The translations under genes were made by a program, and so were the position numbers. Below are positions 1 through 64,000 of a stretch of 64,000 bases of DNA, piece by piece (the first letter of the stretch is position 1; each line of letters opens with the position of its first letter). The stretch is taken from NCBI GenBank assembly GCA_003327425.1, contig QOQW01000015.1, positions 1-64,000 on the forward strand, given 5' to 3'. The notes under the pieces are model-generated. The model searched no databases. It was not told where the DNA came from and saw only the letters and a program-made list of their open reading frames with translations. This stretch comes from Candidatus Ozemibacter sibiricus. Its GTDB lineage: Bacteria > Muiribacteriota > Ozemobacteria > Ozemobacterales > Ozemobacteraceae.

Positions 1-117
1 GCCAACGCTTTGCCCTCGACCTCCTGGGGAAAGCCCACCTGGCCACGATGTTCGAGATGCTCTGGCACCTGAGCCAGCAGCGACTCATGTTTCTTGGAAA
101 GGCTATCTGTACCCATG
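1..117. other. Left-edge segment of unclear origin
   Basis: This stretch lies where the 3' part of an M23 peptidase gene should be, but its reading in that frame is rich in Arg, Trp and Cys and does not look like the family. Two other frames are open. A minus-strand frame begins with ATG at about 114 and reads MGTDSLSKKHES onward. A plus-strand frame enters from the left, is GC3-rich to about position 95 and stops near 170. Either could be the end of an inserted element. Too little is visible to decide. Confidence 0.3.
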
Positions 118-1045
118 CTAGAGTGTCGCCCATGGACACCCGTTGCCCTTTGTGGACCGAATAGCTCTGTAGATGGCAATAGAATGATTCGAGGCCGTTG
201 TCATACCGGACCTTGACGTACTTCCCGCCGCCTGGTTCGAAGCCAACATCGGTGACCACCCCATCGCCCAGGGCGTTCAAGCGGGTGCCATTGGGAACCG
301 GCAGGTCGATGCCGTAGTGGAAGGAATGGCCGAAGATATTGCGCGGACCGAACTCAGACGAGGCCCGATTCGGCATGGGCGTGCAGGGGTCGGCGCCGAA
401 CCGACCATGCCCGGTGGCCGGCGGGGTTTCGGGCCGGGTGCCGCCGCCCGAGGATCCAGGGTTGGAATCGCGGTTGGAGCCGGGGCGGATGACGGGGGTC
501 TGGCCGGCCGGCCGGCCCGGAGCTTCGATGTAGTTGGCATGGCAGTAGACGGTCTGGCCGTTGCGGGAGATTTTGTACCAGTCGCCTTCGCGGCCAATGA
601 TACGGACTTTGTCGCCCTCGTGGTAGCTGCCGATGATCGTGCCCCACGGACTGGTGCGAATGTTCAAGGAGGTATCGACCCGGACCGTCCCCTCGCAGGG
701 GTAAGTGTCCTTTTCGGATTTTTCGGGGGTCTTGCCCTCTTTGGCAATTTCAGGGATCAAATCGGTCAACCCCTCGATCATCTTGATCAGTTTCTCGATG
801 ATCTCGACCAGCTTTTCGACGTCTGCCGCCGAAGGCCCGGAGGTCGGAGCGCCCTCGGATGGCGTCGTCGCCGGTGTCGTGGTCGGGGTTGTGGTCGTGG
901 TGGTGGTCGGCGCGGCCGGGGCGCCATCGGAGGGGTCATGCTGGTTGAGGATGGCATCCATGTCCTCGGCGGCGATCGGGGCAAGCACCAGGCCGAACAA
1001 AAGAACCACGGTCAGCAGGGGGGCGATCACAGTTCGCGCGTTCAT
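1..1045 (-). CDS. Secreted SH3 / M23-type peptidase, 3' end lost or disrupted
   Basis: Predicted secreted cell-wall protein. The start is ATG at 1045, preceded by AGGAGG. Residues 1-27 form a signal peptide, followed by a Thr/Pro-rich linker and a short amphipathic helix (about 75-100). A bacterial SH3 domain (about 122-175) starts from the pattern LNIRTSPWG. A second Gly/Pro linker leads to a lysostaphin-type M23 fold containing the HYGID zinc motif near residue 243 and the later GQRVSMGDTLA segment. The family's C-terminal PHLH-type zinc motif should follow within about 30 residues and is absent. From about position 117 to the window edge the frame stays open but no longer resembles a peptidase. 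A frameshift, an insertion or genuine divergence are all possible. The peptidase is probably inactive unless the motif is supplied further left. Confidence 0.7.
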   Translation of the reverse strand, partial: MNARTVIAPLLTVVLLFGLVLAPIAAEDMDAILNQHDPSDGAPAAPTTTTTTTPTTTPATTPSEGAPTSGPSAADVEKLVEIIEKLIKMIEGLTDLIPEIAKEGKTPEKSEKDTYPCEGTVRVDTSLNIRTSPWGTIIGSYHEGDKVRIIGREGDWYKISRNGQTVYCHANYIEAPGRPAGQTPVIRPGSNRDSNPGSSGGGTRPETPPATGHGRFGADPCTPMPNRASSEFGPRNIFGHSFHYGIDLPVPNGTRLNALGDGVVTDVGFEPGGGKYVKVRYDNGLESFYCHLQSYSVHKGQRVSMGDTLAWVQIAFPRNMSRCWLRCQSISNIVARWAFPRRSRAKRW

Positions 1046-1068
1046 CAGATTCCTCCTGTCATGGGTTC

Positions 1069-1097
1069 ATTCTATCTTCCCAGTTGAGCGTCGCCAA
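1069..1097 (-). promoter_or_regulatory. Predicted sigma70-type promoter for the SH3/M23 gene
   Basis: On the minus strand TTGGCG (1097-1092) and TAGAAT (1074-1069) are separated by 17 nt. The start codon at 1045 lies about 24 nt downstream, with AGGAGG between them. Read by eye only. Confidence 0.5.
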
Positions 1098-1143
1098 GTT
1101 ACAGGCAAATTTTCAAAGGCGCCCTGGGGGGGAGGGGGTGGAA

Positions 1144-4100
1144 TCATGAGGACGAGGCGGCCCCGATCTCTTCAAGGCATCGGATGAAGGGCGCCAGCAA
1201 GGCATGCTCCCGCCCAGCAAGATGGACTTCGAGCCAGCGCCGAAGCCACCGGTCGGCGTTGGCCAGGTCGATGCGGAAGTCTTCGAACCACCGACGCTGC
1301 CGTTGAGTCAAACAATCCCGAACATGGCTGATCGGATCGAAGGGCCGGCCGTTGCCAGGCAGGAGCAGGAGCATCGGCAGGACTTCCCAGATGGTCGCGC
1401 GAATGGCCAGCGCGGCAGCAGAGAGACGACACTGCGCACGCACCCGGAAGCCGTTGGCCCACCCCCGCGCGGGTGCCGCCCCCGGCAGCTCGCCCAGGCC
1501 CGCCCAGGTCTCGAGGGTCGGGAACAACAGGTTTTCGGCGGCTCGCTGCATGGCCCGGCGGCAGGTTTCTTCGCAGGCATCGGCCAGATCTTGGAGGGTG
1601 GCGGTCAACCGAGCTCGCCCGAAGGGATGGCGAGCTTCTCCACTTTCGAGGAGAGCCCGGGCCTGCCCTGCCAATGCCTCCCAGAGCGGATCGGCGACCA
1701 TCCATGATGCCAGGGGGTCGTCAGACTGAGGAGGAGCCGGAAACGGTTTTTCCAGAATGGCGCGAGCTCGCTCCGTCGTTGCCCTGAACGCCCCACGGAC
1801 ACGGGCGATCAGATCGGAGACCCGCCGCCGGCCGGCCTCCTGGGCATGCAAGGCCGCGGCCGCCCGGAACGGCGTCAGCCATTCATCCCAGGTGGCGCGG
1901 GTCGCCGGGCAGAGGGCGGCGGGACGAGCCGCCAGCGCGGCCAGAACGGTGGCATGGCCTTGCATCCACGCGGCATGCGCGGCCACCACCTCCGGTCGTT
2001 CCTCTTCCGGAATCTCGTCGAGGTGATTGAGGATGGCCCACACCCGATGCCAGGGGGCGACCAAGTCGCCCAGCGCGGTGCGTTCGGTGGCCTGTCCGAG
2101 CTGGGTGGCATTGGACACCCACCAGATCGCATCGGCTTCCCGGAGGAACGACTGGGCGACATCACGGTGGCGAGCGAAGCGCGAATTCAAACCGGGCAGG
2201 TCGAGAAACCACAGATCGCGCAGAAGAGGGTGGGGTATGCAAAGTTCGAGGGAAAGAACATCGTGGTGCTGGTCTGCCGCCGCCCGTTCATCGAGGAGCG
2301 AGCGAAGGTCGCCGGTCGGATGGACATGGCGGGTGCCGGCACGGTCGATGGCCAGCAGGAGCGGGGCGGGCCCCCACCGTACCAGGCACGGCAGCCGCGT
2401 GGTCGGCGTGATGCCGGTGGGCAGCCATGGTTCTCCGAGCAACGCGTTGAGAAGGGTCGATTTGCCCGCATTGAACTCCCCCAGCACAGCCACGAGCAGG
2501 GGCCGGTGCTGGCAGCGCGGCAACCTGGCCAGATCGTCGGCCAGGTCGGGATCGGACGCTTCCAGGCCAACTTGGCGCAGAGCTTCCCACAGTCGCGCCA
2601 TTTCGGCCAGCCGATCAGGCGGCGGGGCGGCTCGGCGGTCTCGCGGCGAAAGGGAGCTGGCGGGCCGAAGATCGGGCTTCTGGTCGCCGGAGCGCGAGAC
2701 ATCGCCCTCCGACGGGGGCCGAGGGAACGGCTCGCCCCCGGCCGAAGAGGCAGAGGTGGCGGCGGCCTGGACGGTCGAGTCTGCGGTGAGGCCAGAGGGG
2801 CCAGGCGTACCAGCTGAACCAGGAGAGGGCGACGGGGACGTGGGGGCGGCGGGCTCGACGAGGCAGGCGGACACGCGGGTCAGCCGTACGGCCAGCCAGG
2901 ACGGCACGGCATTCCCGGCGAGGACCCGGGCGTAGGCCACCCACCGACGGGCGCTCAGCAGATCAGCGGTGGCCATCCTGGCCTCGGCCGCGATCAGGCA
3001 GGCTCGAGCCAGCCCCTCAGGCCAGCCGGGGTGGGTGAACAGGTCGAGGTCATGGTCAGCGAGAATCGGCGGAGGATTGCCTCCCTCATCGGAGCAGCCA
3101 GCCAATCGAAGAATGGGCTGAACCATCTGGGCGGCTTCGAGGGACCGGCCCTCCTGCAGCAGGGATTCCGCCTCGCAGATCCTGAAATGGACCTGCTGGA
3201 AGGGGGGCAGGGCCTCCCGGCGAGAGGCGGAGGTCTGCAGCAGAATTCCCGCTTCCTCGCACCGCCCGGCCATCAGCAGGTAGTCGATCCAGGCCAGCAG
3301 GCGGTCGGGGGCGATCATCGGGAGGTGTTCCAGCGGGGGAGGGCGCAGGGGCAGGTCCGTCCGTCCCAGGCGGAGGGCCAGCGCGAGCAAGGGATGATCA
3401 AGGTCGGGAAGACGGGCGGTCTGGAGCATCCGGAGAGCGAGCTCGAGATCGCCGCTGTGATGGCGAAGGGCGGCTTCCAGCCGGATCAATTCGAGCGGTT
3501 GGGCTCCCGGCTCCTGGCGGTAGCGGTCGAGGCATTCCTCGGCCCGGAGGGGGCCATCGGCCCCGAGCGCCGACCAGGCTTCCAGCAACCATCCGCGGGG
3601 TCCCCAGAGGGTGTCGCGCAGGGCCGCGTACCCATCGATCTGGAACAGCCGGTGGGCTTGGTACGCTCGCAGGAAGGGGAAGCCAGGGGAGGGGAGGGGG
3701 GGGCCAGGAGGATACCGGGAAGCTCCGCCGTGGCAAGGCTCCCCGGGCAATCCCTCGAGCATGGCCGTGGCCAGCAGACCGAGGCGAAACCAGGGGCGGT
3801 TTTCGGGATCGACGGTCGTGCGGGGATCGACCGAGAGGGGATCCAGGAGGGCTCGGGCCAGACGGGCTTTCCCAGACAAAAATGCGGCCATGGCGAGCAG
3901 CCGGCCCCACCCTGGACGTTCAGCCTCCGTCAGTCCCTCGAGGCGTTCGAGCACCTCTCTGGCCCGGGCCGGGCGTTCGATCGCCAACAGGACGGCTCCC
4001 TGCCACACCCCGAGCCGCGGGAAGCGGGGAAACTGGACGGCCAGCGCAGACAGCGCCTCGGCCAGCGGTTCGGCCGCCTCGGCCAGCGGGGGCAGCACCG

Positions 4101-4500
4101 GCAACGTCTTCGGCAGGGGCGTTCCTGGGGGGACGGCTCCGGCCTGCCGCACCAGAAGCGAGAGAGCCAGGCCGACCCAGTCTTCCTCGCGAGTATTGCT
4201 GCCGGGAATGAGCGTCACGAGGGATTCCTGCCCATCGGGGGAGCGGCAGGCGATCGTGATGTCTTCGGCGGTGGCCCTGGCCATGCGGAGGTCGGACCAG
4301 GCCAGCGGCAAGATCAGACCCCGCGAGAACACGCCAGGCGCGCTGGCCAGCAGCAACATCGTCGGGCCGGTGGCGGCCATGCCTTCCCATGATTCGAACC
4401 CGGCTCCGGTCAGCCGACATTCCAGCGTCTGCTCCAGCGTGTCGATCGGGAGGTCGGGATGGTGTTGCCGAACGTACCCCAGTTCCTGGGCCAGGCTCAT
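1144..4500 (-). CDS. Dynamin-like GTPase with long N-terminal helical region
   Basis: Large P-loop GTPase of 1118 aa. Residues 1 to about 560 are alanine/leucine-rich and helical, resembling degenerate TPR-type repeats. A Pro/Ser-rich linker follows (about 560-650). The dynamin-type GTPase domain starts near 670: G1 GEFNAGKST (about 673), a Thr-rich G2 segment, G3 DLPGLN (about 767) and G4 NHLD (about 823). The C-terminal 290 residues are helical, with one short hydrophobic stretch (VLPMLLLLPG). Bacterial dynamin-like proteins remodel membranes and are commonly encoded as adjacent pairs. This gene overlaps its partner upstream by an ATGA junction (4497-4500), implying co-translation. The N-terminal extension is unusual, because most family members start directly with the GTPase. 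Function beyond GTP-driven membrane work is not known. Confidence 0.85.
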   Translation of the reverse strand: MSLAQELGYVRQHHPDLPIDTLEQTLECRLTGAGFESWEGMAATGPTMLLLASAPGVFSRGLILPLAWSDLRMARATAEDITIACRSPDGQESLVTLIPGSNTREEDWVGLALSLLVRQAGAVPPGTPLPKTLPVLPPLAEAAEPLAEALSALAVQFPRFPRLGVWQGAVLLAIERPARAREVLERLEGLTEAERPGWGRLLAMAAFLSGKARLARALLDPLSVDPRTTVDPENRPWFRLGLLATAMLEGLPGEPCHGGASRYPPGPPLPSPGFPFLRAYQAHRLFQIDGYAALRDTLWGPRGWLLEAWSALGADGPLRAEECLDRYRQEPGAQPLELIRLEAALRHHSGDLELALRMLQTARLPDLDHPLLALALRLGRTDLPLRPPPLEHLPMIAPDRLLAWIDYLLMAGRCEEAGILLQTSASRREALPPFQQVHFRICEAESLLQEGRSLEAAQMVQPILRLAGCSDEGGNPPPILADHDLDLFTHPGWPEGLARACLIAAEARMATADLLSARRWVAYARVLAGNAVPSWLAVRLTRVSACLVEPAAPTSPSPSPGSAGTPGPSGLTADSTVQAAATSASSAGGEPFPRPPSEGDVSRSGDQKPDLRPASSLSPRDRRAAPPPDRLAEMARLWEALRQVGLEASDPDLADDLARLPRCQHRPLLVAVLGEFNAGKSTLLNALLGEPWLPTGITPTTRLPCLVRWGPAPLLLAIDRAGTRHVHPTGDLRSLLDERAAADQHHDVLSLELCIPHPLLRDLWFLDLPGLNSRFARHRDVAQSFLREADAIWWVSNATQLGQATERTALGDLVAPWHRVWAILNHLDEIPEEERPEVVAAHAAWMQGHATVLAALAARPAALCPATRATWDEWLTPFRAAAALHAQEAGRRRVSDLIARVRGAFRATTERARAILEKPFPAPPQSDDPLASWMVADPLWEALAGQARALLESGEARHPFGRARLTATLQDLADACEETCRRAMQRAAENLLFPTLETWAGLGELPGAAPARGWANGFRVRAQCRLSAAALAIRATIWEVLPMLLLLPGNGRPFDPISHVRDCLTQRQRRWFEDFRIDLANADRWLRRWLEVHLAGREHALLAPFIRCLEEIGAASSS

Positions 4501-6305
4501 CGGATCGCCTCCCGACGCAGGCTGGCCAGCCGCTCGACGAGGGCGGCCGCCGCGGCGCGCGCCCGGTCGAGGTCGCGGGCGCGATCGACACGCCAGTGGT
4601 CGGCCTCCCCCGCCAGCCGGCGGGCCCGTTCCCTGGCGTCGTCCACCAAGCGCATCAAAGGGGCGAACCCTTGCAGCATCTGATCGGCAAGGGTGCGGGC
4701 GATCTCGCTCTTGTGGGCGAAAAGTTCATCTCTGATGCGGCGTCCGCCTTCGTCGAGCCGTTCCCGGAATCCGGCGATCACCCGAGGGGCATCGGCCGGG
4801 CCCCAGCGACGGAACAGGGCCGGGGTCATGGCCAGTGCCGCCAGCACCAGGTTGCCGGTGGCCAGGAGGCCCAGGGACAGGATGGGGGCGAGCCGGGCCA
4901 GAAGGGTCCCGGCTTCGAGATCGAGTTCGGGCAGACCGGGGAGGGGCATGGGGTGGGGAGCTCCATTGTCCAGCGGCTTTTTCGCGGCGTCCAGCCCTCC
5001 GGAGCCGCCCGCCATCGTGGCCCGGGTATCGAGGCGGCCGACGCGCTGGGCGAATTCGGCCGATAACTGGCGGGCCAGCGGCGACAACCGACGATGCAGG
5101 TCCTGGATGAGGGCTTGGAGGTAGGATTGCAGACGATCGTGGTAGAGGTGCCCCAATCGCTGCTGCATGTCGGCCTCGGAGGCTTTGGGGTCTTGCAGAA
5201 TGAGGCAGATGGCAGCGCTCAGGCCTTCCTCGGAGGGGCGGGCCGGGCCGCGGGCGATCTCGTACACCAGGCTTTCCGCTTCGTTCAGGAAACGTTGCGT
5301 GAGGCGGCCTTTTTCCTCGATCAGCGATCGGCACTCGGCTTCGAGCTGGCTAGCCATCTCGGCCCGCTGGGTGGCGGATTTCTCGAGGAGCGAAGCTTCC
5401 CAGGCGATGCCGCGCTCGAGTTCGGCCAGGAAGGAGCCGAAGAGGCCGAGCGGGACGTCGATCAGGCCCTCCCACCGGCTGGCCACGAGGTCCCGGGTCA
5501 ATGATTCGAGGAAATCGGGAATGCCCGAGACCGCCATCCGCTGAGGATCCTGCGCGCGGCGCCCTTCCAGGTAGGTTTTGGCCGAAACCCCATACAAACG
5601 GGCCTGGGGCAGTACCTGGTCGATCTGTTCCTGACAGTAGGCGAGGGCTTCCTCCCGCTCGTCATCGGTGGCCAGGCGGTCGAGAGCGTTGACCACGAAC
5701 CACAGCTTCCGGATGTGGTGGCGCAGGATGCCGGTGGTCAGGAATCGCATCTCGGAATCCGAGAACGGCTGCCCGGCGTTGAGCACGAACAGCACGCCGT
5801 CCGAGCGAGGAATGAATTCTTCGGTGAGCCGTCGCCGGATCTCGTCGGTGTCGTTGACGCCGGGGGTGTCGACCAGGACGATGCCTTCAGCCAGCAGGGG
5901 CAAGGGATACTCGACCTCGATGTGCGCGAGGTTCCCCGCCTCGGGGTTCTTCTTCGTGGCCACCTGCTGGAGATCGGCCGTCGGCACCTCCCGCTGGCCG
6001 CCATCTCGATACTGGATGACCGCTCGCGGAGCGACGCCGTGCCGAATGATGCAGAGGGCGGCGGTGCAGACCAGGGCGGCTTTCGGCAGGACCTCGGCCC
6101 CGAGCAGAGCATTGATCAGGCTCGATTTGCCACGCTTGATCTCGCCGAGCACGGCGACGGTGAAACGCTCGGCGGCCAGCCGGCGGTCAAGATCCTGACA
6201 GACCTGGACCAGGGCGGAAAACCCAAGCTCCTCGGCCAGACGGCCCGCCTCGCCGATGAGTTCCCGCAAGCGCCCTTGGAAGGCCCGGAAGGCGGTGAGG
6301 TTCAA
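4497..6305 (-). CDS. Dynamin-like GTPase (partner of the downstream gene)
   Basis: Bacterial dynamin-like protein, 602 aa from the proposed TTG start. Motifs: G1 GEIKRGKSS at about residue 51, G3 DTPGVND near 145, G4 NALD near 205. Long helical regions follow, and a hydrophobic hairpin at about 470-500 (LLARLAPILSLGLLATGNLV) probably acts as the membrane paddle. The frame is open upstream to an ATG at 6566. I prefer TTG at 6305 because an AGGAGG sits 8 nt before it, a promoter-like TGTTATCAT lies at 6360-6352, and the extra 87 residues would overlap the divergent RDD gene and its promoter. The last codon overlaps the next GTPase gene. The two products probably hetero-oligomerise, as in other paired bacterial dynamins. 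Confidence 0.85.
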   Translation of the reverse strand: MNLTAFRAFQGRLRELIGEAGRLAEELGFSALVQVCQDLDRRLAAERFTVAVLGEIKRGKSSLINALLGAEVLPKAALVCTAALCIIRHGVAPRAVIQYRDGGQREVPTADLQQVATKKNPEAGNLAHIEVEYPLPLLAEGIVLVDTPGVNDTDEIRRRLTEEFIPRSDGVLFVLNAGQPFSDSEMRFLTTGILRHHIRKLWFVVNALDRLATDDEREEALAYCQEQIDQVLPQARLYGVSAKTYLEGRRAQDPQRMAVSGIPDFLESLTRDLVASRWEGLIDVPLGLFGSFLAELERGIAWEASLLEKSATQRAEMASQLEAECRSLIEEKGRLTQRFLNEAESLVYEIARGPARPSEEGLSAAICLILQDPKASEADMQQRLGHLYHDRLQSYLQALIQDLHRRLSPLARQLSAEFAQRVGRLDTRATMAGGSGGLDAAKKPLDNGAPHPMPLPGLPELDLEAGTLLARLAPILSLGLLATGNLVLAALAMTPALFRRWGPADAPRVIAGFRERLDEGGRRIRDELFAHKSEIARTLADQMLQGFAPLMRLVDDARERARRLAGEADHWRVDRARDLDRARAAAAALVERLASLRREAIR

Positions 6306-6351
6306 CCGGTCGTCCTCCTCCTCGAACCGATGCGATCTGTCTTGGATGGAT

Positions 6352-6360
6352 ATGATAACA
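6352..6360 (-). promoter_or_regulatory. Extended -10 element for the dynamin pair
   Basis: Minus strand TGT-TATCAT. No convincing -35 is visible. It predicts a leader of about 40 nt to the TTG start at 6305 and argues against the longer reading frame. Confidence 0.4.
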
Positions 6361-6468
6361 CAAACCCTGGCCGGATGCGGAACGAGGCGTGGCGGGGCGT
6401 GGCCACTGGCCTGCCAGACCTTGGCCACAGCTTGCCGAAAAAGCGCGCCCTGGTCTTCTAGCAGGGGG

Positions 6469-6497
6469 TTGTAGGGGATTCTCCAGTTTTGTATGAT
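6469..6497 (+). promoter_or_regulatory. Predicted promoter of the RDD-MoxR-DUF58 operon
   Basis: TTGTAG (6469-6474), 17 nt spacer, TATGAT (6492-6497). The first gene of the operon starts about 42 nt downstream, after a G-rich Shine-Dalgarno-like GGTGGGGGGAG. Confidence 0.5.
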
Positions 6498-6538
6498 GGA
6501 AGGGTCCGCAGGGGAATGCCCGGTGGGGGGAGCCGAAC

Positions 6539-7111
6539 GTGCCTGAAGATATCCGGATGACGACACCGGAAAACATCGAGATTCGCTTCGAGCTGGCAGG
6601 GTTGGCGACTCGTACCCGGGCGTTTTTCTATGATTGTCTCTATCAACTGCTCCTGGCCATTGCCATTCTTTTTGTCAGCGTGACGATCGCGCCTCGGTAT
6701 TCCCCTTATTATGACCTCGTGATGCCGTTGTCCATCGGTCTGAATTTCCTCGTGTTCTGGGGCTACCACATCCTCTTCGAGACCTTGATGGACGGTCAGA
6801 CGCCAGGCAAGCGGCATTTCGGGCTGCGGGTGGTGACCCTCGACGGGCAGAAGATCGAATTCTTTCCGTCCATGGTGCGGAATCTCGGCCGTATCGTGGA
6901 TTTCCTGCCGATCGGGTTCCTGGTCGGCGTCGTGACCATTCTGGCGTCGCAGCACCAACAGCGGATCGGCGATCTGTTTTCGCGCACGGTGGTGATCCGC
7001 GAGGCACCCGCGGGAGGCCCTTCCTCTCTCCCCGCCGCCCCGACCCCCACCTCGCCGCCCCCTCCTTCCAGGAAGGCTCCCCGCCGCAACCATGACCGCC
7101 AGCGCCTTTGA
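6539..7111 (+). CDS. RDD family membrane protein
   Basis: 190 aa with the RDD-domain pattern. A conserved Arg and Asp lie before the first helix (RTRAFFYD). Hydrophobic segments fall at about 29-50, 60-83 and 121-136. The loop motif GQTPGKRHFGLRVV and the C-terminal QRIGDLFSRTVVI are typical. The tail is Pro/Ser-rich. The start is a GTG at 6539 with a purine-rich SD; an ATG six codons later is an alternative. RDD proteins have no settled function (some are linked to ion transport) but are commonly found beside SpoIIM, DUF4129, DUF4350, MoxR and DUF58 genes, as here. The 3' end overlaps the next gene by 20 nt. Confidence 0.88.
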   Translation: MPEDIRMTTPENIEIRFELAGLATRTRAFFYDCLYQLLLAIAILFVSVTIAPRYSPYYDLVMPLSIGLNFLVFWGYHILFETLMDGQTPGKRHFGLRVVTLDGQKIEFFPSMVRNLGRIVDFLPIGFLVGVVTILASQHQQRIGDLFSRTVVIREAPAGGPSSLPAAPTPTSPPPPSRKAPRRNHDRQRL

Positions 7112-8093
7112 AACCTGCCTTCTCAAAATCGAAAGCACCGATCCGGCGGCCCGGCAGGAAGGAGTCCTCGCCCTCCACCGGATTCCAGAACCCCGTTCCC
7201 TCCAGGTGCTGCAAGCCCTGATCGCCGACGCCGATCCGGTGGTACGGGAATACGCCATCGAAGGGGTGAACCGTCTGGTGCGGGCGGGGGTGCGGTTGCG
7301 CAAACCCCGCGCCGAACCACGCCGGGAGTGCGCCACCCTGCGGGATGCCCTCGACGTGGCCGACGAGGTGTTCTGCATCTTCCGGCGCAATGCCGCCGCC
7401 ATCATGGCCGCCGCCCTGGTGGCGGGGGTGGTGAAGATCCTCATCGGCGCCGTTTTCCTGCTTTCCCCCTATGTCTTCGATTCGGCCCGGGTCATCGAAA
7501 ACAGCCTGGGCAGCATGGGGCCAGCCTTGCTGGTGATCCATCAGCTCTTCTTGCGCCCCTTCGCCTGGCTGACCGTCGGTCGGGCCTTCATGGGCGGCTT
7601 CCTCGATCCGGTCGTCCGGCAACAGGCGCGAGTCCCCTGGCAGCCCTGGGAATACTGGGCCTTTTTCCCGGTCAATCTGGTGCAAGCCCTGCCCATCTGC
7701 TTTTTCGCCTGGGTGATCATCGCCGCCCGCCTGGGAGGGGATTCGTTCTGGCTGGCCATCGCTCTTTTGTGGTGGGTCCACGCCACCTTGCCGCTGCTGC
7801 CGCTGCAATTGATCAATGCCGGCCGCATGCCGGACACGCTGCAACAAACCTGGACCATCTGGTGGGAGCGGGCCGCAGACGGCCGGGCCCTGCTGCCGAC
7901 CTTCCTGATCCAGCTGGGGCTGTTGTACCTCCTGATCTTCATCAACGTCAAAACCTTCGTCCCCATGCCCTGGGGGTTCGATTTCATCCAGAGTCTCGGC
8001 ACCCTGTTGCTGGCCGACGCGCTCCTCGATCCTTTCTGGATCGGCTATCGCATCCTGGTGACCCGCCTGCTGACCGGAGAACCCACCAAATGA
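7092..8093 (+). CDS. HEAT-repeat polytopic membrane protein
   Basis: 333 aa. The N-terminal 70 residues form two HEAT-like helical hairpins, in the pattern AARQEGVLALHRIPEPRSL and then DADPVVREYAIEGV. Positively charged residues follow, then about five or six hydrophobic helices to the C-terminus. I do not recognise the membrane domain as a named family. It overlaps RDD upstream by 20 nt and the DUF4129-like gene downstream by an ATGA junction, so it is an integral member of the MoxR operon. A HEAT module may dock the MoxR ATPase or another partner at the membrane. That is inference. Confidence 0.8.
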   Translation: MTASAFETCLLKIESTDPAARQEGVLALHRIPEPRSLQVLQALIADADPVVREYAIEGVNRLVRAGVRLRKPRAEPRRECATLRDALDVADEVFCIFRRNAAAIMAAALVAGVVKILIGAVFLLSPYVFDSARVIENSLGSMGPALLVIHQLFLRPFAWLTVGRAFMGGFLDPVVRQQARVPWQPWEYWAFFPVNLVQALPICFFAWVIIAARLGGDSFWLAIALLWWVHATLPLLPLQLINAGRMPDTLQQTWTIWWERAADGRALLPTFLIQLGLLYLLIFINVKTFVPMPWGFDFIQSLGTLLLADALLDPFWIGYRILVTRLLTGEPTK

Positions 8094-9541
8094 CCAGATC
8101 CGCGCGATGGCTGATCGGCCGGCCGGTCCTGGGCGCGCTCTGCCTATCGCTCATCGCGGCCGGAGCAGCCGCCCTTGAGCTGGCCGAGTTCGAACGCTGG
8201 ACGCAGGAGCTTCGCCAGGAAGCCAGCCGCATCAGCCAGCGCAACTACGAGATGGATGCCGGATTCCGCGGTCGCGTGCGGCGATTCATCGAGCTGCAGC
8301 GCGTCGAAACGCCCCGGGGCGAGGTCGAAGTCGATCTCGCCTGGCTCGAGCCGGCCCTCGAGGCCTGGAGCCGTGAACCGCGAGCCAGTGCTCGCCGGGC
8401 CGCCATCGAAGCCACCGTCGATACCCTGGACGGCCTGGCCCGTGAGCTGAGGGCGGGCCCGCCCTCGCCTGAACTCGACCGCGCCCGCATGATCGAAGCC
8501 CTCCGCCGCGCCCGGGCCCGCACCAAAGATCTGGCCAGGGCACGAGGGGGCCCGATCGAGAACGACCTGCCGGCCGATTCCTACGCCCGGTTCTGCGCCG
8601 AGGTCGACGGGGAAATCGTGGCGGTACGGGCCGAAGCCATGCCGGGCCAGGGCGGCGTGGGGGCGGGCGGCCTGGCCGGTGGTGGTAGCTACGGGGGGGG
8701 AGGCGGGTATTCCAGCGCGGGCGGCAGTGCCCGAACCGGTGGAGGGACCACATCCGGCCAGGGTGGGTATTCCAGCGGGTACCAGCCACCGTCTGGCGGG
8801 GCCGCGCGGACACCCACCTCACCTGGGGGTTCGCCGGCGTATCCGCCTTCCCGCCAGATGTCGGGGCAACCGTCGCCCACCGTCATTCCATCGCGGCCGC
8901 CTCCGCCTCCTCCACCACAGCCCGTTCCTCCTCCGCCGCCCCGCCCCGTCGAACCGCCTCGTCCACCTCCACCCCCTCCACCTCCACCGCCGCCGCCACC
9001 ACGACCGGTGGAGCCACCCCGCCCGCCGCCTCGCCCTCCCGAACCTCCCAAACCGCCCCCTGCCAACGAAGGGGTGAGTTCCCTATTCAAGCTGCTCTAT
9101 TGGGCTATCGTGGTGGGGTCGGTCGTCGGCTTCGGCGCCTTGGTCTTCTTCATCATCCGGTCGATCCAACGCAAGATCACCCTCCAGGAGGGCCAGGTCC
9201 TGCTCGGGAACCTGCAGGTGTCCGATGAGAAGAGAGAAGCCAGGTCGCTCTATGATCGGGCGGTGGCGCTGGCCGCCGCCGGCCGAATCGAGGAAGCGAT
9301 CAGCCTGCTGACCGTCGGTTGCCTGCTCCTCCTCGAAGAGCGGGCGGTGCTGGCCTACCAGGACTACTACACCAACGGCGAGTATCTGGCGAAACTGATC
9401 CAGCGCCGCAATCTGCATGACATGTTCCGCGGCCCGCTGGCCTTGTTCGATCGCACCATCTATGGGTTCGAGCGGCCGACCGCCCGCGATTTCGAGACGT
9501 TCCGAGCCCTCTACGAGAAACTGCTGGGGATGTCGACGTGA
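8090..9541 (+). CDS. DUF4129-like membrane protein with proline-rich linker
   Basis: 483 aa from the ATG at 8090, which overlaps the upstream stop (ATGA). The frame is open further upstream, but that region encodes the previous gene. A signal peptide spans about 1-27. A helical, Arg/Glu-rich exported region (30-190) is followed by a Gly/Ser then poly-Pro linker (about 195-325). One transmembrane helix (about 334-358) precedes a cytoplasmic domain (about 365-483). That domain resembles the DUF4129 C-terminal region of MoxR clusters, with the pattern YTNGEYLAKL followed by FDRTIYGFERPT. Exported sensor, membrane anchor and cytosolic effector end fit a protein that couples the MoxR ATPase to the periplasm. 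The 3' end overlaps the next gene by four bases (GTGA). Confidence 0.75.
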   Translation: MTRSARWLIGRPVLGALCLSLIAAGAAALELAEFERWTQELRQEASRISQRNYEMDAGFRGRVRRFIELQRVETPRGEVEVDLAWLEPALEAWSREPRASARRAAIEATVDTLDGLARELRAGPPSPELDRARMIEALRRARARTKDLARARGGPIENDLPADSYARFCAEVDGEIVAVRAEAMPGQGGVGAGGLAGGGSYGGGGGYSSAGGSARTGGGTTSGQGGYSSGYQPPSGGAARTPTSPGGSPAYPPSRQMSGQPSPTVIPSRPPPPPPPQPVPPPPPRPVEPPRPPPPPPPPPPPPPRPVEPPRPPPRPPEPPKPPPANEGVSSLFKLLYWAIVVGSVVGFGALVFFIIRSIQRKITLQEGQVLLGNLQVSDEKREARSLYDRAVALAAAGRIEEAISLLTVGCLLLLEERAVLAYQDYYTNGEYLAKLIQRRNLHDMFRGPLALFDRTIYGFERPTARDFETFRALYEKLLGMST

Positions 9542-10797
9542 ACGATCCCTACGATCTGCCCAAAGGCTATTTCATTCTGCTGCTGAGCCTGTTCATCTTC
9601 ACGATGTGGGGCGTCAACCTGTTCAGCCTTTCCGAGATCGAAATCACCGAGACGACCAGCAGCGGGCCCCCTGCCGGAACGGGGAGCCAGGGCGGGGGCG
9701 GCGGGTCCACCACCATCCTCTTCAAGCCGCGGCCCTTCCTGTGCTTCTACCTCGAGGAACTCGGCTACCAGGTGACCTTCGATGCCACCCTTCCCGAACG
9801 ACCGGGCGAGCTGGTCTTTCTGGTCGCCCCGTCCGATCGGCTGTCCCCCGTCCGCGCCCGGCAGCTCATCGCCTGGGTGCAGCGCGGGGGCAACCTCGTC
9901 ATGATCCTGCCCGATTCGCATGCCATCAGCGCTCACCTCGGGGCCACGGTGAACGAACGTCAGGCGCTCGATGGCGATCGTCTGGTGATGCGGCTTCCCT
10001 ACCTCGAGGACGTCAACGTCCTGACCGGGGCCGGCGCCTACGTCGAAGTGCGCCCCGACATGCCGTTCCTTCGCCCGTTCCGGAACGTGGAACGACGGCC
10101 GGCGGTGCTGGTCACCTTCCGCGGCAACGGTCAGATCGTTCTGTTGACCAATGCCGACTTTCTGACCCCCGACGGGCTGGCCCGCGCCGACAACCTGGTC
10201 TATGTCACGCGCCTCGTCGAGCGCCTGGCGGGCAGCCATCGCGTCCATTTCTACGATCCCGAGCCCAATGTCCGGTACCGGGCTCGGATCCGCTCGCCCG
10301 GCCAGCAGCCCGCGCCGGTGTCCACGCGCAAGAAGAAGATCCCTTATCTTTCGCTCTGGAGCCTGATCAAAGCCAATCCTATCTCCTGGGCGCTGCCGCA
10401 GCTGGCCCTGGCCCTCGTCTTGTTCTTCTATTCACGCGGCCGGCGGTTCGGCCGACCTCTTCCCCTCCCTGCCGAGCCTGATCCCATGCCGACCTTCGTC
10501 GAAGGACTGGGGCGCCTGCTGGACGAAAATGCCGACCAGGCCTTCCAGGTGCGCCGGATCGTCGACGACTTCCTGATCGCCGTCGGCCGGCGGTTCGCCC
10601 TGGCGCCGACCCGTGACCAGATCCCTGCCCTGATCGGGCGGGTCAAAGCCCTGCGCCCCGACCTGGGCACCCGTCTGGAAGCCGCCCTACGCGACCTGGG
10701 GCACGCCATGGACGGGACGGTGCTGCCCGAAGCCCGTCTGGTCGTGCACATCAACACCCTTGATACGGTCAGAAAGGAACTGAAGATCAATGGTTGA
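9538..10797 (+). CDS. DUF4350-domain membrane protein
   Basis: 419 aa. One N-terminal helix (about 9-30) precedes a Rossmann-like DUF4350 region. That region includes FLCFYLEELGYQVTF, the pattern LVFLVAPSDRLSP and the Gly-rich turn QRGGNLVMIL. A second hydrophobic helix at about 282-300 is followed by the basic RGRRFGRPLP and a cytoplasmic helical tail of about 110 residues. DUF4350 genes typically lie between DUF4129 and moxR in this cluster type, exactly the order seen. The GTG start overlaps the upstream stop, and the 3' end overlaps moxR by 8 nt. The biochemical role is unknown. A GATase-like fold has been noted in the family, but no catalytic residues can be named here. Confidence 0.78.
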   Translation: MNDPYDLPKGYFILLLSLFIFTMWGVNLFSLSEIEITETTSSGPPAGTGSQGGGGGSTTILFKPRPFLCFYLEELGYQVTFDATLPERPGELVFLVAPSDRLSPVRARQLIAWVQRGGNLVMILPDSHAISAHLGATVNERQALDGDRLVMRLPYLEDVNVLTGAGAYVEVRPDMPFLRPFRNVERRPAVLVTFRGNGQIVLLTNADFLTPDGLARADNLVYVTRLVERLAGSHRVHFYDPEPNVRYRARIRSPGQQPAPVSTRKKKIPYLSLWSLIKANPISWALPQLALALVLFFYSRGRRFGRPLPLPAEPDPMPTFVEGLGRLLDENADQAFQVRRIVDDFLIAVGRRFALAPTRDQIPALIGRVKALRPDLGTRLEAALRDLGHAMDGTVLPEARLVVHINTLDTVRKELKING

Positions 10798-11749
10798 CGT
10801 TTCCCGCGTGCGTGACATCTTTGCCGGCCTCAAACGTGAAATCCAGAAAGTCATCGTCGGGCAGGAAACCGCCATCGACCTGATCCTGTCCGCCATCTTG
10901 ATCCGCGGTCATGTGCTGTTGGAAGGGGTGCCGGGCACCGCCAAGACCCTGACCGTCAAGAGTCTTGCGCAGACCGTCCAGGCCGGCTTCCAACGGATCC
11001 AGATGACGCCTGACCTGATGCCCTCCGACGTGCTGGGCACCAATATGTTCGACGCCCGCACCGGCACCTTCCAGGTCCACAAAGGGCCGATCTTCAGCGA
11101 CCTCGTGCTGGTCGACGAGATCAACCGCGCCCCCGCCAAGACCCAGTCGGCCTTGCTGGAATGCATGGAAGAACGCCAGGTCACGATCGAAGGCAATCGC
11201 TTTCCCCTGTCTCCCATTTTCACGGTCCTGGCCACCCAGAACCCGCTCGAATACGAGGGCACCTACCCCTTGCCCGAAGCTCAGCTCGACCGCTTCATCT
11301 TCAAAGTGCTGATCGACTACCCGCAGGCCAGCGAGGAAAACAAGATCCTCGAGAAATTCGAGGCGGGGTTCCGGGCCGACAAACTTACGGAAGCCGGGCT
11401 CACTCCGGTCACCACCCCCGATGAGATCCTGGCCTGTCAGGAGGTGGTCAAGCAGGTCAAGACCAAACCGACCATCATCGACTACATTACCCAGATCACC
11501 CGCGCCACCCGCGACTCGCCCGACATTCAGGTCGGAGGCGGCGTGCGTTCCAGCATCGGCCTGTTCCTGGCCAGCAAAGCCGTCGCTCTGATCGATGGGC
11601 GCGATTTCGTCACCCCCGATGACGTCAAGAAAATGGTGGCCCCGGTGCTTCGCCATCGCATCATCTTGAAGCCCGAGGCCGAGATCGAGGGGGTCACCCC
11701 CGACGAAGCCCTGAACGCCATCGTCACCCAGATCAAGGTGCCGCGTTGA
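10790..11749 (+). CDS. MoxR-family AAA+ ATPase
   Basis: 319 aa, standard length. Walker A GVPGTAKT lies at about 47-54, Walker B LVLVDEINRAP at about 106-116 and sensor 1 ATQNP near 147. The conserved YPLPEAQLDRF region and the C-terminal lid are present. MoxR proteins act as chaperone-like ATPases that mature or activate protein complexes, usually with a vWA-type DUF58 partner. The gene overlaps DUF4350 upstream by 8 nt and DUF58 downstream by TTGA. All catalytic motifs are intact. Confidence 0.95.
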   Translation: MVDVSRVRDIFAGLKREIQKVIVGQETAIDLILSAILIRGHVLLEGVPGTAKTLTVKSLAQTVQAGFQRIQMTPDLMPSDVLGTNMFDARTGTFQVHKGPIFSDLVLVDEINRAPAKTQSALLECMEERQVTIEGNRFPLSPIFTVLATQNPLEYEGTYPLPEAQLDRFIFKVLIDYPQASEENKILEKFEAGFRADKLTEAGLTPVTTPDEILACQEVVKQVKTKPTIIDYITQITRATRDSPDIQVGGGVRSSIGLFLASKAVALIDGRDFVTPDDVKKMVAPVLRHRIILKPEAEIEGVTPDEALNAIVTQIKVPR

Positions 11750-13398
11750 TCGGATTCATCGCCCTGATCATCCTCGGCGTCGTCGCCTGGACCATCGCCA
11801 ATCGGCTGGGCCTGGGGAAGCCGCCCGGCAGCGCCCGCGGCGAGATCCAGGGCCCGCCTTCTCCCGCCAAGGAATTCCCTACCCCTGGCGGGCCGCGACC
11901 GCCGTCGTCTTTCTCGATGCTGTCGCTGTTCGAGCTTCTGGGCAAGCTGGTGATCTTTCTGGTCGGCTCGATGCTGGCCATCGCCTGGCCGGAATACACC
12001 GTGCCGGGAGCCCTCACCATCGCGGTCTTCCTGCGGATCCTGCAGGCCTTCAACATCTCGCTGCGGCTGCCGATGCCGGCCCGGCACGTCGCCGTCACCA
12101 CCCGCGTCGTCCTGCTCGCCATGTTCGGGACCCTGCCGCTGATGGTGGTACCGTCGCATCTGGTCGCCATCGCCGTCTTCCTGGTCTACAACCTGGGAGT
12201 GATCCTGTTGATCCTGATGGATCTGCGGCTGACCCCCAAACCCCACCAGTTGGTTGTCCGGCGCGATCTGCCCGGCAAGCTGTCGATCGCCGAGAACAAT
12301 CTCGTGATGGTGCGCCTCGAGAATCATTCCTTCCGCACGCTCGAAGTCTCGGTGATCGACGAATACCCGCTCGAATTCCAGGTCGACCGGCCCGATTTCC
12401 ATTTCACCCTGCAGAAACGGTCGGCAGCTACCCTCCGCTATCAGGTTCGCCCCCCACGGCGGGGGCAGTACTGCTTCGGCAATGTCGTGGTGCGCTATCG
12501 CGGCGTGCTCGAGATGGTGATCATCCAAGAGGATTACCCGTGCGCGGCCAGGGTCGACGTCTATCCCAACATCCGCAACATTTCGCGGCTCGACCTCTCG
12601 ATGCGCCGGAGCCATCTGATGGAGACCGGCCTGATCACCGAGCGCCGTCGGGGTAGCGGCACCGAATTCGAAAGCCTGAAGGAATACGTGCGGGGCGATG
12701 AGTTCCGCAAGATCGACTGGAAGGCGACCGCCCGGCGCAACAAGCTGATCTCCCGCAACTACCAGCTCGAAGTCAACCAGTCGGTGGTCGTGGCCATCGA
12801 CTGCAGCCGGCCGATGGGAGTCCGCCTCGGGGACATCACCCTACTGGACGTAGCGGTCAACGCCGCCCTGCTGTTGGGGCATCAGGTCATCCGGCAGGGC
12901 GACAAGATCGGTCTGCTGGCCTTTGCCGACGATGTCCTTTCCTTCCTGCCTCCCAATCGCGGGAAGGCGCATTTCAACAACTTCCTGGCCGGGCTGTACA
13001 ACCTGCAGCCGCGCCGCGCCGAATCCGACTTCCAGGCCGCCTTCACCTGGCTGCTGCGCAGCCGGGTTCGCCGCTCGCTGCTGATCATCCTGACCGATCT
13101 GGCCGCCGGCGATGCCGCCGACCGGCTCCGCCAGGACATCCGGATGGTCTCGCGCAAGCACCTGCCCGTCATCGTCTCGATCCTCGATCCCGTCGTGCGC
13201 CAGGCCGCCGCCCGGACCGTGGCGAATCGTCGGCAGGTGGCCGAAAAAGTGGTGGCGCTCGATATCCTGGAGCGGGTGCGGACGGCCCAGAAGGCCGTCG
13301 AGAACCTGGGCGTGGTGGCCTTGAGCCTGCCGCCCGACGAGGTCAATTCCGCGCTGCTGGGGGCCTACCTGAAGGCGAAGATGCGGTCGCGGCTCTGA
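11746..13398 (+). CDS. DUF58 / vWA-like protein, MoxR partner
   Basis: 550 aa. A short hydrophobic N-terminus and two further membrane segments (about 65-105 and 120-160) precede a beta-rich cytoplasmic region. The DUF58 signature occurs near 300-330 as RRGSGTEFESLKEYVRGDEF followed by RKIDWKATARR. A vWA-like domain begins with VAIDCSRPM at about 349. The start is TTG at 11746, overlapping the moxR stop. Longer than the usual 300-450 aa because of the N-terminal membrane region. The last 56 nt overlap, in antisense, the 3' end of the convergent SpoIIM gene. Confidence 0.9.
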   Translation: MIGFIALIILGVVAWTIANRLGLGKPPGSARGEIQGPPSPAKEFPTPGGPRPPSSFSMLSLFELLGKLVIFLVGSMLAIAWPEYTVPGALTIAVFLRILQAFNISLRLPMPARHVAVTTRVVLLAMFGTLPLMVVPSHLVAIAVFLVYNLGVILLILMDLRLTPKPHQLVVRRDLPGKLSIAENNLVMVRLENHSFRTLEVSVIDEYPLEFQVDRPDFHFTLQKRSAATLRYQVRPPRRGQYCFGNVVVRYRGVLEMVIIQEDYPCAARVDVYPNIRNISRLDLSMRRSHLMETGLITERRRGSGTEFESLKEYVRGDEFRKIDWKATARRNKLISRNYQLEVNQSVVVAIDCSRPMGVRLGDITLLDVAVNAALLLGHQVIRQGDKIGLLAFADDVLSFLPPNRGKAHFNNFLAGLYNLQPRRAESDFQAAFTWLLRSRVRRSLLIILTDLAAGDAADRLRQDIRMVSRKHLPVIVSILDPVVRQAAARTVANRRQVAEKVVALDILERVRTAQKAVENLGVVALSLPPDEVNSALLGAYLKAKMRSRL

Positions 13399-14614
13399 CG
13401 GCCGGTCGACCGATCGGCCAGGCGGACGCCCCGACCGGCTCGCGGTCTGCCGAGAAGCCTGGAGCCGGTTCTTCGCGTAACATGGGCCCTCCGAGGCCGA
13501 TGAAGAAATAGGCCACGAACCCCGCGAAGAATAGACCGGACAGGAGGAACTTCGTCGAGATCGGAAGAGAACTCGGCGTGATGTAGGTCTCGATCAGGGC
13601 CGCCAGAATGAACCAAGGCAGGGTGCCGGCGATCAGTCTGACCGCGTCGAGAGCCTCGCGGGCCATCCAGGCGCTTCGTCGGTACGGCGTGCGGCTGAAG
13701 ATCGAGTAGCCGATCATCAGGCCGGCCGCCCCGGCGATGAAGCAGCAGCTCAGCTCGATCCCTCCGTGAGGCAGGATCAGGGCCCAGAAGGGCAAAGCCT
13801 GCCCGCCTCCATGGTAGAGGGACGCGAGGCCGCCCAGGAGCATGCCATTGATGATCAGCACGTACAGCGTTCCCAGGCCGAACAGGATGCCCAGAGCGAA
13901 CGCCAGGAACGACACGCGGATGTTGTTGAACATGATCTCGCTGGAGATCGTCAATCGCCGGTCGTCCGGCTGGGTGGTCCCGATCTGGCCTCGTTGGATA
14001 TCATGACGGGCACGTTCCTGCAGGGATTTGGGAATGACCAGATCGATCAGCTTGGATTCGTTGGTGATGCACAGAAATCCGATCATCGTGGCGAACGCGA
14101 AGACCAGCGCTGCCACCACGACGAAGTGGATCCGGCGCCAGACGAGGGCGGGAAAGCGGTACAGGAAGAATTCGACGAATTCCATCAACCGGACCTGGGG
14201 GCGCCGGTAGATGGTCAGATAGGCGCGAGCCAGCAGACGGTTCAGCAGACTGGCGTGACGCCCGGTCGGATCATGTTTCTGCACCTTGCCCAGATCAGCC
14301 AGACAGGCATGGTAGAGCCGACCCAGGCGCAAGATGTCGGCCCCTTGCGGAGGACCGCCGCGGGTGACCCGGCCGAGGATCCCTTCCAGATCCTGCCATC
14401 GTCCGGGGTCTTCGGCCAGGACAGCGGCGTTCGCTTCGGCCAGGCGCCGAGCCGGGGGTCGGGGAACCGGTGGACGCGGGGCCACGGGTTCAGGGGGCAG
14501 GTCGGGCAGGCCGTCGAACCAGCCATCTCCTCTTTCTTCGGCCCAACGGGAAGGGGCGGACGGCTCTTCGTCGTGGCCATCGGCCCACGGTCGGGAACGG
14601 TCGACGCGAGTCAT
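13343..14614 (-). CDS. SpoIIM-family (DUF95) membrane protein
   Basis: 423 aa. The N-terminal 150 residues are soluble and Pro/Arg-rich. The SpoIIM-type core follows, with helices around ALVFAFATMIGFL, then the conserved NNIRVSFLAFALGILFGLG region. The pattern LILPHGGIELSCCFIAGAAG contains the HG-E motif typical of the family, and further helices follow to about 390. Outside endospore formers, SpoIIM homologues travel with RDD/MoxR/DUF58 genes, as here, and nothing suggests sporulation. It is convergent with DUF58 and its 3' end overlaps it by 56 bp. Its start overlaps the upstream zinc-ribbon gene (ATGA at 14611-14614). Confidence 0.88.
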   Translation of the reverse strand: MTRVDRSRPWADGHDEEPSAPSRWAEERGDGWFDGLPDLPPEPVAPRPPVPRPPARRLAEANAAVLAEDPGRWQDLEGILGRVTRGGPPQGADILRLGRLYHACLADLGKVQKHDPTGRHASLLNRLLARAYLTIYRRPQVRLMEFVEFFLYRFPALVWRRIHFVVVAALVFAFATMIGFLCITNESKLIDLVIPKSLQERARHDIQRGQIGTTQPDDRRLTISSEIMFNNIRVSFLAFALGILFGLGTLYVLIINGMLLGGLASLYHGGGQALPFWALILPHGGIELSCCFIAGAAGLMIGYSIFSRTPYRRSAWMAREALDAVRLIAGTLPWFILAALIETYITPSSLPISTKFLLSGLFFAGFVAYFFIGLGGPMLREEPAPGFSADREPVGASAWPIGRPAVRAATASSPSGRPPAARN

Positions 14615-15117
14615 TCGACGCCTCCATGGATCGCGCAGGTGATGCGCCCGTTGCCGGACAGATCGCCGTCATTGGCGTACTCGCAACCGGGTTCTGGAGA
14701 GGATATTTCGCCTTTCAAATAGTGCTTCTCCTGGAGGACCTTCATGGTGGAGCGATCCATCCGGGTGATCATCTGCTGGTGATCCATGTTGTACATTTCG
14801 ACCGCCCCCAGCAAGACCCGTATATTGGCGTAGCAGGCCTTTTCGCGAGCTAGAGGCCGATGGCCGCTGCGTCTCGTGTCGGGAAGAAGGGCCAGGAGGA
14901 AGAGCGCGGCCCCTGCCAGCCCGGCTTGCCACAAGCATCCCGTCGAACACGAGGATGGCTGGTCGGCCAAGGCCAGGACGAGCATCTGTTCGATGTCGGG
15001 CTGGAGGTCGTCGGCCAGCAGATCGTAGCCGCACGAGCGGCAGAAGCGAACGCCGGCAGCGGTTCGATCCCCGCACTGGGGACAGAAGGGGTCGGTCACA
15101 GGGTCCTGCCAGAACAT
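14611..15117 (-). CDS. Zinc-ribbon protein with membrane helix and pseudopilin-like C-terminus
   Basis: 168 aa. The N-terminus carries a double CxxC zinc ribbon (CPQCG, then CRSCG, residues about 12-31). One hydrophobic helix falls at about 62-80. The C-terminal part (about 93-168), with the pattern CYANIRVLLGAVEMYNMDHQ, resembles the post-helix region of type II pseudopilins. Domain order is therefore cytosolic zinc ribbon, helix, extracytoplasmic pilin-like tail. There is no prepilin cleavage site, so it is unlikely to be processed or assembled as a normal pilin. It precedes and overlaps the SpoIIM gene. SD TGAGGA before ATG 15117. Function unknown. Confidence 0.75.
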   Translation of the reverse strand: MFWQDPVTDPFCPQCGDRTAAGVRFCRSCGYDLLADDLQPDIEQMLVLALADQPSSCSTGCLWQAGLAGAALFLLALLPDTRRSGHRPLAREKACYANIRVLLGAVEMYNMDHQQMITRMDRSTMKVLQEKHYLKGEISSPEPGCEYANDGDLSGNGRITCAIHGGVE

Positions 15118-15135
15118 GCTGCGGTTCCTCAGCTC

Positions 15136-15164
15136 AGTATAGGGGTTTCAAGAGACCCTGTAAA
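15136..15164 (-). promoter_or_regulatory. Predicted promoter of the zinc-ribbon/SpoIIM operon
   Basis: Minus strand TTTACA (15164-15159), 17 nt spacer, TATACT (15141-15136). A leader of about 12 nt carries the SD. This makes the SpoIIM pair independent of the convergent MoxR operon. Confidence 0.55.
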
Positions 15165-15285
15165 GGCTGATGAACAAAAGGATCGGACGGTTGACCAGCC
15201 AAGGAACGCGGGCGATCGGCCGGAGCGACCGATCGGTTGGCATGGACGGACAGGGGGCGGGGGGAGAACCTCGCCGGTGCCCGGG

Positions 15286-16413
15286 TCAGCGGCGGGCTCG
15301 AATGGCCCAGGTGCCGGCGATACGCTCACCGTCGACCACGTGCAAGACCGAATGCAGGTTGACGGCGGCGCAGGCGTGATTGGGAACGAACCGCACCCGG
15401 TCTCCGGGCCGCACATGGCCGGGCCCACCAGGCAGTTCGACCACCCCATGTTCCTCCGATAGGCGGGCCAGCACCCAGTCGGGGGGATCGAGGAAGCGAC
15501 CGAAGCCCGACAATTGGTTCAGGCCGTGGGCGCCGCGATCGAGCCCGACCGCCTTGCTGCCGGCATCGATGACCACGCGGTCAGGATAAACGCCGATGAC
15601 GGTCGCCAGCACGGTCAGGGCGCAATCTTCCCAACCGCAGACGCCGAGGGCCACCTGCATGGCATCGTGAAACACGTAATTGCCCGGCCGCATTTCGGTG
15701 ACTCCAGGCACCAGGGGGCTGACCGTCATGGTCGGAGTCGATCCGACGCTGACGATGGGAGCGGGCAACCCCGCCTTGCGTAACAGGCGGGCCGCGGTGA
15801 CGACCGCTTCTCCCTCCTGGCGACCGATGGCGGCGAGCGTCTCGGGACTGGTCGCCCCGTAGGCGTGGCCGGCATGGGTGAAGACGCCCTCGAGGAAGAG
15901 GCCGGGCAGGCAATCGATCGTCCGGGCGAGGTCGACCAGGGCGGGACCGGGAGGCAGGCCACAGCGATGGTGGCCGCAATCGACCTCGAGCCGCACCGGC
16001 ACCGTCAAACCGGCGCGGCAGGCGGCCTCGTCGAGAAACCGCGCCTGGTCGGGGTGATCGATGACCACCGAAATCCGGGCCGCGGAGGGTTCAGCGGCGG
16101 TCGCGGCAGGTGGGCCTGATCGCAGCAGATCGAAGAGTTCACGGCAGCCCTTCGCCTCGACCACCGGATAGGCCAGGAAGATGTCATCGAACCCGCTTTC
16201 GAGAAGGGCAGCGGCCTCGGCGAGGGTGGCGACGGTGAACCCGGTGGCCCCCGCTTCGTGTTGGCGTTTGGCCAGCTCGGGACATTTGTGGGTCTTGATG
16301 TGGGGGCGCAGAACGACCCCAGCCTCGGACGCCACGGTGGCGGCGCGCGCCAGGTTCCGCTGCAGGGTCGAGATCTCGACGAGAAGGCAAGGCGTGGCCA
16401 GTTCTCGGAACAT
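15286..16413 (-). CDS. PLP fold-III enzyme of the D-threonine aldolase / D-serine dehydratase family
   Basis: 375 aa from ATG 16413 (SD GAGGG). The alanine-racemase-like N-terminal barrel carries RPHIKTHK at about 36-43, which contains the PLP lysine. The C-terminal beta-domain has PNHACAAVN near 345, the His/Cys metal site of DSD1-like D-serine dehydratases. These enzymes use PLP plus a divalent metal to cleave D-threonine-type amino acids or dehydrate D-serine. Substrate cannot be told from sequence alone. The frame is open far upstream, but that part runs through the divergent SH3 gene and is non-coding. It stands alone with no amino-acid pathway genes nearby. Confidence 0.85.
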   Translation of the reverse strand: MFRELATPCLLVEISTLQRNLARAATVASEAGVVLRPHIKTHKCPELAKRQHEAGATGFTVATLAEAAALLESGFDDIFLAYPVVEAKGCRELFDLLRSGPPAATAAEPSAARISVVIDHPDQARFLDEAACRAGLTVPVRLEVDCGHHRCGLPPGPALVDLARTIDCLPGLFLEGVFTHAGHAYGATSPETLAAIGRQEGEAVVTAARLLRKAGLPAPIVSVGSTPTMTVSPLVPGVTEMRPGNYVFHDAMQVALGVCGWEDCALTVLATVIGVYPDRVVIDAGSKAVGLDRGAHGLNQLSGFGRFLDPPDWVLARLSEEHGVVELPGGPGHVRPGDRVRFVPNHACAAVNLHSVLHVVDGERIAGTWAIRARR

Positions 16414-16501
16414 GTTTTCCCTCGTTTCGTTGTTGAAGTTTGTTGGTTTTTGTCCGTGGATGTCCGTGGCGGGCGGATGGGCCCAGACCCCCGCCAGCCG
16501 T

Positions 16502-16511
16502 GTGATACAAT
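16502..16511 (+). promoter_or_regulatory. Extended -10 promoter element for the SH3 protein gene
   Basis: TG-A-TACAAT, ending about 32 nt before the start. There is no clear -35. A strong AAGGAGGT ribosome binding site follows at 16526-16533. Confidence 0.45.
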
Positions 16512-16542
16512 GGGTGTACACGTTACAAGGAGGTAGCAGGGT

Positions 16543-17079
16543 ATGGCAAGGAACAGCCGGATTTCTCTCAAGATTGGCCTGGCGGTCTTGTTCGGCATGT
16601 TGGTGGCCGTAGGGGTGGCCGAAGCCAAGAACGTGGTGCTTCCCACCGTGTACGGCTACGGCGTGGTTTCCCAATATGGGGGTTGGGTCTATCCGTATAT
16701 CGTCCATCCCGCGTACGGAGGCTTCTACACCCCCTACTACGGGCCATACAATTACTACTATCTTTCCGGGTATTACCCGTACTATGGCATGACTCCCATC
16801 TGGAACGGGTCGCAGTGGGTATACGGCGCCGGCGGCTATGCGGCGGCCACCCGCGCCCTCAACCTGCGAGCCAACCCCTGGAAGAAATCGGGCAACGTCA
16901 TCGGAGCCCTGGAGGCCGGCGAACCGGTCTATGTCTACGCCCGCTATGGGAACTGGTGTCTGGTTCAATCGGCAGCCAATCCGTACAAAAGAGGCTATGC
17001 CTATGCCAGTTTCCTGCAAGGGGCCTGGCCCGGCTCCTGGAGCGGATGGATGAATTACTACGTGCCGCGGGGATGGTAG
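16543..17079 (+). CDS. Secreted tyrosine/glycine-rich protein with SH3 domain
   Basis: 178 aa. A signal peptide ends near AEA (residue 28). Residues 35-90 are dominated by Tyr, Gly and Pro (for example YYGPYNYYYLSGYYPYYG), a low-complexity region suited to surface or cross-linked matrix proteins. Residues about 103-150 are a bacterial SH3 domain starting TRALNLRANPWKKSG, a fold that often binds peptidoglycan. The C-terminus is aromatic. SD AAGGAGGTAGC. It is divergent from the PLP enzyme gene. Probable cell-wall-associated protein. Matrix function is inference. Confidence 0.8.
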   Translation: MARNSRISLKIGLAVLFGMLVAVGVAEAKNVVLPTVYGYGVVSQYGGWVYPYIVHPAYGGFYTPYYGPYNYYYLSGYYPYYGMTPIWNGSQWVYGAGGYAAATRALNLRANPWKKSGNVIGALEAGEPVYVYARYGNWCLVQSAANPYKRGYAYASFLQGAWPGSWSGWMNYYVPRGW

Positions 17080-17095
17080 ACCGCGCTCCTGGGGT

Positions 17096-19366
17096 TCAGC
17101 CACCGCCGAACAGGAAGTTGACGGCATAGCTGGCCAGCAGGAATCCCCACACCAGGACGACCAGCAGCCAGACGATCATGGTCAATCGCGCGCGCTGACC
17201 TTTCGATTCCTCGTCCTGTCCAGTGAGGATGCGCTTGACGTCGACGGGCGTCCCGGTCTCTGCGGCGGCAGCACTCGACGCGCCCTGGACGGCCGGGCGA
17301 TCCCGAGCCTCCGGCGGCGCCTGGGGAGCCCGCGCCGACGCCTGCAGATCATCGGCCATGGCTTTCTCCTCATCGGCGAGCAATTGTTCGACGGTGACCG
17401 TTTTTTCGAGCGCGACGGCGAGTTTTTCCGCGATCTGGTGGACGACGGCGAGTTTGGCCGGACCGAGGAGGCGGCCGGCCGTCTTGGCTGCGCGGAAGGT
17501 TTCGCGCAACATCTCGCGGTCGGGATTGGCGGCCAGCACGACCCCCATCTTCTCGATGAGTTCGGGGGTGCTTTCCTTGACGAAGGCCACGATCAGCGCC
17601 TCGCGAATCAGCGGAAAATCGACGAGCATGGTGGCCGGCATGGCCAGTTGCCGCTGCCTGGCGCTGGGCGAGCGCAGCAAACCCTGCAGCAGGCTTTTGA
17701 TCCGTTCCCGGTCGATCGAGGAGAAGATGCGGGTGGCGGTGACCCGGATCTTGCCATTCTTGCTCTGCATGAGCTGCGGCAGATACAGGGAGAGATACTC
17801 GGAATCGAGCTTCGACAGGGCGTCAATCGCGGCGCAGACTTCGTCGGGGTTCTCGGAATTGAGGAACCGCCGGATCATGCCCGCGTCTTCGCTGGTGCCG
17901 AAGCGACCGATGGCTTTGAGGAGGGCGGCCAGTTCTTTGCCTTTGGCTTCCCGCATCAATTGCGGGATGCGCGACCGGAAGGAAGAGTATTCCGCACTGG
18001 TGAGCTTGCCGAGCAATTGTACTCGCTTGACGAAATCCAGGTTTTGGTAATCTTCGATGGCGATGACGCTGGGGACAGCCGGCGCTGCCCGCTTCTGCTG
18101 GAGAAGAGACGGAGGATCGAGGTCCGGAAGGGCTTCCAGGGCCGGAAGAGAAACCGCCTCCGGGGGAGGGGGAGGAGAAGTCGGGCCAGCCGGCCCGGTC
18201 GCTCCAGAGGCGGTGGTCGACCCAGGTGCCGGCGTGCCCAGGGGGGCTGTCCCGCTCTTTGGGCCCGGAACGGGAACAGACCCTCCAGGGGCAGAGATGA
18301 CGGTCGAGATGGGGGGGGCCGCCCCTGGCAGCCCACCATCGGGGCCCTGCTCGGACGGCGCGGAAGCGGTGTAGGTCGATTTGAGCATCCGCTCTTCTTC
18401 TCGGCGGACTCGATCCTTGAGTTGATCGAGATACTCCTGTGCGGTTCCGGTGAAGATCCCTTGTTCGCACAACGCCCGGGCCACTCCCATCAGGATCCCT
18501 TTGACCAGGTTCTGGTGCTGATCTTTGAGCTTCCGACAGATCCAGTAGAGGCGGAACGGCAGATCGGGATGCGCATGGTCCTTCATGATCTGGCTGATCC
18601 GCATCAGGAGCTTGGGATCTGAGTTCTCGGCGACGAATCGCACCAGCAGCGATTCCACTTCGGAAAAGGGGAAAAGGCTGGCATAATGCAGAGCCAGATG
18701 CTGTTCGTGATGATTGCCCGACAGGAGCATGGCCGCGAGGTTTTTGAGAGCCGCGGCCTTGTCATATCGGTACAGCGCGCGGATGGCTTGCCCCCTGATC
18801 GCCGGCAGGGGGCTGGAGAGCAACGGGGTGATCAGACTCTGCAGGTTGCTCGGATCGACCACTTCGAGGGCTTCCAGGGCGCAGGTCAGAATGGTGGGGT
18901 CGGGGTGTCGGGAAAGTTCGACCAGATGCTCGGCATCCTGCAGGTTCCCGTATTTTTTGAAGAACAGGCAGAAGGTCGGCAGGATCAGGGCCGGATATTC
19001 ATACCAACGGGCGGCTCGCAGCAGATCGACGGCCAGAATGGCCTCGGTGTGTTCGAGACAGGAAACGGCCAGGGCCAGGTCTTCCAATTTGTCTTTCTGG
19101 GGAAGCAGTTTTTCGAGGTGGTCGGCCTGGACGACGACCGGCTTGCCGCGCAACGCGAGTCCGATGCGTCGCCAGGTCTTGCGGATCTGGAAGATGAGGA
19201 TCGGGTCCTGGATCTTGACCAGGGCGGCTTCGAGGAGAGGGGGGAGGTGTTTGTTCGGCGGCAGGGCCTCGATGGCCTGGAGAGTCGCCAGGATGATGGT
19301 CCCGTCGGGGCTGGCCAGCCCGGCGGCGATCTGATTGAGCGTCAACTGGGTCTTGGGGGAAGCCAC
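17096..19366 (-). CDS. Large HEAT-repeat protein with C-terminal membrane anchor
   Basis: About 756 aa from GTG 19366; an in-frame GTG at 19384 would add six residues. Residues about 10-340 and 450-640 are helical HEAT-like hairpins (for example HPDPTILTCALEALEVV). They are separated by a Pro/Gly/Ser-rich linker (about 350-440). An acidic, Ala-rich tail is followed by a single C-terminal helix (MIVWLLVVLVWGFLLASYAV). Topology is that of a tail-anchored cytosolic scaffold. Upstream of GTG 19366 a TGTTACCAT sequence ends exactly 6 nt before the codon with no well-placed SD, suggesting a leaderless transcript. I cannot assign a specific role. The gene follows the beta-barrel gene after 73 nt. 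Confidence 0.75.
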   Translation of the reverse strand: MASPKTQLTLNQIAAGLASPDGTIILATLQAIEALPPNKHLPPLLEAALVKIQDPILIFQIRKTWRRIGLALRGKPVVVQADHLEKLLPQKDKLEDLALAVSCLEHTEAILAVDLLRAARWYEYPALILPTFCLFFKKYGNLQDAEHLVELSRHPDPTILTCALEALEVVDPSNLQSLITPLLSSPLPAIRGQAIRALYRYDKAAALKNLAAMLLSGNHHEQHLALHYASLFPFSEVESLLVRFVAENSDPKLLMRISQIMKDHAHPDLPFRLYWICRKLKDQHQNLVKGILMGVARALCEQGIFTGTAQEYLDQLKDRVRREEERMLKSTYTASAPSEQGPDGGLPGAAPPISTVISAPGGSVPVPGPKSGTAPLGTPAPGSTTASGATGPAGPTSPPPPPEAVSLPALEALPDLDPPSLLQQKRAAPAVPSVIAIEDYQNLDFVKRVQLLGKLTSAEYSSFRSRIPQLMREAKGKELAALLKAIGRFGTSEDAGMIRRFLNSENPDEVCAAIDALSKLDSEYLSLYLPQLMQSKNGKIRVTATRIFSSIDRERIKSLLQGLLRSPSARQRQLAMPATMLVDFPLIREALIVAFVKESTPELIEKMGVVLAANPDREMLRETFRAAKTAGRLLGPAKLAVVHQIAEKLAVALEKTVTVEQLLADEEKAMADDLQASARAPQAPPEARDRPAVQGASSAAAAETGTPVDVKRILTGQDEESKGQRARLTMIVWLLVVLVWGFLLASYAVNFLFGGG

Positions 19367-19372
19367 GGGAGA

Positions 19373-19378
19373 ATGGTA
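19373..19378 (-). promoter_or_regulatory. -10-like element implying a leaderless mRNA
   Basis: Minus strand TACCAT, preceded by TGT (extended -10), ends 6 nt before GTG 19366. A transcript would start at or next to the start codon. Confidence 0.35.
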
Positions 19379-19438
19379 ACACACTCCCCGCTGGAAAGGG
19401 AGGGCGGGAAGGGAAAGGATCTGCCGCCCGCAGACCCG

Positions 19439-20353
19439 TCAGAAGCCGACGTTGGCTCCGATGTAGGTATAGGGATCTTTTTCGAGCGACAGGCCAAGCA
19501 CTTCGACCTGAGCGTGGCGCGATCCGAGCCGCAGCCCGGCATTGAACGAGGCCCGAGTCGACTCGTCCTTGTACAGATCGCGATAATTGGCGAATTTGCC
19601 TTCACAGAACAAGCTGACTGAATCGTTCCAGGCATATTCGAGGCCGACCCCGCTGACCAGGAATTGCTTGGGTTCGAGGGTCATGCTCTGACCCAGGCCC
19701 AGATCGATTTTCTGCTTGTCGGTGAAGCAGTATTTCAGATTGAGATACCCATAGAGGGCCTTGGCCAGCTTCTCTGAGATGGTCAGGTAGGCGTGTCGCA
19801 GATTCTCGATCTGCGACAGGTCGGCCCGGTTGAGTTCGTAGGCGTCCATGGGGGCGAACGAGAAGCCCATGCACAGGTCCTGCTCGGCGTTGTGCGTCGA
19901 GTATTTCATGCCGAAGGTCGTTGAATCCTCGTAATACGTGAGCCCGCCGAGATAGGGAGCAGCCGATCGTTCGTAGCGCAGGTTGAGAACCGTCAACTCG
20001 AGATTGGGTCGCGCTTGATACGCCAGTCCCGTGAAATGCTCATTCTTCGACAACCGGTACCGGGTGCGGTTGAGCGTGAGATCACGCTTGGTGATACCGC
20101 CTTTATAGGTCGCCACGACCGTCCGATCTTCCTGGAAATCCGGCGTCGGAATGGTGATCAAACCGGTGGTTCCTGACAGCGTCGTCCCCAGGTGCATCGG
20201 TTTGTACACCGGCAATTGATCGGCCTCCGGATCGACCGTCAGAATCTGCCCGAACGATGTTGGGGAAAGGAGCAAACCGTACAAAAGGATGATCGCAATC
20301 TGTTTCACCCCTCGAAACATGGCAGAGGATGTACGCATTCCCATCTCGTTCAC
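19439..20353 (-). CDS. Outer-membrane beta-barrel protein, YjbH-like
   Basis: 304 aa with a signal peptide of about 35 residues ending near SFG-QILT. The N-terminal mature part contains SGTTGLITIPTPDF, the glycine-rich strand typical of YjbH and related outer-membrane proteins. The rest alternates polar and hydrophobic residues in about ten strand pairs. It ends IGANVGF with a terminal Phe, the usual outer-membrane assembly signal. The GTG start overlaps the stop of the upstream lipoprotein gene (GTGA, 20350-20353), so the two are probably made together. YjbH-like proteins are tied to exopolysaccharide export in other bacteria, but no such genes adjoin here. Confidence 0.72.
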   Translation of the reverse strand: MNEMGMRTSSAMFRGVKQIAIILLYGLLLSPTSFGQILTVDPEADQLPVYKPMHLGTTLSGTTGLITIPTPDFQEDRTVVATYKGGITKRDLTLNRTRYRLSKNEHFTGLAYQARPNLELTVLNLRYERSAAPYLGGLTYYEDSTTFGMKYSTHNAEQDLCMGFSFAPMDAYELNRADLSQIENLRHAYLTISEKLAKALYGYLNLKYCFTDKQKIDLGLGQSMTLEPKQFLVSGVGLEYAWNDSVSLFCEGKFANYRDLYKDESTRASFNAGLRLGSRHAQVEVLGLSLEKDPYTYIGANVGF

Positions 20354-20793
20354 CGCTTTTCGAGCAAGATGTTGTAGTTGAGAACAGGAGAAACTCCTGA
20401 AGTCTCGAAAAGACTCAGGTAGATCGTCTTGGATTTGAAGACAGTCGAATCTTCGGCGAATCGCAGATCGTATGTTCCTTGCCCAAGGTTGTCGAAGAAA
20501 TAGGTCCCATCCGAAGACGTCCGGGTTTTATCGATGAGGATGCCATCGGACAAAAGGCTGACAGTGATGGCTTCGGCAGGGGCGAGGGTTCCTGAGGCCA
20601 GGACCGTACCATAAATCAAATACGACCCAGAACCGACCACCGCATGTTTGGGGGAATAGTCTCCGTTGGCGGTAAACACTCCAACGGGCAGTTCGTTCCG
20701 GGTCTCTTTGCAGCCGATGAGGATGCTGGCGAAGAGGGCGATGGCGAACAGGCCGAGGGCCAGGCGGATGAGGTGCTGCCGATTTCCGAGCAT
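20350..20793 (-). CDS. Small lipoprotein with carboxypeptidase-regulatory-like fold
   Basis: 147 aa from ATG 20793 (SD GGGGG, spacing 6); a longer ATG 14 codons upstream lacks a good SD. A signal peptide with lipobox LIGC places the lipidated Cys near residue 28. The mature domain reads as a beta-sandwich of the carboxypeptidase-regulatory / Cna-B-like type: YLIYGTVLASGTLAPAE, later SSDGTYFFDNLGQGTYDLRF. Such domains are structural surface modules. It is the first gene of a two-gene unit with the beta-barrel protein, so they may form an outer-membrane complex. Confidence 0.72.
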   Translation of the reverse strand: MLGNRQHLIRLALGLFAIALFASILIGCKETRNELPVGVFTANGDYSPKHAVVGSGSYLIYGTVLASGTLAPAEAITVSLLSDGILIDKTRTSSDGTYFFDNLGQGTYDLRFAEDSTVFKSKTIYLSLFETSGVSPVLNYNILLEKR

Positions 20794-20901
20794 GATGTCC
20801 CCCTGTAAGAAAATGGCTGTTTCCTTCATCGGCATCGGGAAAGAAATCCCTTATTGCTGGTAGCATACCCTACCCTAGGGAATCTTCTCCTACTCCCCAA
20901 C

Positions 20902-21180
20902 TTAAGAGTCCATAGATGGCTTGAGGATTTCAGTAGTCACTCGGAGTAGCACGGCGACCACCTCGTGCGCCATGACGTGGCACCAATGGCAGGTCGAATA
21001 CCCGATCGAGAGGAACGTCGGCTTGTCTTCCGAGCGAGCCTTGCGGAAGGCTTCTTCGCTCCAGGGGTACCAATCAATAGGATTTCCGGCGTGCGGCAGG
21101 AAATACGGGCTGGCTTCGAACTGAAGCCGATTCAGGGGCTGCCCGGGAGGGGGCAGGATGGATTCCCGTCGGGATGGCAT
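20902..21180 (-). pseudogene. Truncated yyaL-type thioredoxin-domain gene (5' remnant)
   Basis: 92 codons, starting at ATG 21180 with SD GGAGAG. Residues about 17-73 match the N-terminus of the YyaL / DUF255 family: [20 protein letters not shown], then [13 protein letters not shown] with its CHWC thioredoxin-like motif. Full-length members are about 650-700 aa, but homology ends right after MAHE. The next 19 residues are unrelated and stop at 20902. No further yyaL sequence occurs in the window, so the gene lost roughly 85% of its length. The start and SD are intact, pointing to a fairly clean deletion or rearrangement. Confidence 0.8.
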
Positions 21181-21253
21181 GAGGTCTCTCCAAAGGTGGT
21201 CAGATTCGGGTGCGTTGTGGGGGTGCCGCGGGATGCAACTCTCAGGGGGTAGA

Positions 21254-21283
21254 GTTTCAATGAGGATACTCCTAATCGGTCGC
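21254..21283 (-). repeat. Single CRISPR-repeat-like 30-mer
   Basis: Read on the minus strand this unit ends in ATTGAAAC, the 3' octamer shared by many type I and III CRISPR repeats. It follows an AT-rich stretch with a leader-like TTTTTGAGAAATCCCCGG (21344-21325). Only one unit is present and no cas gene occurs in the window. It may be a degenerate array end or a coincidence. Confidence 0.3.
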
Positions 21284-21423
21284 CAGCGAAAGGCGCCGAG
21301 CGTACGAAAAATCGGCTTACCGGGGATTTCTCAAAAATTGCAGGTTTCCGGGGGCAACCATGGGGGCAGATCAATCGGCCGCGTTTTTTGCAGTGCACCA
21401 TCCGGCAGACCATGAAAATTTTT

Positions 21424-21499
21424 GGGCTGACCGAGGGTAAAAAATGGGAGATGAGCATCCGCAAACCATCTCCCGATCGGTGCATCGGGAGATCAGCCC
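21424..21499. repeat. Stacked, mutually exclusive inverted repeats
   Basis: GGGAGATG (21446-21453) pairs with CATCTCCC (21467-21474). The same central segment, as ATCTCCCGAT (21468-21477), also pairs with ATCGGGAGAT (21484-21493), a 10-bp stem with a 6-nt loop. An outer pair GGGCTGA (21424-21430) / TCAGCCC (21493-21499) can enclose both. AT-rich runs ATGAAAATTTTT and ATGAAAAATTTTTTT flank the block. It lies just upstream of the HU promoter, so it is not in the HU leader. Confidence 0.6.
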
Positions 21500-21528
21500 C
21501 AGGAATGAAAAATTTTTTTGATGGGGGG

Positions 21529-21558
21529 TTGACATCCGCAAACAATGCTTTTTATAAT
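21529..21558 (+). promoter_or_regulatory. Consensus sigma70 promoter for the HU gene
   Basis: TTGACA (21529-21534), 18 nt spacer, TATAAT (21553-21558), both hexamers perfect. It is the strongest promoter seen in the window and fits an abundant nucleoid protein. The leader to ATG 21612 is about 47 nt and carries AAAAGGAGAAGG. Confidence 0.85.
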
Positions 21559-21611
21559 CACTTCATCGTCCTGAACCAAAACCAACAACATCAAAAGGAG
21601 AAGGTACCTAC

Positions 21612-21893
21612 ATGAACAAAGCGGATCTCGTGAAGACCATCAGCGGCAAGGCGAAGTTGAATCAGACCACCGCCCAGAAGGCCCTCGAAGTCATGCTCGA
21701 GACCTTCAAGGAAACCCTCAAGAAGGGCCAGAAGATTCAGCTCATCGGCTTCGGCTCGTTCGAAGTCGCCAAGCGTGCCGCTCGCAAGGGCGTCAACCCC
21801 CAGACCAAGAAGCCCATCAACATCAGCGCCAAGAAGGTCGTCAAGTTCAAGCCCGGCAAAGAGCTGAAGGAAATGGTCGCCAAGGGCAAGTAA
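21612..21893 (+). CDS. hup: HU-family DNA-binding protein
   Basis: 93 aa, the standard HU length. It starts MNKADLVKTISGKAKLNQTT and contains the pattern GFGSFEVAKRAARKGVNPQT, the conserved beta-arm and FKPGKELKEMV at the end. It binds and bends DNA as a dimer to compact the nucleoid. Codons are strongly biased (GTC, AAG, CTC), as in highly expressed genes. It has its own consensus promoter and an intrinsic terminator, so it is a single-gene unit. IHF-type function cannot be wholly excluded but the sequence looks HU-like. Confidence 0.95.
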   Translation: MNKADLVKTISGKAKLNQTTAQKALEVMLETFKETLKKGQKIQLIGFGSFEVAKRAARKGVNPQTKKPINISAKKVVKFKPGKELKEMVAKGK

Positions 21894-21916
21894 GCTCTTC
21901 TTCTCTTCGATTTCAG

Positions 21917-21940
21917 CGCCCCGCGCAAGCGGGGCGTTTT
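21917..21940 (+). terminator. Intrinsic terminator after hup
   Basis: Stem CGCCCCGC / GCGGGGCG with loop GCAA, followed by TTTT. It lies 23 nt after the hup stop codon. Confidence 0.85.
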
Positions 21941-22143
21941 CTGTGTACCCCGCATCAACGCCGCTGATAAACGTTGCCGAGGCGGTCATCACCTCCGCCC
22001 GATTCCGACCACACCCCGATACCCCCGCGCACAGAGAAGCGCCACGCCAGCCACCTCGAGAAAAGCGCCCGGTTGGGCGGTCGGCAGTTCTTCCCTCGGT
22101 CTCGACCAAAGGAATTCATCCTTCACCTCTCTTGGTACTGGGG
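21941..22143. other. Intergenic region with no recognised gene
   Basis: About 200 nt between the hup terminator and the transporter promoter. Short open frames on both strands lack ribosome binding sites, family resemblance and the local codon bias. No repeat or RNA gene was seen. Confidence 0.5.
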
Positions 22144-22173
22144 TTTACCTGAAGGAAAGGTTTATGCTATAAA
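22144..22173 (+). promoter_or_regulatory. Predicted promoter of the transporter-TamB operon
   Basis: TTTACC (22144-22149), 18 nt spacer, TATAAA (22168-22173). The leader is about 40 nt to ATG 22220 and includes CGGAGGT. Confidence 0.5.
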
Positions 22174-22219
22174 CACCACGGCTTCCCCCTGAGACAGACC
22201 AGAAATGATCGGAGGTTCT

Positions 22220-24196
22220 ATGCCCGAGAAGAAGAATGCGGCTCCTGCCCGCGAGCATTGGGGATCACGGATCGGCCTGATTCTGGCCATGGCCGGCAAT
22301 GCCGTCGGCCTGGGCAATTTCCTGCGATTTCCCACTCAAGCCGCCAGCAATGGCGGCGGGGCCTTCATGATCCCGTATTTCGTGGCCCTTCTCCTTCTCG
22401 GCATCCCTCTGATGTGGGTCGAATGGGGTATCGGGCGGTATGGCGGCAGCCTCGGGCATGGCACCCTGCCCGGCACGTTCCACAAAATCGTGAAAAACCG
22501 ATGGGCGAAATACATCGGGGTCTTCGGGCTCGTGCTCTCGTTCTTCATCGCGGTCTATTACGTGTTCATCGAATCCTGGACCTTGTCATTCGCCTACTTC
22601 TCGGCCACCGGACGGTATGCCTCGCTGGAAGGCGCGACCTACGAAGCCCGCAGCAAGGAGATGGGCCGGTTCCTCCAGGAATTCCAGGGGCTGCCACCCA
22701 AGGTCAAACTGCACAAAGATGTCACGCGGGACCAGATCGCCCAGGTCCGCAGTCTGGTCGAACCCTCCGAAGTGCCGGCGAGTCTGCTGTACAATCCAGA
22801 CCAGCACGGCGCCTGGGACCCCGCCGACCCGAGTCTCGATCCCGAGCGATGTCCGTATACCGAGGTCACCCTGAGGGCCAAGTATTTCCCCGATTTCAGC
22901 CTCACCTATTTCTTCTTCCTGGTGACCAGTCTGGCCAATTTCTATTTCCTCTACCGCGGGCTCTCCGCCGGGATCGAACAGCTCGGCAAGATCGGCATGC
23001 CGATCCTGTTCGGGTTCGCGGTCGTGCTGGCCTTCCGGGTCATTACCTTCGGCACTCCTGAAGGCTCCTCCTGGAGCGTCGCCGACGGATTCAACTTCCT
23101 CTGGACCCCAGACTTCAGCAAGCTGGGCCAATCGGCGGTCTGGCTGGCCGCGGCCGGCCAGATCTTCTTCACCCTGTCGCTCGGCACTGGCGCCATCCAG
23201 ACGTACGCCAGCTACCTGACCAAGAAGGACGATATCGTGCTGACCGGCCTGGCGACAGCGGCTCTGAACGAATTCGCCGAGGTCATCCTGGGCGGCACCA
23301 TCGCCATTCCGGCCGCCGTGGCCTTTTTCGGGCCTCAGGCCACCGAGGCCATCGCCAAGAGCGGATCGTTCAATCTGGGGTTCCAGGCCCTGCCGATGAT
23401 CTTTTCCCAGATCTCGCTGGGCGGGTTCTTCGGGTTCCTCTGGTTCATCCTGTTGTTCATCGCCGGCATCACCAGTTCCGTGGCTCTCCTTCTGCCGCCG
23501 ATCACCTTCCTCAAGGACGAATTGAAACTCTCGCATGACAAGGCCGTCCTCTGGATCGGAGGGCTGTATTTCCTGCTCGCCCACGGTCCCGTGCTCTTCC
23601 TCGGCAACGGCGTCCTCGACGAAATGGACTACTGGGCCGGCACGTTCCTGCTGGTCATGTTGGCGCTGATCGAGATCATCATCTTCATCTGGATCCTGGG
23701 CCCCGCTCAATCCTGGAAGGAAATGCACTACGGGGCCGACATGAAGATCCCGCGCATCTTCCAGTTCATCGGGCGGTACATCACGCCGCTCTACATCCTC
23801 GGCATCTTCCTGGCGTGGGGATATCAGAACGGATGGAGTACCCTGATCATGGAAGGTGTGAAAGTCGCCGATCGCCCCTACATCTGGGCGACCCGCCTCG
23901 TCATGCTTCTGGTGATCGGCGGCTTCCTGCACCTCATTCATCTTCGGTTCAAGGAAGACGATCCGGATGAGACCTTCCTCACCCCCCTCGCCCTGTGGGG
24001 GTTGCCCGCCCTCGTTCTGATCGCCTCCTACCCCGGATTGCTGGCCATCAAGACCAACGCCCTTCTCTTCCTGGTCTGCTCGTGGATCTTCGTCATCACC
24101 TTGTCGGGCTTCTGCATCAAGACCATGCTATCGGTGCCCGCCAAGCGGCACGACGATTTTCCCGATGAGCAGGAAGCCGCCGATGCAGAGAGCTGA
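22220..24196 (+). CDS. Sodium:solute symporter of the SNF/NSS (LeuT-like) family
   Basis: 658 aa. ATG 22220 is chosen because CGGAGG lies 6 nt before it and inside a five-codon longer frame. TM1 carries the family motif GNAVGLGNFLRFP with the unwound, Na+-binding segment. About eleven or twelve hydrophobic helices follow. It is longer than LeuT-type bacterial members (about 500 aa) because of a hydrophilic insertion of about 100 residues at roughly 130-230 after TM3, plus a longer C-terminus. The family moves amino acids or similar substrates with Na+. The substrate cannot be read here. It overlaps the next gene by one base (TGATG). Confidence 0.9.
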   Translation: MPEKKNAAPAREHWGSRIGLILAMAGNAVGLGNFLRFPTQAASNGGGAFMIPYFVALLLLGIPLMWVEWGIGRYGGSLGHGTLPGTFHKIVKNRWAKYIGVFGLVLSFFIAVYYVFIESWTLSFAYFSATGRYASLEGATYEARSKEMGRFLQEFQGLPPKVKLHKDVTRDQIAQVRSLVEPSEVPASLLYNPDQHGAWDPADPSLDPERCPYTEVTLRAKYFPDFSLTYFFFLVTSLANFYFLYRGLSAGIEQLGKIGMPILFGFAVVLAFRVITFGTPEGSSWSVADGFNFLWTPDFSKLGQSAVWLAAAGQIFFTLSLGTGAIQTYASYLTKKDDIVLTGLATAALNEFAEVILGGTIAIPAAVAFFGPQATEAIAKSGSFNLGFQALPMIFSQISLGGFFGFLWFILLFIAGITSSVALLLPPITFLKDELKLSHDKAVLWIGGLYFLLAHGPVLFLGNGVLDEMDYWAGTFLLVMLALIEIIIFIWILGPAQSWKEMHYGADMKIPRIFQFIGRYITPLYILGIFLAWGYQNGWSTLIMEGVKVADRPYIWATRLVMLLVIGGFLHLIHLRFKEDDPDETFLTPLALWGLPALVLIASYPGLLAIKTNALLFLVCSWIFVITLSGFCIKTMLSVPAKRHDDFPDEQEAADAES

Positions 24197-24663
24197 TGCC
24201 CCTTTCCCCTGATGCGGTCCGCGCCCTGATGCGGAAGCTCCGCGAAGAAAGCGAGACCGGGCCTTCGTTCGACGCCGTGCTGGGCGAGATCGCCCCGACA
24301 TTCGGACGAGATGCGCCGCTGATCGAGGCTCTCCGGGAACGGGCGCGCCTGGAGAAAGCAGCCGATATCCTGGCGGCTCAGGAAGCCTGGTTTTCGGCGC
24401 TGGGCTGGTTCCTGGCCCGTCTGTTCATGTGGGGAAGCCTGGGAGGCGGGCTGCTGTGCCTGCTCGTCTGGGGGCGGCAGGCCGCCGATCCCTTCACCTT
24501 CGGCATGGCGGGAGCCGCCGTCTATTACCTGCTCGTCCAGCTCCTGACCCCGCGGCGCCTGGCGCGGGAGCGAGCCATGCTCGAAGCCCTGCGGGCGGAA
24601 CGACGACAGGAGATGCTGGCTCGCCTCGATGAGCTCGAACGGGAGTATGAGCGGTTGCGATGA
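24196..24663 (+). CDS. Small membrane protein with two helices and coiled-coil ends
   Basis: 155 aa. An N-terminal charged helical region (1-70) precedes two adjacent hydrophobic helices (about 74-94 and 98-115). A strongly charged C-terminal helix, RRLARERAMLEALRAERRQE onward, is probably a coiled coil. Overlaps of one base with the SNF transporter upstream and of ATGA with tamB downstream make it part of one translational unit. No family recognised. It might be an accessory subunit of the transporter, but that is only positional. Confidence 0.7.
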   Translation: MPLSPDAVRALMRKLREESETGPSFDAVLGEIAPTFGRDAPLIEALRERARLEKAADILAAQEAWFSALGWFLARLFMWGSLGGGLLCLLVWGRQAADPFTFGMAGAAVYYLLVQLLTPRRLARERAMLEALRAERRQEMLARLDELEREYERLR

Positions 24664-27600
24664 GGCGCCTGCGAGGGTGCCTGGTCTGGGGCCTGGCGCT
24701 GACGTTCCTGACGATGCTCCTGGGGTGGGTTTTCTTCCCCCCGTCCCTGGTTCTTCCCGATTCGGTGCGGGCCGAAATCGATCGGCGGCTCGAAGGCCGA
24801 CTGGGGGTGGCGATCAGAACGGGGCAGATCCGCCTGGCGCACGTCGCCGGCCGGGTCGAGGTCGCCAGTCTGGCCATCGCCCTGCCTGGCGAACCGCCCT
24901 TTTTGACGGCCAGCGAAGCCGTGCTGACCTTTCCCTCTGGGACCGGCCTATCCGAATTCGTCCTGGGCAGGGCTGAGCCGGAATCGCTCGACATCGACGG
25001 CGTGCGGGTCGACCTGAGAACCTCGCACCCCGACTTGACGATGGCGCCCCGCGCTCGCCCCGGACAGCCTCCCCCTCTGAAGCGGGTTCGGGTTGGCGGG
25101 TTGCAGCTCTCGACCTGGGCCGGCGAGTTCGGTTTTCCCGTTCTTGCTCTTCTCATCGATCGGGCGAAAGGCATGGCCAACGCCAGCCTCCACCTCGCCG
25201 AAAACCCTTTCGGGGGCCAGGTCTGGGCGTCGGCCGCGATTCCTCTGGCCTCCGGGGAAGCCGCGCTGAACATTCGCGTCAGGGAATTCCAGGCCGGATC
25301 CATCCCCGGGCTGCTGTGGTTGCAATGGTGGTACGGTCTTCGGCTGGCCAGCGGTACCCTCGATGCGGATCTGGCCTGGCAGGGGCCCCTGCATCGGTGG
25401 CTGGGAAAAGGAGCCATCGATCTCATGGCGCTGGCCCGACGCGAGGTGACCGGCCGCCTGGCCTTGCGGGGCGTCGACATCGGCTACCAAGGCCTGCAAG
25501 GCCAGATTCGGCTCGATCTCGAACGGCCCGCGCCCACCCTGGCGCGGTGGTCGCTCGGACTGACAGCTGCCACAGGAACCTTGTCCCTGACAGGAACTTG
25601 GGACGCCACCGCCGGTCTGCCCGGCCGAGTCGCCTTCCAGGTGGCAGCATCGGGGTTCCAGATCGAACCCGCCTGGTTGACCCGCTTCCATCAGGGCCGG
25701 GAGACCGGGTTCACGCCGGGGCTGCTCGAGATGCAAGCCCAGGGCTGGACCGACGGGACCACCCTGGAAACTCGCGGCCAGGCCACGGCGACCCGCTGGT
25801 TGTACGAAGGCCGAGACCTGGGCGCCATCGGTCTCGCCTGGACCCAGACGAATGCCCTGGCCACGGCCACGTTCAGCGCCCAGCCGTTCGGCGGCACGCT
25901 CACCGGTTCGGCCGTGCTCGAACGGCTCGCCACCGGATCGTACGCGGGGCAGGTGGAGGGACAGGTCGATGGCCTCGATCTGAGTGCGGTTCCCGGGCTG
26001 CCAGCGATCGAGCGATCCGGCATCGGGCGTGGCCCCTTCCGGCTCCGCTTTCCGGCCGAGGGCGGAAAAGTCGCTTATGAGGCCGATCTGGAAATCGCCC
26101 GCCTCCGGATCAGGGCGTTCCGGGCTGCCAAGGTGAGGGCCCGCCTGAGTGGAATCGGTAGCCAGTGGGAACTGCACGACCCGCAGGCGGAATTCGACAA
26201 TGGCGGCCGGATCCTGTTGCAAGGCCAGGTCACCCCTGCGGGGTTCAACGCGACCGGGGCTTGTGACGGCATCGACCTGCAGGTTTTCGGCCTCTCGCCA
26301 GCCATCGCTTCAGGACCGATCTCCTTTGCCGGATCCTTGTCAGGCCCGCTTGACGAGCCGGTCCTGCGCGGGAATTTGTGGACCGACCGAGGGGCGGTGC
26401 TGGGGCATCCACTTGCCTCGTTCAAAGCGGGCCTGGAACTGGCACGGGGACAGCTCACGTTGGCTCCGATCCTGGCCCGAGGTCCGGGCGAATCCCAGTT
26501 CGATGGATTTCTAGCCTATGATTTCCGCCGGCGCCGCCTGACCGGGTATCACATCGGCGGCCTCGACCTCGATCTCCGCTATCTTCGGCCACTCCTGGGG
26601 CCGAACGCCAACCTGCTCGACGGGCGAATTTCCGGACATCTCCATTATCCTGATCAGCCCGGGAGCGCCATGGTGGGGTACCGCCTGCGCTCGATCGGGT
26701 TGCAGGTCGGCTCGGAGACGATCGATGCCGTCGAGATCGAAGGGACGTTCGGAGGAGGGCAGGGCGAGGTCCGACGTCTTGACCTCGCTGCCTTCAAGGG
26801 TACGGTCACCGGACAGGGCCGGTTCCTGGATAAAAACACATTTCTCGGAACGATCCGGGCCGATCGCCTTCAGGTGCAGCAGATCAGGTCGCTGACGCCA
26901 TGGTTGCCCGAAGCGAAAGGCGAGATCACCCTCGATGGACATCTCAATTGGTCGACCAGTCAGCGAACGGGTCGATTCACTCTGCTGGGAAAGGATCTGC
27001 GCATCCGCGGCCGTGACCTCGGCACCCTGGGGGCGGAGGTGATCATCGATACGGAGCGACTCAAGGTGCTCCAGGCCAGGTTCGACCGGATCGGGGTCAG
27101 TGCGTCCGGCGACCTGGCCTGGAGCGGTCGGCAGCCCTACCAAGCCGTCCTTCGCCTCGAGAAGACCGATCTTTCCTTCCTGCCCGCGGCCCACGGCTGG
27201 AAGGCGTTCGGCAAAGACGACCTGGTGGTCGATGGCCTCTGCCGGGTCGAAGGAACCCTGGCGCGCGGGCCGCCTGACATGATCGATGCCACGCTGAGCC
27301 GAGTGCAGATCCGGCGAGGCCAGGACGTGATCTCCTCTCCCCGTCCGGTGGAAATCCGGTACCAGAATGGCCTGGTCGAACTGCGGCAATTCGAACTGGG
27401 CTTCAAGGAAGGGTTGTTCGGTCTGCAAGGGACCTATGAGCCCGGCGGAACGATGGCTCTCACCGTCGCCGGATCGAACTTCTCGTTGCAGGCCCTCGGC
27501 AACCTGCTCGAGATCCCTGAGTGGGCCGTGGGCGGCAATCTCTCCCTCCAGGCGACCCTGCACGGGACCACGTCCCATCCTCATCTCAAAGGCCATCTCC

Positions 27601-29027
27601 GGATCGCTGACTGCGCCATGGCAGGGCGGGTGGTCCCGGAGATCCGGATGGGGTGCGAACTGACGCCGGCCCGCCTGCAGCTCGAGGAATTGCGGGTGCG
27701 GCTGCCCCATGTGCAGATCACGGCGGCCGGGACGGTGCCTTTTCCTGCAGAAGGATCCACCGAGAGCATGGACCTGCGGGTGCAGGTGGCCTCGGGCGTG
27801 CTCCTCGATCTGCCGACCTATCTGCCCGAGGTGTTTCAGCACGCGAGCGGGACGATCAGGGCCGGGTTGCATCTGACCGGACATCCCCGCCGACCGGCCG
27901 TGGCTGGAGATTTTCAGGTGAATGCCGACACCCTGGCCTTCCGAGGCATGCGGACCCCCCTGAAGCAGGTGGTGGTAGCGGCCCGCACCCAGAACGGAGT
28001 GATCGAGATCGACCCGATCGCCGCCCGGCTGGGCCGCGGGACCCTGAGCGGTCGGGGACGCCTGGATTTCACCACCGGCCTGGGGTCGATGTCGATCGAC
28101 CTGCGCGGCGACAAGCTGGACTTCGCATGGGGCGGCCTCGAGGCCAATGGCGTCAGTGTGAGCGCCACGGCGCAGGGCGACCCGTATCATCCGGTGGTGC
28201 GCGGCCTGTTGAGGATTTCCCGGGGGCGGTTCAATATCGCCGAAGGGCTGGGGGGGATGATGATCAACCGCATGCCCCTGCCCCTGGAAAGCCTCGACTA
28301 TCGGGTCGACATCGAGGCCCCGCGCAACTTCTGGGTACGACATTCCTTCCTGAATGCCGAAATGCGCGGGAAGGTCGGGCTCAGCGGGACCCTTGCCACC
28401 TACCGGCTGGACGGGACCATTCAGTGCGTCCAGGGCTGGCTGTTCTTCCAGCGACGGAAGTTCCTGATCGAAAATGGCGAACTGCGATTCGGCGACCGGG
28501 AAGGCATCATCGATCCCTACCTGTTCCTGAAATCGTCGACCAATGTGCAGAACACCCAGATCTTCCTGACGCTGGACGGCCAGCTGTCCAGCTTCACCCC
28601 GCGGCTGTACTCGAGCCCGCCGATGGCCGAAGGCGATCTGTTCGCGCTGTTGACCCTCGGACGCAGTCTCGAGCAGGCCCACCAGACCGATGCGCGCGAC
28701 TTGTTCGAAAAAGAGATCCTGGAAGGCCTGAAGAATACCTACCTGTCCGGCTTGCTCAGCTCGACCCTGTCGACCGCCTTCAATCTCGACGAACTCTACC
28801 TGGGCTCGCTCTTCGACCGGACGACCGGCATCACCCGCTCCTTCCTGCGGGTCGGCAAATACGTCGGGCGGAACTTTTTCTTCGCCTATGAGGGAACCAT
28901 GACCAACGAAGGACAGAAGACCTACATCATCGAATACCGCCTGCCGCGCGGGTTCCTGCTCAACCTCGAAGTCGAGAAGCCGATCAACCGCACGCGGATC
29001 GGCGTCAAATATGACTGGCGGTTCTGA
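24660..29027 (+). CDS. tamB: TamB / DUF490-family translocation and lipid-transport protein
   Basis: 1455 aa, within the usual 1200-1500. One N-terminal membrane helix (about 8-27) precedes a very long repetitive beta-rich periplasmic region. The DUF490 domain covers roughly the last 350 residues and ends YIIEYRLPRGFLLNLEVEKP followed by a terminal Phe. These proteins bridge inner and outer membranes and are linked to outer-membrane protein assembly and phospholipid transport. No tamA/BamA-type gene lies nearby. The start overlaps the upstream gene by ATGA. The presence of TamB is one of the main arguments for a diderm envelope. Confidence 0.92.
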   Translation: MRRLRGCLVWGLALTFLTMLLGWVFFPPSLVLPDSVRAEIDRRLEGRLGVAIRTGQIRLAHVAGRVEVASLAIALPGEPPFLTASEAVLTFPSGTGLSEFVLGRAEPESLDIDGVRVDLRTSHPDLTMAPRARPGQPPPLKRVRVGGLQLSTWAGEFGFPVLALLIDRAKGMANASLHLAENPFGGQVWASAAIPLASGEAALNIRVREFQAGSIPGLLWLQWWYGLRLASGTLDADLAWQGPLHRWLGKGAIDLMALARREVTGRLALRGVDIGYQGLQGQIRLDLERPAPTLARWSLGLTAATGTLSLTGTWDATAGLPGRVAFQVAASGFQIEPAWLTRFHQGRETGFTPGLLEMQAQGWTDGTTLETRGQATATRWLYEGRDLGAIGLAWTQTNALATATFSAQPFGGTLTGSAVLERLATGSYAGQVEGQVDGLDLSAVPGLPAIERSGIGRGPFRLRFPAEGGKVAYEADLEIARLRIRAFRAAKVRARLSGIGSQWELHDPQAEFDNGGRILLQGQVTPAGFNATGACDGIDLQVFGLSPAIASGPISFAGSLSGPLDEPVLRGNLWTDRGAVLGHPLASFKAGLELARGQLTLAPILARGPGESQFDGFLAYDFRRRRLTGYHIGGLDLDLRYLRPLLGPNANLLDGRISGHLHYPDQPGSAMVGYRLRSIGLQVGSETIDAVEIEGTFGGGQGEVRRLDLAAFKGTVTGQGRFLDKNTFLGTIRADRLQVQQIRSLTPWLPEAKGEITLDGHLNWSTSQRTGRFTLLGKDLRIRGRDLGTLGAEVIIDTERLKVLQARFDRIGVSASGDLAWSGRQPYQAVLRLEKTDLSFLPAAHGWKAFGKDDLVVDGLCRVEGTLARGPPDMIDATLSRVQIRRGQDVISSPRPVEIRYQNGLVELRQFELGFKEGLFGLQGTYEPGGTMALTVAGSNFSLQALGNLLEIPEWAVGGNLSLQATLHGTTSHPHLKGHLRIADCAMAGRVVPEIRMGCELTPARLQLEELRVRLPHVQITAAGTVPFPAEGSTESMDLRVQVASGVLLDLPTYLPEVFQHASGTIRAGLHLTGHPRRPAVAGDFQVNADTLAFRGMRTPLKQVVVAARTQNGVIEIDPIAARLGRGTLSGRGRLDFTTGLGSMSIDLRGDKLDFAWGGLEANGVSVSATAQGDPYHPVVRGLLRISRGRFNIAEGLGGMMINRMPLPLESLDYRVDIEAPRNFWVRHSFLNAEMRGKVGLSGTLATYRLDGTIQCVQGWLFFQRRKFLIENGELRFGDREGIIDPYLFLKSSTNVQNTQIFLTLDGQLSSFTPRLYSSPPMAEGDLFALLTLGRSLEQAHQTDARDLFEKEILEGLKNTYLSGLLSSTLSTAFNLDELYLGSLFDRTTGITRSFLRVGKYVGRNFFFAYEGTMTNEGQKTYIIEYRLPRGFLLNLEVEKPINRTRIGVKYDWRF

Positions 29028-29103
29028 CCGGTGGAAATGGGTTGACCAGGGAAGCAGATGAGCGACGCTCAACGGTACGGTATCATCGCAAGGTGACCCG
29101 GCC

Positions 29104-31920
29104 ATGAAGGAACGCCTCGAGCAACTGTTGAACATCCGGCCCGGAGAGTGGCGCGACCTGCTCACCCTCTGGGTGTTCAATTCCCTGATCTGGACCGGCC
29201 TCGCGCTCGGCGAATCGGTCGCGGAGACGCTGTTCCTGAAACGGGTGGGGGTCGACCTTCTGCCCTACATGTTCATTTTGTGCTCGCTGGTCGCCATTCC
29301 GCTGAGTCTGGTCTTCCATGAAATGCAGCAGCGGTTCGGCAAGATCGAGTTGTCGGCCATCCTGGTGGGGGCCGCAGTCGCCTCGCTCGGACTCTGCCTG
29401 ACCGTCATCGAGCGAGGGTGGATGGTCTTCGATCTGCCGATCGGCTTTCCGTTCCTGTATGTCTTGCAGAATGCCCTGGCCACCTTGCTGGGAGCCCATT
29501 TCTCCATCCTGATCGCCTCCCAGTTCACGACCCTCGATGCGAAACGCCTGGTGCCGCTGATTCTGTCAGGGTCGGTGGCGGGAGCGATGGCGGGTGGCGT
29601 CGTGGTCTCGCTGGCGGCCGAACGGTTCGGGGTGGTCAACCTTCTGTACCTCTGGATGGTCTTGCTGGCGGTGGCGCTCCTCTGGTTCATGCTGTTCTGC
29701 CGGCATCGGTTCGCGGCCCCGGTCGGGGTCGAAGAACGGGAAACCACGCCCAAATATGCGGTCGAATCGTGGCTGGAGCGCTTCTGGTACGAGGCGCGCG
29801 CCGTCCTCGATTCCCCGCTGCTGTTGCTGTTGGCGGCCTCGACCCTGTTCATGACCATCAGCCGGTATTTCATCGAGTACCAGTATTCGGAGATCTTCGG
29901 GGCCCACTTCCATGACGAGGTGGAGCTGGCCACCTTCTTCGGCCGGTTCACGATCATCTCGAACGTCGTCGCGTTGGTCTTTCAGAGCCTGATCACCAGC
30001 CGCATGATCCAGTGGCTGGGGGTCTCCAACGCCAATCTCTTCTACCCGATCTCGACCTTCCTGGCTTTCCTCGGAACGACCGTCTCGTACACCCTCTGGC
30101 CAGGAGTCTACGCCCGCTTCAACCAGGAAGGCTTCCGCCGGGCCGTCTTCCAGCCGGTGAGCAATCTCTTCTACAACGCCATTCCGGCGAAGCGCCGGGC
30201 GCGTTCGATCGCTTTCAATGAAAGCATCGTCATTCCGGTCGGGTCGATTCTGGCCGGGGCTCTGCTGATCGGCGTCCAGAGCAGGCCCCTGGCCTTCTCG
30301 GCCGTTTCGCTCTTGATCTGCGCCCTCTGGATCGCTCTGACCTGGGGGCAGCGCGAGGTCTACAGCAAAAGCCTGCTCGATCTGCTGAAGCGCTCCCTGA
30401 TCGAGCGGTTCACCCACGAGGAAAAGGACCTGGGAACCCTCGATCCCCAGACGCAGGTGCTGGTCATCGAGGCCATGAAAGATCCCAACGACGATGTGGC
30501 CGAGCTGGCGGCCGATCTGCTGATCAAATTCGGCAGCACCACCGCCCGGCTCGCCTTGTTGCGACAGGCCGCCACCGCCCGCCCCTCCTTGCAGAAGATT
30601 TTGCTGCGGAAGCTCTCCGCCTTCCCCAGCCCCGATACCAAAAGCTTTCTCTTGCGGTGCCTGGCCAGCGAAGATGAATCGGTGCGGCTGACCACGTTGC
30701 AGACCTTGATCCGCTATCCCCATGATGAAGAGATTCGCATGCGGGTCAGCGAATTCCTCGAAAGTCCAGATGTCCGGCAGCAGGCGGCCGCAGCGGCGGC
30801 GGTCATCCGCGGGGGCGATCTGGTGCAGATGATGAAGGCCCTGCTGATCCTGCAACGGCTGACCTTCAGCAAGGATCCCAAGGAAATCATCCTCGGCATC
30901 CAGACCCTGGGGGAAACCCGGGACGAGCGGTTCTGGGTGAACCTGCGCACCTACCTGTCGAGCCCGCAGCCAGAGCTGCGGCTGGCCGCCATGCGGTCCA
31001 TGGATCTGATGATCCAGGCCGGCGAGGTGGTCGAGCACCTCGAGATCCTGTATCGCCTGCTCAAAGACAAGGTCAGGGAAATTCGCGCCCTGGCGATCCG
31101 GATCATCGGACGGGTCCATCATCGCCAGAGCATTCCCCACCTGATCGACGCCTTGTCCGATCCCAGTCCGCGCAATCGCCGCCTGGCCCTGGAGGCCCTG
31201 TCGACCTACGGGGCCGAGGTCATTCCCGACCTGTTGATGGTCATCGATGACCCCCAGGCCACGCTGCATGGCCAGCTCGGCGCCGTCCGCCTGCTGACCC
31301 TGTCCCAGGAGCCGTCGATCCGGCAGAAGCTGACCAGCTTCGGCATGCAGAAGATCCGGACCATCTTCGAACTCAAGATCGACGAAGGGGTCGTGCGCAC
31401 CGAGCTGCCCCAACCGCAGGCCGAATTCATGGCCATGGTGCTGGCCGAGAAAGTCCAGGATCTCACCCGCGTGGTGCTGGCGCTGGTGGCCCCCGAACAG
31501 AATCAGGCCGCCCGCACCCTCTTCAAGAGTCTCTATTCCGCCAATCAGGAATCGATGAGCAATGCCATCGAGGTGCTTCAGACCATGGGCGAGGGAACGT
31601 TAATCTACCACCTGCTGCCCATCCTGGAAGGGCTGTCGTTCAAGCAGATCACCGATTACGGATCGCGCGTCTTCGGCATTCCGCGGCCCGATGGCCGGCA
31701 GGTGCTCGGGCGCCACCTCAAGTCGCTCGACCAGGACATCAAAGAGGCGGCCATCTATACGGTCGCCGCGGTCGGCCTGACCGAATTGACCCCCGCCATC
31801 CGCAAAATCAAGGAGACCGACATCAAGACTCCCTCTCTGCAGGAGGTCTGCGACTGGGCCCTTGACCAACTGGGGAAGGCCGGGCTATTCTCGGCACCGA
31901 CGGCTGCCATGACTCCCTGA
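29104..31920 (+). CDS. Nucleotide-transporter-like MFS membrane protein fused to HEAT repeats
   Basis: 938 aa. Residues about 15-415 form twelve or so membrane helices that resemble the Npt1/Npt2 ATP/ADP-translocase-like branch of the MFS superfamily. From about 440 to the C-terminus the protein is soluble and made of HEAT hairpins (for example DPNDDVAELAADLLIKFGS and later SPSPRNRRLALEALSTYGAE in outline). SD AAGGTGA before ATG 29104; a TATCAT sits 17 nt further up. The following gene encodes a cyclic-nucleotide-binding protein. In some relatives such a domain is reported on the same polypeptide, so the pair may be one split sensor-transporter. Whether it moves nucleotides is unproven. Confidence 0.78.
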   Translation: MKERLEQLLNIRPGEWRDLLTLWVFNSLIWTGLALGESVAETLFLKRVGVDLLPYMFILCSLVAIPLSLVFHEMQQRFGKIELSAILVGAAVASLGLCLTVIERGWMVFDLPIGFPFLYVLQNALATLLGAHFSILIASQFTTLDAKRLVPLILSGSVAGAMAGGVVVSLAAERFGVVNLLYLWMVLLAVALLWFMLFCRHRFAAPVGVEERETTPKYAVESWLERFWYEARAVLDSPLLLLLAASTLFMTISRYFIEYQYSEIFGAHFHDEVELATFFGRFTIISNVVALVFQSLITSRMIQWLGVSNANLFYPISTFLAFLGTTVSYTLWPGVYARFNQEGFRRAVFQPVSNLFYNAIPAKRRARSIAFNESIVIPVGSILAGALLIGVQSRPLAFSAVSLLICALWIALTWGQREVYSKSLLDLLKRSLIERFTHEEKDLGTLDPQTQVLVIEAMKDPNDDVAELAADLLIKFGSTTARLALLRQAATARPSLQKILLRKLSAFPSPDTKSFLLRCLASEDESVRLTTLQTLIRYPHDEEIRMRVSEFLESPDVRQQAAAAAAVIRGGDLVQMMKALLILQRLTFSKDPKEIILGIQTLGETRDERFWVNLRTYLSSPQPELRLAAMRSMDLMIQAGEVVEHLEILYRLLKDKVREIRALAIRIIGRVHHRQSIPHLIDALSDPSPRNRRLALEALSTYGAEVIPDLLMVIDDPQATLHGQLGAVRLLTLSQEPSIRQKLTSFGMQKIRTIFELKIDEGVVRTELPQPQAEFMAMVLAEKVQDLTRVVLALVAPEQNQAARTLFKSLYSANQESMSNAIEVLQTMGEGTLIYHLLPILEGLSFKQITDYGSRVFGIPRPDGRQVLGRHLKSLDQDIKEAAIYTVAAVGLTELTPAIRKIKETDIKTPSLQEVCDWALDQLGKAGLFSAPTAAMTP

Positions 31921-31938
31921 GGGTGAGGCCCCCCATTC

Positions 31939-32829
31939 ATGATCCTCATCGAAAAGATCCTGTTCCTGAAGAGGATCAGCATTTTCCAGAGTTTGAGCAG
32001 CCAGGAACTGCGGATGATCGCGGAAGTGCTCAGCGATGAGGAATTCGCCGCGGGGGAAGTCCTGTTCAACGAGGGCGAGCCAGGCGAATGCATGTATCTG
32101 CTGGTCGAAGGGAAGATCTCGATCTATACCGGAGTGCCCCCCAAGACCAAGAACCTGGCCGTCTTCGAGCCCGGCGATTTCTTCGGGGAGATGGGCCTCT
32201 ACGACGACAAGCCCCGAGCCGCTTCGGCCATGGCCCGGGAGAATTCCCGCGTGCTGGTGCTGCACAAGACCGATTTCTGCGATCTCATCGCCGAATATCC
32301 CCCGGTCGCGCTGGGCATCATGAAAGAACTCAACCAGCGCCTGCGCGCCACCAACCTGAAGCTGACCTCGTTCGAGGGCAAGTTCATCGACAAGGCGACC
32401 CAGCTCTACACGCGAGATTATTTCAATGACTGCCTGGCCACCGAATTTTTGAAAGCGAAAAAAGATGCGCTGCCGTTGTCGTTCCTGGTGATCCGGGTGG
32501 TGCTGGGGCCGATGCGGGAACCCGATCCGCCCGCCGCGTTCCTGATCGACCAGTTGCTCTGCGACATCGGCCGGATCCTGACCCTCCACCAGCGCCCCAC
32601 CGACCTCGTCGCCCGCTTCGCCCAGGACAAAGTGGCCGTCCTGCTGGCCGAAGCCAGCCGCACCGGCGCCGAGTCGTTCCTGCGACGGGTCAAACGAGAC
32701 ATCGACAAGCACCAGATCATTTTCACCGAGACCAGGCATCTCGAGATCCAGATCCAGTTCATGATCTTCAACTTCCCCGAAGATACCCAGGAACGAGAGG
32801 CCATGTTGAGCCTCCTCGAGAAGTGCTGA
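31939..32829 (+). CDS. Cyclic-nucleotide-binding domain protein with degenerate GGDEF domain
   Basis: 296 aa. Residues about 12-130 are a CRP-type cNMP-binding fold: FQSLSSQELRMIAEVL, then the phosphate-binding cassette FGEMGLYDDKPRAASAMA. There is no helix-turn-helix. Residues about 150-285 follow the diguanylate-cyclase pattern: LYTRDYFND in place of LTGLYNRRYF, a long helix, and ARFAQDKVAVLLAEA where RYGGDEFAVLL is expected. The catalytic GG(D/E)EF is replaced by AQDKV, so cyclase activity should be lost and the domain may only bind nucleotide or mediate contacts. It starts 18 nt after the transporter-HEAT gene, so it is probably co-transcribed. Confidence 0.82.
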   Translation: MILIEKILFLKRISIFQSLSSQELRMIAEVLSDEEFAAGEVLFNEGEPGECMYLLVEGKISIYTGVPPKTKNLAVFEPGDFFGEMGLYDDKPRAASAMARENSRVLVLHKTDFCDLIAEYPPVALGIMKELNQRLRATNLKLTSFEGKFIDKATQLYTRDYFNDCLATEFLKAKKDALPLSFLVIRVVLGPMREPDPPAAFLIDQLLCDIGRILTLHQRPTDLVARFAQDKVAVLLAEASRTGAESFLRRVKRDIDKHQIIFTETRHLEIQIQFMIFNFPEDTQEREAMLSLLEKC

Positions 32830-32890
32830 CGCCAGACGATGATCGGGCCGAACGCCCGCGGGGAAAGCCAGGCCCAGCTCCGATCTGTCG

Positions 32891-35170
32891 ATGACTGATC
32901 CTCAGACCTCTGTTGCTGCCCCGGAGGGCGCCATTGGCCCGGTAGACCCAGGGACAACGCCGACCGCCGCCGCTCCGTCCTCGCCGACGGCGGTGCCGCC
33001 GTCCTCCGCGGCCGGGCCCGCCGCCGGCAGCGGACCCGGCCGGTCGTTCGCGCTCTGGTTCGCCGTTCTGGCCATCGGCCTGGCCATGTATCTGCCGACG
33101 CTCCACCCGAGCATCACCTGGTACAATTCCGGAGAACTGGTGGCGGCCGCCATGACCCTCGACGTACCGCATCCGCCTGGGTATCCGCTGTTCACCCGGC
33201 TGGCCAATCTGGCCGTGCGGTTGCCGCTGGGCGGCGAACCGGCCTGGCGGGTCAACCTGCTTTCGGCGTTGTTGGGGGCGTCCGGAGCGGGGTTTTTCGC
33301 GCTCTGGCTGCACCGCGCCGGCCTGCCGGCGGCCGGCGCCCTGGCCATGGCCGTCTGGGCGATGGGGTTCGCCACCTTCTGGGAGCAGGCCACCAATGCG
33401 GAGGTCTATACGCTGGAGGTGCTGCTGCTGTCATTGTACCTGTGGGTCGGCTGGGGACCGACGGACGGTCGGTTCGGCCCGGGCCGGGCCTTCGCGCTGG
33501 GGTGTCTGACCACCCTGGGCATCGGGAACCGGCCGACCTTCGCGGTTCTGGCCCTGGCGCTGCTTCCTCGCTGGCAGGAGATCGGGCTGGGGAAGCGCCT
33601 CGATGGGCGAACCCTGGAGTGGGCGTTCCTGGGGGCCATGGTGGGCGGGCTGCCCACCCTCGATCTCTATCTGCGCCTGCAGAACCCCGAGCGGGTTCTG
33701 ATGGATCCCTTGGTCGGTCGTGGACTCGATGGGTTCTGGCGGGTGTTCACGGCGGCCGATTTCCGGAAAGCGCTGTTCGTATTTCCGCCGGGCGAGCTGC
33801 TGGCCCGGGCCTGGGCCTGGGTTCAGTTCATGGCCGGCGATGGCGGCCCCGCCCTGATCATTCTGCCAGGCCTGGCGCTCTGGCACCTGGCCAGGGGTGC
33901 CGATTCCCGCCCGGCGAGCGATGGCCAGGAACCGACGGCGGAGCAAAGTCCAGTCGAAGCGGCGCGAGCGGCGAGTCCCCGGTCTTGGCTCGCCGCCAGG
34001 TTGGAGCCGGCCATGCTGGCCTGCCTCTGGATCCTCCTGGTCAATTCGGGGTTCGTATTGAATTACAACGCCTTCGAGGCCCAGACCATGCTGCTGCCCA
34101 GCGTGCTGGCCCTCTGCGGGATGAGCGGGCTGGGGGTCGCCCGACTGACCGCGTCCCACCCTGCCCTTGGCGTCTTCATACTGTGCTTCGTGGCGGCCGG
34201 GGGCGTGCTGCTCGGCCACAGCCGCCTGACGCCGCGCGATCAGGAGGCCGTGCGCTGGGCCGCGCGCATGACGGCCGCCGTGCCGCGTGGCGCCACCCTG
34301 TTGGTCAGCAATGATGTCGAGTTCCGGCCCTTGTGGTATCTTCGCCTGGCCCACGGCTTCCGCCCGGATCTGACCTTCCGATTGATCGATGCACTGGGGC
34401 CTGAAGAGATCGAGGTCCTGCGGCAGGAAGTCCGCACCCGGCCGGTGCTGGGCAGCCTGGTCTATCCCCCCGACCTGCGTGCCCTCCTTCGCCCGCATTT
34501 CCTGCTCGAACCGGCCGGCTTCCTGACCCGCCTGCGACCGCTCGTGGCGGAAATTGTCGACGCGCCCCGGCCTGGCGGCTCCACCTTGCGCTTGAGCGAT
34601 GGGGGAACCCTGTCGGTCGATACGCCCCAGATCAAAACCTGGCCGATCGCGACTGCCGCCACCCAAGGGATCTCCGAAAGCCGTCTGCGGGCCGTGAGCT
34701 ACGACTATACGCTGTTCCCGGCGGGTGACTCGTCGTTCCAGCGGGTCATCGGGGCGTTCCTGGTCGACGCCGAAGGAAAGCCGCCCCAGTCCCGAGGGGT
34801 GCTGACCGCCTACGATCTTCACCGGGCCCTTGACATGCTGCCAGGCCCTCCGGCCCACCTGCAGCCGAACTACGGCCTCCGCCTGCATCGCGAATTCGTT
34901 CTGCCGGCCGACCTCCCCCCGGGCACATGGTCGCTTCGGCTCCTGGAGATCCCGATCGTCTCCACCTCGCCCGAAATCTTTCCGACAGGCCTCCCCGATG
35001 AGACGTTGTTGAACCTCGAAGGAGCCACCGAGGTCTTCCGCCTGGCGCATGGTCTGGGAGATCGCCCCCTGATACGGGCGGCCCCGACGTGGGAGCAGCT
35101 GGTCGCCGGGTGGCGTGCCCCCGACGGTGCCCCATCCTGGCTCGACCTGGGGCCGTTGTGGCTTGATTGA
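32891..35170 (+). CDS. DUF2723 / GT-C-like polytopic membrane protein
   Basis: 759 aa. A Pro/Ala/Ser-rich N-terminal tail (1-50) precedes about ten membrane helices. The family signature occurs after the first helix as NSGELVAAAMTLDVPHPPGY. In most relatives the first position is Asp (DSGE), the presumed catalytic or metal residue of GT-C glycosyltransferases; here it is Asn. From about 480 onward lies a large extracytoplasmic domain. The family is linked to lipid-linked sugar transfer (PMT-like), but the substitution makes activity uncertain. No Shine-Dalgarno sequence is evident before ATG 32891. It stands 61 nt after the cNMP-binding gene. Confidence 0.8.
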   Translation: MTDPQTSVAAPEGAIGPVDPGTTPTAAAPSSPTAVPPSSAAGPAAGSGPGRSFALWFAVLAIGLAMYLPTLHPSITWYNSGELVAAAMTLDVPHPPGYPLFTRLANLAVRLPLGGEPAWRVNLLSALLGASGAGFFALWLHRAGLPAAGALAMAVWAMGFATFWEQATNAEVYTLEVLLLSLYLWVGWGPTDGRFGPGRAFALGCLTTLGIGNRPTFAVLALALLPRWQEIGLGKRLDGRTLEWAFLGAMVGGLPTLDLYLRLQNPERVLMDPLVGRGLDGFWRVFTAADFRKALFVFPPGELLARAWAWVQFMAGDGGPALIILPGLALWHLARGADSRPASDGQEPTAEQSPVEAARAASPRSWLAARLEPAMLACLWILLVNSGFVLNYNAFEAQTMLLPSVLALCGMSGLGVARLTASHPALGVFILCFVAAGGVLLGHSRLTPRDQEAVRWAARMTAAVPRGATLLVSNDVEFRPLWYLRLAHGFRPDLTFRLIDALGPEEIEVLRQEVRTRPVLGSLVYPPDLRALLRPHFLLEPAGFLTRLRPLVAEIVDAPRPGGSTLRLSDGGTLSVDTPQIKTWPIATAATQGISESRLRAVSYDYTLFPAGDSSFQRVIGAFLVDAEGKPPQSRGVLTAYDLHRALDMLPGPPAHLQPNYGLRLHREFVLPADLPPGTWSLRLLEIPIVSTSPEIFPTGLPDETLLNLEGATEVFRLAHGLGDRPLIRAAPTWEQLVAGWRAPDGAPSWLDLGPLWLD

Positions 35171-35186
35171 TGGCACCCGCCGCACC

Positions 35187-35215
35187 TTGCAATTCCTGTT
35201 CTCTGCGACTATAAT
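35187..35215 (+). promoter_or_regulatory. Predicted sigma70 promoter for the GlyS-like gene
   Basis: TTGCAA (35187-35192), 17 nt spacer, TATAAT (35210-35215). The same hexamers and spacing occur at 60661-60689. The leader is about 32 nt and carries GAGGAGGT. Confidence 0.7.
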
Positions 35216-35252
35216 CCCCAGGATTCCGGGAACCCTCGGTTGAGGAGGTAGT

Positions 35253-37259
35253 GTGCCATCCAATCTATTGTTGGAGGCGGGATTCTGGGGTCTGCCCCCC
35301 GGTGTGGCCGGACGCGATCCCAAGGACATACCCGCCTGCATCGGCGAGCTTCTCGAAAAGGAGCGCCTGGGAACCGCCCGCATCCGGATCTGGTTCAGCG
35401 CCGCCCGGTTCGGAGTGCTGATCGAAGGACTGGCCGAAGCGCAAGCCGAAGTGACGACAGAAGTCAGAGGGCCCCGCGCCAGCCAGGCCTTCGACATCAA
35501 CCGGGTTCCGACCCCGGCGGCGACCGGGTTCGCCAATTCCCAGGGAGTGAGCATCAAGGATCTGGTCGTCCGAGAGGTCGACGGCGAAGCGTTCGTCTTC
35601 GCCCGGAAACTGCAGCCTGGCGGCCAGTTGGTGCATCTGCTGCCCCGGTTGGTGCCGTTGATTCTCGCCTCTCCAGCCTGGCGGGTCCCTCCCTGGAAGG
35701 CCGATGCGGCCCTGCCGCAACCTCCCGCCTACGTCTGCCTGTTGCTCGACGAGAAGGTGCCGACGTTTTCCGTGGAGGGGGTGCCGGCCGGCCGTGAGAT
35801 CGGGCTCCGCGAGGGGTTGACGTTCCGGCTGGTCCCGCTGGAGCGCCCGACCGACTATCCGAAAATCATGACCGACTGGGGCATCCTGCCCCTCCCGGTC
35901 GATCGGCAGAAGCGGCTGGAATCGGACATTCAGGCCGCCGTGTCGACCCTGGGAACGGCCCGCAAAGATAAGGCCCTCCTCGAGACGATCGCCTTCGAAC
36001 TGGAGAAGTCTTTTCCGTTCCTGCTCGACACCCCTCCCGAACTCCTCAGCCTGCCCACCGATCTGGCCCTCGAACTGCTCGCTCAGCCGCCTTCCTACAT
36101 TCCCTGCGAGAATGCCAAGGGCGAATGGTCTGGCACCTCCCTCGTCGGCATCAGCCCGTTTCGTCCGCCGAGTTCCGCCGAAGTGGCCGTGCGAGCCTCC
36201 GACCTGCGACGACGGATCGGAGCCCTGCGCAAAACCTGGCTCCAGGATGTGGAAAAACCTCTGGCCGACCGGGTCAACGATCTGAAGGCCCGCCCATCCC
36301 CAGACGGAATCGGAAGCCTCCACGATCATGCCCTGCGCGTCGCTCGTCGGGCCGGTCTCTTGAATCGCCTCCTGAACTGGAATGTCCCGGCCCCCCTTCT
36401 GGAAAAAGGAGTCATGTATTTTGCGGCCGGTCGGGCGATGGCCGTGGCCGAGCGCCTTCCGAGCCTCGCCCCGCGGCTGCCGCCGCTGGTCGCCGAAGCC
36501 CAGGCCGTCGAACCAGCATTGGTGGCGCTTCTCAAAGAGGTCGCTGCCTGCTGGGAGCCCAAAAGCAGCCTGCCGACCACCCCCACCGCCACGCTGATCC
36601 TGTTGGCCTGGCTCCTCAACCGGAGCCTGCCCGGCTCGCCCACCCGCGAAATCTCCCAGGAACGGATCCTGCACCTGCTCTGTTCCCGTGAGATCCGGCT
36701 CGATCTGGCCCGGTGCTTCACCCTCGAAGAAGATCCCCAGCCATTCGATGCCGAACCCTGGCGGGCCCTGGTCGAGAAACGCCTGCAAAAAGAAGGCATT
36801 TCGCGGGAGAAAGGGGAATGGCTGCTGCGGCAGCCTGGCCTTGACCCCGTGTCCCTTTTGCAAGCCTTGCGGGCCTGGCCCCAAGGCCCGCCGCCCGGGA
36901 TGGCGACCCTGGCCGCGCTCCGGAACCGGATCCGCTACCGGCTGCAGCAGGTCAAGATCGAATCGCTTCGGCTGACCGACGAGGGAGTGGCCTTCGCGTC
37001 CCTTGAACAGAAAGTCGCGGCCATGGAAGCGATGCCGACGGGAGCCTGGCCGGCCCTCTATGACAAACTGATGGAGGGAGTCGCCGAGATCGAGGTCGCC
37101 ATCAACAGTCTGCCTCCCGTCATCGATGAGACCTCTTCCCCCCTGGCCGGTCTCCTACGGCTGCTGCAGCGCGTCGCCACCCAGCTCGATCGCCTTCCCT
37201 ACCCTGAAGGGGGCGCGACGGCCTCGCCCCCGGCGAATGGGGCTCCGGCGGCGCCATGA
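35253..37259 (+). CDS. Divergent glycyl-tRNA synthetase beta-subunit homologue
   Basis: 668 aa, close to GlyS length (about 690), GTG start with SD GAGGAGGT. The whole GlyS architecture can be followed: an N-terminal strand LLLEAGFWGLPPG, the pattern RGPRASQAFDINRVPTPAAT then GFANSQGVS, YPKIMTDWG, SLPTDLALELL, LPTTPTATLILLAWLL, and the C-terminal helical anticodon-binding-like region. Yet the hallmark motifs are missing. IGTEELP has become AGFWGLP, the MRWG...RP segment is lost, the HD-like ADL..MVGEFPELQG stretch is unrecognisable, and GS.DPFALRR is absent. No alpha subunit gene (glyQ) is in the window. It is either an extremely diverged functional subunit or a repurposed paralogue. Confidence 0.75.
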   Translation: MPSNLLLEAGFWGLPPGVAGRDPKDIPACIGELLEKERLGTARIRIWFSAARFGVLIEGLAEAQAEVTTEVRGPRASQAFDINRVPTPAATGFANSQGVSIKDLVVREVDGEAFVFARKLQPGGQLVHLLPRLVPLILASPAWRVPPWKADAALPQPPAYVCLLLDEKVPTFSVEGVPAGREIGLREGLTFRLVPLERPTDYPKIMTDWGILPLPVDRQKRLESDIQAAVSTLGTARKDKALLETIAFELEKSFPFLLDTPPELLSLPTDLALELLAQPPSYIPCENAKGEWSGTSLVGISPFRPPSSAEVAVRASDLRRRIGALRKTWLQDVEKPLADRVNDLKARPSPDGIGSLHDHALRVARRAGLLNRLLNWNVPAPLLEKGVMYFAAGRAMAVAERLPSLAPRLPPLVAEAQAVEPALVALLKEVAACWEPKSSLPTTPTATLILLAWLLNRSLPGSPTREISQERILHLLCSREIRLDLARCFTLEEDPQPFDAEPWRALVEKRLQKEGISREKGEWLLRQPGLDPVSLLQALRAWPQGPPPGMATLAALRNRIRYRLQQVKIESLRLTDEGVAFASLEQKVAAMEAMPTGAWPALYDKLMEGVAEIEVAINSLPPVIDETSSPLAGLLRLLQRVATQLDRLPYPEGGATASPPANGAPAAP

Positions 37260-37325
37260 ACTCCTCCCTTCAATTTTCCTGCCAAACGAGGTAATCTTAT
37301 CCAACTTTTCTCATGAGGAAGGTCA

Positions 37326-39821
37326 ATGGACACCAACGATTCCCGCGCCAATTCACCGACTGATCCCCCCGCCACCCCCCCCGCCGCTTCGGGGGCCACT
37401 GCGGTTCATCCGTTGCTCCCACTGCGGGATGTAGTCGTCTTCCCCTACATGGTCGTCCCTCTCTTCGTCGGCCGGAAAAAATCGATCCGGGCCATCGAAG
37501 AGGCCATGATGAAAGACCGCAAGATCATCCTGTGCTCGCAGAAACAACCCAAGATCGACGACCCGACGATGGGCGACCTCTACGAGACCGGCACCATCGC
37601 CGAGATTCTGCAGCTTTTGAAACTGCCCGACGGCATCCTCAAGATCCTGGTCGAAGGAACGACCCGGGTCAAGATCAAGGCCTTCACCAAGACCGAGGAA
37701 TTCTTCGAGGTGCAGGTGACCGAGGTCGTGGTCGCCGATGTGAAGACGATCGAGATGCAGGCCTTGATGCGCAACGTCATCAGCCTGTTCGAGCAGTATG
37801 TCAAGATCAACAAGAAGATCCCGCTCGAAGTGATCATGGTCGCCAACAACGTCGACGAACCGGGTCGGCTGGCCGACATCATCACCGCCCACCTGACCCT
37901 CAAGGTCGAAGAGAAACAGGAGATCCTCGAAGCCTTCGATCCCAAGGTCCGCCTCGAGAAGATCGCGACCATCCTGAACCGCGAACTCGAGATCATGATG
38001 GTCGAGAAGAAGATCCGCGGCCAGGTGCGCAAGCAGATGGAGCAGATCCAGAAGGAGTACTATCTGCGCGAGCAGATGAAGGCCATCCAGAAGGAGCTGG
38101 GCGAAGGCGAGGAACGCGGCGAGGAGATCGAAGAGCTGAAGGAAGCGGTCGCCAAGGCCAAGATGCCCGAAGATGCCCGCACCAAAGCCGAGAAGGAGAT
38201 CGCCAAGCTGGCCAAGATGCCGCCCGGCTCGGCCGAGGCGACCGTCTCGCGCAACTACATCGACTGGCTGGTCTCGCTGCCCTGGTCGAAGGCTTCCAAA
38301 GACCGGATCGACCTCGAGAAATCGGAAAGCATCCTGGAGAAAGACCATTACGGGCTCAAGAAGGTCAAAGAGCGCATCCTCGAATATCTGGCCGTCTGCC
38401 GTCTGAAGAAATCGATCAAAGGCCCGATCCTGTGCCTGATCGGCCCGCCGGGCGTCGGCAAGACCAGCCTGGGCAAATCGATCGCCCGCTCGCTCAACCG
38501 CAAGTTCGCCCGCATCTCGCTGGGCGGCATGCGCGATGAGGCCGAGATCCGCGGGCACCGGCGCACCTACATCGGCGCCATGCCCGGCCGCATCATCCAG
38601 GCCTTGCGCGATACCGGCACCAAGAACCCCGTCATCCTGCTCGACGAGATCGACAAGATGGGCATGGACTTCCGGGGCGACCCCAGCGCGGCGCTGCTGG
38701 AAGCGCTCGATCCCGAGCAGAACCACAGCTTCAGCGACCACTACATCTCGACCCCGTTCGACCTGTCGAAGGTGCTGTTCCTGACGACGGCCAATGTGCC
38801 GCACACCATTCCGCCAGCGCTGAAAGATCGCCTCGAGATCGTGTTCCTGCCCGGATACACCGAAGACGAGAAAGTCGAGATCGCCAAGCGGTACCTGATC
38901 CCCAAGCAGCTCGAATCGAACGGCGTCAAAAAGTACAAGGTCACGATCGAGGAATCGGCCATCCGCAAGATCATCCGCGAATACACCCGGGAATCGGGGG
39001 TCCGCAACCTCGAACGCGAACTGGCTTCGGTCTGTCGCAAAATCGCTCGTCAGATCGTCACCGAGAGCAAGGAGAAATCGGAAGAACAGCTCCGACAGAA
39101 GTTCGAGGCCAATCCTCTGATCATCGATGACAAGAAGGTCGAATCCTATCTCGGCGTCCCGACCTACCACACCGACAAGAAGGAAGAACAGGATGAAATC
39201 GGGGTCGCGACCGGCCTCGCCTGGACGGAAGTAGGCGGCACCATCCTGCCGATCGAAGCGGCGGTCATGCCGGGCCGCGGCAAGATCATCCTGACCGGCT
39301 CGCTGGGCAACGTCATGAAGGAATCGGCGCATGCCAGCCTGTCCTTCTTGCGGTCCCGGGCGGCGCAACTCAAGATGCGCCCCATCGATTACGACAAGAT
39401 CGACCTCCACATCCACTTCCCCGAGGGCGGGGTGCCCAAGGATGGCCCCTCCGCCGGCATCGCCATCACCACCGCCATCTATTCCGCCCTCAATGAGGTA
39501 CCGGTCAGCCGCGATGTGGCCATGACCGGGGAGATCACCCTGCGAGGCAAGGTGCTGCCGGTCGGCGGCATCAAAGAAAAGCTGCTGGCCGCGCACCGCA
39601 ACAACATCACCACGGTCATCCTGTCCGAGGAGAATGAGAAAGACCTGTCAGAAATCCCCGAAGAGATCCGCAAAGCCATGACCATCCACCGGGTGAAGAA
39701 CTGGGAGGAGGTCATGAAGCTGGCCTTGAAAGGGGAGCCCAAAACCACCCCCCTGCGCTTCCCCAACTACCCCTTCGACAAGCCGGCCGCCCGGAAAGCG
39801 GCGCGCAAGGCCCGCTCCTGA
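37326..39821 (+). CDS. lon: ATP-dependent protease Lon
   Basis: 831 aa, standard. The N-terminal substrate domain opens [20 protein letters not shown], and a coiled coil covers about 190-290. The AAA+ module has Walker A GPPGVGKT (373-380) and an intact Walker B (VILLDEIDK). The protease domain has the catalytic Ser709 in DGPSAGIA and the GGIKEK lysine near 750. It degrades misfolded and regulatory proteins in the cytosol. SD GAGGAAGG before ATG 37326. The next gene, engB, follows after 14 nt, a common lon-engB pairing. An extra Pro/Ala-rich 25 residues precede the conserved start. Confidence 0.97.
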
Positions 39822-39835
39822 ACCGACCGCTCGCC

Positions 39836-40908
<1,073 letters not shown>

Positions 40909-40912
<4 letters not shown>

Positions 40913-42507
40913 ACCTCCGCGCCACCCGCGTCCTGCCTTTGACGATGGTCCTGTTGGCCTTGGCCGCCGCCGTCGGGGCGGGGCCGTCGGCCCGTCAGAT
41001 CGAGCGGAACATCAAGCAGGCCGTCGAACTCACGTTCTCCTCACCGGTGGAGTCAGCTCGCCTGTTCGAGACCTCCTTCCGACAAGCCCTCGACCTGACC
41101 CGCCCCCAGCTTCCCAAGGCCACCCGGGAACTGGGCTTCGCCCTGGCCAGCAAATGCCTGCATCCCAGTCTCTTCCCCGAGGTCCGGGTCGCCATGGATA
41201 CCAGCCTGGCCTTGTTCCCGAACGGCCGGTATCGCAAGCACATCCTGGTGCAACGCGCCCTGCTCGACTATGCGGAGGGTCGGTACGAGGATGCGGAACG
41301 CGGTCTGGCGGAAGCCGCACCGCATTTCACCGGCCGCGAACTGGCCAAATTCAAGACCTTGCAGATGAATGGTCTGTTCCTGGCCAGAAAATACGTCTCC
41401 GGCGGCGACCTGCTCGAATCCTGGCACGAGCAGAGGCCGTCCACCACGACCCGTCGCAATGTCAAGCGGTGGGCCGGCGCCGAGAAGCAGGTGCTCGCCG
41501 CCCTGGCCAAGGCCCAGGCGGGAGACCTCGACGCCTTCGCCACCGCGCGCGACCTGCAGGAAGCCGTGGCCTCCGGCTATTTCGTGAAGGAGGCGCCGGA
41601 GGCCGCCCAGCGCGCCCTCCAGCTCCGCGATGCGGTCAAACCGCGGAACCACGGCCAGGATGTCACCTGGTTGGGGTTGTCCCGCACCGCCTGGCATTCC
41701 CTGCCCGCCATTCTGCGCCACGGGAAATACCTGAACCTGCTCGAGTCCTTTCCCGAGGCAGATCCCGCCCTGCGGGGGCAGGTCATCCGCCAGTTGTGGC
41801 TGATCTGCCGGTACGAGCTGGACCGCCCCAGCGAGGCGGACCGCTGGCTGGCCCGGCTCGCCGAAGTGCCCGGGTTCGCCCAGATCGCCGAGCTGGAAAA
41901 AGCGCTGGCCGAGGTGACCGAGCCCTCTCTGGCCACTCCCCAGGGCCAGGAGCTCATGCAGCGCATCGAAGCCTGCCGCGACCTCTTCCCCTATGACAAT
42001 GGGGTGCTGCCCGTGATCGACCTCGATTTCGTGCGCGAGGTACGAATGCTGACCGAGCTCCTGTCGGGGCGCACGGAAAGTCTGGCCCACCGGGTCCAGC
42101 GGACCCGCTCATCCTGGAAGGTCCGCTCCGTTCCGGTCCACTTGCTCTACCTCATCGCTGCCGACCAGAAGCTTGCCGCCTACGAGGAATACCAAAAGCT
42201 GATACCCACTCTGGCCGCCCGCGACCGCCGCATGGTCAAGGATTTTCTCTTCCCGCTCTACAAGCAGCCTACCCCGCAAGAACGGCAACTGCTCAGCGCG
42301 TTCGCGGCCGCCGAGGTCTTCCCGACCCTGGCCATCGATCGCCTGTTGAGCGTTTTGTCATTGTTGCCCCCCCAGCGACCGGTCCAGGTCAACCACGCCC
42401 TGGCCTTGCTGGCCGAACTGTACCAGAAGCACCGCAACTACGTCGAAGCCCAGTCGGTCTGGACGACCTTGCGCACCCTCTACCCATCGAGCGTCTGGAT
42501 CCGCTGA
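40909..42507 (+). CDS. Secreted helical-repeat (TPR-like) protein
   Basis: 532 aa with a signal peptide (about 1-24, ending AVGAG). The rest is entirely helical with TPR-like hairpins, for example residues about 110-150, HILVQRALLDYAEGRYEDAE. There is no catalytic motif. The start overlaps the engB stop (ATGA), an odd pairing of a cytosolic ribosome factor with an exported protein that probably reflects promoter sharing. Likely periplasmic scaffold. Function unknown. Confidence 0.7.
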
Positions 42508-42606
42508 CCGGCGCGAACGTTTTCCAGGGCGGGGGAGGGGGAACCCCGACCCTGGCGGCCACGGAGCGAGCCGAACGTCGATTCACCCCTGCATCGGAGG
42601 CCTGAC

Positions 42607-45105
42607 ATGCATCGACTGTGGACCATGACCCTGTTGGCGGTCGTCGGCGGATGCGCCTTGGCAGCCGCCGCCCCGCTCTTCGACTACAGCGGCATCTTTC
42701 CGGCCGACCGGACGAACGAGGCGACCATCACCCATTTTCTCCTGCTTGACAAGCCGAAACGCCTCGCGTTCCGGGTGGTGAACCCGGCCGGGCAGCCGCT
42801 GCCCGAGGTGCGAGTGGTCGAGGTGACCTCCTCGTCCGATCGATCGGTCAGCCATTCTTCTGCGGCGGGACTGACCCAGGTCGAGCTTGTGGCGCCAGGC
42901 ATCTATGAAATCAAGGTCGGCACGACCGCCCCTCCGGGGAAAGAGGTCGCCTTCCGCCTCGAGGTGACCGATGCCGGACCGGTGGCGGCGGCCCCCGCCA
43001 CCGCTTCAGGTCCTGGAGCCTCGACCGGAACCTCTTCTCCTGCCATGGTCTCCATACCTGGTCCCGCCGGAGGCTTGGGAAGCGGCGCCCCCGGCCCGGC
43101 CACCGCGAGTCCAGCCCCGAGCGCCATGCCAGGAGCGGAACCCCCTCCCGCGCTGAACCTGCCACCCGCCTGGGGAGCCCAGGGCCCATCGACTCAGGCC
43201 GCCCCGCTCTCTTCGCCCTCAGAGACGGTCGGCATCCCGGTTCCCGGCTCTGCTGTTCCTGTTTCCGGGCCTGCCTCGGAAGCTCGGCCGTCGTCCGATC
43301 CTATCGCGGCGACCGCGTCCGGGACCGTGAATCCTGCGGCTGGAACGCCTCCCACCCCGGCTCCGACAGATTCGGGTGGCTGGGGGGCCCAGCTCCTTTC
43401 CCCGGCCGGAGGCGGCTTTGCCAACCCCTTCAAACCGGTGGAGGTCCGATTCGATCGTGAGATCCCGGCGGGAGTCCGCCTCGAAGACCTCGTCCAGGTC
43501 TTCCACCTGGATGCCGCCGGGCGGGAACGCCCGGTCGCGGGCAGCCTGGTCCCCTCCGGCCCGATGGGCATTCGCTTCATCCCGACAACGTATGTGCGGG
43601 GTGCCGTCTTCCAGGTCCGGGTGTTCGACCCTGTCCAGCGCCGTCAGATCGGGGCCTTCCGCTTCCAGACATTGCCGGAACTCCTCTTGAAAACCGAACC
43701 GGCGGGCGATGCCCTGCGCCTTCAGCTCTCGTGGCCCGAAATCAAAGATCTGTTGCCTGCCCAGGAGGGGCAGGTCGTCCAGTTGGGGGACGTGATCATT
43801 CGTATCCAAGGGAAGCAGGAAGCCCCGTTCGAATTCACCGTCACGCCAGACCTCCCCCCGTTCGGAAACAAAGACGGGATCGGATTCCAGGGGCAACCAT
43901 TCCAATTCGTTCTGACCGTGCCCCGCGCCCGCCTGCCGCAAACCACTCCGTTTGAAGTTCTCGTCCTGGCCCGGATCACTGACGTTCCCCAGCCCCTCGA
44001 AGTTCTGCGGACCACGGTTTCCGATCTTCCAGGGTCCGAAGAGGCCCTGGCTGACGTTCCCGCCGACGAAGACGAAGCGAAACCATCTCCAGCCACCCCG
44101 ACGGTTGGCGCCCCCCTTGCCGCAGCGGCCACGGCGCCGGCATCGCTCCCGCCTGCCGCGCCATTGGCGACTTCCGCGGCCTCTCCTGGAACGCCGGCCA
44201 CGGTTCCTCCACCCCCGCCACCCCCAGAGCCGATCGTCTTGAAGCCAGTGGTTCCGATGGCCGACCCTGGCCCCCGCGCCACCCTCGAGAAAGCCGGGTC
44301 TTTCAAGGTCGGCGAGGGCGGCCCCAACGATTTCATGGCATGGCCCCGCGGCCTCGACTGGGGGCCTGATGGCAGCTTGTGGGTCACCGACAGCCAGAAC
44401 CGGCGCGTGTACCGGTTCACCGAAGAAGGTCGCCTGATGAAGGCCTTCGGCCAGAAGGGCCGAGGGCCGGGCATGCTGGGCCTTCCCATCGACCTGGTGG
44501 TGACTCGGGAGGAGGTCTTCGTGACCGACACGGCGGCGCATGCCGTCCACGTGTTCTCGACCGAGGGCGAATTCCGGCGCACCATCGGCACCTGGGGCAC
44601 CCGCCCGGGCGAGATCGATCTGCCCCACGGCCTGTTCATCGCCTCTGATCAACTGGTGCTGGCCGATCGCGGCAATGCGAGGATCATGCGGTTCGGCCTC
44701 GACGGCACCTACCGTGGGGCTTTCGGTACCCGCGGCGAGATTCCCGGCGCCCTGAACCATCCGATCGCCGTTCAAGGCACCTCGGCCGAGCTGTTCGTGC
44801 TCGAGGACAAAGGCCGGCTCCAGCGCTTCTCCTGGGCAGGCAAGTTCCTGGGCGCCGTGCCCGTGACGATCCGCGAGCCTGGCCACATGCGGCTCGATCC
44901 GTGGGGCTGCTTGTGGATCGCCGATTCCGGTGCCAATCGCGTGGTGCGCCTGGACGCTCGCGGGAACGTGCTGCTGGCCCTCGAAGCCGGCGAAGGGGCC
45001 CGCCCCTGGGTTCCGACCGCCGTCGCCATCCGTACGGATGGCCTGGTCGCGGTCGCCGACGGCGAAGGAAAGCTGATTCGGCTCTATCGGCTGAAGGCCC
45101 CCTGA
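42607..45105 (+). CDS. Exported NHL-repeat beta-propeller protein
   Basis: 832 aa. A signal peptide (1-20; VVGGCALA could also be read as a lipobox) leads to a beta-sandwich-like N-terminal domain (about 25-120). A Pro/Ala/Ser-rich linker (about 125-260) follows, then a second beta domain (about 265-480) and another linker. The C-terminal six-bladed NHL propeller (about 560-832) has repeats built on GPDGSLWVTDSQNRRVYRF and RIMRFGLDGTY. Such propellers bind proteins or polysaccharides. SD CGGAGG before ATG 42607. It is followed by a FecR-like gene. Confidence 0.8.
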   Translation: MHRLWTMTLLAVVGGCALAAAAPLFDYSGIFPADRTNEATITHFLLLDKPKRLAFRVVNPAGQPLPEVRVVEVTSSSDRSVSHSSAAGLTQVELVAPGIYEIKVGTTAPPGKEVAFRLEVTDAGPVAAAPATASGPGASTGTSSPAMVSIPGPAGGLGSGAPGPATASPAPSAMPGAEPPPALNLPPAWGAQGPSTQAAPLSSPSETVGIPVPGSAVPVSGPASEARPSSDPIAATASGTVNPAAGTPPTPAPTDSGGWGAQLLSPAGGGFANPFKPVEVRFDREIPAGVRLEDLVQVFHLDAAGRERPVAGSLVPSGPMGIRFIPTTYVRGAVFQVRVFDPVQRRQIGAFRFQTLPELLLKTEPAGDALRLQLSWPEIKDLLPAQEGQVVQLGDVIIRIQGKQEAPFEFTVTPDLPPFGNKDGIGFQGQPFQFVLTVPRARLPQTTPFEVLVLARITDVPQPLEVLRTTVSDLPGSEEALADVPADEDEAKPSPATPTVGAPLAAAATAPASLPPAAPLATSAASPGTPATVPPPPPPPEPIVLKPVVPMADPGPRATLEKAGSFKVGEGGPNDFMAWPRGLDWGPDGSLWVTDSQNRRVYRFTEEGRLMKAFGQKGRGPGMLGLPIDLVVTREEVFVTDTAAHAVHVFSTEGEFRRTIGTWGTRPGEIDLPHGLFIASDQLVLADRGNARIMRFGLDGTYRGAFGTRGEIPGALNHPIAVQGTSAELFVLEDKGRLQRFSWAGKFLGAVPVTIREPGHMRLDPWGCLWIADSGANRVVRLDARGNVLLALEAGEGARPWVPTAVAIRTDGLVAVADGEGKLIRLYRLKAP

Positions 45106-45142
45106 ATCACCCCAGGCGCGCGCCACCTCCGAATTCCGTGCC

Positions 45143-45829
45143 ATGAAACCCACCGTCGTTCCGGGGAAAACACCTACCAACTTTGTGAGACAAAACCAAA
45201 CACGAGGGGATTTCCCTCAGCGGCGACACCTCGGCCCCGGGGCCTGGTGGGCATGGTCCCTCCTGCTGTGGTCGCTGGCCTCAGTTCCAGCCGCGACCGA
45301 GCCCCCTCGTGGAGGGTGGCAGATCGCCCGTCAGGAAGGCCGCGTCTGGAAAGTGGAAGCCCCCGGGCGGCTGGTGCCGGTGGCGACCGGTTCGATCATC
45401 GAACCGGGAACCGGCATCCGCACCGGAGATGATGGCCTCGTCAGCCTGGTAGGATCGGACGGGCTGCAGCTCCGACTCAAAGAGGAAACCGGGTTGTGGT
45501 TCTTCGCGCCGGAGCTGGGATGCCGGCTCGACCGCGGGTGCCTGGGCGTGCGACGGCCCACCACGGATACTTCTTCCAGCTCCTTCAAGGTGGCCACCCC
45601 CCACCTGGGCCTGGAGATCGCCTCCGGCATCGTGGTCATCAAGGTGGTGCCGCTGTTGAGCCGGGTGGCGGTGCTGCAAGGACGGGCCGCCGTTGCGCAT
45701 CGCAACGGCTGGCGCCTCGACCTGGGCCCCCGCCAGGAGGCCGCCGCCGCCTTCCCGGAGCTGTCTGCATCCTACCAGGCGCTCGATGACCTGTACTACG
45801 CCTGGTATTGGAAGGATCCTCGTCCGTAG
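45143..45829 (+). CDS. FecR-domain exported protein
   Basis: 228 aa. A basic N-terminus is followed by a hydrophobic signal or anchor (WWAWSLLLWSLASVPAA, about 35-51). A FecR-like beta domain (about 57-200) follows, with the pattern GRLVPVATGSIIEPGTGIRT then GDDGLVSL. In classical systems FecR domains receive a periplasmic signal; orphan copies often sit in envelope proteins. ATG 45143 lacks a clear SD. GTG 45186 is an in-frame alternative that would leave a more typical signal peptide. It lies 37 nt after the NHL gene. Confidence 0.65.
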   Translation: MKPTVVPGKTPTNFVRQNQTRGDFPQRRHLGPGAWWAWSLLLWSLASVPAATEPPRGGWQIARQEGRVWKVEAPGRLVPVATGSIIEPGTGIRTGDDGLVSLVGSDGLQLRLKEETGLWFFAPELGCRLDRGCLGVRRPTTDTSSSSFKVATPHLGLEIASGIVVIKVVPLLSRVAVLQGRAAVAHRNGWRLDLGPRQEAAAAFPELSASYQALDDLYYAWYWKDPRP

Positions 45830-45894
45830 GCGCGCGGGCCTGTCGGAGAAGGCGAGCGATTCGGCATTTGGCGGCTTTCCTCGTCCGTAGGCGC
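45820..45894 (+). repeat. Short direct repeat
   Basis: CCTCGTCCGTAGGCGC occurs at 45820-45835 and again at 45879-45894. Each copy is followed by a similar CCTGTCG about 6 nt later. The first copy contains the stop codon of the FecR-like gene. The duplication may have arisen by slippage across the gene end. Confidence 0.65.
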
Positions 45895-45982
45895 ACGACC
45901 TGTCGCCCGGCTGTCGCGGATTCCGGCTATCGGTCCGGGCGACGCTCTGTGGGGGCACTCCGCGAGAACCCGCGCCAGACGA

Positions 45983-46690
45983 TCAAAAAGGGCTGGGCTG
46001 GAAGAAGTGCAGAATCCGGGCTTTCAGGCTATCTCCCTCCCGGATGTCTCCGACCAGCATGACCTGCAGTTCTCCGCTGTCTGGAACATATTCCCGAATT
46101 TCGGTTCCTGCGGTGTCGAACGTTTCTTTCCGAAGCACACCTGTATTGGGGTTGTACAGGCGCAAGAAGTACCGTACGGCCGCTCCGGGGATCGGAGAAA
46201 ATTGGACGGTCAGCGTGCGTGAGAAGGCATCCCACATTTTGACAGGGGCCGAGGGAAACCGCGGGAGAACGGTCCAGGACAAGGGATGGGGCTTGTACTC
46301 TTTGGTCTCGCCGCCCTGCAGGTATTTCAAAACGTACGTTCCGGGCGGAAATCCATCGGTGGTTCTGGTCAGCAGCCGCTCATACCGCCCCGTGACGCTT
46401 TCGAACAACAGATCCGACCCTGGCAGCTTCACGCCCTGCTGATTCTCGATCCAACCGCCGCTGATGCCGGTGCCCTTCGCGGAGGCGAACAGGATATCCA
46501 TGTCGGAAGACCCTTCCTGGGTCATCTTGCCAGGCACCAGGACGAGTTCCTGCACTCCGCTCGTCGCCCCGCTTCCGCCGCCACCGCCTCCTCCGCATCC
46601 GACCAGAAGGAGAGCGCCCACCAACAATCCAAACCACAAGGCCACGCGGGGGTTCCCCCCTCGAACTGCGACTCGCGCCTCGTCTACCAT
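45983..46690 (-). CDS. Glycine-rich-linker lipoprotein of unknown function
   Basis: 235 aa from ATG 46690, chosen for SD GAGGTAGG; the frame is open further upstream but without an RBS. The signal peptide has lipobox LLVGC (Cys near 30), then a run of nine or so Gly. The mature part is beta-rich with Ig-like spacing, for example SGGWIENQQGVKLPGSDL and later SPIPGAAVRYFLRLYNPNTG. It ends in a terminal Phe. Outer-membrane or surface lipoprotein. It is divergent from the glycosyltransferase gene. Confidence 0.72.
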   Translation of the reverse strand: MVDEARVAVRGGNPRVALWFGLLVGALLLVGCGGGGGGGSGATSGVQELVLVPGKMTQEGSSDMDILFASAKGTGISGGWIENQQGVKLPGSDLLFESVTGRYERLLTRTTDGFPPGTYVLKYLQGGETKEYKPHPLSWTVLPRFPSAPVKMWDAFSRTLTVQFSPIPGAAVRYFLRLYNPNTGVLRKETFDTAGTEIREYVPDSGELQVMLVGDIREGDSLKARILHFFQPSPF

Positions 46691-46851
46691 GGTCCTACCT
46701 CGCTGCAACCCCGCATGCCGTCGGGGGAATGTGGAAGGTATCCTACCACGGCCTCGCGGGCAGGACAACGACTGGCCTGGAACTGCCGGACAAGCGGCCT
46801 TCCCCACGGATTGGGCCCCGACCAAGGCCGCAAGCGAGCGTCGATGGCGTC

Positions 46852-46880
46852 TTGACAGGCCATTCACGGCTGGGTAGAGT
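46852..46880 (+). promoter_or_regulatory. Consensus promoter producing a leaderless glycosyltransferase mRNA
   Basis: TTGACA (46852-46857), 17 nt spacer, TAGAGT (46875-46880). Only GCCCCC separates the -10 from ATG 46887, so transcription should start at the A of the start codon. No SD is available. Confidence 0.65.
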
Positions 46881-46886
46881 GCCCCC

Positions 46887-47978
46887 ATGCGCATCATTCA
46901 TTCCCTTGAAGGCATTTCCTGGAGCGGCGGGCAGCAGCAAACGCTGTTTTTGTGCCAGGGCATGGTCCAGGCGGGGCACGAGGTTCTTCTTGTCTGCCCG
47001 GCCGGGAGCGTGCTGGCTCAACGAGCGGCGGCCGTCGGAGTGAGGGTGCAGCCCGTGCCCTTTCGCCGGGAACTCGATCCCGCGACCTTGCTGGGCCTGT
47101 ATCGGGTGTTCCTGGCCTTCCGCCCTGATCTGGTCAACGTCCATCGGGCCTGGGCCCACACCATGTGGGCCCTGGTGGCCCTGGTCGCCAGGTTCCGTGG
47201 CTTGATCGTCACTCGACGGGTCCTCTTCCGGCCCGATTTCAACCCCATCAGTCTGGTCAAATACCGCACCCCCGCGGTGCGAGGCTACATCGCCGTCAGC
47301 GAGGCCGTGGCCGCCCGCCTGGCCTCGCTGGGCATCCCGGGCCGCCGCGTGAAGGTGGTCTATCCGGCGACCGACACCGACCGGTTCGATCCCGACCGGG
47401 TCCCTCCCTTGCGAGAGCCTCTACCGACCCCACCCGGCGCCGTGATCGCCCTGATGATCGGGAACTACCACCCCAACAAAGGCCATCTGGTGCTGCTTGA
47501 CGCCTTCCGGCAGGTCGCGCCGCAGTGGCCCGATCTGCACCTAGTTCTGGCCGGCACCGGAACGGATGGTCCCGCGCTGCGGGAGAGGGTGACCACGGCC
47601 GGGCTGACGGGACGCGTCCACCTGCTGGGGTTCCGTGACGACGTGCCGGCGCTGATCGCCGCCAGCCGATTCACCATCAACGCCAGTTTCGAGGAAGGAC
47701 TGGCCGGCACGATCCGGGAATCCGCCGCCATGGGGGTGCCCGTGCTGGCCTCCGACAACGCTTCGAACCAGGAACTCGGTCGCCGGCTCCCTCTGGTGTT
47801 CTTCCGAACCGGCTCGGCTCCTGATCTGGCCGCAGCCCTGCTCCGGTTCCGACAGCATGCTCCGTCGCCGGCCGAGCGCCAGGCTCTGCGCCGGGCCGCC
47901 ATCGCTTCCTTTTCGGTGCCGGCCATGGTCGAGGCGACGCTGGCCGCGTATCGCGCCTTGGTGCCTGAATTGTCATGA
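46887..47978 (+). CDS. GT4-type glycosyltransferase
   Basis: 363 aa, GT-B fold. The N-terminal Rossmann domain opens MRIIHSLEGISWSGGQQQT. The donor-binding half contains LMIGNYHPNKGH, LVLAGTGTDG and LLGFRDDVPALI. The EEGLAGTIRESAAMGVPV region supplies the EX7E-type motif. It is related to lipopolysaccharide and capsule sugar transferases; donor and acceptor cannot be specified. The stop overlaps the deacetylase gene (ATGA, 47975-47978), so the two probably modify the same glycan. Predicted to be translated leaderless. Confidence 0.88.
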   Translation: MRIIHSLEGISWSGGQQQTLFLCQGMVQAGHEVLLVCPAGSVLAQRAAAVGVRVQPVPFRRELDPATLLGLYRVFLAFRPDLVNVHRAWAHTMWALVALVARFRGLIVTRRVLFRPDFNPISLVKYRTPAVRGYIAVSEAVAARLASLGIPGRRVKVVYPATDTDRFDPDRVPPLREPLPTPPGAVIALMIGNYHPNKGHLVLLDAFRQVAPQWPDLHLVLAGTGTDGPALRERVTTAGLTGRVHLLGFRDDVPALIAASRFTINASFEEGLAGTIRESAAMGVPVLASDNASNQELGRRLPLVFFRTGSAPDLAAALLRFRQHAPSPAERQALRRAAIASFSVPAMVEATLAAYRALVPELS

Positions 47979-49033
47979 CACGATCCATTCCTGTTCTCTA
48001 TTACCATCGCATCGGGGCCCCTGACCCGTTGCACTTGAGCATCCCGACCGCGCTGTTCGACCGTCAGATCGGGTTTCTGATCCGCCGTGGGTTTCGCGGC
48101 ATCACCCTGGGACAATTGCTCCGCCACCTCGCTGGAACCGCCCCGGTGAACCATCCGACCTTCGTGGTCACCTTCGACGACGGGTTCCGGGACAATCTGA
48201 CCGAGGCCTGGCCGGTGTTGCGCCGCCATCGCTGCCCGGCCACCATCTTCATGGTCGGCCGGCTGATCCGCCCGCCGGACCAACCCCCGTCGTCCATGCC
48301 GCGCGATTTCAACGCCGCCCATCGAGCGGCCTGTCAGGGTGATCTCAGCGATTTCCTGTCTCGCCAGGAAATGCAGGAAATGCATGCCAGCGGGCTGATC
48401 GAATTCCATTCCCACAGTCTTTCCCACCGACAGGTGTTCACCGGGTGTACCCTGACCGGCGTCTACCCCGACACGGACGCCCACTGGGGAGTGCTTTCGG
48501 CGTATGGGGCGGGTCTGCCCGAGCGGTCCTGGCCCGTTTTTCCAAGAGCCCCCGGGCTGACCGCCCCTGCCTGGGAACCCGATCTTGGGCGCCTGCAGGC
48601 CGCCGGCCGCGACTGGTCGCGCGAATGGCAGGAATGGCAGGCCGGGCGGGGCAAGACGGTGCCAGCCGTGCCGGCCGAGTGGTTCCGGATCGAGTCGACC
48701 GCCGCCTATGAGCGGCGCGTCCGCGAGGAACTGGCGGCCTCGCGTGCGTTGTTCCAGGGCTTCCATGAACCCGGCACCGACCTGATCTGCTGGCCCTGGG
48801 GGGCCTTCACCCCCGCCGTCGTCCAGTGGGCCAGGGAAGAAGGCTACCACGGGGCGTTGACGACGGCTTCCGGGCCGACCCTGCCCGGCGGGGATCCGTT
48901 CGCCATTCCGCGCTACCCGGTCAAAAAAGGGGATCTGGCCCGCTTCGCCCTGGGGATCTGGCTGCGCACGTCGCCGACCCTGGCGCGGGTCTATGGGGTC
49001 ATCCGACGCTGGGGCCGTCCCCGGGGAACCTGA
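47975..49033 (+). CDS. NodB-type polysaccharide deacetylase
   Basis: 352 aa. The start YYHRIG and the motif VVTFDDGF (the first catalytic Asp pair) are followed by FHSHSLSH, the metal-binding His motif, in the carbohydrate esterase 4 fold. An insertion of about 90 residues, Trp- and Arg-rich, lies between the His motif and the C-terminal barrel part CWPWGAFT. It probably removes acetyl groups from an N-acetylated polysaccharide. No signal peptide is evident, so it either acts in the cytosol or starts elsewhere. It shares a translational junction with the glycosyltransferase. Confidence 0.85.
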   Translation: MTRSIPVLYYHRIGAPDPLHLSIPTALFDRQIGFLIRRGFRGITLGQLLRHLAGTAPVNHPTFVVTFDDGFRDNLTEAWPVLRRHRCPATIFMVGRLIRPPDQPPSSMPRDFNAAHRAACQGDLSDFLSRQEMQEMHASGLIEFHSHSLSHRQVFTGCTLTGVYPDTDAHWGVLSAYGAGLPERSWPVFPRAPGLTAPAWEPDLGRLQAAGRDWSREWQEWQAGRGKTVPAVPAEWFRIESTAAYERRVREELAASRALFQGFHEPGTDLICWPWGAFTPAVVQWAREEGYHGALTTASGPTLPGGDPFAIPRYPVKKGDLARFALGIWLRTSPTLARVYGVIRRWGRPRGT

Positions 49034-49183
49034 CCGCCGCCCCCACCTCCCACGTTGCAGGCGGGCTCAGGCCGGGGCAGGGAAACCCAGGCGGGCAAAG
49101 GAGGAAAGGCCGATCAAAAGCAGTCCCCTGGTTCCTGGATTCTTCTGCTCCCGCCAGGGCACTCTCCCTTCCGGGGGGTAGTA

Positions 49184-49192
49184 TGCTATAAT
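49184..49192 (+). promoter_or_regulatory. Extended -10 promoter giving a leaderless TPR mRNA
   Basis: TG-C-TATAAT is a perfect extended -10, with no clear -35. AGTCCT then separates it from ATG 49199, 6 nt in all, so the transcript begins at the start codon. The sequence just upstream is the motif also found at 52332. Confidence 0.65.
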
Positions 49193-49198
49193 AGTCCT

Positions 49199-50032
49199 AT
49201 GGGTCCTACTCCCGAGGAAATCATCAAGAAAGCCCAGAAAGCCCTCAAAGACGGGAAGAATACCCCCAGCGCCCTGACCGCCCTGGGCATGGCCTATTTC
49301 GAAAAGGGTCTGCTCGACAAATCCGCCTATTACTATCAGAAAGCCCTCGAACACGACCCGGATTTCGCACCGGCCTTCGCCGGCCTGGGCATCGTCTACG
49401 GAAAGAAGGGCCGGGTGACCGAATCGATCTTCAATCTCAAAGAGGCCATCCGCCTCGCTCCGGGCTGCGCCATTCTGTACAACTGGCTGGCCGATGCCTA
49501 CTTCGACCAGGGCCGGTTCGAAGACGCCATTCGTGAATATGGCCGGGCGACCCAGCTCGATTCGCTCGATGCCAACGCGCACAACGACCTGGCCGACGCC
49601 TACCGCCTGACCGGCGATCTGCAGCGAGCGCTCGAACACTACCAGGAAACGCTCCGCATCGATCCTCGCGATACCAACGCCCAGCTCGAGCTGGCCCAGG
49701 TGCTGGTCCAACTGGGACGACGCGACGAAGCGCGCCAGCGGCTGCTCGACCTCGTGCGCAACCACCCTGACACCGACGATGCCAAGACCGCCAAGGTCGT
49801 TCTGGGCACCATGGGGGTACAGGACGGCGACTTCATGTCAGCGCGCGATTTCTTCCTGCAAGCGGCCCGCGACTATCCCTTCAATCCGTCCATCCAGATC
49901 CAGCTCGGACTCTGCTACCTCGTTCTGGGCGAGACCGAAACCGCCTCTGAGCATCTGCAACGGGCCCATGATCTCGATCCCGACAATCCCCGCATCCGGC
50001 GCCTGCTGCAACAGATCGGGAAGAAGCGATGA
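49199..50032 (+). CDS. TPR-repeat protein
   Basis: 277 aa from ATG 49199. The frame is open upstream, but a TATAAT lies inside that part and no SD exists. About seven tetratricopeptide hairpins cover nearly the whole length (pattern ALTALGMAYFEKGLLDKSAY, then SALEHDPDFAP-like turns). No signal peptide or membrane helix. It is likely a cytosolic assembly or docking factor. The stop overlaps the next gene, a prepilin-like protein (ATGA), suggesting a PilF-like or chaperone role in a pilus-type machine. That role is inference. Confidence 0.85.
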   Translation: MGPTPEEIIKKAQKALKDGKNTPSALTALGMAYFEKGLLDKSAYYYQKALEHDPDFAPAFAGLGIVYGKKGRVTESIFNLKEAIRLAPGCAILYNWLADAYFDQGRFEDAIREYGRATQLDSLDANAHNDLADAYRLTGDLQRALEHYQETLRIDPRDTNAQLELAQVLVQLGRRDEARQRLLDLVRNHPDTDDAKTAKVVLGTMGVQDGDFMSARDFFLQAARDYPFNPSIQIQLGLCYLVLGETETASEHLQRAHDLDPDNPRIRRLLQQIGKKR

Positions 50033-52305
50033 AAGCCGGCGGGGGCGCACGAGCGGCCAACCGCCGCGGCATGGTCCTGGTGCTGGTGGTCGGGTGTCTC
50101 GTCTTCACCATGCTGATCTTCAAGAGCATGGTCACCCGCTTGCGCCAGGAAAACGTCCTGACCAATCGCACCTCGGTCAATGAACGCCTCTACCAGATCG
50201 CCTCCGCCATCGGGCGACTGACCATCCGCAAGCTGCAACGCGATATCGAGACCCGCGAACCCGCCGTCGCCAAGAAGATCCTCGATGCGGTCTTCGTCAA
50301 CACCCGGGAACGGATCGACGACTTGTACAAATCCAGCGACATCGTCGACCTCGATGTCGTCAAGGAGATCATCACCCAATTCAAGAGCCGCTGGGGCGAC
50401 CTGACCGTCGAGGTCGAGACGGGGGCGACCATCGGCAAAGATTCCCCCTTCGCCCCGGAATTCCGCGGCCTGGAGAAATCGCCGTTCGAACGGCGCGGGT
50501 CGATCGACATCGACGTGATCGTCGAGCATCGGGGCTTCCGCAAGAGTTGTCGCATCCGCAAGGAATTCCTGCTGACCCGGCTGTTCGCCCCCCCCTTCCA
50601 TAAATTCACCCTTTTCGCCCGCCGCGGCGCGGAAGTCGAGGAGGAGAAGGTCAACCGCCTGGACAAGATGGACGAAGATGGCAAGGTGACGGGCGGCGCC
50701 CCGCCGTTGGTGCTGTTCAACCGCCTGTTGCGCGACAAGCGTCCCAACCAGAACGGCCTCGATTTCACGCTCAATCAGCCCGACCACATCGTCAAAGATA
50801 CCGCCGCCCTGACCCAGAACGGCTGGGTGTACCTGGGCGGCACCGGAAAGTCGACCGACGCCGCCAACAAATCAGGCAACCTGATGCTGAACATCTGCGC
50901 CGGCGCTGAAAAAGACATCACCAAGAACTATTTCGGGGAATACTTCCATTTCTTCTTCGACCCGCCCACCAAGGGCTGGCTGGGGTCGAAGCAATGGAAC
51001 CAATGGATGGACAGCAAGATCCCCAACAACAACCGAGGGGGAGGCAACCACGAAATCCAGGTGACCTTCGTCGATTACGGCATCTACCCGGGGTTGAAAG
51101 ATCTGGCCTTCAACGGCATTCCCTTGTTCGCCCAGGCCATCGGCAGCTATCGCGGCCGGAAAGACCTGCTCACCAAAGGCAATGCCCTCCATTTGTTCGG
51201 CACGCCCTCGCTCTGCACTCCGACCCTGGTGTTCGGCCAGGTCAAGCGTCGCTATGTGCGCACCTTCGCCTTCTACTTCAGCCGGGCCCAGCGGGTCTTT
51301 CCGATCCGCGCCATGACGGAGTCCGAATACGATTTCTATTTCCCCAATGAGATCGCGCCCTGGGCCACCAACCGCGGCATCGACCAGACCCTCCAGGATG
51401 CCCTGGGCCGGGCGATCGCCAAGACCAGCCTTCCCTACAATACCTACTGGTACGGCGATCGCAACAACAACCCACCCTTGTGCCGCCTCCCTCCTGAATT
51501 CCGCGACTGGGAACCCTATATGGCCGGCCTCAAGAACATCGTCAAACCCACCGACCCCGCTCTGTCGTGGAATGCAGCCATTCCGCGGAACATCTACTGC
51601 CCCGACAAACCCGATACGCTCTGCACACCCGACTTTCCCTTCAACAACGATCCCGAAATCCACTATACCGGCAAACTGAGCGACCTGCGCGGGAACGCCG
51701 CCTACCTCAAGGACCGGATGAGCTATTACATCACCGAATGCAAACCCGGGCAGGTGCTCAAATTGAGCAAATGCCAGTTCTTCATGGACCATTTCGTCGA
51801 TCGGACCTCCGGGCGGAACCAGGTGTTCCTGAACCAGATCATCGGGTTCAACGGGGACATCGAGGTCGACATCCCGCTGGAAGTGCTGAAGGGAGGCGTC
51901 ATCTACGCCAAAGGCGCCATCCGGATCACCCAGCCCGTGACCAACCCCTTCATTGCCAATCCGCCCACCACTCCAGACGCCTTCGGCTACCTGACGTTCG
52001 TTTCCGATTCGGTGATCTCCTTGCAATTGGGGGGCGGCAGCTCGTCGGGCGGGGGCCTGCCGCAGTTCCATGGCTTCCTGGTCTGCCTGCGCGCCGACGA
52101 GACCGGTCAGATCGATGTGGCGGGCCCGGTGCACATCATCGGCGGCGTCGCCGTCGATCGCATCGACACCCTTCTGGAGAAAGGCGGCATCATCGAATAC
52201 GGCTTCGAGCAATCTGAACTGGGCGGGATGAAAGACATCACCAACCGCGATTTCTACGGACTGGTCATGGGCCCGCGCGATATGGAAATGGTCGTCGAGG
52301 ATTGA
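50029..52305 (+). CDS. Large PilX-like exported protein with prepilin-type N-terminus
   Basis: 758 aa. The N-terminus RRGMVLVLVVGCLVFTMLIF resembles a PilX/GspK-type prepilin leader: basic residues, Gly, then a hydrophobic helix, although the residue at +5 is not Glu. The mature part is large, polar and rich in Asn, Tyr and Phe, with four Cys in the middle. The last 150 residues look beta-solenoid-like (GGVIYAKGAIRITQPV). Far bigger than normal minor pilins (150-350 aa). It overlaps the TPR gene upstream by ATGA and is followed by an ECF sigma gene. It may be a tip adhesin or minor subunit. Confidence 0.7.
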   Translation: MKAGGGARAANRRGMVLVLVVGCLVFTMLIFKSMVTRLRQENVLTNRTSVNERLYQIASAIGRLTIRKLQRDIETREPAVAKKILDAVFVNTRERIDDLYKSSDIVDLDVVKEIITQFKSRWGDLTVEVETGATIGKDSPFAPEFRGLEKSPFERRGSIDIDVIVEHRGFRKSCRIRKEFLLTRLFAPPFHKFTLFARRGAEVEEEKVNRLDKMDEDGKVTGGAPPLVLFNRLLRDKRPNQNGLDFTLNQPDHIVKDTAALTQNGWVYLGGTGKSTDAANKSGNLMLNICAGAEKDITKNYFGEYFHFFFDPPTKGWLGSKQWNQWMDSKIPNNNRGGGNHEIQVTFVDYGIYPGLKDLAFNGIPLFAQAIGSYRGRKDLLTKGNALHLFGTPSLCTPTLVFGQVKRRYVRTFAFYFSRAQRVFPIRAMTESEYDFYFPNEIAPWATNRGIDQTLQDALGRAIAKTSLPYNTYWYGDRNNNPPLCRLPPEFRDWEPYMAGLKNIVKPTDPALSWNAAIPRNIYCPDKPDTLCTPDFPFNNDPEIHYTGKLSDLRGNAAYLKDRMSYYITECKPGQVLKLSKCQFFMDHFVDRTSGRNQVFLNQIIGFNGDIEVDIPLEVLKGGVIYAKGAIRITQPVTNPFIANPPTTPDAFGYLTFVSDSVISLQLGGGSSSGGGLPQFHGFLVCLRADETGQIDVAGPVHIIGGVAVDRIDTLLEKGGIIEYGFEQSELGGMKDITNRDFYGLVMGPRDMEMVVED

Positions 52306-52331
52306 CCTTGACGAATCGGAAAACTTTCCTC

Positions 52332-52349
52332 CTTCCGGTCGGTAGTATG
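52332..52349 (+). promoter_or_regulatory. 18-bp motif shared with the TPR promoter
   Basis: CTTCCGGTCGGTAGTATG here and CTTCCGGGGGGTAGTATG at 49168-49185 are identical at 16 of 18 positions. The second copy lies 13 nt before the TPR start; this one lies 2 nt before the sigma factor start. It could be an operator or a sigma-specific promoter element. Confidence 0.45.
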
Positions 52350-52351
52350 TC

Positions 52352-52924
52352 ATGAGTGACGAGAGCAGACAGGATGGCGACCTGATCACCCGGATCCTCG
52401 CCGGGGAATCCAACCTGTTCGGCGTCCTCGTGGGAAAATATGAACGACTCGTGTTCAGCTATCTGCTGCCACAGGTCCGCAACCTCCAGGAAGTGGAAGA
52501 CCTCGCCCAGGAGACCTTCCTGCGAGCCTATCGTCACCTGGCCGGGTTCGATACCTCGCGCAAGTTCTCGGCCTGGCTGCTCGCCATCGCCCGCAACCTG
52601 CTCGTCGACCGGTTTCGCAAGAATTCCCAGGCCGCAGCCAGCCAGGAAAGCTACCAGGAGATGCTGGCCACCCAGGGCCCCTTCCCCGTGCTGGGCGATC
52701 CGCAGCGCCAGGTCGAGATCCAGGAAGAATTCCGCCGCACCTTTCGCAACATCCTCTCCTTGCCTGAAGACTACAAGGTTCCACTCATGATGCGCATCAT
52801 GCAAGATCTGTCCTATGAAGAGATCGCCGAGAATCTCGAGCTGCCGCTGCAGACCGTGAAGAATCGCATTTTCAAAGCCCGGCAGATGCTCCGGGCGAAA
52901 CGGAAGGCCGAACATGACCTGTAA
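52352..52924 (+). CDS. ECF-type sigma-70 family factor
   Basis: 190 aa. Region 2 (about 28-95) contains EVEDLAQETFLRAYRHLAGF. Region 4 (about 135-185) contains LSYEEIAENLELPLQTVKNR, the helix-turn-helix that reads the -35 element. Typical RpoE-like length. The 3' end overlaps the anti-sigma gene by 11 nt, the classical pairing. Placed between two sets of prepilin-like genes, it probably controls them. A conserved motif covers its own start region, hinting at autoregulation. Confidence 0.92.
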   Translation: MSDESRQDGDLITRILAGESNLFGVLVGKYERLVFSYLLPQVRNLQEVEDLAQETFLRAYRHLAGFDTSRKFSAWLLAIARNLLVDRFRKNSQAAASQESYQEMLATQGPFPVLGDPQRQVEIQEEFRRTFRNILSLPEDYKVPLMMRIMQDLSYEEIAENLELPLQTVKNRIFKARQMLRAKRKAEHDL

Positions 52925-54020
52925 TCGCGAAGAGACCGCCTATGCCTTCCTCGACGGCGAACTTGGGCCGCGCGAGGCGGCGGAGTTCGCCCAGCATCTG
53001 GCAGGATGCTCCGAGTGCAAGATCCTCGTCCACGAGACCCAGGAGCGCGAGCGCAGCCTGCGCGCGGTGCTGACCCATCTCGCCTCGTCCTGCCAGATCG
53101 CCGGCAAAGTCATGCGTCGGCTTCCCGCCGAGAAGATCCTGCCCGCCCCTCACGCCGGCCGCTCCGCGGATGGGGGAACCAGCATCCTGTTCGGGTGGCG
53201 GTATCTGGTTCCCAGTGGGCTGACCATTGTGGTACTGGCCTGGTTGCTGTCCCAGAGCCCGGCTCCCCTGCCTGCTCCCCTCCATCACCAGGCGGTGGAA
53301 GGCATCACGTTGTCAGCCCTCGGCCCCGAGGCACGCCTCGATGGGGTCATCCTGCCGGCCGATCGCCCCCAGTCGATCCTCCCGGGCAAGCTGCTCCAGG
53401 TGGTCGGTCCTGTCGCCATCCAATTCCCCGGAGCCAGGGAACCCGGGCTCACCCTCCATGGTCAGGCCCAGTTCACCCTCGCCCCAGGTGCCCTGCAGTG
53501 GCAATCAGGGGCAGCGACCCTCGAGGTTGCCCCTCGGCGTCCTCCCCTCACCATTACCTGGAATGGGCACCGTCTCCTGCTTGGCGAGGGAACCCTCAGC
53601 ATCGCTGGTTCGCCAGCCGAGGGAATGCAGATTCTCCTGAAGCGGGGCCGTGGGTGGCTGCGCGGCCCCCAGGGCGCTGGCGAACTCTCTCCCGGCAAAC
53701 CCCTGACCCTTTCCGCGCCCCCCCCCTCGACCTCATCGGTGCCGGCCCCCGGAGAGCCTCCTCCAGAGCCTTCTTCGGGTCCCCCGACCATCGAATCGCC
53801 GACTCCGGCTCGCCTGATGACGTCTGGTCAGCCGGCCGCCCTGGCGACCGACGCCCTCCGACCGGGCAACCGACCCCGCACGGCCACTCCGACCATCCTG
53901 CTCGCCACCGACACCCCCGCCAGCGATACGAACCCCGACCAGGTCGAACCGAATCCGCCTGCCGTGACCGGCCCCTCCGGCCACCCCTTCGGGGATGACC
54001 CTGTGGTATTATCCCACTAG
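52914..54020 (+). CDS. Anti-sigma factor with zinc finger and FecR-like periplasmic domain
   Basis: 368 aa. The N-terminal zinc-binding anti-sigma region is MTCN...HLAGCSECK (His-3-Cys-2-Cys, residues about 3-42). One membrane helix falls at about 100-118. The periplasmic part (about 130-260) is FecR-like: GPVAIQFPGAREPGLTLHGQ and repeated beta strands. A long Pro/Ser/Thr-rich tail follows. It should hold the sigma factor at the membrane until an envelope signal acts. Joining zinc finger and FecR-like sensor in one chain merges two usually separate functions. It overlaps the sigma gene by 11 nt. Confidence 0.85.
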   Translation: MTCNREETAYAFLDGELGPREAAEFAQHLAGCSECKILVHETQERERSLRAVLTHLASSCQIAGKVMRRLPAEKILPAPHAGRSADGGTSILFGWRYLVPSGLTIVVLAWLLSQSPAPLPAPLHHQAVEGITLSALGPEARLDGVILPADRPQSILPGKLLQVVGPVAIQFPGAREPGLTLHGQAQFTLAPGALQWQSGAATLEVAPRRPPLTITWNGHRLLLGEGTLSIAGSPAEGMQILLKRGRGWLRGPQGAGELSPGKPLTLSAPPPSTSSVPAPGEPPPEPSSGPPTIESPTPARLMTSGQPAALATDALRPGNRPRTATPTILLATDTPASDTNPDQVEPNPPAVTGPSGHPFGDDPVVLSH

Positions 54021-54034
54021 GGGGTGATCTGGCC

Positions 54035-54553
54035 ATGCCTCGCGGTCGACTGGGGTTTTCCATGATCGAGATTCTGGTGGCGCTCGTCTTTGTCAGCTTT
54101 TCCTTCCTCCCCATCTATAATCTCTTTCGATTCGGCCACCGTGGCGCCGTCAGCAACGAGAAAGAGATCGAGGCCACCAATTATGCCTCTGATTTGATCA
54201 ACTTCATGCGCGATCGCAAGGCCTCTGAACTCGATACGTTGTTCAAATCCGTCAAAGATCCCCCCGAAATGAAGAACGACGACGAGATCGCCGATATGAT
54301 CAGGCGGCTCAACCTCGCCCCCCTCCCCAAAGTCGGAGAAGGCTACGTCCGCAGCATGAAGATCAAGCGCTTCGAAGGCAAGAACAACAAAGGCCCCGCC
54401 GGCATCGTTGGCTGGCTCAGCGATTTCATCAACCGCCGGCGGGCCGTCAACAATTACCTGGTGCGGGTTCGGGTCGCCTATCCGTTGGTTGGAGCGGGCA
54501 AGTCGTCGAACCAGGAGGATGACGTGGTGCTCTACACCATCGTCATGGACTGA
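54035..54553 (+). CDS. Type II/IV pseudopilin
   Basis: 172 aa. The prepilin motif GRLG-FSMIEILVALVFV includes Gly at -1, Phe at +1 and the Glu at +5. The cleavable leader is only six or seven residues. The helix is followed by a polar, Lys/Glu-rich domain. Its length and position suggest a PilV/GspI-like minor pilin. SD GGGGGTGA before ATG 54035. It starts 14 nt after the anti-sigma gene, in the same unit as the next prepilin. Confidence 0.88.
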   Translation: MPRGRLGFSMIEILVALVFVSFSFLPIYNLFRFGHRGAVSNEKEIEATNYASDLINFMRDRKASELDTLFKSVKDPPEMKNDDEIADMIRRLNLAPLPKVGEGYVRSMKIKRFEGKNNKGPAGIVGWLSDFINRRRAVNNYLVRVRVAYPLVGAGKSSNQEDDVVLYTIVMD

Positions 54554-54555
54554 GC

Positions 54556-55146
54556 ATGCGACCGCGAACGGGCTTCACGCTCATCGAGATCGTCGTGGTG
54601 GCTCTCATGGTCACCCTGGTTTCTGGCATTCTGTACAAGCTTTTCTCAGGCACGTTCAGCAATTTTTTCAAGAGCCAGACCAAACTCACCAATCTGCGGG
54701 CTGCCAGCATCCTCCTCGAACATCTGAAACACGATCTGCGCCTGGCGACCATTCCGACATCCGACGCCACCAAACCGAAGATCGCCAGTACCAGCAACAG
54801 CCTGACCTTCCGGTTCCAGATCCAGGATGGATCACGGAAAATGGTCACCTACGACTTCAAAGACGGTGTCGTTCAGCGGCTCGAAGAAGGCAAGACCAAT
54901 CGTTTGATCAGTCAGGCGAAGGTCTCGCAGTTCAGCATTTCCGAACAAATGCTCGGGACCACCAAATATCTGAAGGTCGAAATCGAAGTCGATGACGATC
55001 TCGACGAAGAGAAGCGCAGCGCCAGCAGCAAAGGCAACAAGGTCCGGATGAGTGCCGTGCTCTTCCCGCGATTCTTCCAGACCTTCGCCGACAAAGAAGA
55101 AGAATACTGGGCCAAGGCCCGACAACTGGCAGGAGGTAGCTCATGA
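54556..55146 (+). CDS. Type II/IV pseudopilin, GspJ/PilW-like
   Basis: 196 aa. It begins MRPRTG-FTLIEIVVVALMV with the canonical prepilin peptidase site and Glu at +5. The C-terminal domain is alpha/beta, with the pattern LLEHLKHDLRLATIP common in GspJ-like minor pseudopilins. It follows the previous prepilin by 2 nt and overlaps the LysM gene by ATGA. Prepilin peptidase, ATPase and platform genes are not in the window. Confidence 0.88.
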   Translation: MRPRTGFTLIEIVVVALMVTLVSGILYKLFSGTFSNFFKSQTKLTNLRAASILLEHLKHDLRLATIPTSDATKPKIASTSNSLTFRFQIQDGSRKMVTYDFKDGVVQRLEEGKTNRLISQAKVSQFSISEQMLGTTKYLKVEIEVDDDLDEEKRSASSKGNKVRMSAVLFPRFFQTFADKEEEYWAKARQLAGGSS

Positions 55147-55637
55147 ACATGCACAACCGGGTTCTGGTCATCATGGCCCTGGCCGCGGGGTTCTCCCTGG
55201 CGGCCATCGGTCCCGCCCTTGCGATGAAGACCTACACCATGCAGGAGGGCGACACCCTGTGGGACCTCTCCTCCAAATTTTATGGCGACCCGACGCTCTA
55301 CCCCGTCTTCCTCGAGGTCAATGACATCGCCAACCCTCGTACCATCCCAGTCGGGAAGGTAATCCTGGTTCCCAGCTATGATGAAATGAAAAAGATCGCC
55401 CAGGAACCCGATCCCGAAAAACGCAAAAAGCTCATCACCCAGATCACCGGCGGTTCGGCCCCGGCCGACCCGGTCGCCCCGCCGCCGGCCACGACCGACC
55501 CGGCCAAACCGCCTTCCAAGCCTTCGACCGGGCCGGTCGATCCCAAAGAGGTCAGCCTGAAGAAGATCCTCGAAGGCCCCACCACCACCGGCGACAAGAT
55601 CGAAAAGCTCGATACCCCGCCCGAAAACGCTCGCTGA
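55143..55637 (+). CDS. Exported LysM-domain protein
   Basis: 164 aa. A signal peptide ends near ALAM (about residue 28). A LysM domain covers about 29-78 (TYTMQEGDTLWDLSSKFYGD, then NPRTIPVGKVILVP). The C-terminal half is a Pro/Lys-rich linker. LysM binds N-acetylglucosamine polymers, so it probably tethers the pilus-type machinery to peptidoglycan. It is the last gene before an intrinsic terminator. Confidence 0.88.
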   Translation: MNMHNRVLVIMALAAGFSLAAIGPALAMKTYTMQEGDTLWDLSSKFYGDPTLYPVFLEVNDIANPRTIPVGKVILVPSYDEMKKIAQEPDPEKRKKLITQITGGSAPADPVAPPPATTDPAKPPSKPSTGPVDPKEVSLKKILEGPTTTGDKIEKLDTPPENAR

Positions 55638-55660
55638 TTTCTCCAACGCCTGTCCTCACG

Positions 55661-55697
55661 CAACCTCCCGAGGTCGGGAGGTTGTTCGTGTTTTTGG
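55661..55697 (+). terminator. Intrinsic terminator after the sigma/pseudopilin/LysM unit
   Basis: A perfect 10-bp stem CAACCTCCCG / CGGGAGGTTG with loop AGGT is followed by a T-rich tail (TTCGTGTTTTT). It ends the unit that begins at the TPR or sigma gene. Confidence 0.75.
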
Positions 55698-55729
55698 GCA
55701 GACCGTGCATTCCTTGTCCGACCATTTCA

Positions 55730-55738
55730 TGGTATAGT
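55730..55738 (+). promoter_or_regulatory. Extended -10 element for the HD-GYP gene
   Basis: TG-G-TATAGT with no clear -35. ATG 55765 is 26 nt downstream, with CGGAGG between them. Confidence 0.4.
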
Positions 55739-55764
55739 GAAACACCACGGAGGTCTTCTGATCC

Positions 55765-57015
55765 ATGTCGGAAGGAATGACCCTGCGGGATCTGGCCATT
55801 TTCACCGGCTATAGCCATATCGGTTCGTGCCGTGAATTCGTCTGGATTCCAGGGGATGTCATCGGACGGAAACAACTGCCGTCCCGGTTCATCATCCGGG
55901 GGCTGACGTGCGAATACGACGTCGAAGCCTTGATGAACCGCAAAGACCTGTACCTGCGCACGGAAACCGGCAAGGAGTACGTGGTCACCAATTTCCAGAT
56001 CACCGACATCACCGACATCGAGAACATTTCCGGGGTGGCCGAAAGCTGTTCGCTCCTGTTCGAGAAATTCCCCGAAATGAAAACCATCAGCGATGGCGAA
56101 CGGGTGATCATCTCCAAACAGGCCCAGGTCATGGCCTTCCAGGCGATGTCGAACATGGTCAACCAGGTCAAGGCCGGGCATGGGATCGACCCCAAGGGGG
56201 CCCGCGAAGTCACCAGCCTGCTGGTCGACGAGATCCTCAAAGCGCCCGACGCCATGATGAACCTGATCGACATCAAGTCTTTCGACGACTACACCTTCAC
56301 CCATAACATCAATGTCGCGACGCTTTGCCTGATCATCGGTCAGTCGATGGGCCTGCCGCCGGAAGACCTCTTCGACCTTGGGCTGGGCGGACTGTTGCAT
56401 GATATGGGCAAGCTCAAGGTCTCGCTCTCGATTCTCAACAAGGACGGCAAACTGACCGATGCCGAGTTCACCGAGATGAAGCGGCATCCGACCTATGGCT
56501 ACGAGATCCTGTGCCGGTCGAAGGACATCCCCGAACGGGCCCGCATGGTGGCGCTTTCCCACCATGAAAAATTCCAGGGGAAAGGGTATCCCAAAGGGCT
56601 GAAGGGGGATGCCATCCCCTTGTTCGCACGCATCTGCTCCATCGCCGACGTCTACGATGCGTTGACCACGGACCGCCCGTACCGGGTCGCCATGGCGCCG
56701 CACGAAGCGATGAAAATCGTCACCAGCGGCATCGACACCCAATTCGACCCCAAGATCCTGTCGGTCTTCCTGCACAAAATGTCGCTGTATCCCTCCGGTA
56801 GCCTGGTCCTGCTCAACGACGGATCGGTCGGACTGGTCTTGAAAGCCAATCCCAAAACGGTACTGCGCCCCACCATCAAACTGCTGAAGACCGCCCAGGG
56901 AGAGCGTGTGAAAACCCGCACCGAAATCGATCTGATGAAGACCTCCAATCTGTACATCGCCGGGCCAGCCAGCCGAAGCCTTCTCAACGTCACCACGCCT
57001 GGGAAGGCTGGTTGA
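55765..57015 (+). CDS. HD-GYP domain protein (putative c-di-GMP phosphodiesterase)
   Basis: 416 aa. The N-terminal 130 residues are beta-rich and unrecognised. The HD-GYP domain (about 165-340) is intact in every metal and signature position: FTHNINVATLC, LLHDMGKLK, MKRHPTYG, SHHEKFQGKGYPKGL and IADVYDALTTDRPY. Members hydrolyse cyclic di-GMP to pGpG or GMP. The C-terminal part carries PSGSLVLLNDGSVGLVL, a tail frequent in this group. With prepilin genes next door it may tune surface attachment. It lies between two sigma/anti-sigma modules. Confidence 0.93.
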   Translation: MSEGMTLRDLAIFTGYSHIGSCREFVWIPGDVIGRKQLPSRFIIRGLTCEYDVEALMNRKDLYLRTETGKEYVVTNFQITDITDIENISGVAESCSLLFEKFPEMKTISDGERVIISKQAQVMAFQAMSNMVNQVKAGHGIDPKGAREVTSLLVDEILKAPDAMMNLIDIKSFDDYTFTHNINVATLCLIIGQSMGLPPEDLFDLGLGGLLHDMGKLKVSLSILNKDGKLTDAEFTEMKRHPTYGYEILCRSKDIPERARMVALSHHEKFQGKGYPKGLKGDAIPLFARICSIADVYDALTTDRPYRVAMAPHEAMKIVTSGIDTQFDPKILSVFLHKMSLYPSGSLVLLNDGSVGLVLKANPKTVLRPTIKLLKTAQGERVKTRTEIDLMKTSNLYIAGPASRSLLNVTTPGKAG

Positions 57016-57725
57016 GCCACGTCATGCCGGCTCATCCGGCCCGATGCCCGACGTCGTCGGTCTTGCCCCCTCCCAATCGATCGTTGCCCGGCACCGGTCC
57101 CTCTGCGGGGAGGGCAGGCGAAAGCCCCCATCAGCTCAAGACCATGGCCCATGGCCCCGACCGGCCAGGCCTTTCCATCTTGCCAGGCCTCGCCTCCCAG
57201 TCCGGATGGGTGGCTCGACGGCGGTCGTTCCCCCTGGTCCAACTCGGGTTGCTCCTCCTGATGCTTCTGGTTGCAGGAACAGGTCGCTTGACCGGGCAGC
57301 CCGCGGGCGATCTCCTCGAAGACCCGACCCAGCCGACGCCCTTCGTCGCCCTCGGCCCGGCGACCACCCCCGAGTCCAGCTCCGCCTCGAGCACGGGATC
57401 GCTCAAAGTGATTGTTGAAAGCGTCTACGAACGCACGCCTCGCCAGTATTCCGTCCTGGCCACCCGGGTCGAACTCTGGCTCGCCACTCGTCGGCTGGCC
57501 GTCCTCGACAAGTCTGACCCCCGGGTGATCGATCAGGGCCATCGTCGTCTGTTCGATTTCGAGCCCCTCATCATGGCACCCGGGTACCGGTTCTTGACCA
57601 TCCGGGCCTATCGGGAAGGCCCCCTGTCCCGAGACCTGAAATGGAAGGCCAAAACCATTCAATTCGGCATCCATCCCGGTCGGGAAACCCGCGTGATCGT
57701 CCGGCTGCCGTTCCACGTATGGTAG
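57012..57725 (+). CDS. Exported or membrane-anchored protein of unknown function
   Basis: 237 aa from the TTG at 57012 that overlaps the HD-GYP stop; ATG 57024 and ATG 57144 are alternatives. The N-terminal 70 residues are low-complexity, followed by a hydrophobic helix (LVQLGLLLLMLLVAGTG, about 76-92). A conserved-looking beta domain (about 125-237) follows with the pattern LKVIVESVYERTPRQYSVLA. No family recognised. Its end overlaps the next sigma gene by 7 nt, so it may belong to that signalling unit. Confidence 0.6.
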   Translation: MSHVMPAHPARCPTSSVLPPPNRSLPGTGPSAGRAGESPHQLKTMAHGPDRPGLSILPGLASQSGWVARRRSFPLVQLGLLLLMLLVAGTGRLTGQPAGDLLEDPTQPTPFVALGPATTPESSSASSTGSLKVIVESVYERTPRQYSVLATRVELWLATRRLAVLDKSDPRVIDQGHRRLFDFEPLIMAPGYRFLTIRAYREGPLSRDLKWKAKTIQFGIHPGRETRVIVRLPFHVW

Positions 57726-58363
57726 AAGAAGAAAAAAAACCTGGAACCCTAGGAGAGGATTCCCAGTCTGATCATCCAGGAAAGGATGAGGCTGATGATC
57801 TGCTCTTGGTCCAGCGGGCCGCCAAAGGGCATCGGCCAGCTTTCGATCAATTGGTGGAACGCTATCAGAACCAGGTGTACCGCCTGGCCTGGAGGTTCTT
57901 CGCCGACCCGGATGACGCCATGGACGCCACGCAAGAAATCTTTTTGAAGGCCTATCGCTCGTTGCCCTCCTTCGAGGGGCGTTCCAGCTTCAAGACCTGG
58001 CTCTACCGGATCGCCGCCAACACCTGCATGACCCTGAGCGAATCGCGATCACGTCGGCAGAAAACCTTCATCCAGTCGGTCATCGACTGGTTCACCACAC
58101 CGCCCGCGCCCGATCCGTCCCATCTCGTCGTCGAACAGGAAGCGCGCGCCGAACTGCAAGAAATCGTCCAGAAGAAGATCGCCGCCCTGCCGGAAGTGTA
58201 TCGGGTGCCGGTGATTCTGCGTGATATCGAAGGAATGTCCCTCGATCAGATCGGCCAGATCCTCAATATTCCCGAAGGCACCGTGAAATCGCGCATCAAC
58301 CGCGGCCGTCGACTCCTCCAGGATTCCCTCGAAAGCTTCTACCTCGGGAGGAAGGAAGCATGA
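57719..58363 (+). CDS. Second ECF-type sigma-70 family factor
   Basis: 214 aa from ATG 57719; a longer in-frame start lies inside the previous gene and is not supported. The N-terminus is acidic and lysine-rich. Region 2 includes DPDDAMDATQEIFLKAYRSL. Region 4 includes MSLDQIGQILNIPEGTVKSR. It is clearly distinct from the sigma at 52352, especially in region 4. It overlaps the following zinc-finger anti-sigma gene by ATGA. Confidence 0.92.
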   Translation: MVEEEKKPGTLGEDSQSDHPGKDEADDLLLVQRAAKGHRPAFDQLVERYQNQVYRLAWRFFADPDDAMDATQEIFLKAYRSLPSFEGRSSFKTWLYRIAANTCMTLSESRSRRQKTFIQSVIDWFTTPPAPDPSHLVVEQEARAELQEIVQKKIAALPEVYRVPVILRDIEGMSLDQIGQILNIPEGTVKSRINRGRRLLQDSLESFYLGRKEA

Positions 58364-58941
58364 AGTGCACACGCTTCGAAGATTGGCTCGAGCTCCACGG
58401 TGAGGAGCCCCCAGGCCCCGCCTGGGAGGACATCCTCCTCCATGCGCAGACCTGCCCTGATTGTGCGCTGGCTCGCAAACACCGTTCCGAATTGCTGGAG
58501 ACCCTCCGCCATCTTCCCGCTCCCGACGCTCCTCCCCATTTGCGAACCATGATCGCCCTGGCTCTCGACGAGCCTCCTGTCCAAGAATCCGAGGGCCCGG
58601 GGTGGTTCGACGAGGTGCTCGAGCCCTGGCTGCGCCCCCTGCAGGTCGGGCTGGCCCTCGCCTGCCTCGTCATGGTCGTTTTCCTCGGCACCCTGCCCCG
58701 AGAGGTCCCGATTTCGCCCCATTCCGCACGAGGACGCCTGGTAGCCCAAACTCCGACGCCGCCCCCGCCCGCCACGGTCGTCGCGGCCCAACCTTCCGCC
58801 GAACGCCCCGTCAATATCTCGCCGGCCGAGGTGGCCGCGTTCATGAAGCGGTTGGAGGAATACCGCCGCCTCCATCCTGAAATGGAGTTGCCGCGCCGGG
58901 CCGTCCCGTCCTTCGAAACCGTAGGGTATCGAGGTCCTTGA
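58360..58941 (+). CDS. Putative membrane anti-sigma factor (zinc-finger type)
   Basis: 193 aa. The N-terminus KCTRFEDWLELH...HAQTCPDCA gives the His-3-Cys-2-Cys zinc pattern of anti-sigma factors. One membrane helix lies at about 96-114. The short periplasmic part (115-193) is Pro-rich and ends in a helical segment, MKRLEEYRRLHPEMELP. It starts by overlapping the sigma gene (ATGA). An HtrA protease gene follows, the common neighbourhood of RseA-like regulators cleaved under stress. Confidence 0.82.
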   Translation: MKCTRFEDWLELHGEEPPGPAWEDILLHAQTCPDCALARKHRSELLETLRHLPAPDAPPHLRTMIALALDEPPVQESEGPGWFDEVLEPWLRPLQVGLALACLVMVVFLGTLPREVPISPHSARGRLVAQTPTPPPPATVVAAQPSAERPVNISPAEVAAFMKRLEEYRRLHPEMELPRRAVPSFETVGYRGP

Positions 58942-59032
58942 CCCTTACCCTGAGGCAGCTTTTCCCGATTGGGGTGTGGGCTGCTTTCCCGGCCCCGATC
59001 GTCATGTCATCCCCCGACTGAGAGGACCCACC

Positions 59033-60556
59033 ATGTTGCCGACGACCCCAGTGACCAGGAATTGCCAGGAAACACCGTTCACGATCGCGAATCGGTTCCC
59101 CGAACCGCCAAGTTTGGGTCAATCCTCCGAGGCGTTCAGGGAATGCCCTCCGCCCGGCCCCGCCGCCCCCAATGCCTCTTTATCCTGGCGGGGGATGCTG
59201 CTGGGGCTGGTCGTCCTGGCCTTGGTCAGTCTGGGGAATTCTCAAACGAGAGCCGCCCCCGCCGAAATGTTCGGCAGCTCCCTGATCGCCGACCTCAGCG
59301 AGAAAACCAGGCCGGCGGTGGTGGCCATCGAGTCGGTCCAGTATGTCCGGGCCCGACGCCGCTTCGGGTCGGGCGACCCCTTCTTCGACCAGTTCTTCCG
59401 GCATTTGTTCGAAGACGATTTCACCGGGTTCAACAACGTCATTCCCCGCCGCGGCAGCGGCTCCGGCGTGCTGATCTCCTCCTCCGGGTATCTGCTGACC
59501 AGCCAGCATGTCATCGATGGCGCTGATGAGATCGTCGTCACCCTCCACACCGGGCAGAAGGTGAAAGCGGCCCTGGTCGGTCAGGACCCCGCCTCCGATC
59601 TGGCCGTGCTGAAGATCGAAACCGCCGGTCCGTTGCCGTATGCCCCGCTGGGCGACTCCGATGCCCTTCGAGTCGGGGAATGGGTCATCGCCATCGGCAA
59701 TCCGTTCGGGCTCGGCATCACGGTGACGGCGGGCGTCATCTCCGCCTTGAATCGGGAACTCACCCTCGATCGCGACCGTACCTTCCGGCATCTGATCCAG
59801 ACCGATGCCTCGATCAACCCTGGAAATTCAGGAGGGCCCTTGATCAACACCCGAGGCGAGGTGATCGGCATCAACACGGCGATCATTCCCTATGGCCAGG
59901 GAATCGGGTTCGCCATTCCCGTCTCTTCGGTGAAGCACATCATCGGCGACCTCATCAAATACGGAAAGGTGAAAAAGATCTTCCTCGGCCTTTCCGTCCA
60001 GGAAATCAATGAAAGTCTGGCCAGGTATTTCGAGATTCCGCTCGAGGGGGTGCTCATCACCGAAGTGGTCCCGGAATCATCGGCCGATCAAGCTGGATTG
60101 GTTCCGGGCGATGTTCTGCTCCAGGTCGGAGATCGCGTGATCCGAGCGCCGTCCGATGTAGAAGATGCCATGAGCCGCGCCCGGGTGGGCGACGCCGTCC
60201 AGGTCAAGATTCGCCGGAAAGGCAAAGTGGGCGAAGCCACGATGATCCTGCGCGAGATGGCGGCCAGACGCCCCAACCGCCTGGGGCTCGGCGTGGTCGA
60301 GCTTTCCCCCCAGGTCCGCGCCAAATACCGTCTGCGGGTGAAGGGCGGGGTGGTGGTCAATCTGGTCGAACCAGGTTCGGTGGCTGAAGCGGCGGGGCTG
60401 CAGCCCGGAGATGTCATTCAGAGCCTGAATCAGATCCCGCTGGCGTCGGTCGACCAGTTCCACCAGCTGATGGCCCGCGTGCAGCCCGGCCAACGCCTGC
60501 TGATGCAGGTCGTGCGCGATGGCGTCGCGACCCTCCTGCTGTTCGTGGTTCCCTGA
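59033..60556 (+). CDS. HtrA/Deg-family serine protease with two PDZ domains
   Basis: 507 aa from ATG 59033 (SD GAGAGG); a 19-residue longer start lacks an SD. Residues about 50-75 form a membrane anchor or signal. The protease domain has an intact triad: His159 in SQHVID, Asp189 in SDLAVLK, Ser266 in GNSGGP. PDZ1 starts near 305 (FLGLSVQEI) and PDZ2 near 415 (LGLGVVELSP). It degrades or refolds damaged periplasmic proteins. The 91-nt gap after the anti-sigma gene shows no clear promoter, so it may be part of that unit. Confidence 0.93.
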   Translation: MLPTTPVTRNCQETPFTIANRFPEPPSLGQSSEAFRECPPPGPAAPNASLSWRGMLLGLVVLALVSLGNSQTRAAPAEMFGSSLIADLSEKTRPAVVAIESVQYVRARRRFGSGDPFFDQFFRHLFEDDFTGFNNVIPRRGSGSGVLISSSGYLLTSQHVIDGADEIVVTLHTGQKVKAALVGQDPASDLAVLKIETAGPLPYAPLGDSDALRVGEWVIAIGNPFGLGITVTAGVISALNRELTLDRDRTFRHLIQTDASINPGNSGGPLINTRGEVIGINTAIIPYGQGIGFAIPVSSVKHIIGDLIKYGKVKKIFLGLSVQEINESLARYFEIPLEGVLITEVVPESSADQAGLVPGDVLLQVGDRVIRAPSDVEDAMSRARVGDAVQVKIRRKGKVGEATMILREMAARRPNRLGLGVVELSPQVRAKYRLRVKGGVVVNLVEPGSVAEAAGLQPGDVIQSLNQIPLASVDQFHQLMARVQPGQRLLMQVVRDGVATLLLFVVP

Positions 60557-60660
60557 TTCAGAACCAAGGGCAGTCCCCCCACCGGACCAGCCAAGAATCG
60601 AGGATTGACCGCCTTTCCTCTCGTTTCCGAGTCGGTTGGCTCCTATGCCCCCGATTTTGT

Positions 60661-60689
60661 TTGCAAACTGAGAGGTTTCTGCGTATAAT
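60661..60689 (+). promoter_or_regulatory. Predicted sigma70 promoter for the EIIA-like gene
   Basis: TTGCAA (60661-60666), 17 nt spacer, TATAAT (60684-60689). This is the same -35/-10 pair as in front of the GlyS-like gene. The leader is about 37 nt with CGGAGGG. Confidence 0.7.
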
Positions 60690-60732
60690 CGTCACGTCCT
60701 GACCCTGGAGAACAAACGGAGGGCAGTGCGGC

Positions 60733-61185
60733 ATGCAATTGGCGGATGTCCTGAAGGAGAACCTTGTTTTCCTCGATTTCAAAGCGGAAAACAAGGATGA
60801 GGCGATCGACCAGTTCGTCAAGGCCTTCGAAAAAGCTGGAATGGTCGACGACGCCGCAGCGCTCAAGAACGCGTTGCACGAACGGGAGAAACTCGGCACC
60901 ACAGGAGTGGGCGGCGGCATCGCCATTCCCCATGCCCGGGCCAACACGATCAAAGATCTGACCGTCGCCTTCTTCCGGTCCAAAGAAGGGGTCAACTTCG
61001 GGGCCATCGATGGCAAGCCGGTTCACCTGATCTTCGTCCTGCTGGCACCGCTCTCCTCCGGAGGACCTTACCTCAAGCTCCTGGCCAAGATCTCCAAACT
61101 CCTACGCAGCGACGAGTTCCGCGGGGATCTCATGGAAGCCCCGGACGCACAGACCGTCCTGCAGATCATCCAGGAAAATGAATGA
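60733..61185 (+). CDS. PTS EIIA-like (fructose / PtsN type) phosphocarrier
   Basis: 150 aa, the length of a stand-alone EIIA. The phosphorylated His67 lies in GGIAIPHARANT, a signature of the mannitol/fructose/nitrogen EIIA group. Remaining features (LGTTGVGGG, LIFVLLAP) fit. No EIIB, EIIC, HPr or EI gene is nearby, so a regulatory PtsN-like role is more likely than sugar uptake. SD CGGAGGG. An intrinsic terminator follows. Confidence 0.88.
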   Translation: MQLADVLKENLVFLDFKAENKDEAIDQFVKAFEKAGMVDDAAALKNALHEREKLGTTGVGGGIAIPHARANTIKDLTVAFFRSKEGVNFGAIDGKPVHLIFVLLAPLSSGGPYLKLLAKISKLLRSDEFRGDLMEAPDAQTVLQIIQENE

Positions 61186-61795
61186 CCTTCGCCTCTCCCC
61201 CCATCTCCGGGAGAGGCCGACCAGCCCGCCAGCCCGCAGGTTCCCGGGCCCCGGAGGGGCTTTTTTTATTGGTTTGTGCTCGTTGATGCTCGCGCTGCTG
61301 CTGGCGACGATGGCGGGGGCCCAGACCGCATCGCGCCGAGCGGGCGTGCGTGAGGCCAGAAGCCACCGGCTCGAATCGCGCCGCCCCGGTGCCGCCAAAG
61401 GAGGGCAAGGGAAGAAAGGCGAGACTGGCAAAAGCGACCAGAAGAAGACAGAAGAGGGGCAGGAGTCCGAAGCTGCCGGTGAAGAAGAAGGGCTTTTCCT
61501 GCCCGAATCCCCCGAGACCCAGGACTGGCTGCCCGACATCTGGCGCTGTCCGGAATGCGGCTATGAGCAGGATGAACCCGGCACCTGCCCCGATCACACC
61601 GACACCGAGCTGGTCAAGGTGCTGGCCCAGGGGAAAAACCCCCTCGCGCCCGCAGAACTCGACGGCAACGAAGATCTGGTGGTCGACATCCCGTTGACCG
61701 GCCTGGTTTTGCGCAAGACCCCCGTCACCACGGCCACGGGCACCGCGATCCCCCCCACCGGGACCGCCCCGCCCGGCCCGCCGCCCCGACGCTGA
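61178..61795 (+). CDS. Exported protein with rubredoxin-like zinc ribbon
   Basis: 205 aa from ATG 61178, which overlaps the EIIA stop; TTG 61274 or ATG 61286 are likely alternatives because the first 32 codons run through a terminator hairpin. A hydrophobic signal (LCSLMLALLLATMAGAQ) is followed by a charged Lys/Glu-rich linker. A CPECGYEQDEPGTCPDH zinc-ribbon-like motif (about 128-145) resembles heavy-metal-binding CPxC...CPxH modules. The C-terminus is Pro/Thr-rich. Function unknown. A periplasmic metal-binding role is only a possibility. Confidence 0.6.
   Translation: MNDLRLSPHLRERPTSPPARRFPGPGGAFFIGLCSLMLALLLATMAGAQTASRRAGVREARSHRLESRRPGAAKGGQGKKGETGKSDQKKTEEGQESEAAGEEEGLFLPESPETQDWLPDIWRCPECGYEQDEPGTCPDHTDTELVKVLAQGKNPLAPAELDGNEDLVVDIPLTGLVLRKTPVTTATGTAIPPTGTAPPGPPPRR
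61248..61267 (+). terminator. Intrinsic terminator after the EIIA-like gene
   Basis: Stem GCCCC / GGGGC with loop GGA, followed by seven T. A second hairpin, CTCTCCC / GGGAGAG, occurs about 40 nt upstream. The terminator lies inside the 5' end of the longest frame of the next gene. Confidence 0.65.
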
Positions 61796-61885
61796 CCTCG
61801 CTTCCGGTCTTCCGCATGACATCCGTATCGGATCCTGCGGCGGGTACCGCCCCGCCCCAAATCATCATCTGAACAGGAGTAGAAT

Positions 61886-63805
61886 ATGGCTCTCAATCTG
61901 ACCCAGAAGATCATCAAGGCCCATCTGGTTTCCGGCGAGATGAAAGCCGGCCAACCGATCGCCCTGAAAATGGACCAGACTCTGACGCAGGACGCGACGG
62001 GCACCATGGCCTATCTGCAGTTCGAAGCCCTGGGCGTGCCGCGGGTCCGCACCGAACTCTCCGTCAGCTATGTCGACCACAACACCTTGCAGGAAGATTT
62101 CAAGAATCCCGACGACCACAACTTCCTGCGCACCATCGCCGCCCGCTACGGCCTGGTCTTCTCCCGCCCTGGCAATGGCATTTGTCATCAGGTGCATCTC
62201 GAACGCTTCGCCCGCCCCGGCCGCACGCTCATCGGGTCGGACAGCCACACGCCGACCGCCGGCGGCATCGGCTCGCTGGCCATCGGCGCCGGAGGACTCG
62301 ACGTGGCCATGTGCATGGCCGGCCACCCCTTCACCCTCAAGATGCCCAAGGTGGTCAAGGTCTATCTGACCGGCGCCCTGCCCCCCTGGGTCACGGCCAA
62401 AGACGTGATCCTCGAGGTGCTGCGCCGGGAAACGGTCAAGGGCGGCGTCGGCTACGTCTACGAGTACTGCGGCCCCGGGGTCGAGACCCTGAGCGTGCCG
62501 GAACGCGCCACCATCACCAACATGGGCGCCGAACTGGGGGCCACCACTTCGATCTTCCCCAGCGATGCCATCACCCGCAAATTCCTCAAAGCCCAGGACC
62601 GCGAGGACCAATGGGAGAAACTGGCGGCCGACGAGGGCGCCACCTACGATCGCGAGATCCACATCGAGCTCGACAAGCTCGAACCGCTGGCGGCCACGCC
62701 GCACATGCCCGATCTCGTCGTTCCCGTCCGCGAACTCGAAGGGAAGCCGGTCGACCAGGTGGCCATCGGCTCCTGCACCAACTCCAGCTACGTCGACATG
62801 GCCCGTGTCGCCATGATCCTGCGCGGGCGCACCGTCCATCCCCGCCTGTCGCTCGGCATCTCCCCCGGCTCGCGGCAGGTGCTGGCCATGCTCGCCGAGA
62901 AGGGCTACCTGGCTGACATGATCGGCGCCGGCGCCCGCCTGCTCGAGAGCGCCTGCGGCCCGTGCATCGGTCAGGGCTTCGCCCCGCCGACCAACGGCGT
63001 GTCGGTCCGCACCTTCAACCGCAACTTCGAAGGCCGCTCCGGCACCGCGACCGCCGGCATCTACCTGGTCAGCCCCGAAGTGGCCGCCGTCGCTGCCATC
63101 GAAGGGAAGTTCACCGATCCGCGCAAGTTCGGGGAATACCCCAAGGTGACCATGCCCAAGAGCTTCAAGATCGACGACAGCATGTTCATCTTCCCGCCGA
63201 AGGATGGCAGCAAGGTCGAGATCCTGCGCGGGCCCAACATCGCCCCGCTGCCGGTCAAGGGAGAACTCGAACCCAGCCTGAAAGGCGTCGTCCTGATCAA
63301 GGTCGGCGACAACATCACCACCGACCACATCATGCCCGCCGGCAAATACCTGCCCCTGCGCTCGAACGTGCCCGAATACGCCAAGCACGTCTTCGAGGGC
63401 ATCGACAAGGAATTCGCCGCCCGCGCCAAGGCCAAGCAGGGCGGGTTCATCATCGGCGGCGAGAACTACGGCCAGGGCAGCTCTCGCGAGCATGCCGCCC
63501 TCTGCCCCATGTATCTGGGTGTCAAGGCCGTGATCGTGAAGAGCTTCGCCCGCATCCATCTGGCCAACCTGGTGAACTTCGGGATCGTCCCCCTGACCTT
63601 CCAGAACCCCGCCGACTACGACAAGATCGACCTCAACGACGAACTGCACATCGATGTCTCAGATCTGTCCAAGCCGCTGGTGCTCGACAACTGGACGAAA
63701 GGCCTCAAGATTCCCGTCGCGCATCAATTGAGCGAACGCGACATCGAGATTCTCAAAGCCGGCGGCCAGCTGTCCCTGGCCAAGAAGCAGGCGGCTGGCG
63801 GCTGA
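61886..63805 (+). CDS. Aconitate hydratase, short (about 640-aa) type
   Basis: 639 aa. The three [4Fe-4S] ligands are present: Cys297 in GSCTNSS, and Cys357 and Cys360 in CGPCIGQG. GSDSHTPTAGG and the swivelling domain motif GENYGQGSSREHAA are intact. Interconverts citrate and isocitrate in the TCA cycle. It belongs to the compact form found in many anaerobic bacteria and lacks the larger AcnA/AcnB additions. SD CAGGAG before ATG 61886. The codon bias is strong, as for an abundant enzyme. No other TCA gene is visible. Confidence 0.93.
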   Translation: MALNLTQKIIKAHLVSGEMKAGQPIALKMDQTLTQDATGTMAYLQFEALGVPRVRTELSVSYVDHNTLQEDFKNPDDHNFLRTIAARYGLVFSRPGNGICHQVHLERFARPGRTLIGSDSHTPTAGGIGSLAIGAGGLDVAMCMAGHPFTLKMPKVVKVYLTGALPPWVTAKDVILEVLRRETVKGGVGYVYEYCGPGVETLSVPERATITNMGAELGATTSIFPSDAITRKFLKAQDREDQWEKLAADEGATYDREIHIELDKLEPLAATPHMPDLVVPVRELEGKPVDQVAIGSCTNSSYVDMARVAMILRGRTVHPRLSLGISPGSRQVLAMLAEKGYLADMIGAGARLLESACGPCIGQGFAPPTNGVSVRTFNRNFEGRSGTATAGIYLVSPEVAAVAAIEGKFTDPRKFGEYPKVTMPKSFKIDDSMFIFPPKDGSKVEILRGPNIAPLPVKGELEPSLKGVVLIKVGDNITTDHIMPAGKYLPLRSNVPEYAKHVFEGIDKEFAARAKAKQGGFIIGGENYGQGSSREHAALCPMYLGVKAVIVKSFARIHLANLVNFGIVPLTFQNPADYDKIDLNDELHIDVSDLSKPLVLDNWTKGLKIPVAHQLSERDIEILKAGGQLSLAKKQAAGG

Positions 63806-63880
63806 TCCTGATCGTTCCCGCGGCGCCGGTCGTAGGGCGCTCCCTCGACCGGCGGCCGCTTCGCGCTCCAGGTCCGCGCC

Positions 63881-63908
63881 CGGGAGCCTGCCGCCAGGCA
63901 GGCTCCCG
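63881..63908 (+). terminator. Perfect hairpin after aconitase
   Basis: 12-bp stem CGGGAGCCTGCC / GGCAGGCTCCCG, loop GCCA, followed only by TTCATG. There is no T-run, so it may be a weak or Rho-assisted terminator or a leader structure of the next gene. Confidence 0.45.
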
Positions 63909-63928
63909 TTCATGAAAGGACGAACGTC

Positions 63929-64000
63929 ATGTTGCTTCGTACCCCTCTCAGCGCCACGCTTCCCGAAGGCTGGCTGACCTGGGATTCCAGCCACCAGGGC
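63929..64000 (+). CDS. Start of an unidentified gene (truncated by window end)
   Basis: ATG at 63929 with GAAAGGACGAACGTC before it (SD AAAGGA). Only 24 codons are visible, reading MLLRTPLSATLPEGWLTW onward with local codon bias. There is not enough to assign a family. Confidence 0.45.
   Translation, partial: MLLRTPLSATLPEGWLTWDSSHQG

Follow-up and report, generated by a model that had tools for sequence, protein, structure and literature searches.

An orphaned glycyl-tRNA synthetase beta subunit in Ozemobacteraceae, possibly repurposed as a stand-alone RNA-binding protein

A beta subunit without its catalytic partner

The stretch of 64,000 nucleotides analyzed here (the window) carries a gene descended from that of GlyS, the beta subunit of glycyl-tRNA synthetase (GlyRS), in a genome that has no gene for the catalytic alpha subunit, glyQ. 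This orphan is almost certainly the ancestral glyS, which stayed where it was when glyQ disappeared. We put at roughly 55% the reading in which the abandoned subunit was exapted as a stand-alone protein that binds tRNA or another structured RNA. That the orphan has a real function other than that of a GlyRS is very probable; that this function is tRNA or structured-RNA binding is a more tentative claim, held at somewhat less than even odds.

The orphan is an intact descendant of GlyS

The open reading frame at positions 35253 to 37259 (plus strand) encodes 668 amino acids from a GTG start and is open throughout by a reading-frame check. A Shine-Dalgarno sequence, GGAGG (in AGGAGG), lies at 35243 to 35247 on the same strand, about 5 nt 5′ of the start, and a predicted sigma-70-like promoter, TTGCAA-17-TATAAT, at 35187 to 35215 (plus strand). 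The promoter is a consensus match only, with 10 of 12 positions agreeing (1 such site found compared to 0.1 expected). The undamaged frame, ribosome-binding site, and promoter described in an earlier, sequence-only reading are thus all present, the last as a prediction. Most orphan relatives also have an SD-like GGAG, often with TTG as the aligned start. The aligned start is TTG or GTG in 11 of 16 orphan genes (window 35253; L013-L059) and ATG in the canonical glyS of sister families; the non-ATG starts may imply low translation. No Rfam family was found in the window.

The proposed GlyS-like identity was confirmed by PF02092 (GlyRS beta), which matched residues 5 to 452 with an E value of 1.7e-35 and 123.4 bits against a curated cut-off of 29.2, and by PDB 7lu4, the best match among solved GlyRS chains (1.5e-21). 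The frame is therefore a real GlyS descendant. Its score with the NCBIfam GlyS equivalog TIGR00211, however, was 118 bits, below the cut-off of 300. An AlphaFold2 model, for which the input was the window protein and related-locus sequences only, had a mean pLDDT of 87.8 and a pTM of 0.69. When this model was searched against the PDB with Foldseek, the only strong matches were GlyRS beta chains, with E values down to 5e-29, mostly spanning about 700 columns and with TM scores up to 0.69 (normalized to the query). The orphan is thus confidently predicted to keep the five-domain beta-subunit fold over its full length, in line with the sequence-only reading that the fold was kept. CCA-adding enzymes appeared as weak matches (E about 0.01; about 130 aligned columns; TM 0.1 to 0.2). 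The B1-B2 part of Escherichia coli GlyS is known to resemble the body and tail of the archaeal class I CCA-adding enzyme (PMC8464048), but the orphan lacks the catalytic head domain of that enzyme and the likeness covers only those columns.

Synthetase residues are lost, and the tRNA-elbow domain is kept

The orphan has the domain order B1-B2-B1-B3-HD-ABD of GlyS from heterotetrameric GlyRS (PF02092/TIGR00211; E. coli 7eiv and 7yse; fused 7lu4). With domain borders taken from E. coli (PMC8464048), 17 canonical GlyS sequences were compared with 15 orphans, and the picture of residue retention was the same under three alignment methods. Canonical invariants retained in the majority of orphans numbered 5 of 11 in B1, 3 of 3 in B2, 4 of 18 in B3, 3 of 30 in HD, and 5 of 10 in the anticodon-binding domain (ABD). 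All domain coordinates below are on the plus strand.

First, B1 is partly retained. Its two parts, placed by alignment to the E. coli domains, lie at 35253 to 35447 (residues about 1 to 65) and 35619 to 35888. The IGTEELP segment has lost the second E of EELP but keeps E9 and P16; M148 and R149 of MRW are gone, but W150 remains in 15/15 orphans; and R159 of the RP segment is Q in 14/15 whereas P160 is kept. Second, B2 (35448 to 35618, residues about 66 to 122; RGPRASQAFD...PTPAATGFANSQG) is retained as a whole. This domain binds the tRNA elbow in E. coli GlyRS, and its deletion there abolishes the visible GlyRS-tRNA complex (PMC8464048). The blocks RGPRASQAFD and GFANSQGVS both belong to B2, and LPTTPTA aligns with LPSNPVA of E. 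coli; all three had been singled out as conserved, and all are present. Third, in B3 (35889 to 36265), which carries the beta residues on the ATP-site side, D329 is lost in all 15 orphans and R326 is kept in 7, including the window protein; in E. coli these two residues shape the ATP site (PMC8464048).

Fourth, the heaviest losses are in HD (36266 to 36812). The loop H18-H19 (E. coli 471 to 482; G473, D476, R481, R482) has been deleted or replaced in almost every orphan, the window protein among them, and R481 and R482 are absent from nearly all. The cavity residues K364, R367, K394, D456, and D459 and the CCA contact Q409 are nearly all replaced, with an R at 367 in the window protein. In E. 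coli, the loop with R481/R482 reads the acceptor stem and Q409 holds C74 (PMC9908026). The reported replacement of the PELQG stretch (Q409 of its QG) and of DPFALRR (the loop) is thus borne out. Finally, the ABD (36813 to 37256) keeps the equivalent of Arg585, which in canonical GlyS contacts C36 of tRNA-Gly, in 14/15 orphans (R559 in the window protein). The loop 652 to 658 is rewritten: F652, V655, and M658, whose contacts are through the backbone, are replaced, and a motif of NLPPVLD type, specific to the orphan family, stands where canonical GlyS has one of DKVMVM type.

The claim that every signature motif had been lost was therefore overstated. The listed losses are real, but the elbow-binding B2 domain, W150 and P160 of B1, and Arg585 of the ABD are retained. 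Compared to canonical GlyS, the orphan shares the predicted full-length fold, the glyQ-glyS-lon-engB site, and the B2 motif RGP...GF, but lacks the acceptor-stem loop, the HD cavity residues, and the ATP-side Asp of B3, has its constraint on B2, and has no alpha subunit in its genome.

Glycine charging is served by an alpha2 GlyRS

The host genome (Candidatus Ozemobacteraceae, Riflebacteria) is 98% complete. Profile searches of the whole genome gave one PF02092 match, the orphan alone, and no match to glyQ (PF02091). A standard alpha2 GlyRS with a class II core and an HGTP anticodon domain is encoded on another contig (473.6 bits, 468 aa), and the genome has three normal tRNA-Gly genes (GCC, TCC, CCC). 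All three (L130, L133, L134) have U73, although the sole GlyRS is of the alpha2 type; one passage in the literature has alpha2 GlyRS often pairing with A73 (PMC3990555). In the alpha2 GlyRS of this family (G000:C2:19261-20637; L002-L004, L161), the middle part of TIGR00389 (about 277 to 338) matched with an E value of about 1e-10, compared to a much stronger 1e-22 or so in the enzymes of families f4 to f7. Either the middle domain has diverged or the gene was acquired separately, to judge by these profile matches.

The same pattern extends across the family. Among 40 Riflebacteria genomes examined, 24 belong to the window's family (Ozemobacteraceae), many of them more than 90% complete. The orphan was found in 17 of the 24, in eight genera, and alpha2 GlyRS above the cut-off in 22. 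glyQ was found in none of the 24 by a PF02091 search that does detect it in sister families and controls, so a hidden glyQ was ruled out. Families f2, f3, and f8 have canonical GlyS (498 to 621 bits) without alpha2 GlyRS, and glyQ in every genome except the fragmented G002. Families f4 to f7 have alpha2 GlyRS without either subunit of the old enzyme.

These results bear on whether the orphan is a working, if extreme, beta subunit whose alpha partner escaped detection. The predicted full-length beta fold would suit such a protein. However, glyQ is missing from all 24 family genomes, a replacement enzyme is present, and the residues through which beta is coupled to alpha, to ATP, and to the acceptor end have been lost, which makes this explanation hardly credible. 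Of the features that would mark a simply divergent GlyS, one was found, namely that the orphan is the only glyS in the genome; on the other hand, no normal glyQ lies beside it or co-evolves with it, and its relatives do not show ordinary beta-subunit conservation. Charging by the old route can be excluded with good confidence because the catalytic subunit is absent, a replacement enzyme is present, and the acceptor and ATP-side contacts are lost.

Seven family genomes have no orphan. In four of them (G005, G009, G015, G018), lon or its upstream flank is missing from the assembly and the assemblies are only 64 to 70% complete, so these absences were not accepted as real losses. The other three form genus g10, in which lon is kept, other genes lie upstream of it, and the orphan is cleanly deleted. 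g10 is the only real loss within the family, and the orphan is dispensable at least there. This deletion also bears on whether the orphan is an accessory subunit of alpha2 GlyRS that holds tRNA-Gly in trans. The two proteins co-occur in the family, and the kept Arg585 equivalent would fit contact with tRNA-Gly. But g10 lacks the orphan although its alpha2 GlyRS is of the same type, the sister families f5 to f7 rely on alpha2 GlyRS without an orphan, and in other organisms alpha2 GlyRS needs no helper. An accessory role is therefore improbable.

Outside the phylum, the orphan profile gave about 200 matches among 382 genomes of many phyla, all with canonical-type scores, the best being 242 bits compared to 414 to 967 bits for orphans; the orphan state was not seen in any of these roughly 200 GlyS-bearing genomes. 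Only three (G158, G340, G352) had glyS without a glyQ match. Since their GlyS is canonical (554 to 674 bits), this is probably an assembly gap and not orphaning. A contig scan with two peptide patterns, which reach near relatives only, found nothing beyond the window's family; the named relatives were mostly Candidatus Riflebacteria or Ozemobacteraceae assemblies, with a few records under other names. Viral contigs scanned with canonical GlyS yielded nothing. The census is a sample of genomes, and the family is known solely from assemblies of uncultured organisms. In the full text of open-licence papers, the mutual replacement of the two GlyRS forms is recounted (PMC4427996), and no description of an orphan GlyS was found. 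A separate observation concerns a plasmid of Streptomyces sp. NBC_01727 (L123:2056-5064), on which a GlyRS of about 1000 aa is encoded. Its second half is of the GlyS beta-subunit type, so the enzyme is apparently an alpha-beta fusion, in an organism from which one would expect alpha2 GlyRS.

The orphan stands in the ancestral glyS position

The orphan is followed directly by the lon protease gene (37326 to 39821, plus strand) and then by the engB/ysxC GTPase gene (39836 to 40912, plus strand; TIGR03598), without glyQ, as the sequence-only reading had it. In the family, lon lies directly 3′ of the orphan wherever the flank is assembled, followed by engB where the contig reaches. This is not a new association, however, because canonical glyS occupies the same place before lon in families f2, f3, and f8, where lon is the ancestral downstream neighbor and engB the next gene in order; in f2 and f8 glyQ precedes glyS. 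This makes the orphan a glyS that has stayed where the ancestral operon had it. All 15 complete orphans group together in the GlyS tree as a single clade (support 100/100); synteny and the tree rule out a recent gene transfer or a paralogue. In the lon tree, the window's family is sister to f5 to f7, so the change to alpha2 GlyRS may be older than the divergence of the two, with glyS then perhaps surviving in the one lineage and disappearing from the other. On that tree g10 falls within the family, and its lack of the orphan is thus one later loss.

The constant neighborhood raises the question of whether the orphan serves Lon or is co-regulated with it, for example as an RNA-linked protease adaptor. 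It adjoins lon in every copy with an assembled flank, but so does canonical glyS in sister families, and g10 keeps lon without the orphan. Because the gene order is inherited, adjacency says nothing about function; a functional link drawn from it was rejected, and such a role is very unlikely.

Two features of the neighborhood were observed in passing. EngB/YsxC (window 39836-40912; L060-L074, L099) has a long, low-complexity, mostly basic C-terminal tail of about 85 to 240 aa after residue 180, rich in G, R, P, Q, and N, in every relative checked, including g10; the 175-aa protein of the f3 relative G003 has no tail. At window 31939-32829, a cyclic-nucleotide-binding domain is fused to GGDEF, and most members of the family share this gene upstream of the orphan.

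Selection is purifying and its focus has shifted to B2

The complete orphan copies comprise 15 intact frames of 645 to 684 aa in eight genera. Their dN/dS ratios were estimated by NG86, in which values at dS above about 1 are rough. In the window's genus, the closest pair had a ratio of 0.126; in g11, four genomes gave 0.063 to 0.088 and a wider pair 0.143. Among still wider pairs, G000-G016 gave 0.34 and another was saturated. Canonical glyS gave 0.029 to 0.051. In the pair G000-G017, the ratio was 0.070 for lon and 0.253 for the upstream TMEM260-like gene. In these terms, the rate of the orphan is two to three times that of canonical glyS. Selection on it is therefore purifying but looser than on a working GlyS. 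The claim that the gene is under selection holds in the closer pairs (0.063 to 0.143), and the comparison of substitution rates among the lineage's homologues, which the sequence-only reading had called for, places the orphan above canonical glyS. A pseudogene is ruled out by the intact frames and the dN/dS values.

The distribution of constraint within the protein has changed as well. The mean pairwise identity among orphans is 0.556 in B2 compared to 0.324 overall, making B2 the most conserved part of the family. Within canonical GlyS, in contrast, B2 identity is below average (0.299 compared to 0.330 overall). None of 20,000 random column sets was as conserved as orphan B2, a figure that serves as a guide only since columns are not independent. 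To judge from these alignments, constraint has moved: the synthetase residues of HD and B3 are released, and B2 is now the most constrained part.

Two further explanations are weighed by these data. One is that the gene is a relic in slow decay and does little or nothing. It evolves under weaker constraint than canonical glyS, most HD and B3 invariants are lost, and one genus has deleted it, all of which point that way. However, frames remain intact in all 15 complete copies across eight genera, dN/dS is well under 1 in the closer pairs, about 30 columns are invariant across the family, and constraint has risen specifically in B2, so that decay is more doubtful still than an accessory role. 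The other is that the conserved B1-B2 surface binds one or more proteins, possibly a translation or proteostasis factor, instead of RNA. The conservation of B1-B2 is silent on what is bound, and B1, which keeps W150 and P160, is largely an alpha-contact domain in canonical GlyS (PMC8464048). Yet the kept patch is the elbow-binding B2 and not the ATP-side residues of B3, where D329 is lost. Protein binding is unlikely on this evidence, although of all the alternatives it is the least so.

What the orphan may do

In the favored explanation, exaptation as an RNA-binding protein, the ancestral Riflebacteria glyS still occupies its old position in the glyQ-glyS-lon-engB operon. Glycine charging passed to an alpha2 GlyRS and glyQ disappeared, leaving the beta subunit without a catalytic partner. 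The whole fold is predicted to be retained, and selection acts mainly on the N-terminal B1-B2 and some of the ABD, while the HD and B3 surfaces that once served alpha, ATP, and the acceptor end are released. The resulting non-catalytic protein may grip a tRNA or tRNA-shaped RNA at the elbow via B2, perhaps helped by the ABD, with the tRNA 3′ end left free. Candidate roles are a tRNA chaperone, store, or quality-control factor; the RNA binding itself, the RNA target, and the cellular role are our inference.

Several observations argue for repurposing, which the sequence-only reading had raised: glyQ is absent, alpha2 GlyRS is present, synthetase-specific residues are lost, and purifying selection acts on a different part of the protein. 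A stand-alone binder of tRNA or structured RNA is favored because selection keeps the fold, B2, and part of the ABD. We count against it the g10 deletion, dN/dS values above those of canonical glyS (0.34 for G000-G016), a protein that is not noticeably basic (nor, by net charge, is canonical GlyS, which makes this comparison uninformative), and a B2 patch that may bind protein.

Pieces or paralogues of synthetases that work without charging activity are familiar from HisZ, the YbaK/ProXp editing domains, and tRNA binders of the Arc1p/Trbp111 type, and the orphan resembles them in this respect. To our knowledge, none of these is a heterotetramer's tRNA-binding subunit that stayed in its own operon when the catalytic subunit disappeared. 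Subunit orphaning could have given rise to a new protein family, known to date from Ozemobacteraceae alone, that binds the tRNA elbow or structured RNA and is unconnected to glycine charging; we hold this at a little under even odds.

Across bacteria, two unrelated forms of GlyRS have replaced each other, a classic case of its kind. In this family the exchange is seen frozen part-way, with the catalytic half gone and the tRNA-recognition half in place under a new pattern of selection. There is also a warning for annotation, as pipelines may call the orphan glyS or infer a heterotetrameric GlyRS that the organism does not have. The family offers a natural experiment that asks which portion of the beta subunit can function by itself, and suspected extra functions of the beta subunit could be tested with a protein unable to aminoacylate by the old route. 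That the tRNA-gripping half has been kept in at least eight genera suggests that it has a new job.

What the first reader, a model, noticed from the sequence alone, without database searches (positions are those of the whole stretch)
46852..49201. Leaderless mRNAs with an identical 6-nt gap from -10 to start codon
At 46880 to 46887 (TAGAGT, 6 nt, ATG) and 49192 to 49199 (TATAAT, 6 nt, ATG) the -10 box is followed after exactly 6 nt by the start codon, with no SD. A third case at 19378-19366 (TACCAT, 6 nt, GTG) looks the same. This spacing places the 5' end at the start codon. Other genes in the window use ordinary SD leaders, so two initiation modes coexist.
Basis: partly seen in the sequence, partly recalled or inferred. 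Interest (0 to 1): 0.6.

Follow-up and report, generated by a model that had tools for sequence, protein, structure and literature searches.

The report
Genes with no mRNA leader
Three genes here, like a small share of genes in this little-studied group of bacteria, appear to be read from messages that begin right at the start codon, a mode already well known from many other bacteria.

Summary
All three starts have a -10-like box ending exactly 6 nt before the start codon and no Shine-Dalgarno (SD) sequence: 46875-46880/ATG 46887 (TTGACA 17 bp upstream), 49187-49192/ATG 49199 (extended -10, TGcTATAAT) and, minus strand, 19378-19373/GTG 19366. The genome belongs to Riflebacteria, family Ozemobacteraceae.

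TANNNT at 6 nt is in excess genome-wide: 12 of 601 genes outside the window and outside three stretches chosen for matches, against 1.8 in shuffles; it nearly excludes SD (1 of 12 against 285 of 589). The architecture is conserved: TPR gene in 17 of 17 family orthologs, gap 6-8 nt; GT and HEAT genes in 3 of 3 same-genus genomes each. More distant GT and HEAT orthologs often carry SD instead.

So these are very probably leaderless genes in a genome that also uses SD starts. This is the known 'TANNNT about 12 bp upstream' class (Zheng 2011, PMC3160421), in a phylum for which I found no such report. The gap is not strictly 6 across species. No transcript data were available.

The parts
46852..46857 (+). 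-35 hexamer TTGACA of the glycosyltransferase promoter
   Evidence: Read; same hexamer at the same 17-bp spacing in both other genomes of the genus (L035, L036) and in L038
46875..46880 (+). -10 box TAGAGT, ending 6 nt before ATG; its TAG is an in-frame stop
   Evidence: TAGAGT at gap 6 in 3 of 3 same-genus orthologs
46887..47978 (+). Putatively leaderless gene: family 4 glycosyltransferase, 363 aa
   Evidence: Pfam Glyco_trans_1_4 and Glyco_transf_4; N-terminus conserved from codon 1 in 9 of 9 orthologs
49184..49192 (+). Extended -10 element TGcTATAAT, ending 6 nt before ATG
   Evidence: TG-n-TATAAT-type element in family orthologs: TATAAT in 16 of 17, TATACT in 1, T of the TG in 17 and G in 15
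49199..50032 (+). Putatively leaderless gene: TPR-repeat protein, 277 aa
   Evidence: Pfam TPR families; promoter 6-8 nt before ATG in 17 of 17 family orthologs
19373..19378 (-). -10-like box TACCAT, ending 6 nt before GTG
   Evidence: TACCAT at gap 6 before GTG in 3 of 3 same-genus orthologs
17096..19366 (-). Putatively leaderless gene with GTG start: HEAT-repeat protein, 756 aa
   Evidence: Pfam HEAT_2; start chosen by codon usage alone and kept in the genus

Best explanation
[quoted passage not shown] A ribosome, by analogy with other bacteria as a 70S particle, then starts at the 5'-terminal AUG or GUG without SD pairing. Shown here: the anatomy, the genome-wide excess at this spacing, SD depletion, head-of-unit placement and cross-species conservation. 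Inferred: the actual 5' ends and the ribosome mechanism.
For: Positional excess at gap 6. SD in 1 of 17 such genes against 318 of 673 others, Fisher P 7e-4. Same-strand neighbour within 50 nt upstream in 1 of 16 against 231 of 623, P 0.015. TPR gene promoter kept in 17 of 17 family orthologs; GT and HEAT promoters kept in 3 of 3 same-genus genomes each. Over 39 phylum genomes the full pattern gives 94, 271, 151 and 111 matches at gaps 3, 6, 8 and 12. Preference for starting 7 bp after the -10 element: PMC5730371 (passages).
Against: No RNA data. Gaps of 7-8 in 13 of 17 TPR orthologs allow leaders of one or two bases. The HEAT box TACCAT has no recognisable -35 and starts at GTG, which works poorly on leaderless mRNAs in E. 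coli, though well in some actinobacteria (PMC9031893, passages). The share is small, about 2% of genes, so single cases can be chance: about 2 of 12 are expected by shuffling.
Confidence: 0.88

Rival explanations
1. The boxes are chance matches; the real promoters lie further upstream and the mRNAs have leaders without SD, started by another non-SD route.
For: TANNNT is a loose motif, and about half of the genes lack an SD-like tetramer anyway. The HEAT box stands alone without a -35.
Against: Excess at one gap only and conservation of box and gap in orthologs while most other upstream columns vary.
Confidence: 0.08
2. The promoters are real but the stated starts are wrong: translation starts downstream, after a leader with its own ribosome site.
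For: Start calls are computational; a promoter can lie inside an overlong ORF call.
Against: The protein sequence is conserved from the first codon in GT and TPR orthologs, including GT orthologs whose SD points at the same codon (L039, L040, L042). Codon usage alone picks these starts.
Confidence: 0.04

Closest known systems
TA-led (leaderless) genes of bacteria, Zheng et al. 2011, PMC3160421 (abstract, passages and section 7 seen)
   Same: TANNNT with its first T about 12 bp before the start codon, loose middle positions at high G+C, SD genes beside them, orthologs that change mode
   Different: Riflebacteria is not among the groups listed there; the share here, about 2% of genes, is far below the 20-40% of Actinobacteria and Deinococcus-Thermus
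Leaderless mRNAs of Caulobacter crescentus, PMC4117421 (passages seen)
   Same: Leaderless and leadered mRNAs coexist in one genome
   Different: There 375 were mapped experimentally (9.6% of coding sequences); here the evidence is sequence only
Leaderless transcripts of Mycobacterium tuberculosis, PMC3898074 and PMC4633059 (search listing only)
   Same: Leaderless transcripts beside SD ones, by their titles and abstract beginnings
   Different: Transcript and ribosome data exist there; distant phylum

Membership tests
Bacterial leaderless (TA-led) genes | -10 element placed about 12 bp (first T) upstream of the start codon | tested here: met
   Three of three sites; genome-wide excess at this position
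Bacterial leaderless (TA-led) genes | No SD sequence before the start | tested here: met
   None at the three sites; 1 of 17 in the set against 318 of 673 others
Bacterial leaderless (TA-led) genes | First gene of its transcription unit | tested here: met
   Upstream neighbour divergent, or 72 and 165 nt away, for the three (the strand label of the minus-strand HEAT gene and its neighbour is the same); set as a whole 1 of 16 within 50 nt
Bacterial leaderless (TA-led) genes | Arrangement kept in orthologs | tested here: met
   TPR 17 of 17 in the family, GT 3 of 3 and HEAT 3 of 3 in the genus; mostly not kept beyond the genus for GT and HEAT
[quoted passage not shown]
Bacterial leaderless (TA-led) genes | Translation of the leaderless mRNA | not testable with these tools
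   Needs ribosome profiling, reporters or N-terminal peptides

The most novel reading that the evidence does not exclude
In Riflebacteria the leaderless state is a selected property of particular genes: the TPR gene has stayed leaderless across the family while its neighbour, the glycosyltransferase gene, switched between leaderless and SD starts at the same codon. Such genes might be favoured together when SD initiation is impaired.
Probability: 0.15. Interest if true: 0.5.

Novelty: new member of a known kind. Interest (0 to 1): 0.25.

Why it matters
It adds a phylum of mostly uncultured bacteria to those with leaderless genes, gives a worked case of genes switching between leaderless and SD starts at a conserved start codon, and warns that gene callers that rely on SD may misplace a small share of starts in these genomes. 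It does not change what is known about translation.

Tried and rejected
Tried: Rfam scan of the window, no match at gathering scores. 16S rRNA: one gene, whose 3' end carries the usual anti-SD sequence, so loss of SD pairing by the ribosome is rejected as a reason. A plasmid search with a stretch mostly outside the 16S gene gave only scraps. The TATAAT-gap-ATG list was cut by the tool (129 matches counted, not all listed), so I made no gap histogram from it. Papers holding both 'leaderless' and 'Riflebacteria': 0; 'Riflebacteria' or 'Ozemobacter': 43 papers, 12 listed, none on translation by title. That I know of no report for this phylum rests on these two searches of an open-licence library. 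A functional theme was looked for in 18 further genes with this promoter (Pfam): mixed functions; only three STAS genes recur.

Rows and cautions: the sample included the window and three stretches (L016, L017, L025) that I had chosen because they held matches; one search repeats the count without them. One of 691 called genes lacked 60 nt upstream and was dropped; one of the 17 genes and 50 of the others lay at stretch edges and were left out of the neighbour test. In one search minus-strand loci were read in the wrong orientation; one search replaces it. In one search the -10 box was located by looking for TATA[AC]T close to the start, so its six columns are partly selected for; the TG before it was not. 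Orthologs are the best match per genome among the loci returned; genomes without a close match are not in those counts.

Full report
What was checked. TTGACA at 46852, 17 bp, TAGAGT ending at 46880, six bases, ATG at 46887; TGcTATAAT ending at 49192, six bases, ATG at 49199; on the minus strand TACCAT ending at 19373, six bases, GTG at 19366. The products are a family 4 glycosyltransferase, a TPR protein and a HEAT-repeat protein. A simple gene caller using codon statistics only, blind to upstream sequence, chose exactly these starts. In the first case the TAG of the -10 box is itself an in-frame stop 12 nt before the ATG, so no upstream start is possible.

Where it is from. Eight named relatives of the glycosyltransferase gene were found; five or more are labelled Candidatus Ozemobacteraceae or Candidatus Riflebacteria, and two carry other labels. 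The held genome has 5.68 Mb in 58 contigs; the sampled part has 64.4% G+C. Its 16S rRNA ends with the usual anti-SD sequence.

Is it more than chance. In 601 genes from 57 stretches, outside the window and outside three stretches that I had picked for their matches, TANNNT stands 6 nt before the start in 12, against 1.8 in dinucleotide shuffles (highest of 500: 9); gaps 5, 7 and 8 have 0, 1 and 5. In the full sample it is 17 of 690 against 2.4. In the whole genome the full promoter pattern with gap 6 occurs 10 times and its reversed control never; over gaps 0-30 the gap of 6 has 10 of 62 listed matches, the next commonest 5. Of those 10 places I read 8, and all 8 open a reading frame of at least 116 codons. 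The signal is real but small: about 2% of genes (12 less 1.8 in 601).

Does it look leaderless. Genes with this box nearly lack SD tetramers (1 of 17 against 318 of 673) and rarely follow a same-strand gene within 50 nt (1 of 16 against 231 of 623). RNA polymerase prefers to start 7 bp after the -10 element and rarely more than 2 bp beyond or 1 bp before that (PMC5730371, passages). [quoted passage not shown] gaps 7 and 8 put it one or two bases before, with the start codon still within the usual range.

Conservation. The TPR gene keeps an extended -10 element before its ATG in 17 of 17 family orthologs, with gaps of 6, 7 and 8 nt in 4, 5 and 8 of them, while most other upstream columns vary. 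The glycosyltransferase gene has TTGACA-N17-TAGAGT-N6-ATG in 3 of 3 genomes of the genus and TTGACA-N17-TAGGAT-N8-ATG in one further genus; of the other five orthologs three have a strong SD (AGGAG), one a weak AGGA and one neither. The HEAT gene has TACCAT-N6-GTG in 3 of 3 of the genus; of 12 other orthologs two have a box at 6 or 7 nt, four have an AGAGG SD, one a weak AAGG, one an uncertain start, and four neither signal. So one gene stays leaderless-type through the family, and two change mode while the start position is kept. The glycosyltransferase and TPR genes lie close together, in the same order, in at least G016, G012, G010, G006 and G025 (coordinates).

Spread in the phylum. Over 39 genomes TTGACA-N16-18-TANNNT-gap-ATG gives 94, 271, 151 and 111 matches for gaps of 3, 6, 8 and 12. 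Gap 6 exceeds gap 3 in 33 genomes, falls below it in 3 and equals it in 3. The reversed control for gap 6 gives 44. The three genomes of family f5 show almost none (0-1 each).

What is known. Zheng et al. 2011 (PMC3160421; abstract, passages and section 7) describe this signal, TANNNT about 12 bp before the start, as the mark of leaderless genes, found in 207 of 953 bacterial genomes, with loose middle positions in high-GC groups and with changes of mode between orthologs. PMC9581028 (passages) cites predicted leaderless transcription in 21.6% of bacterial species. Caulobacter has 375 mapped cases (PMC4117421, passages). PMC9031893 (passages) reviews the 70S route and the weakness of GUG in E. 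coli. Riflebacteria is not among the groups that Zheng lists, and no paper in the library held both words.

Verdict. The finding is an ordinary instance of a well-known mode, in a phylum for which I found no description of it. What remains unproved is the 5' end itself.

Noticed in passing
L005:1537-1890, L007 (same gene as L154:17582-17935), L008:1156-1503: Three STAS-domain (anti-sigma-antagonist type) genes all carry TTGACA-N17/18-TANNNT-N6-ATG promoters; two lie near HEAT-repeat genes.
   Followed up: partly
L165:13981-16518: A gene for a major-vault-protein-like protein (MVP_shoulder, E 1.3e-28) has TATAAT 6 nt before its ATG.
   Followed up: no
G000 contigs C28:65257, C52:167249, C54:55231: One identical 44-nt promoter-like string ending in ATG occurs three times, probably part of a repeated mobile element.
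   Followed up: no
L071-L075, L077, L079, L080 upstream of the TPR gene: Family members outside the genus share a stretch like AAAATAtCTgCTGyCAG, about 17 bp or a little more before the -10 element, perhaps a -35 with an activator or A-rich site.
   Followed up: no
window 50029-52305: The 758-aa gene after the TPR gene has no Pfam match.
   Followed up: no
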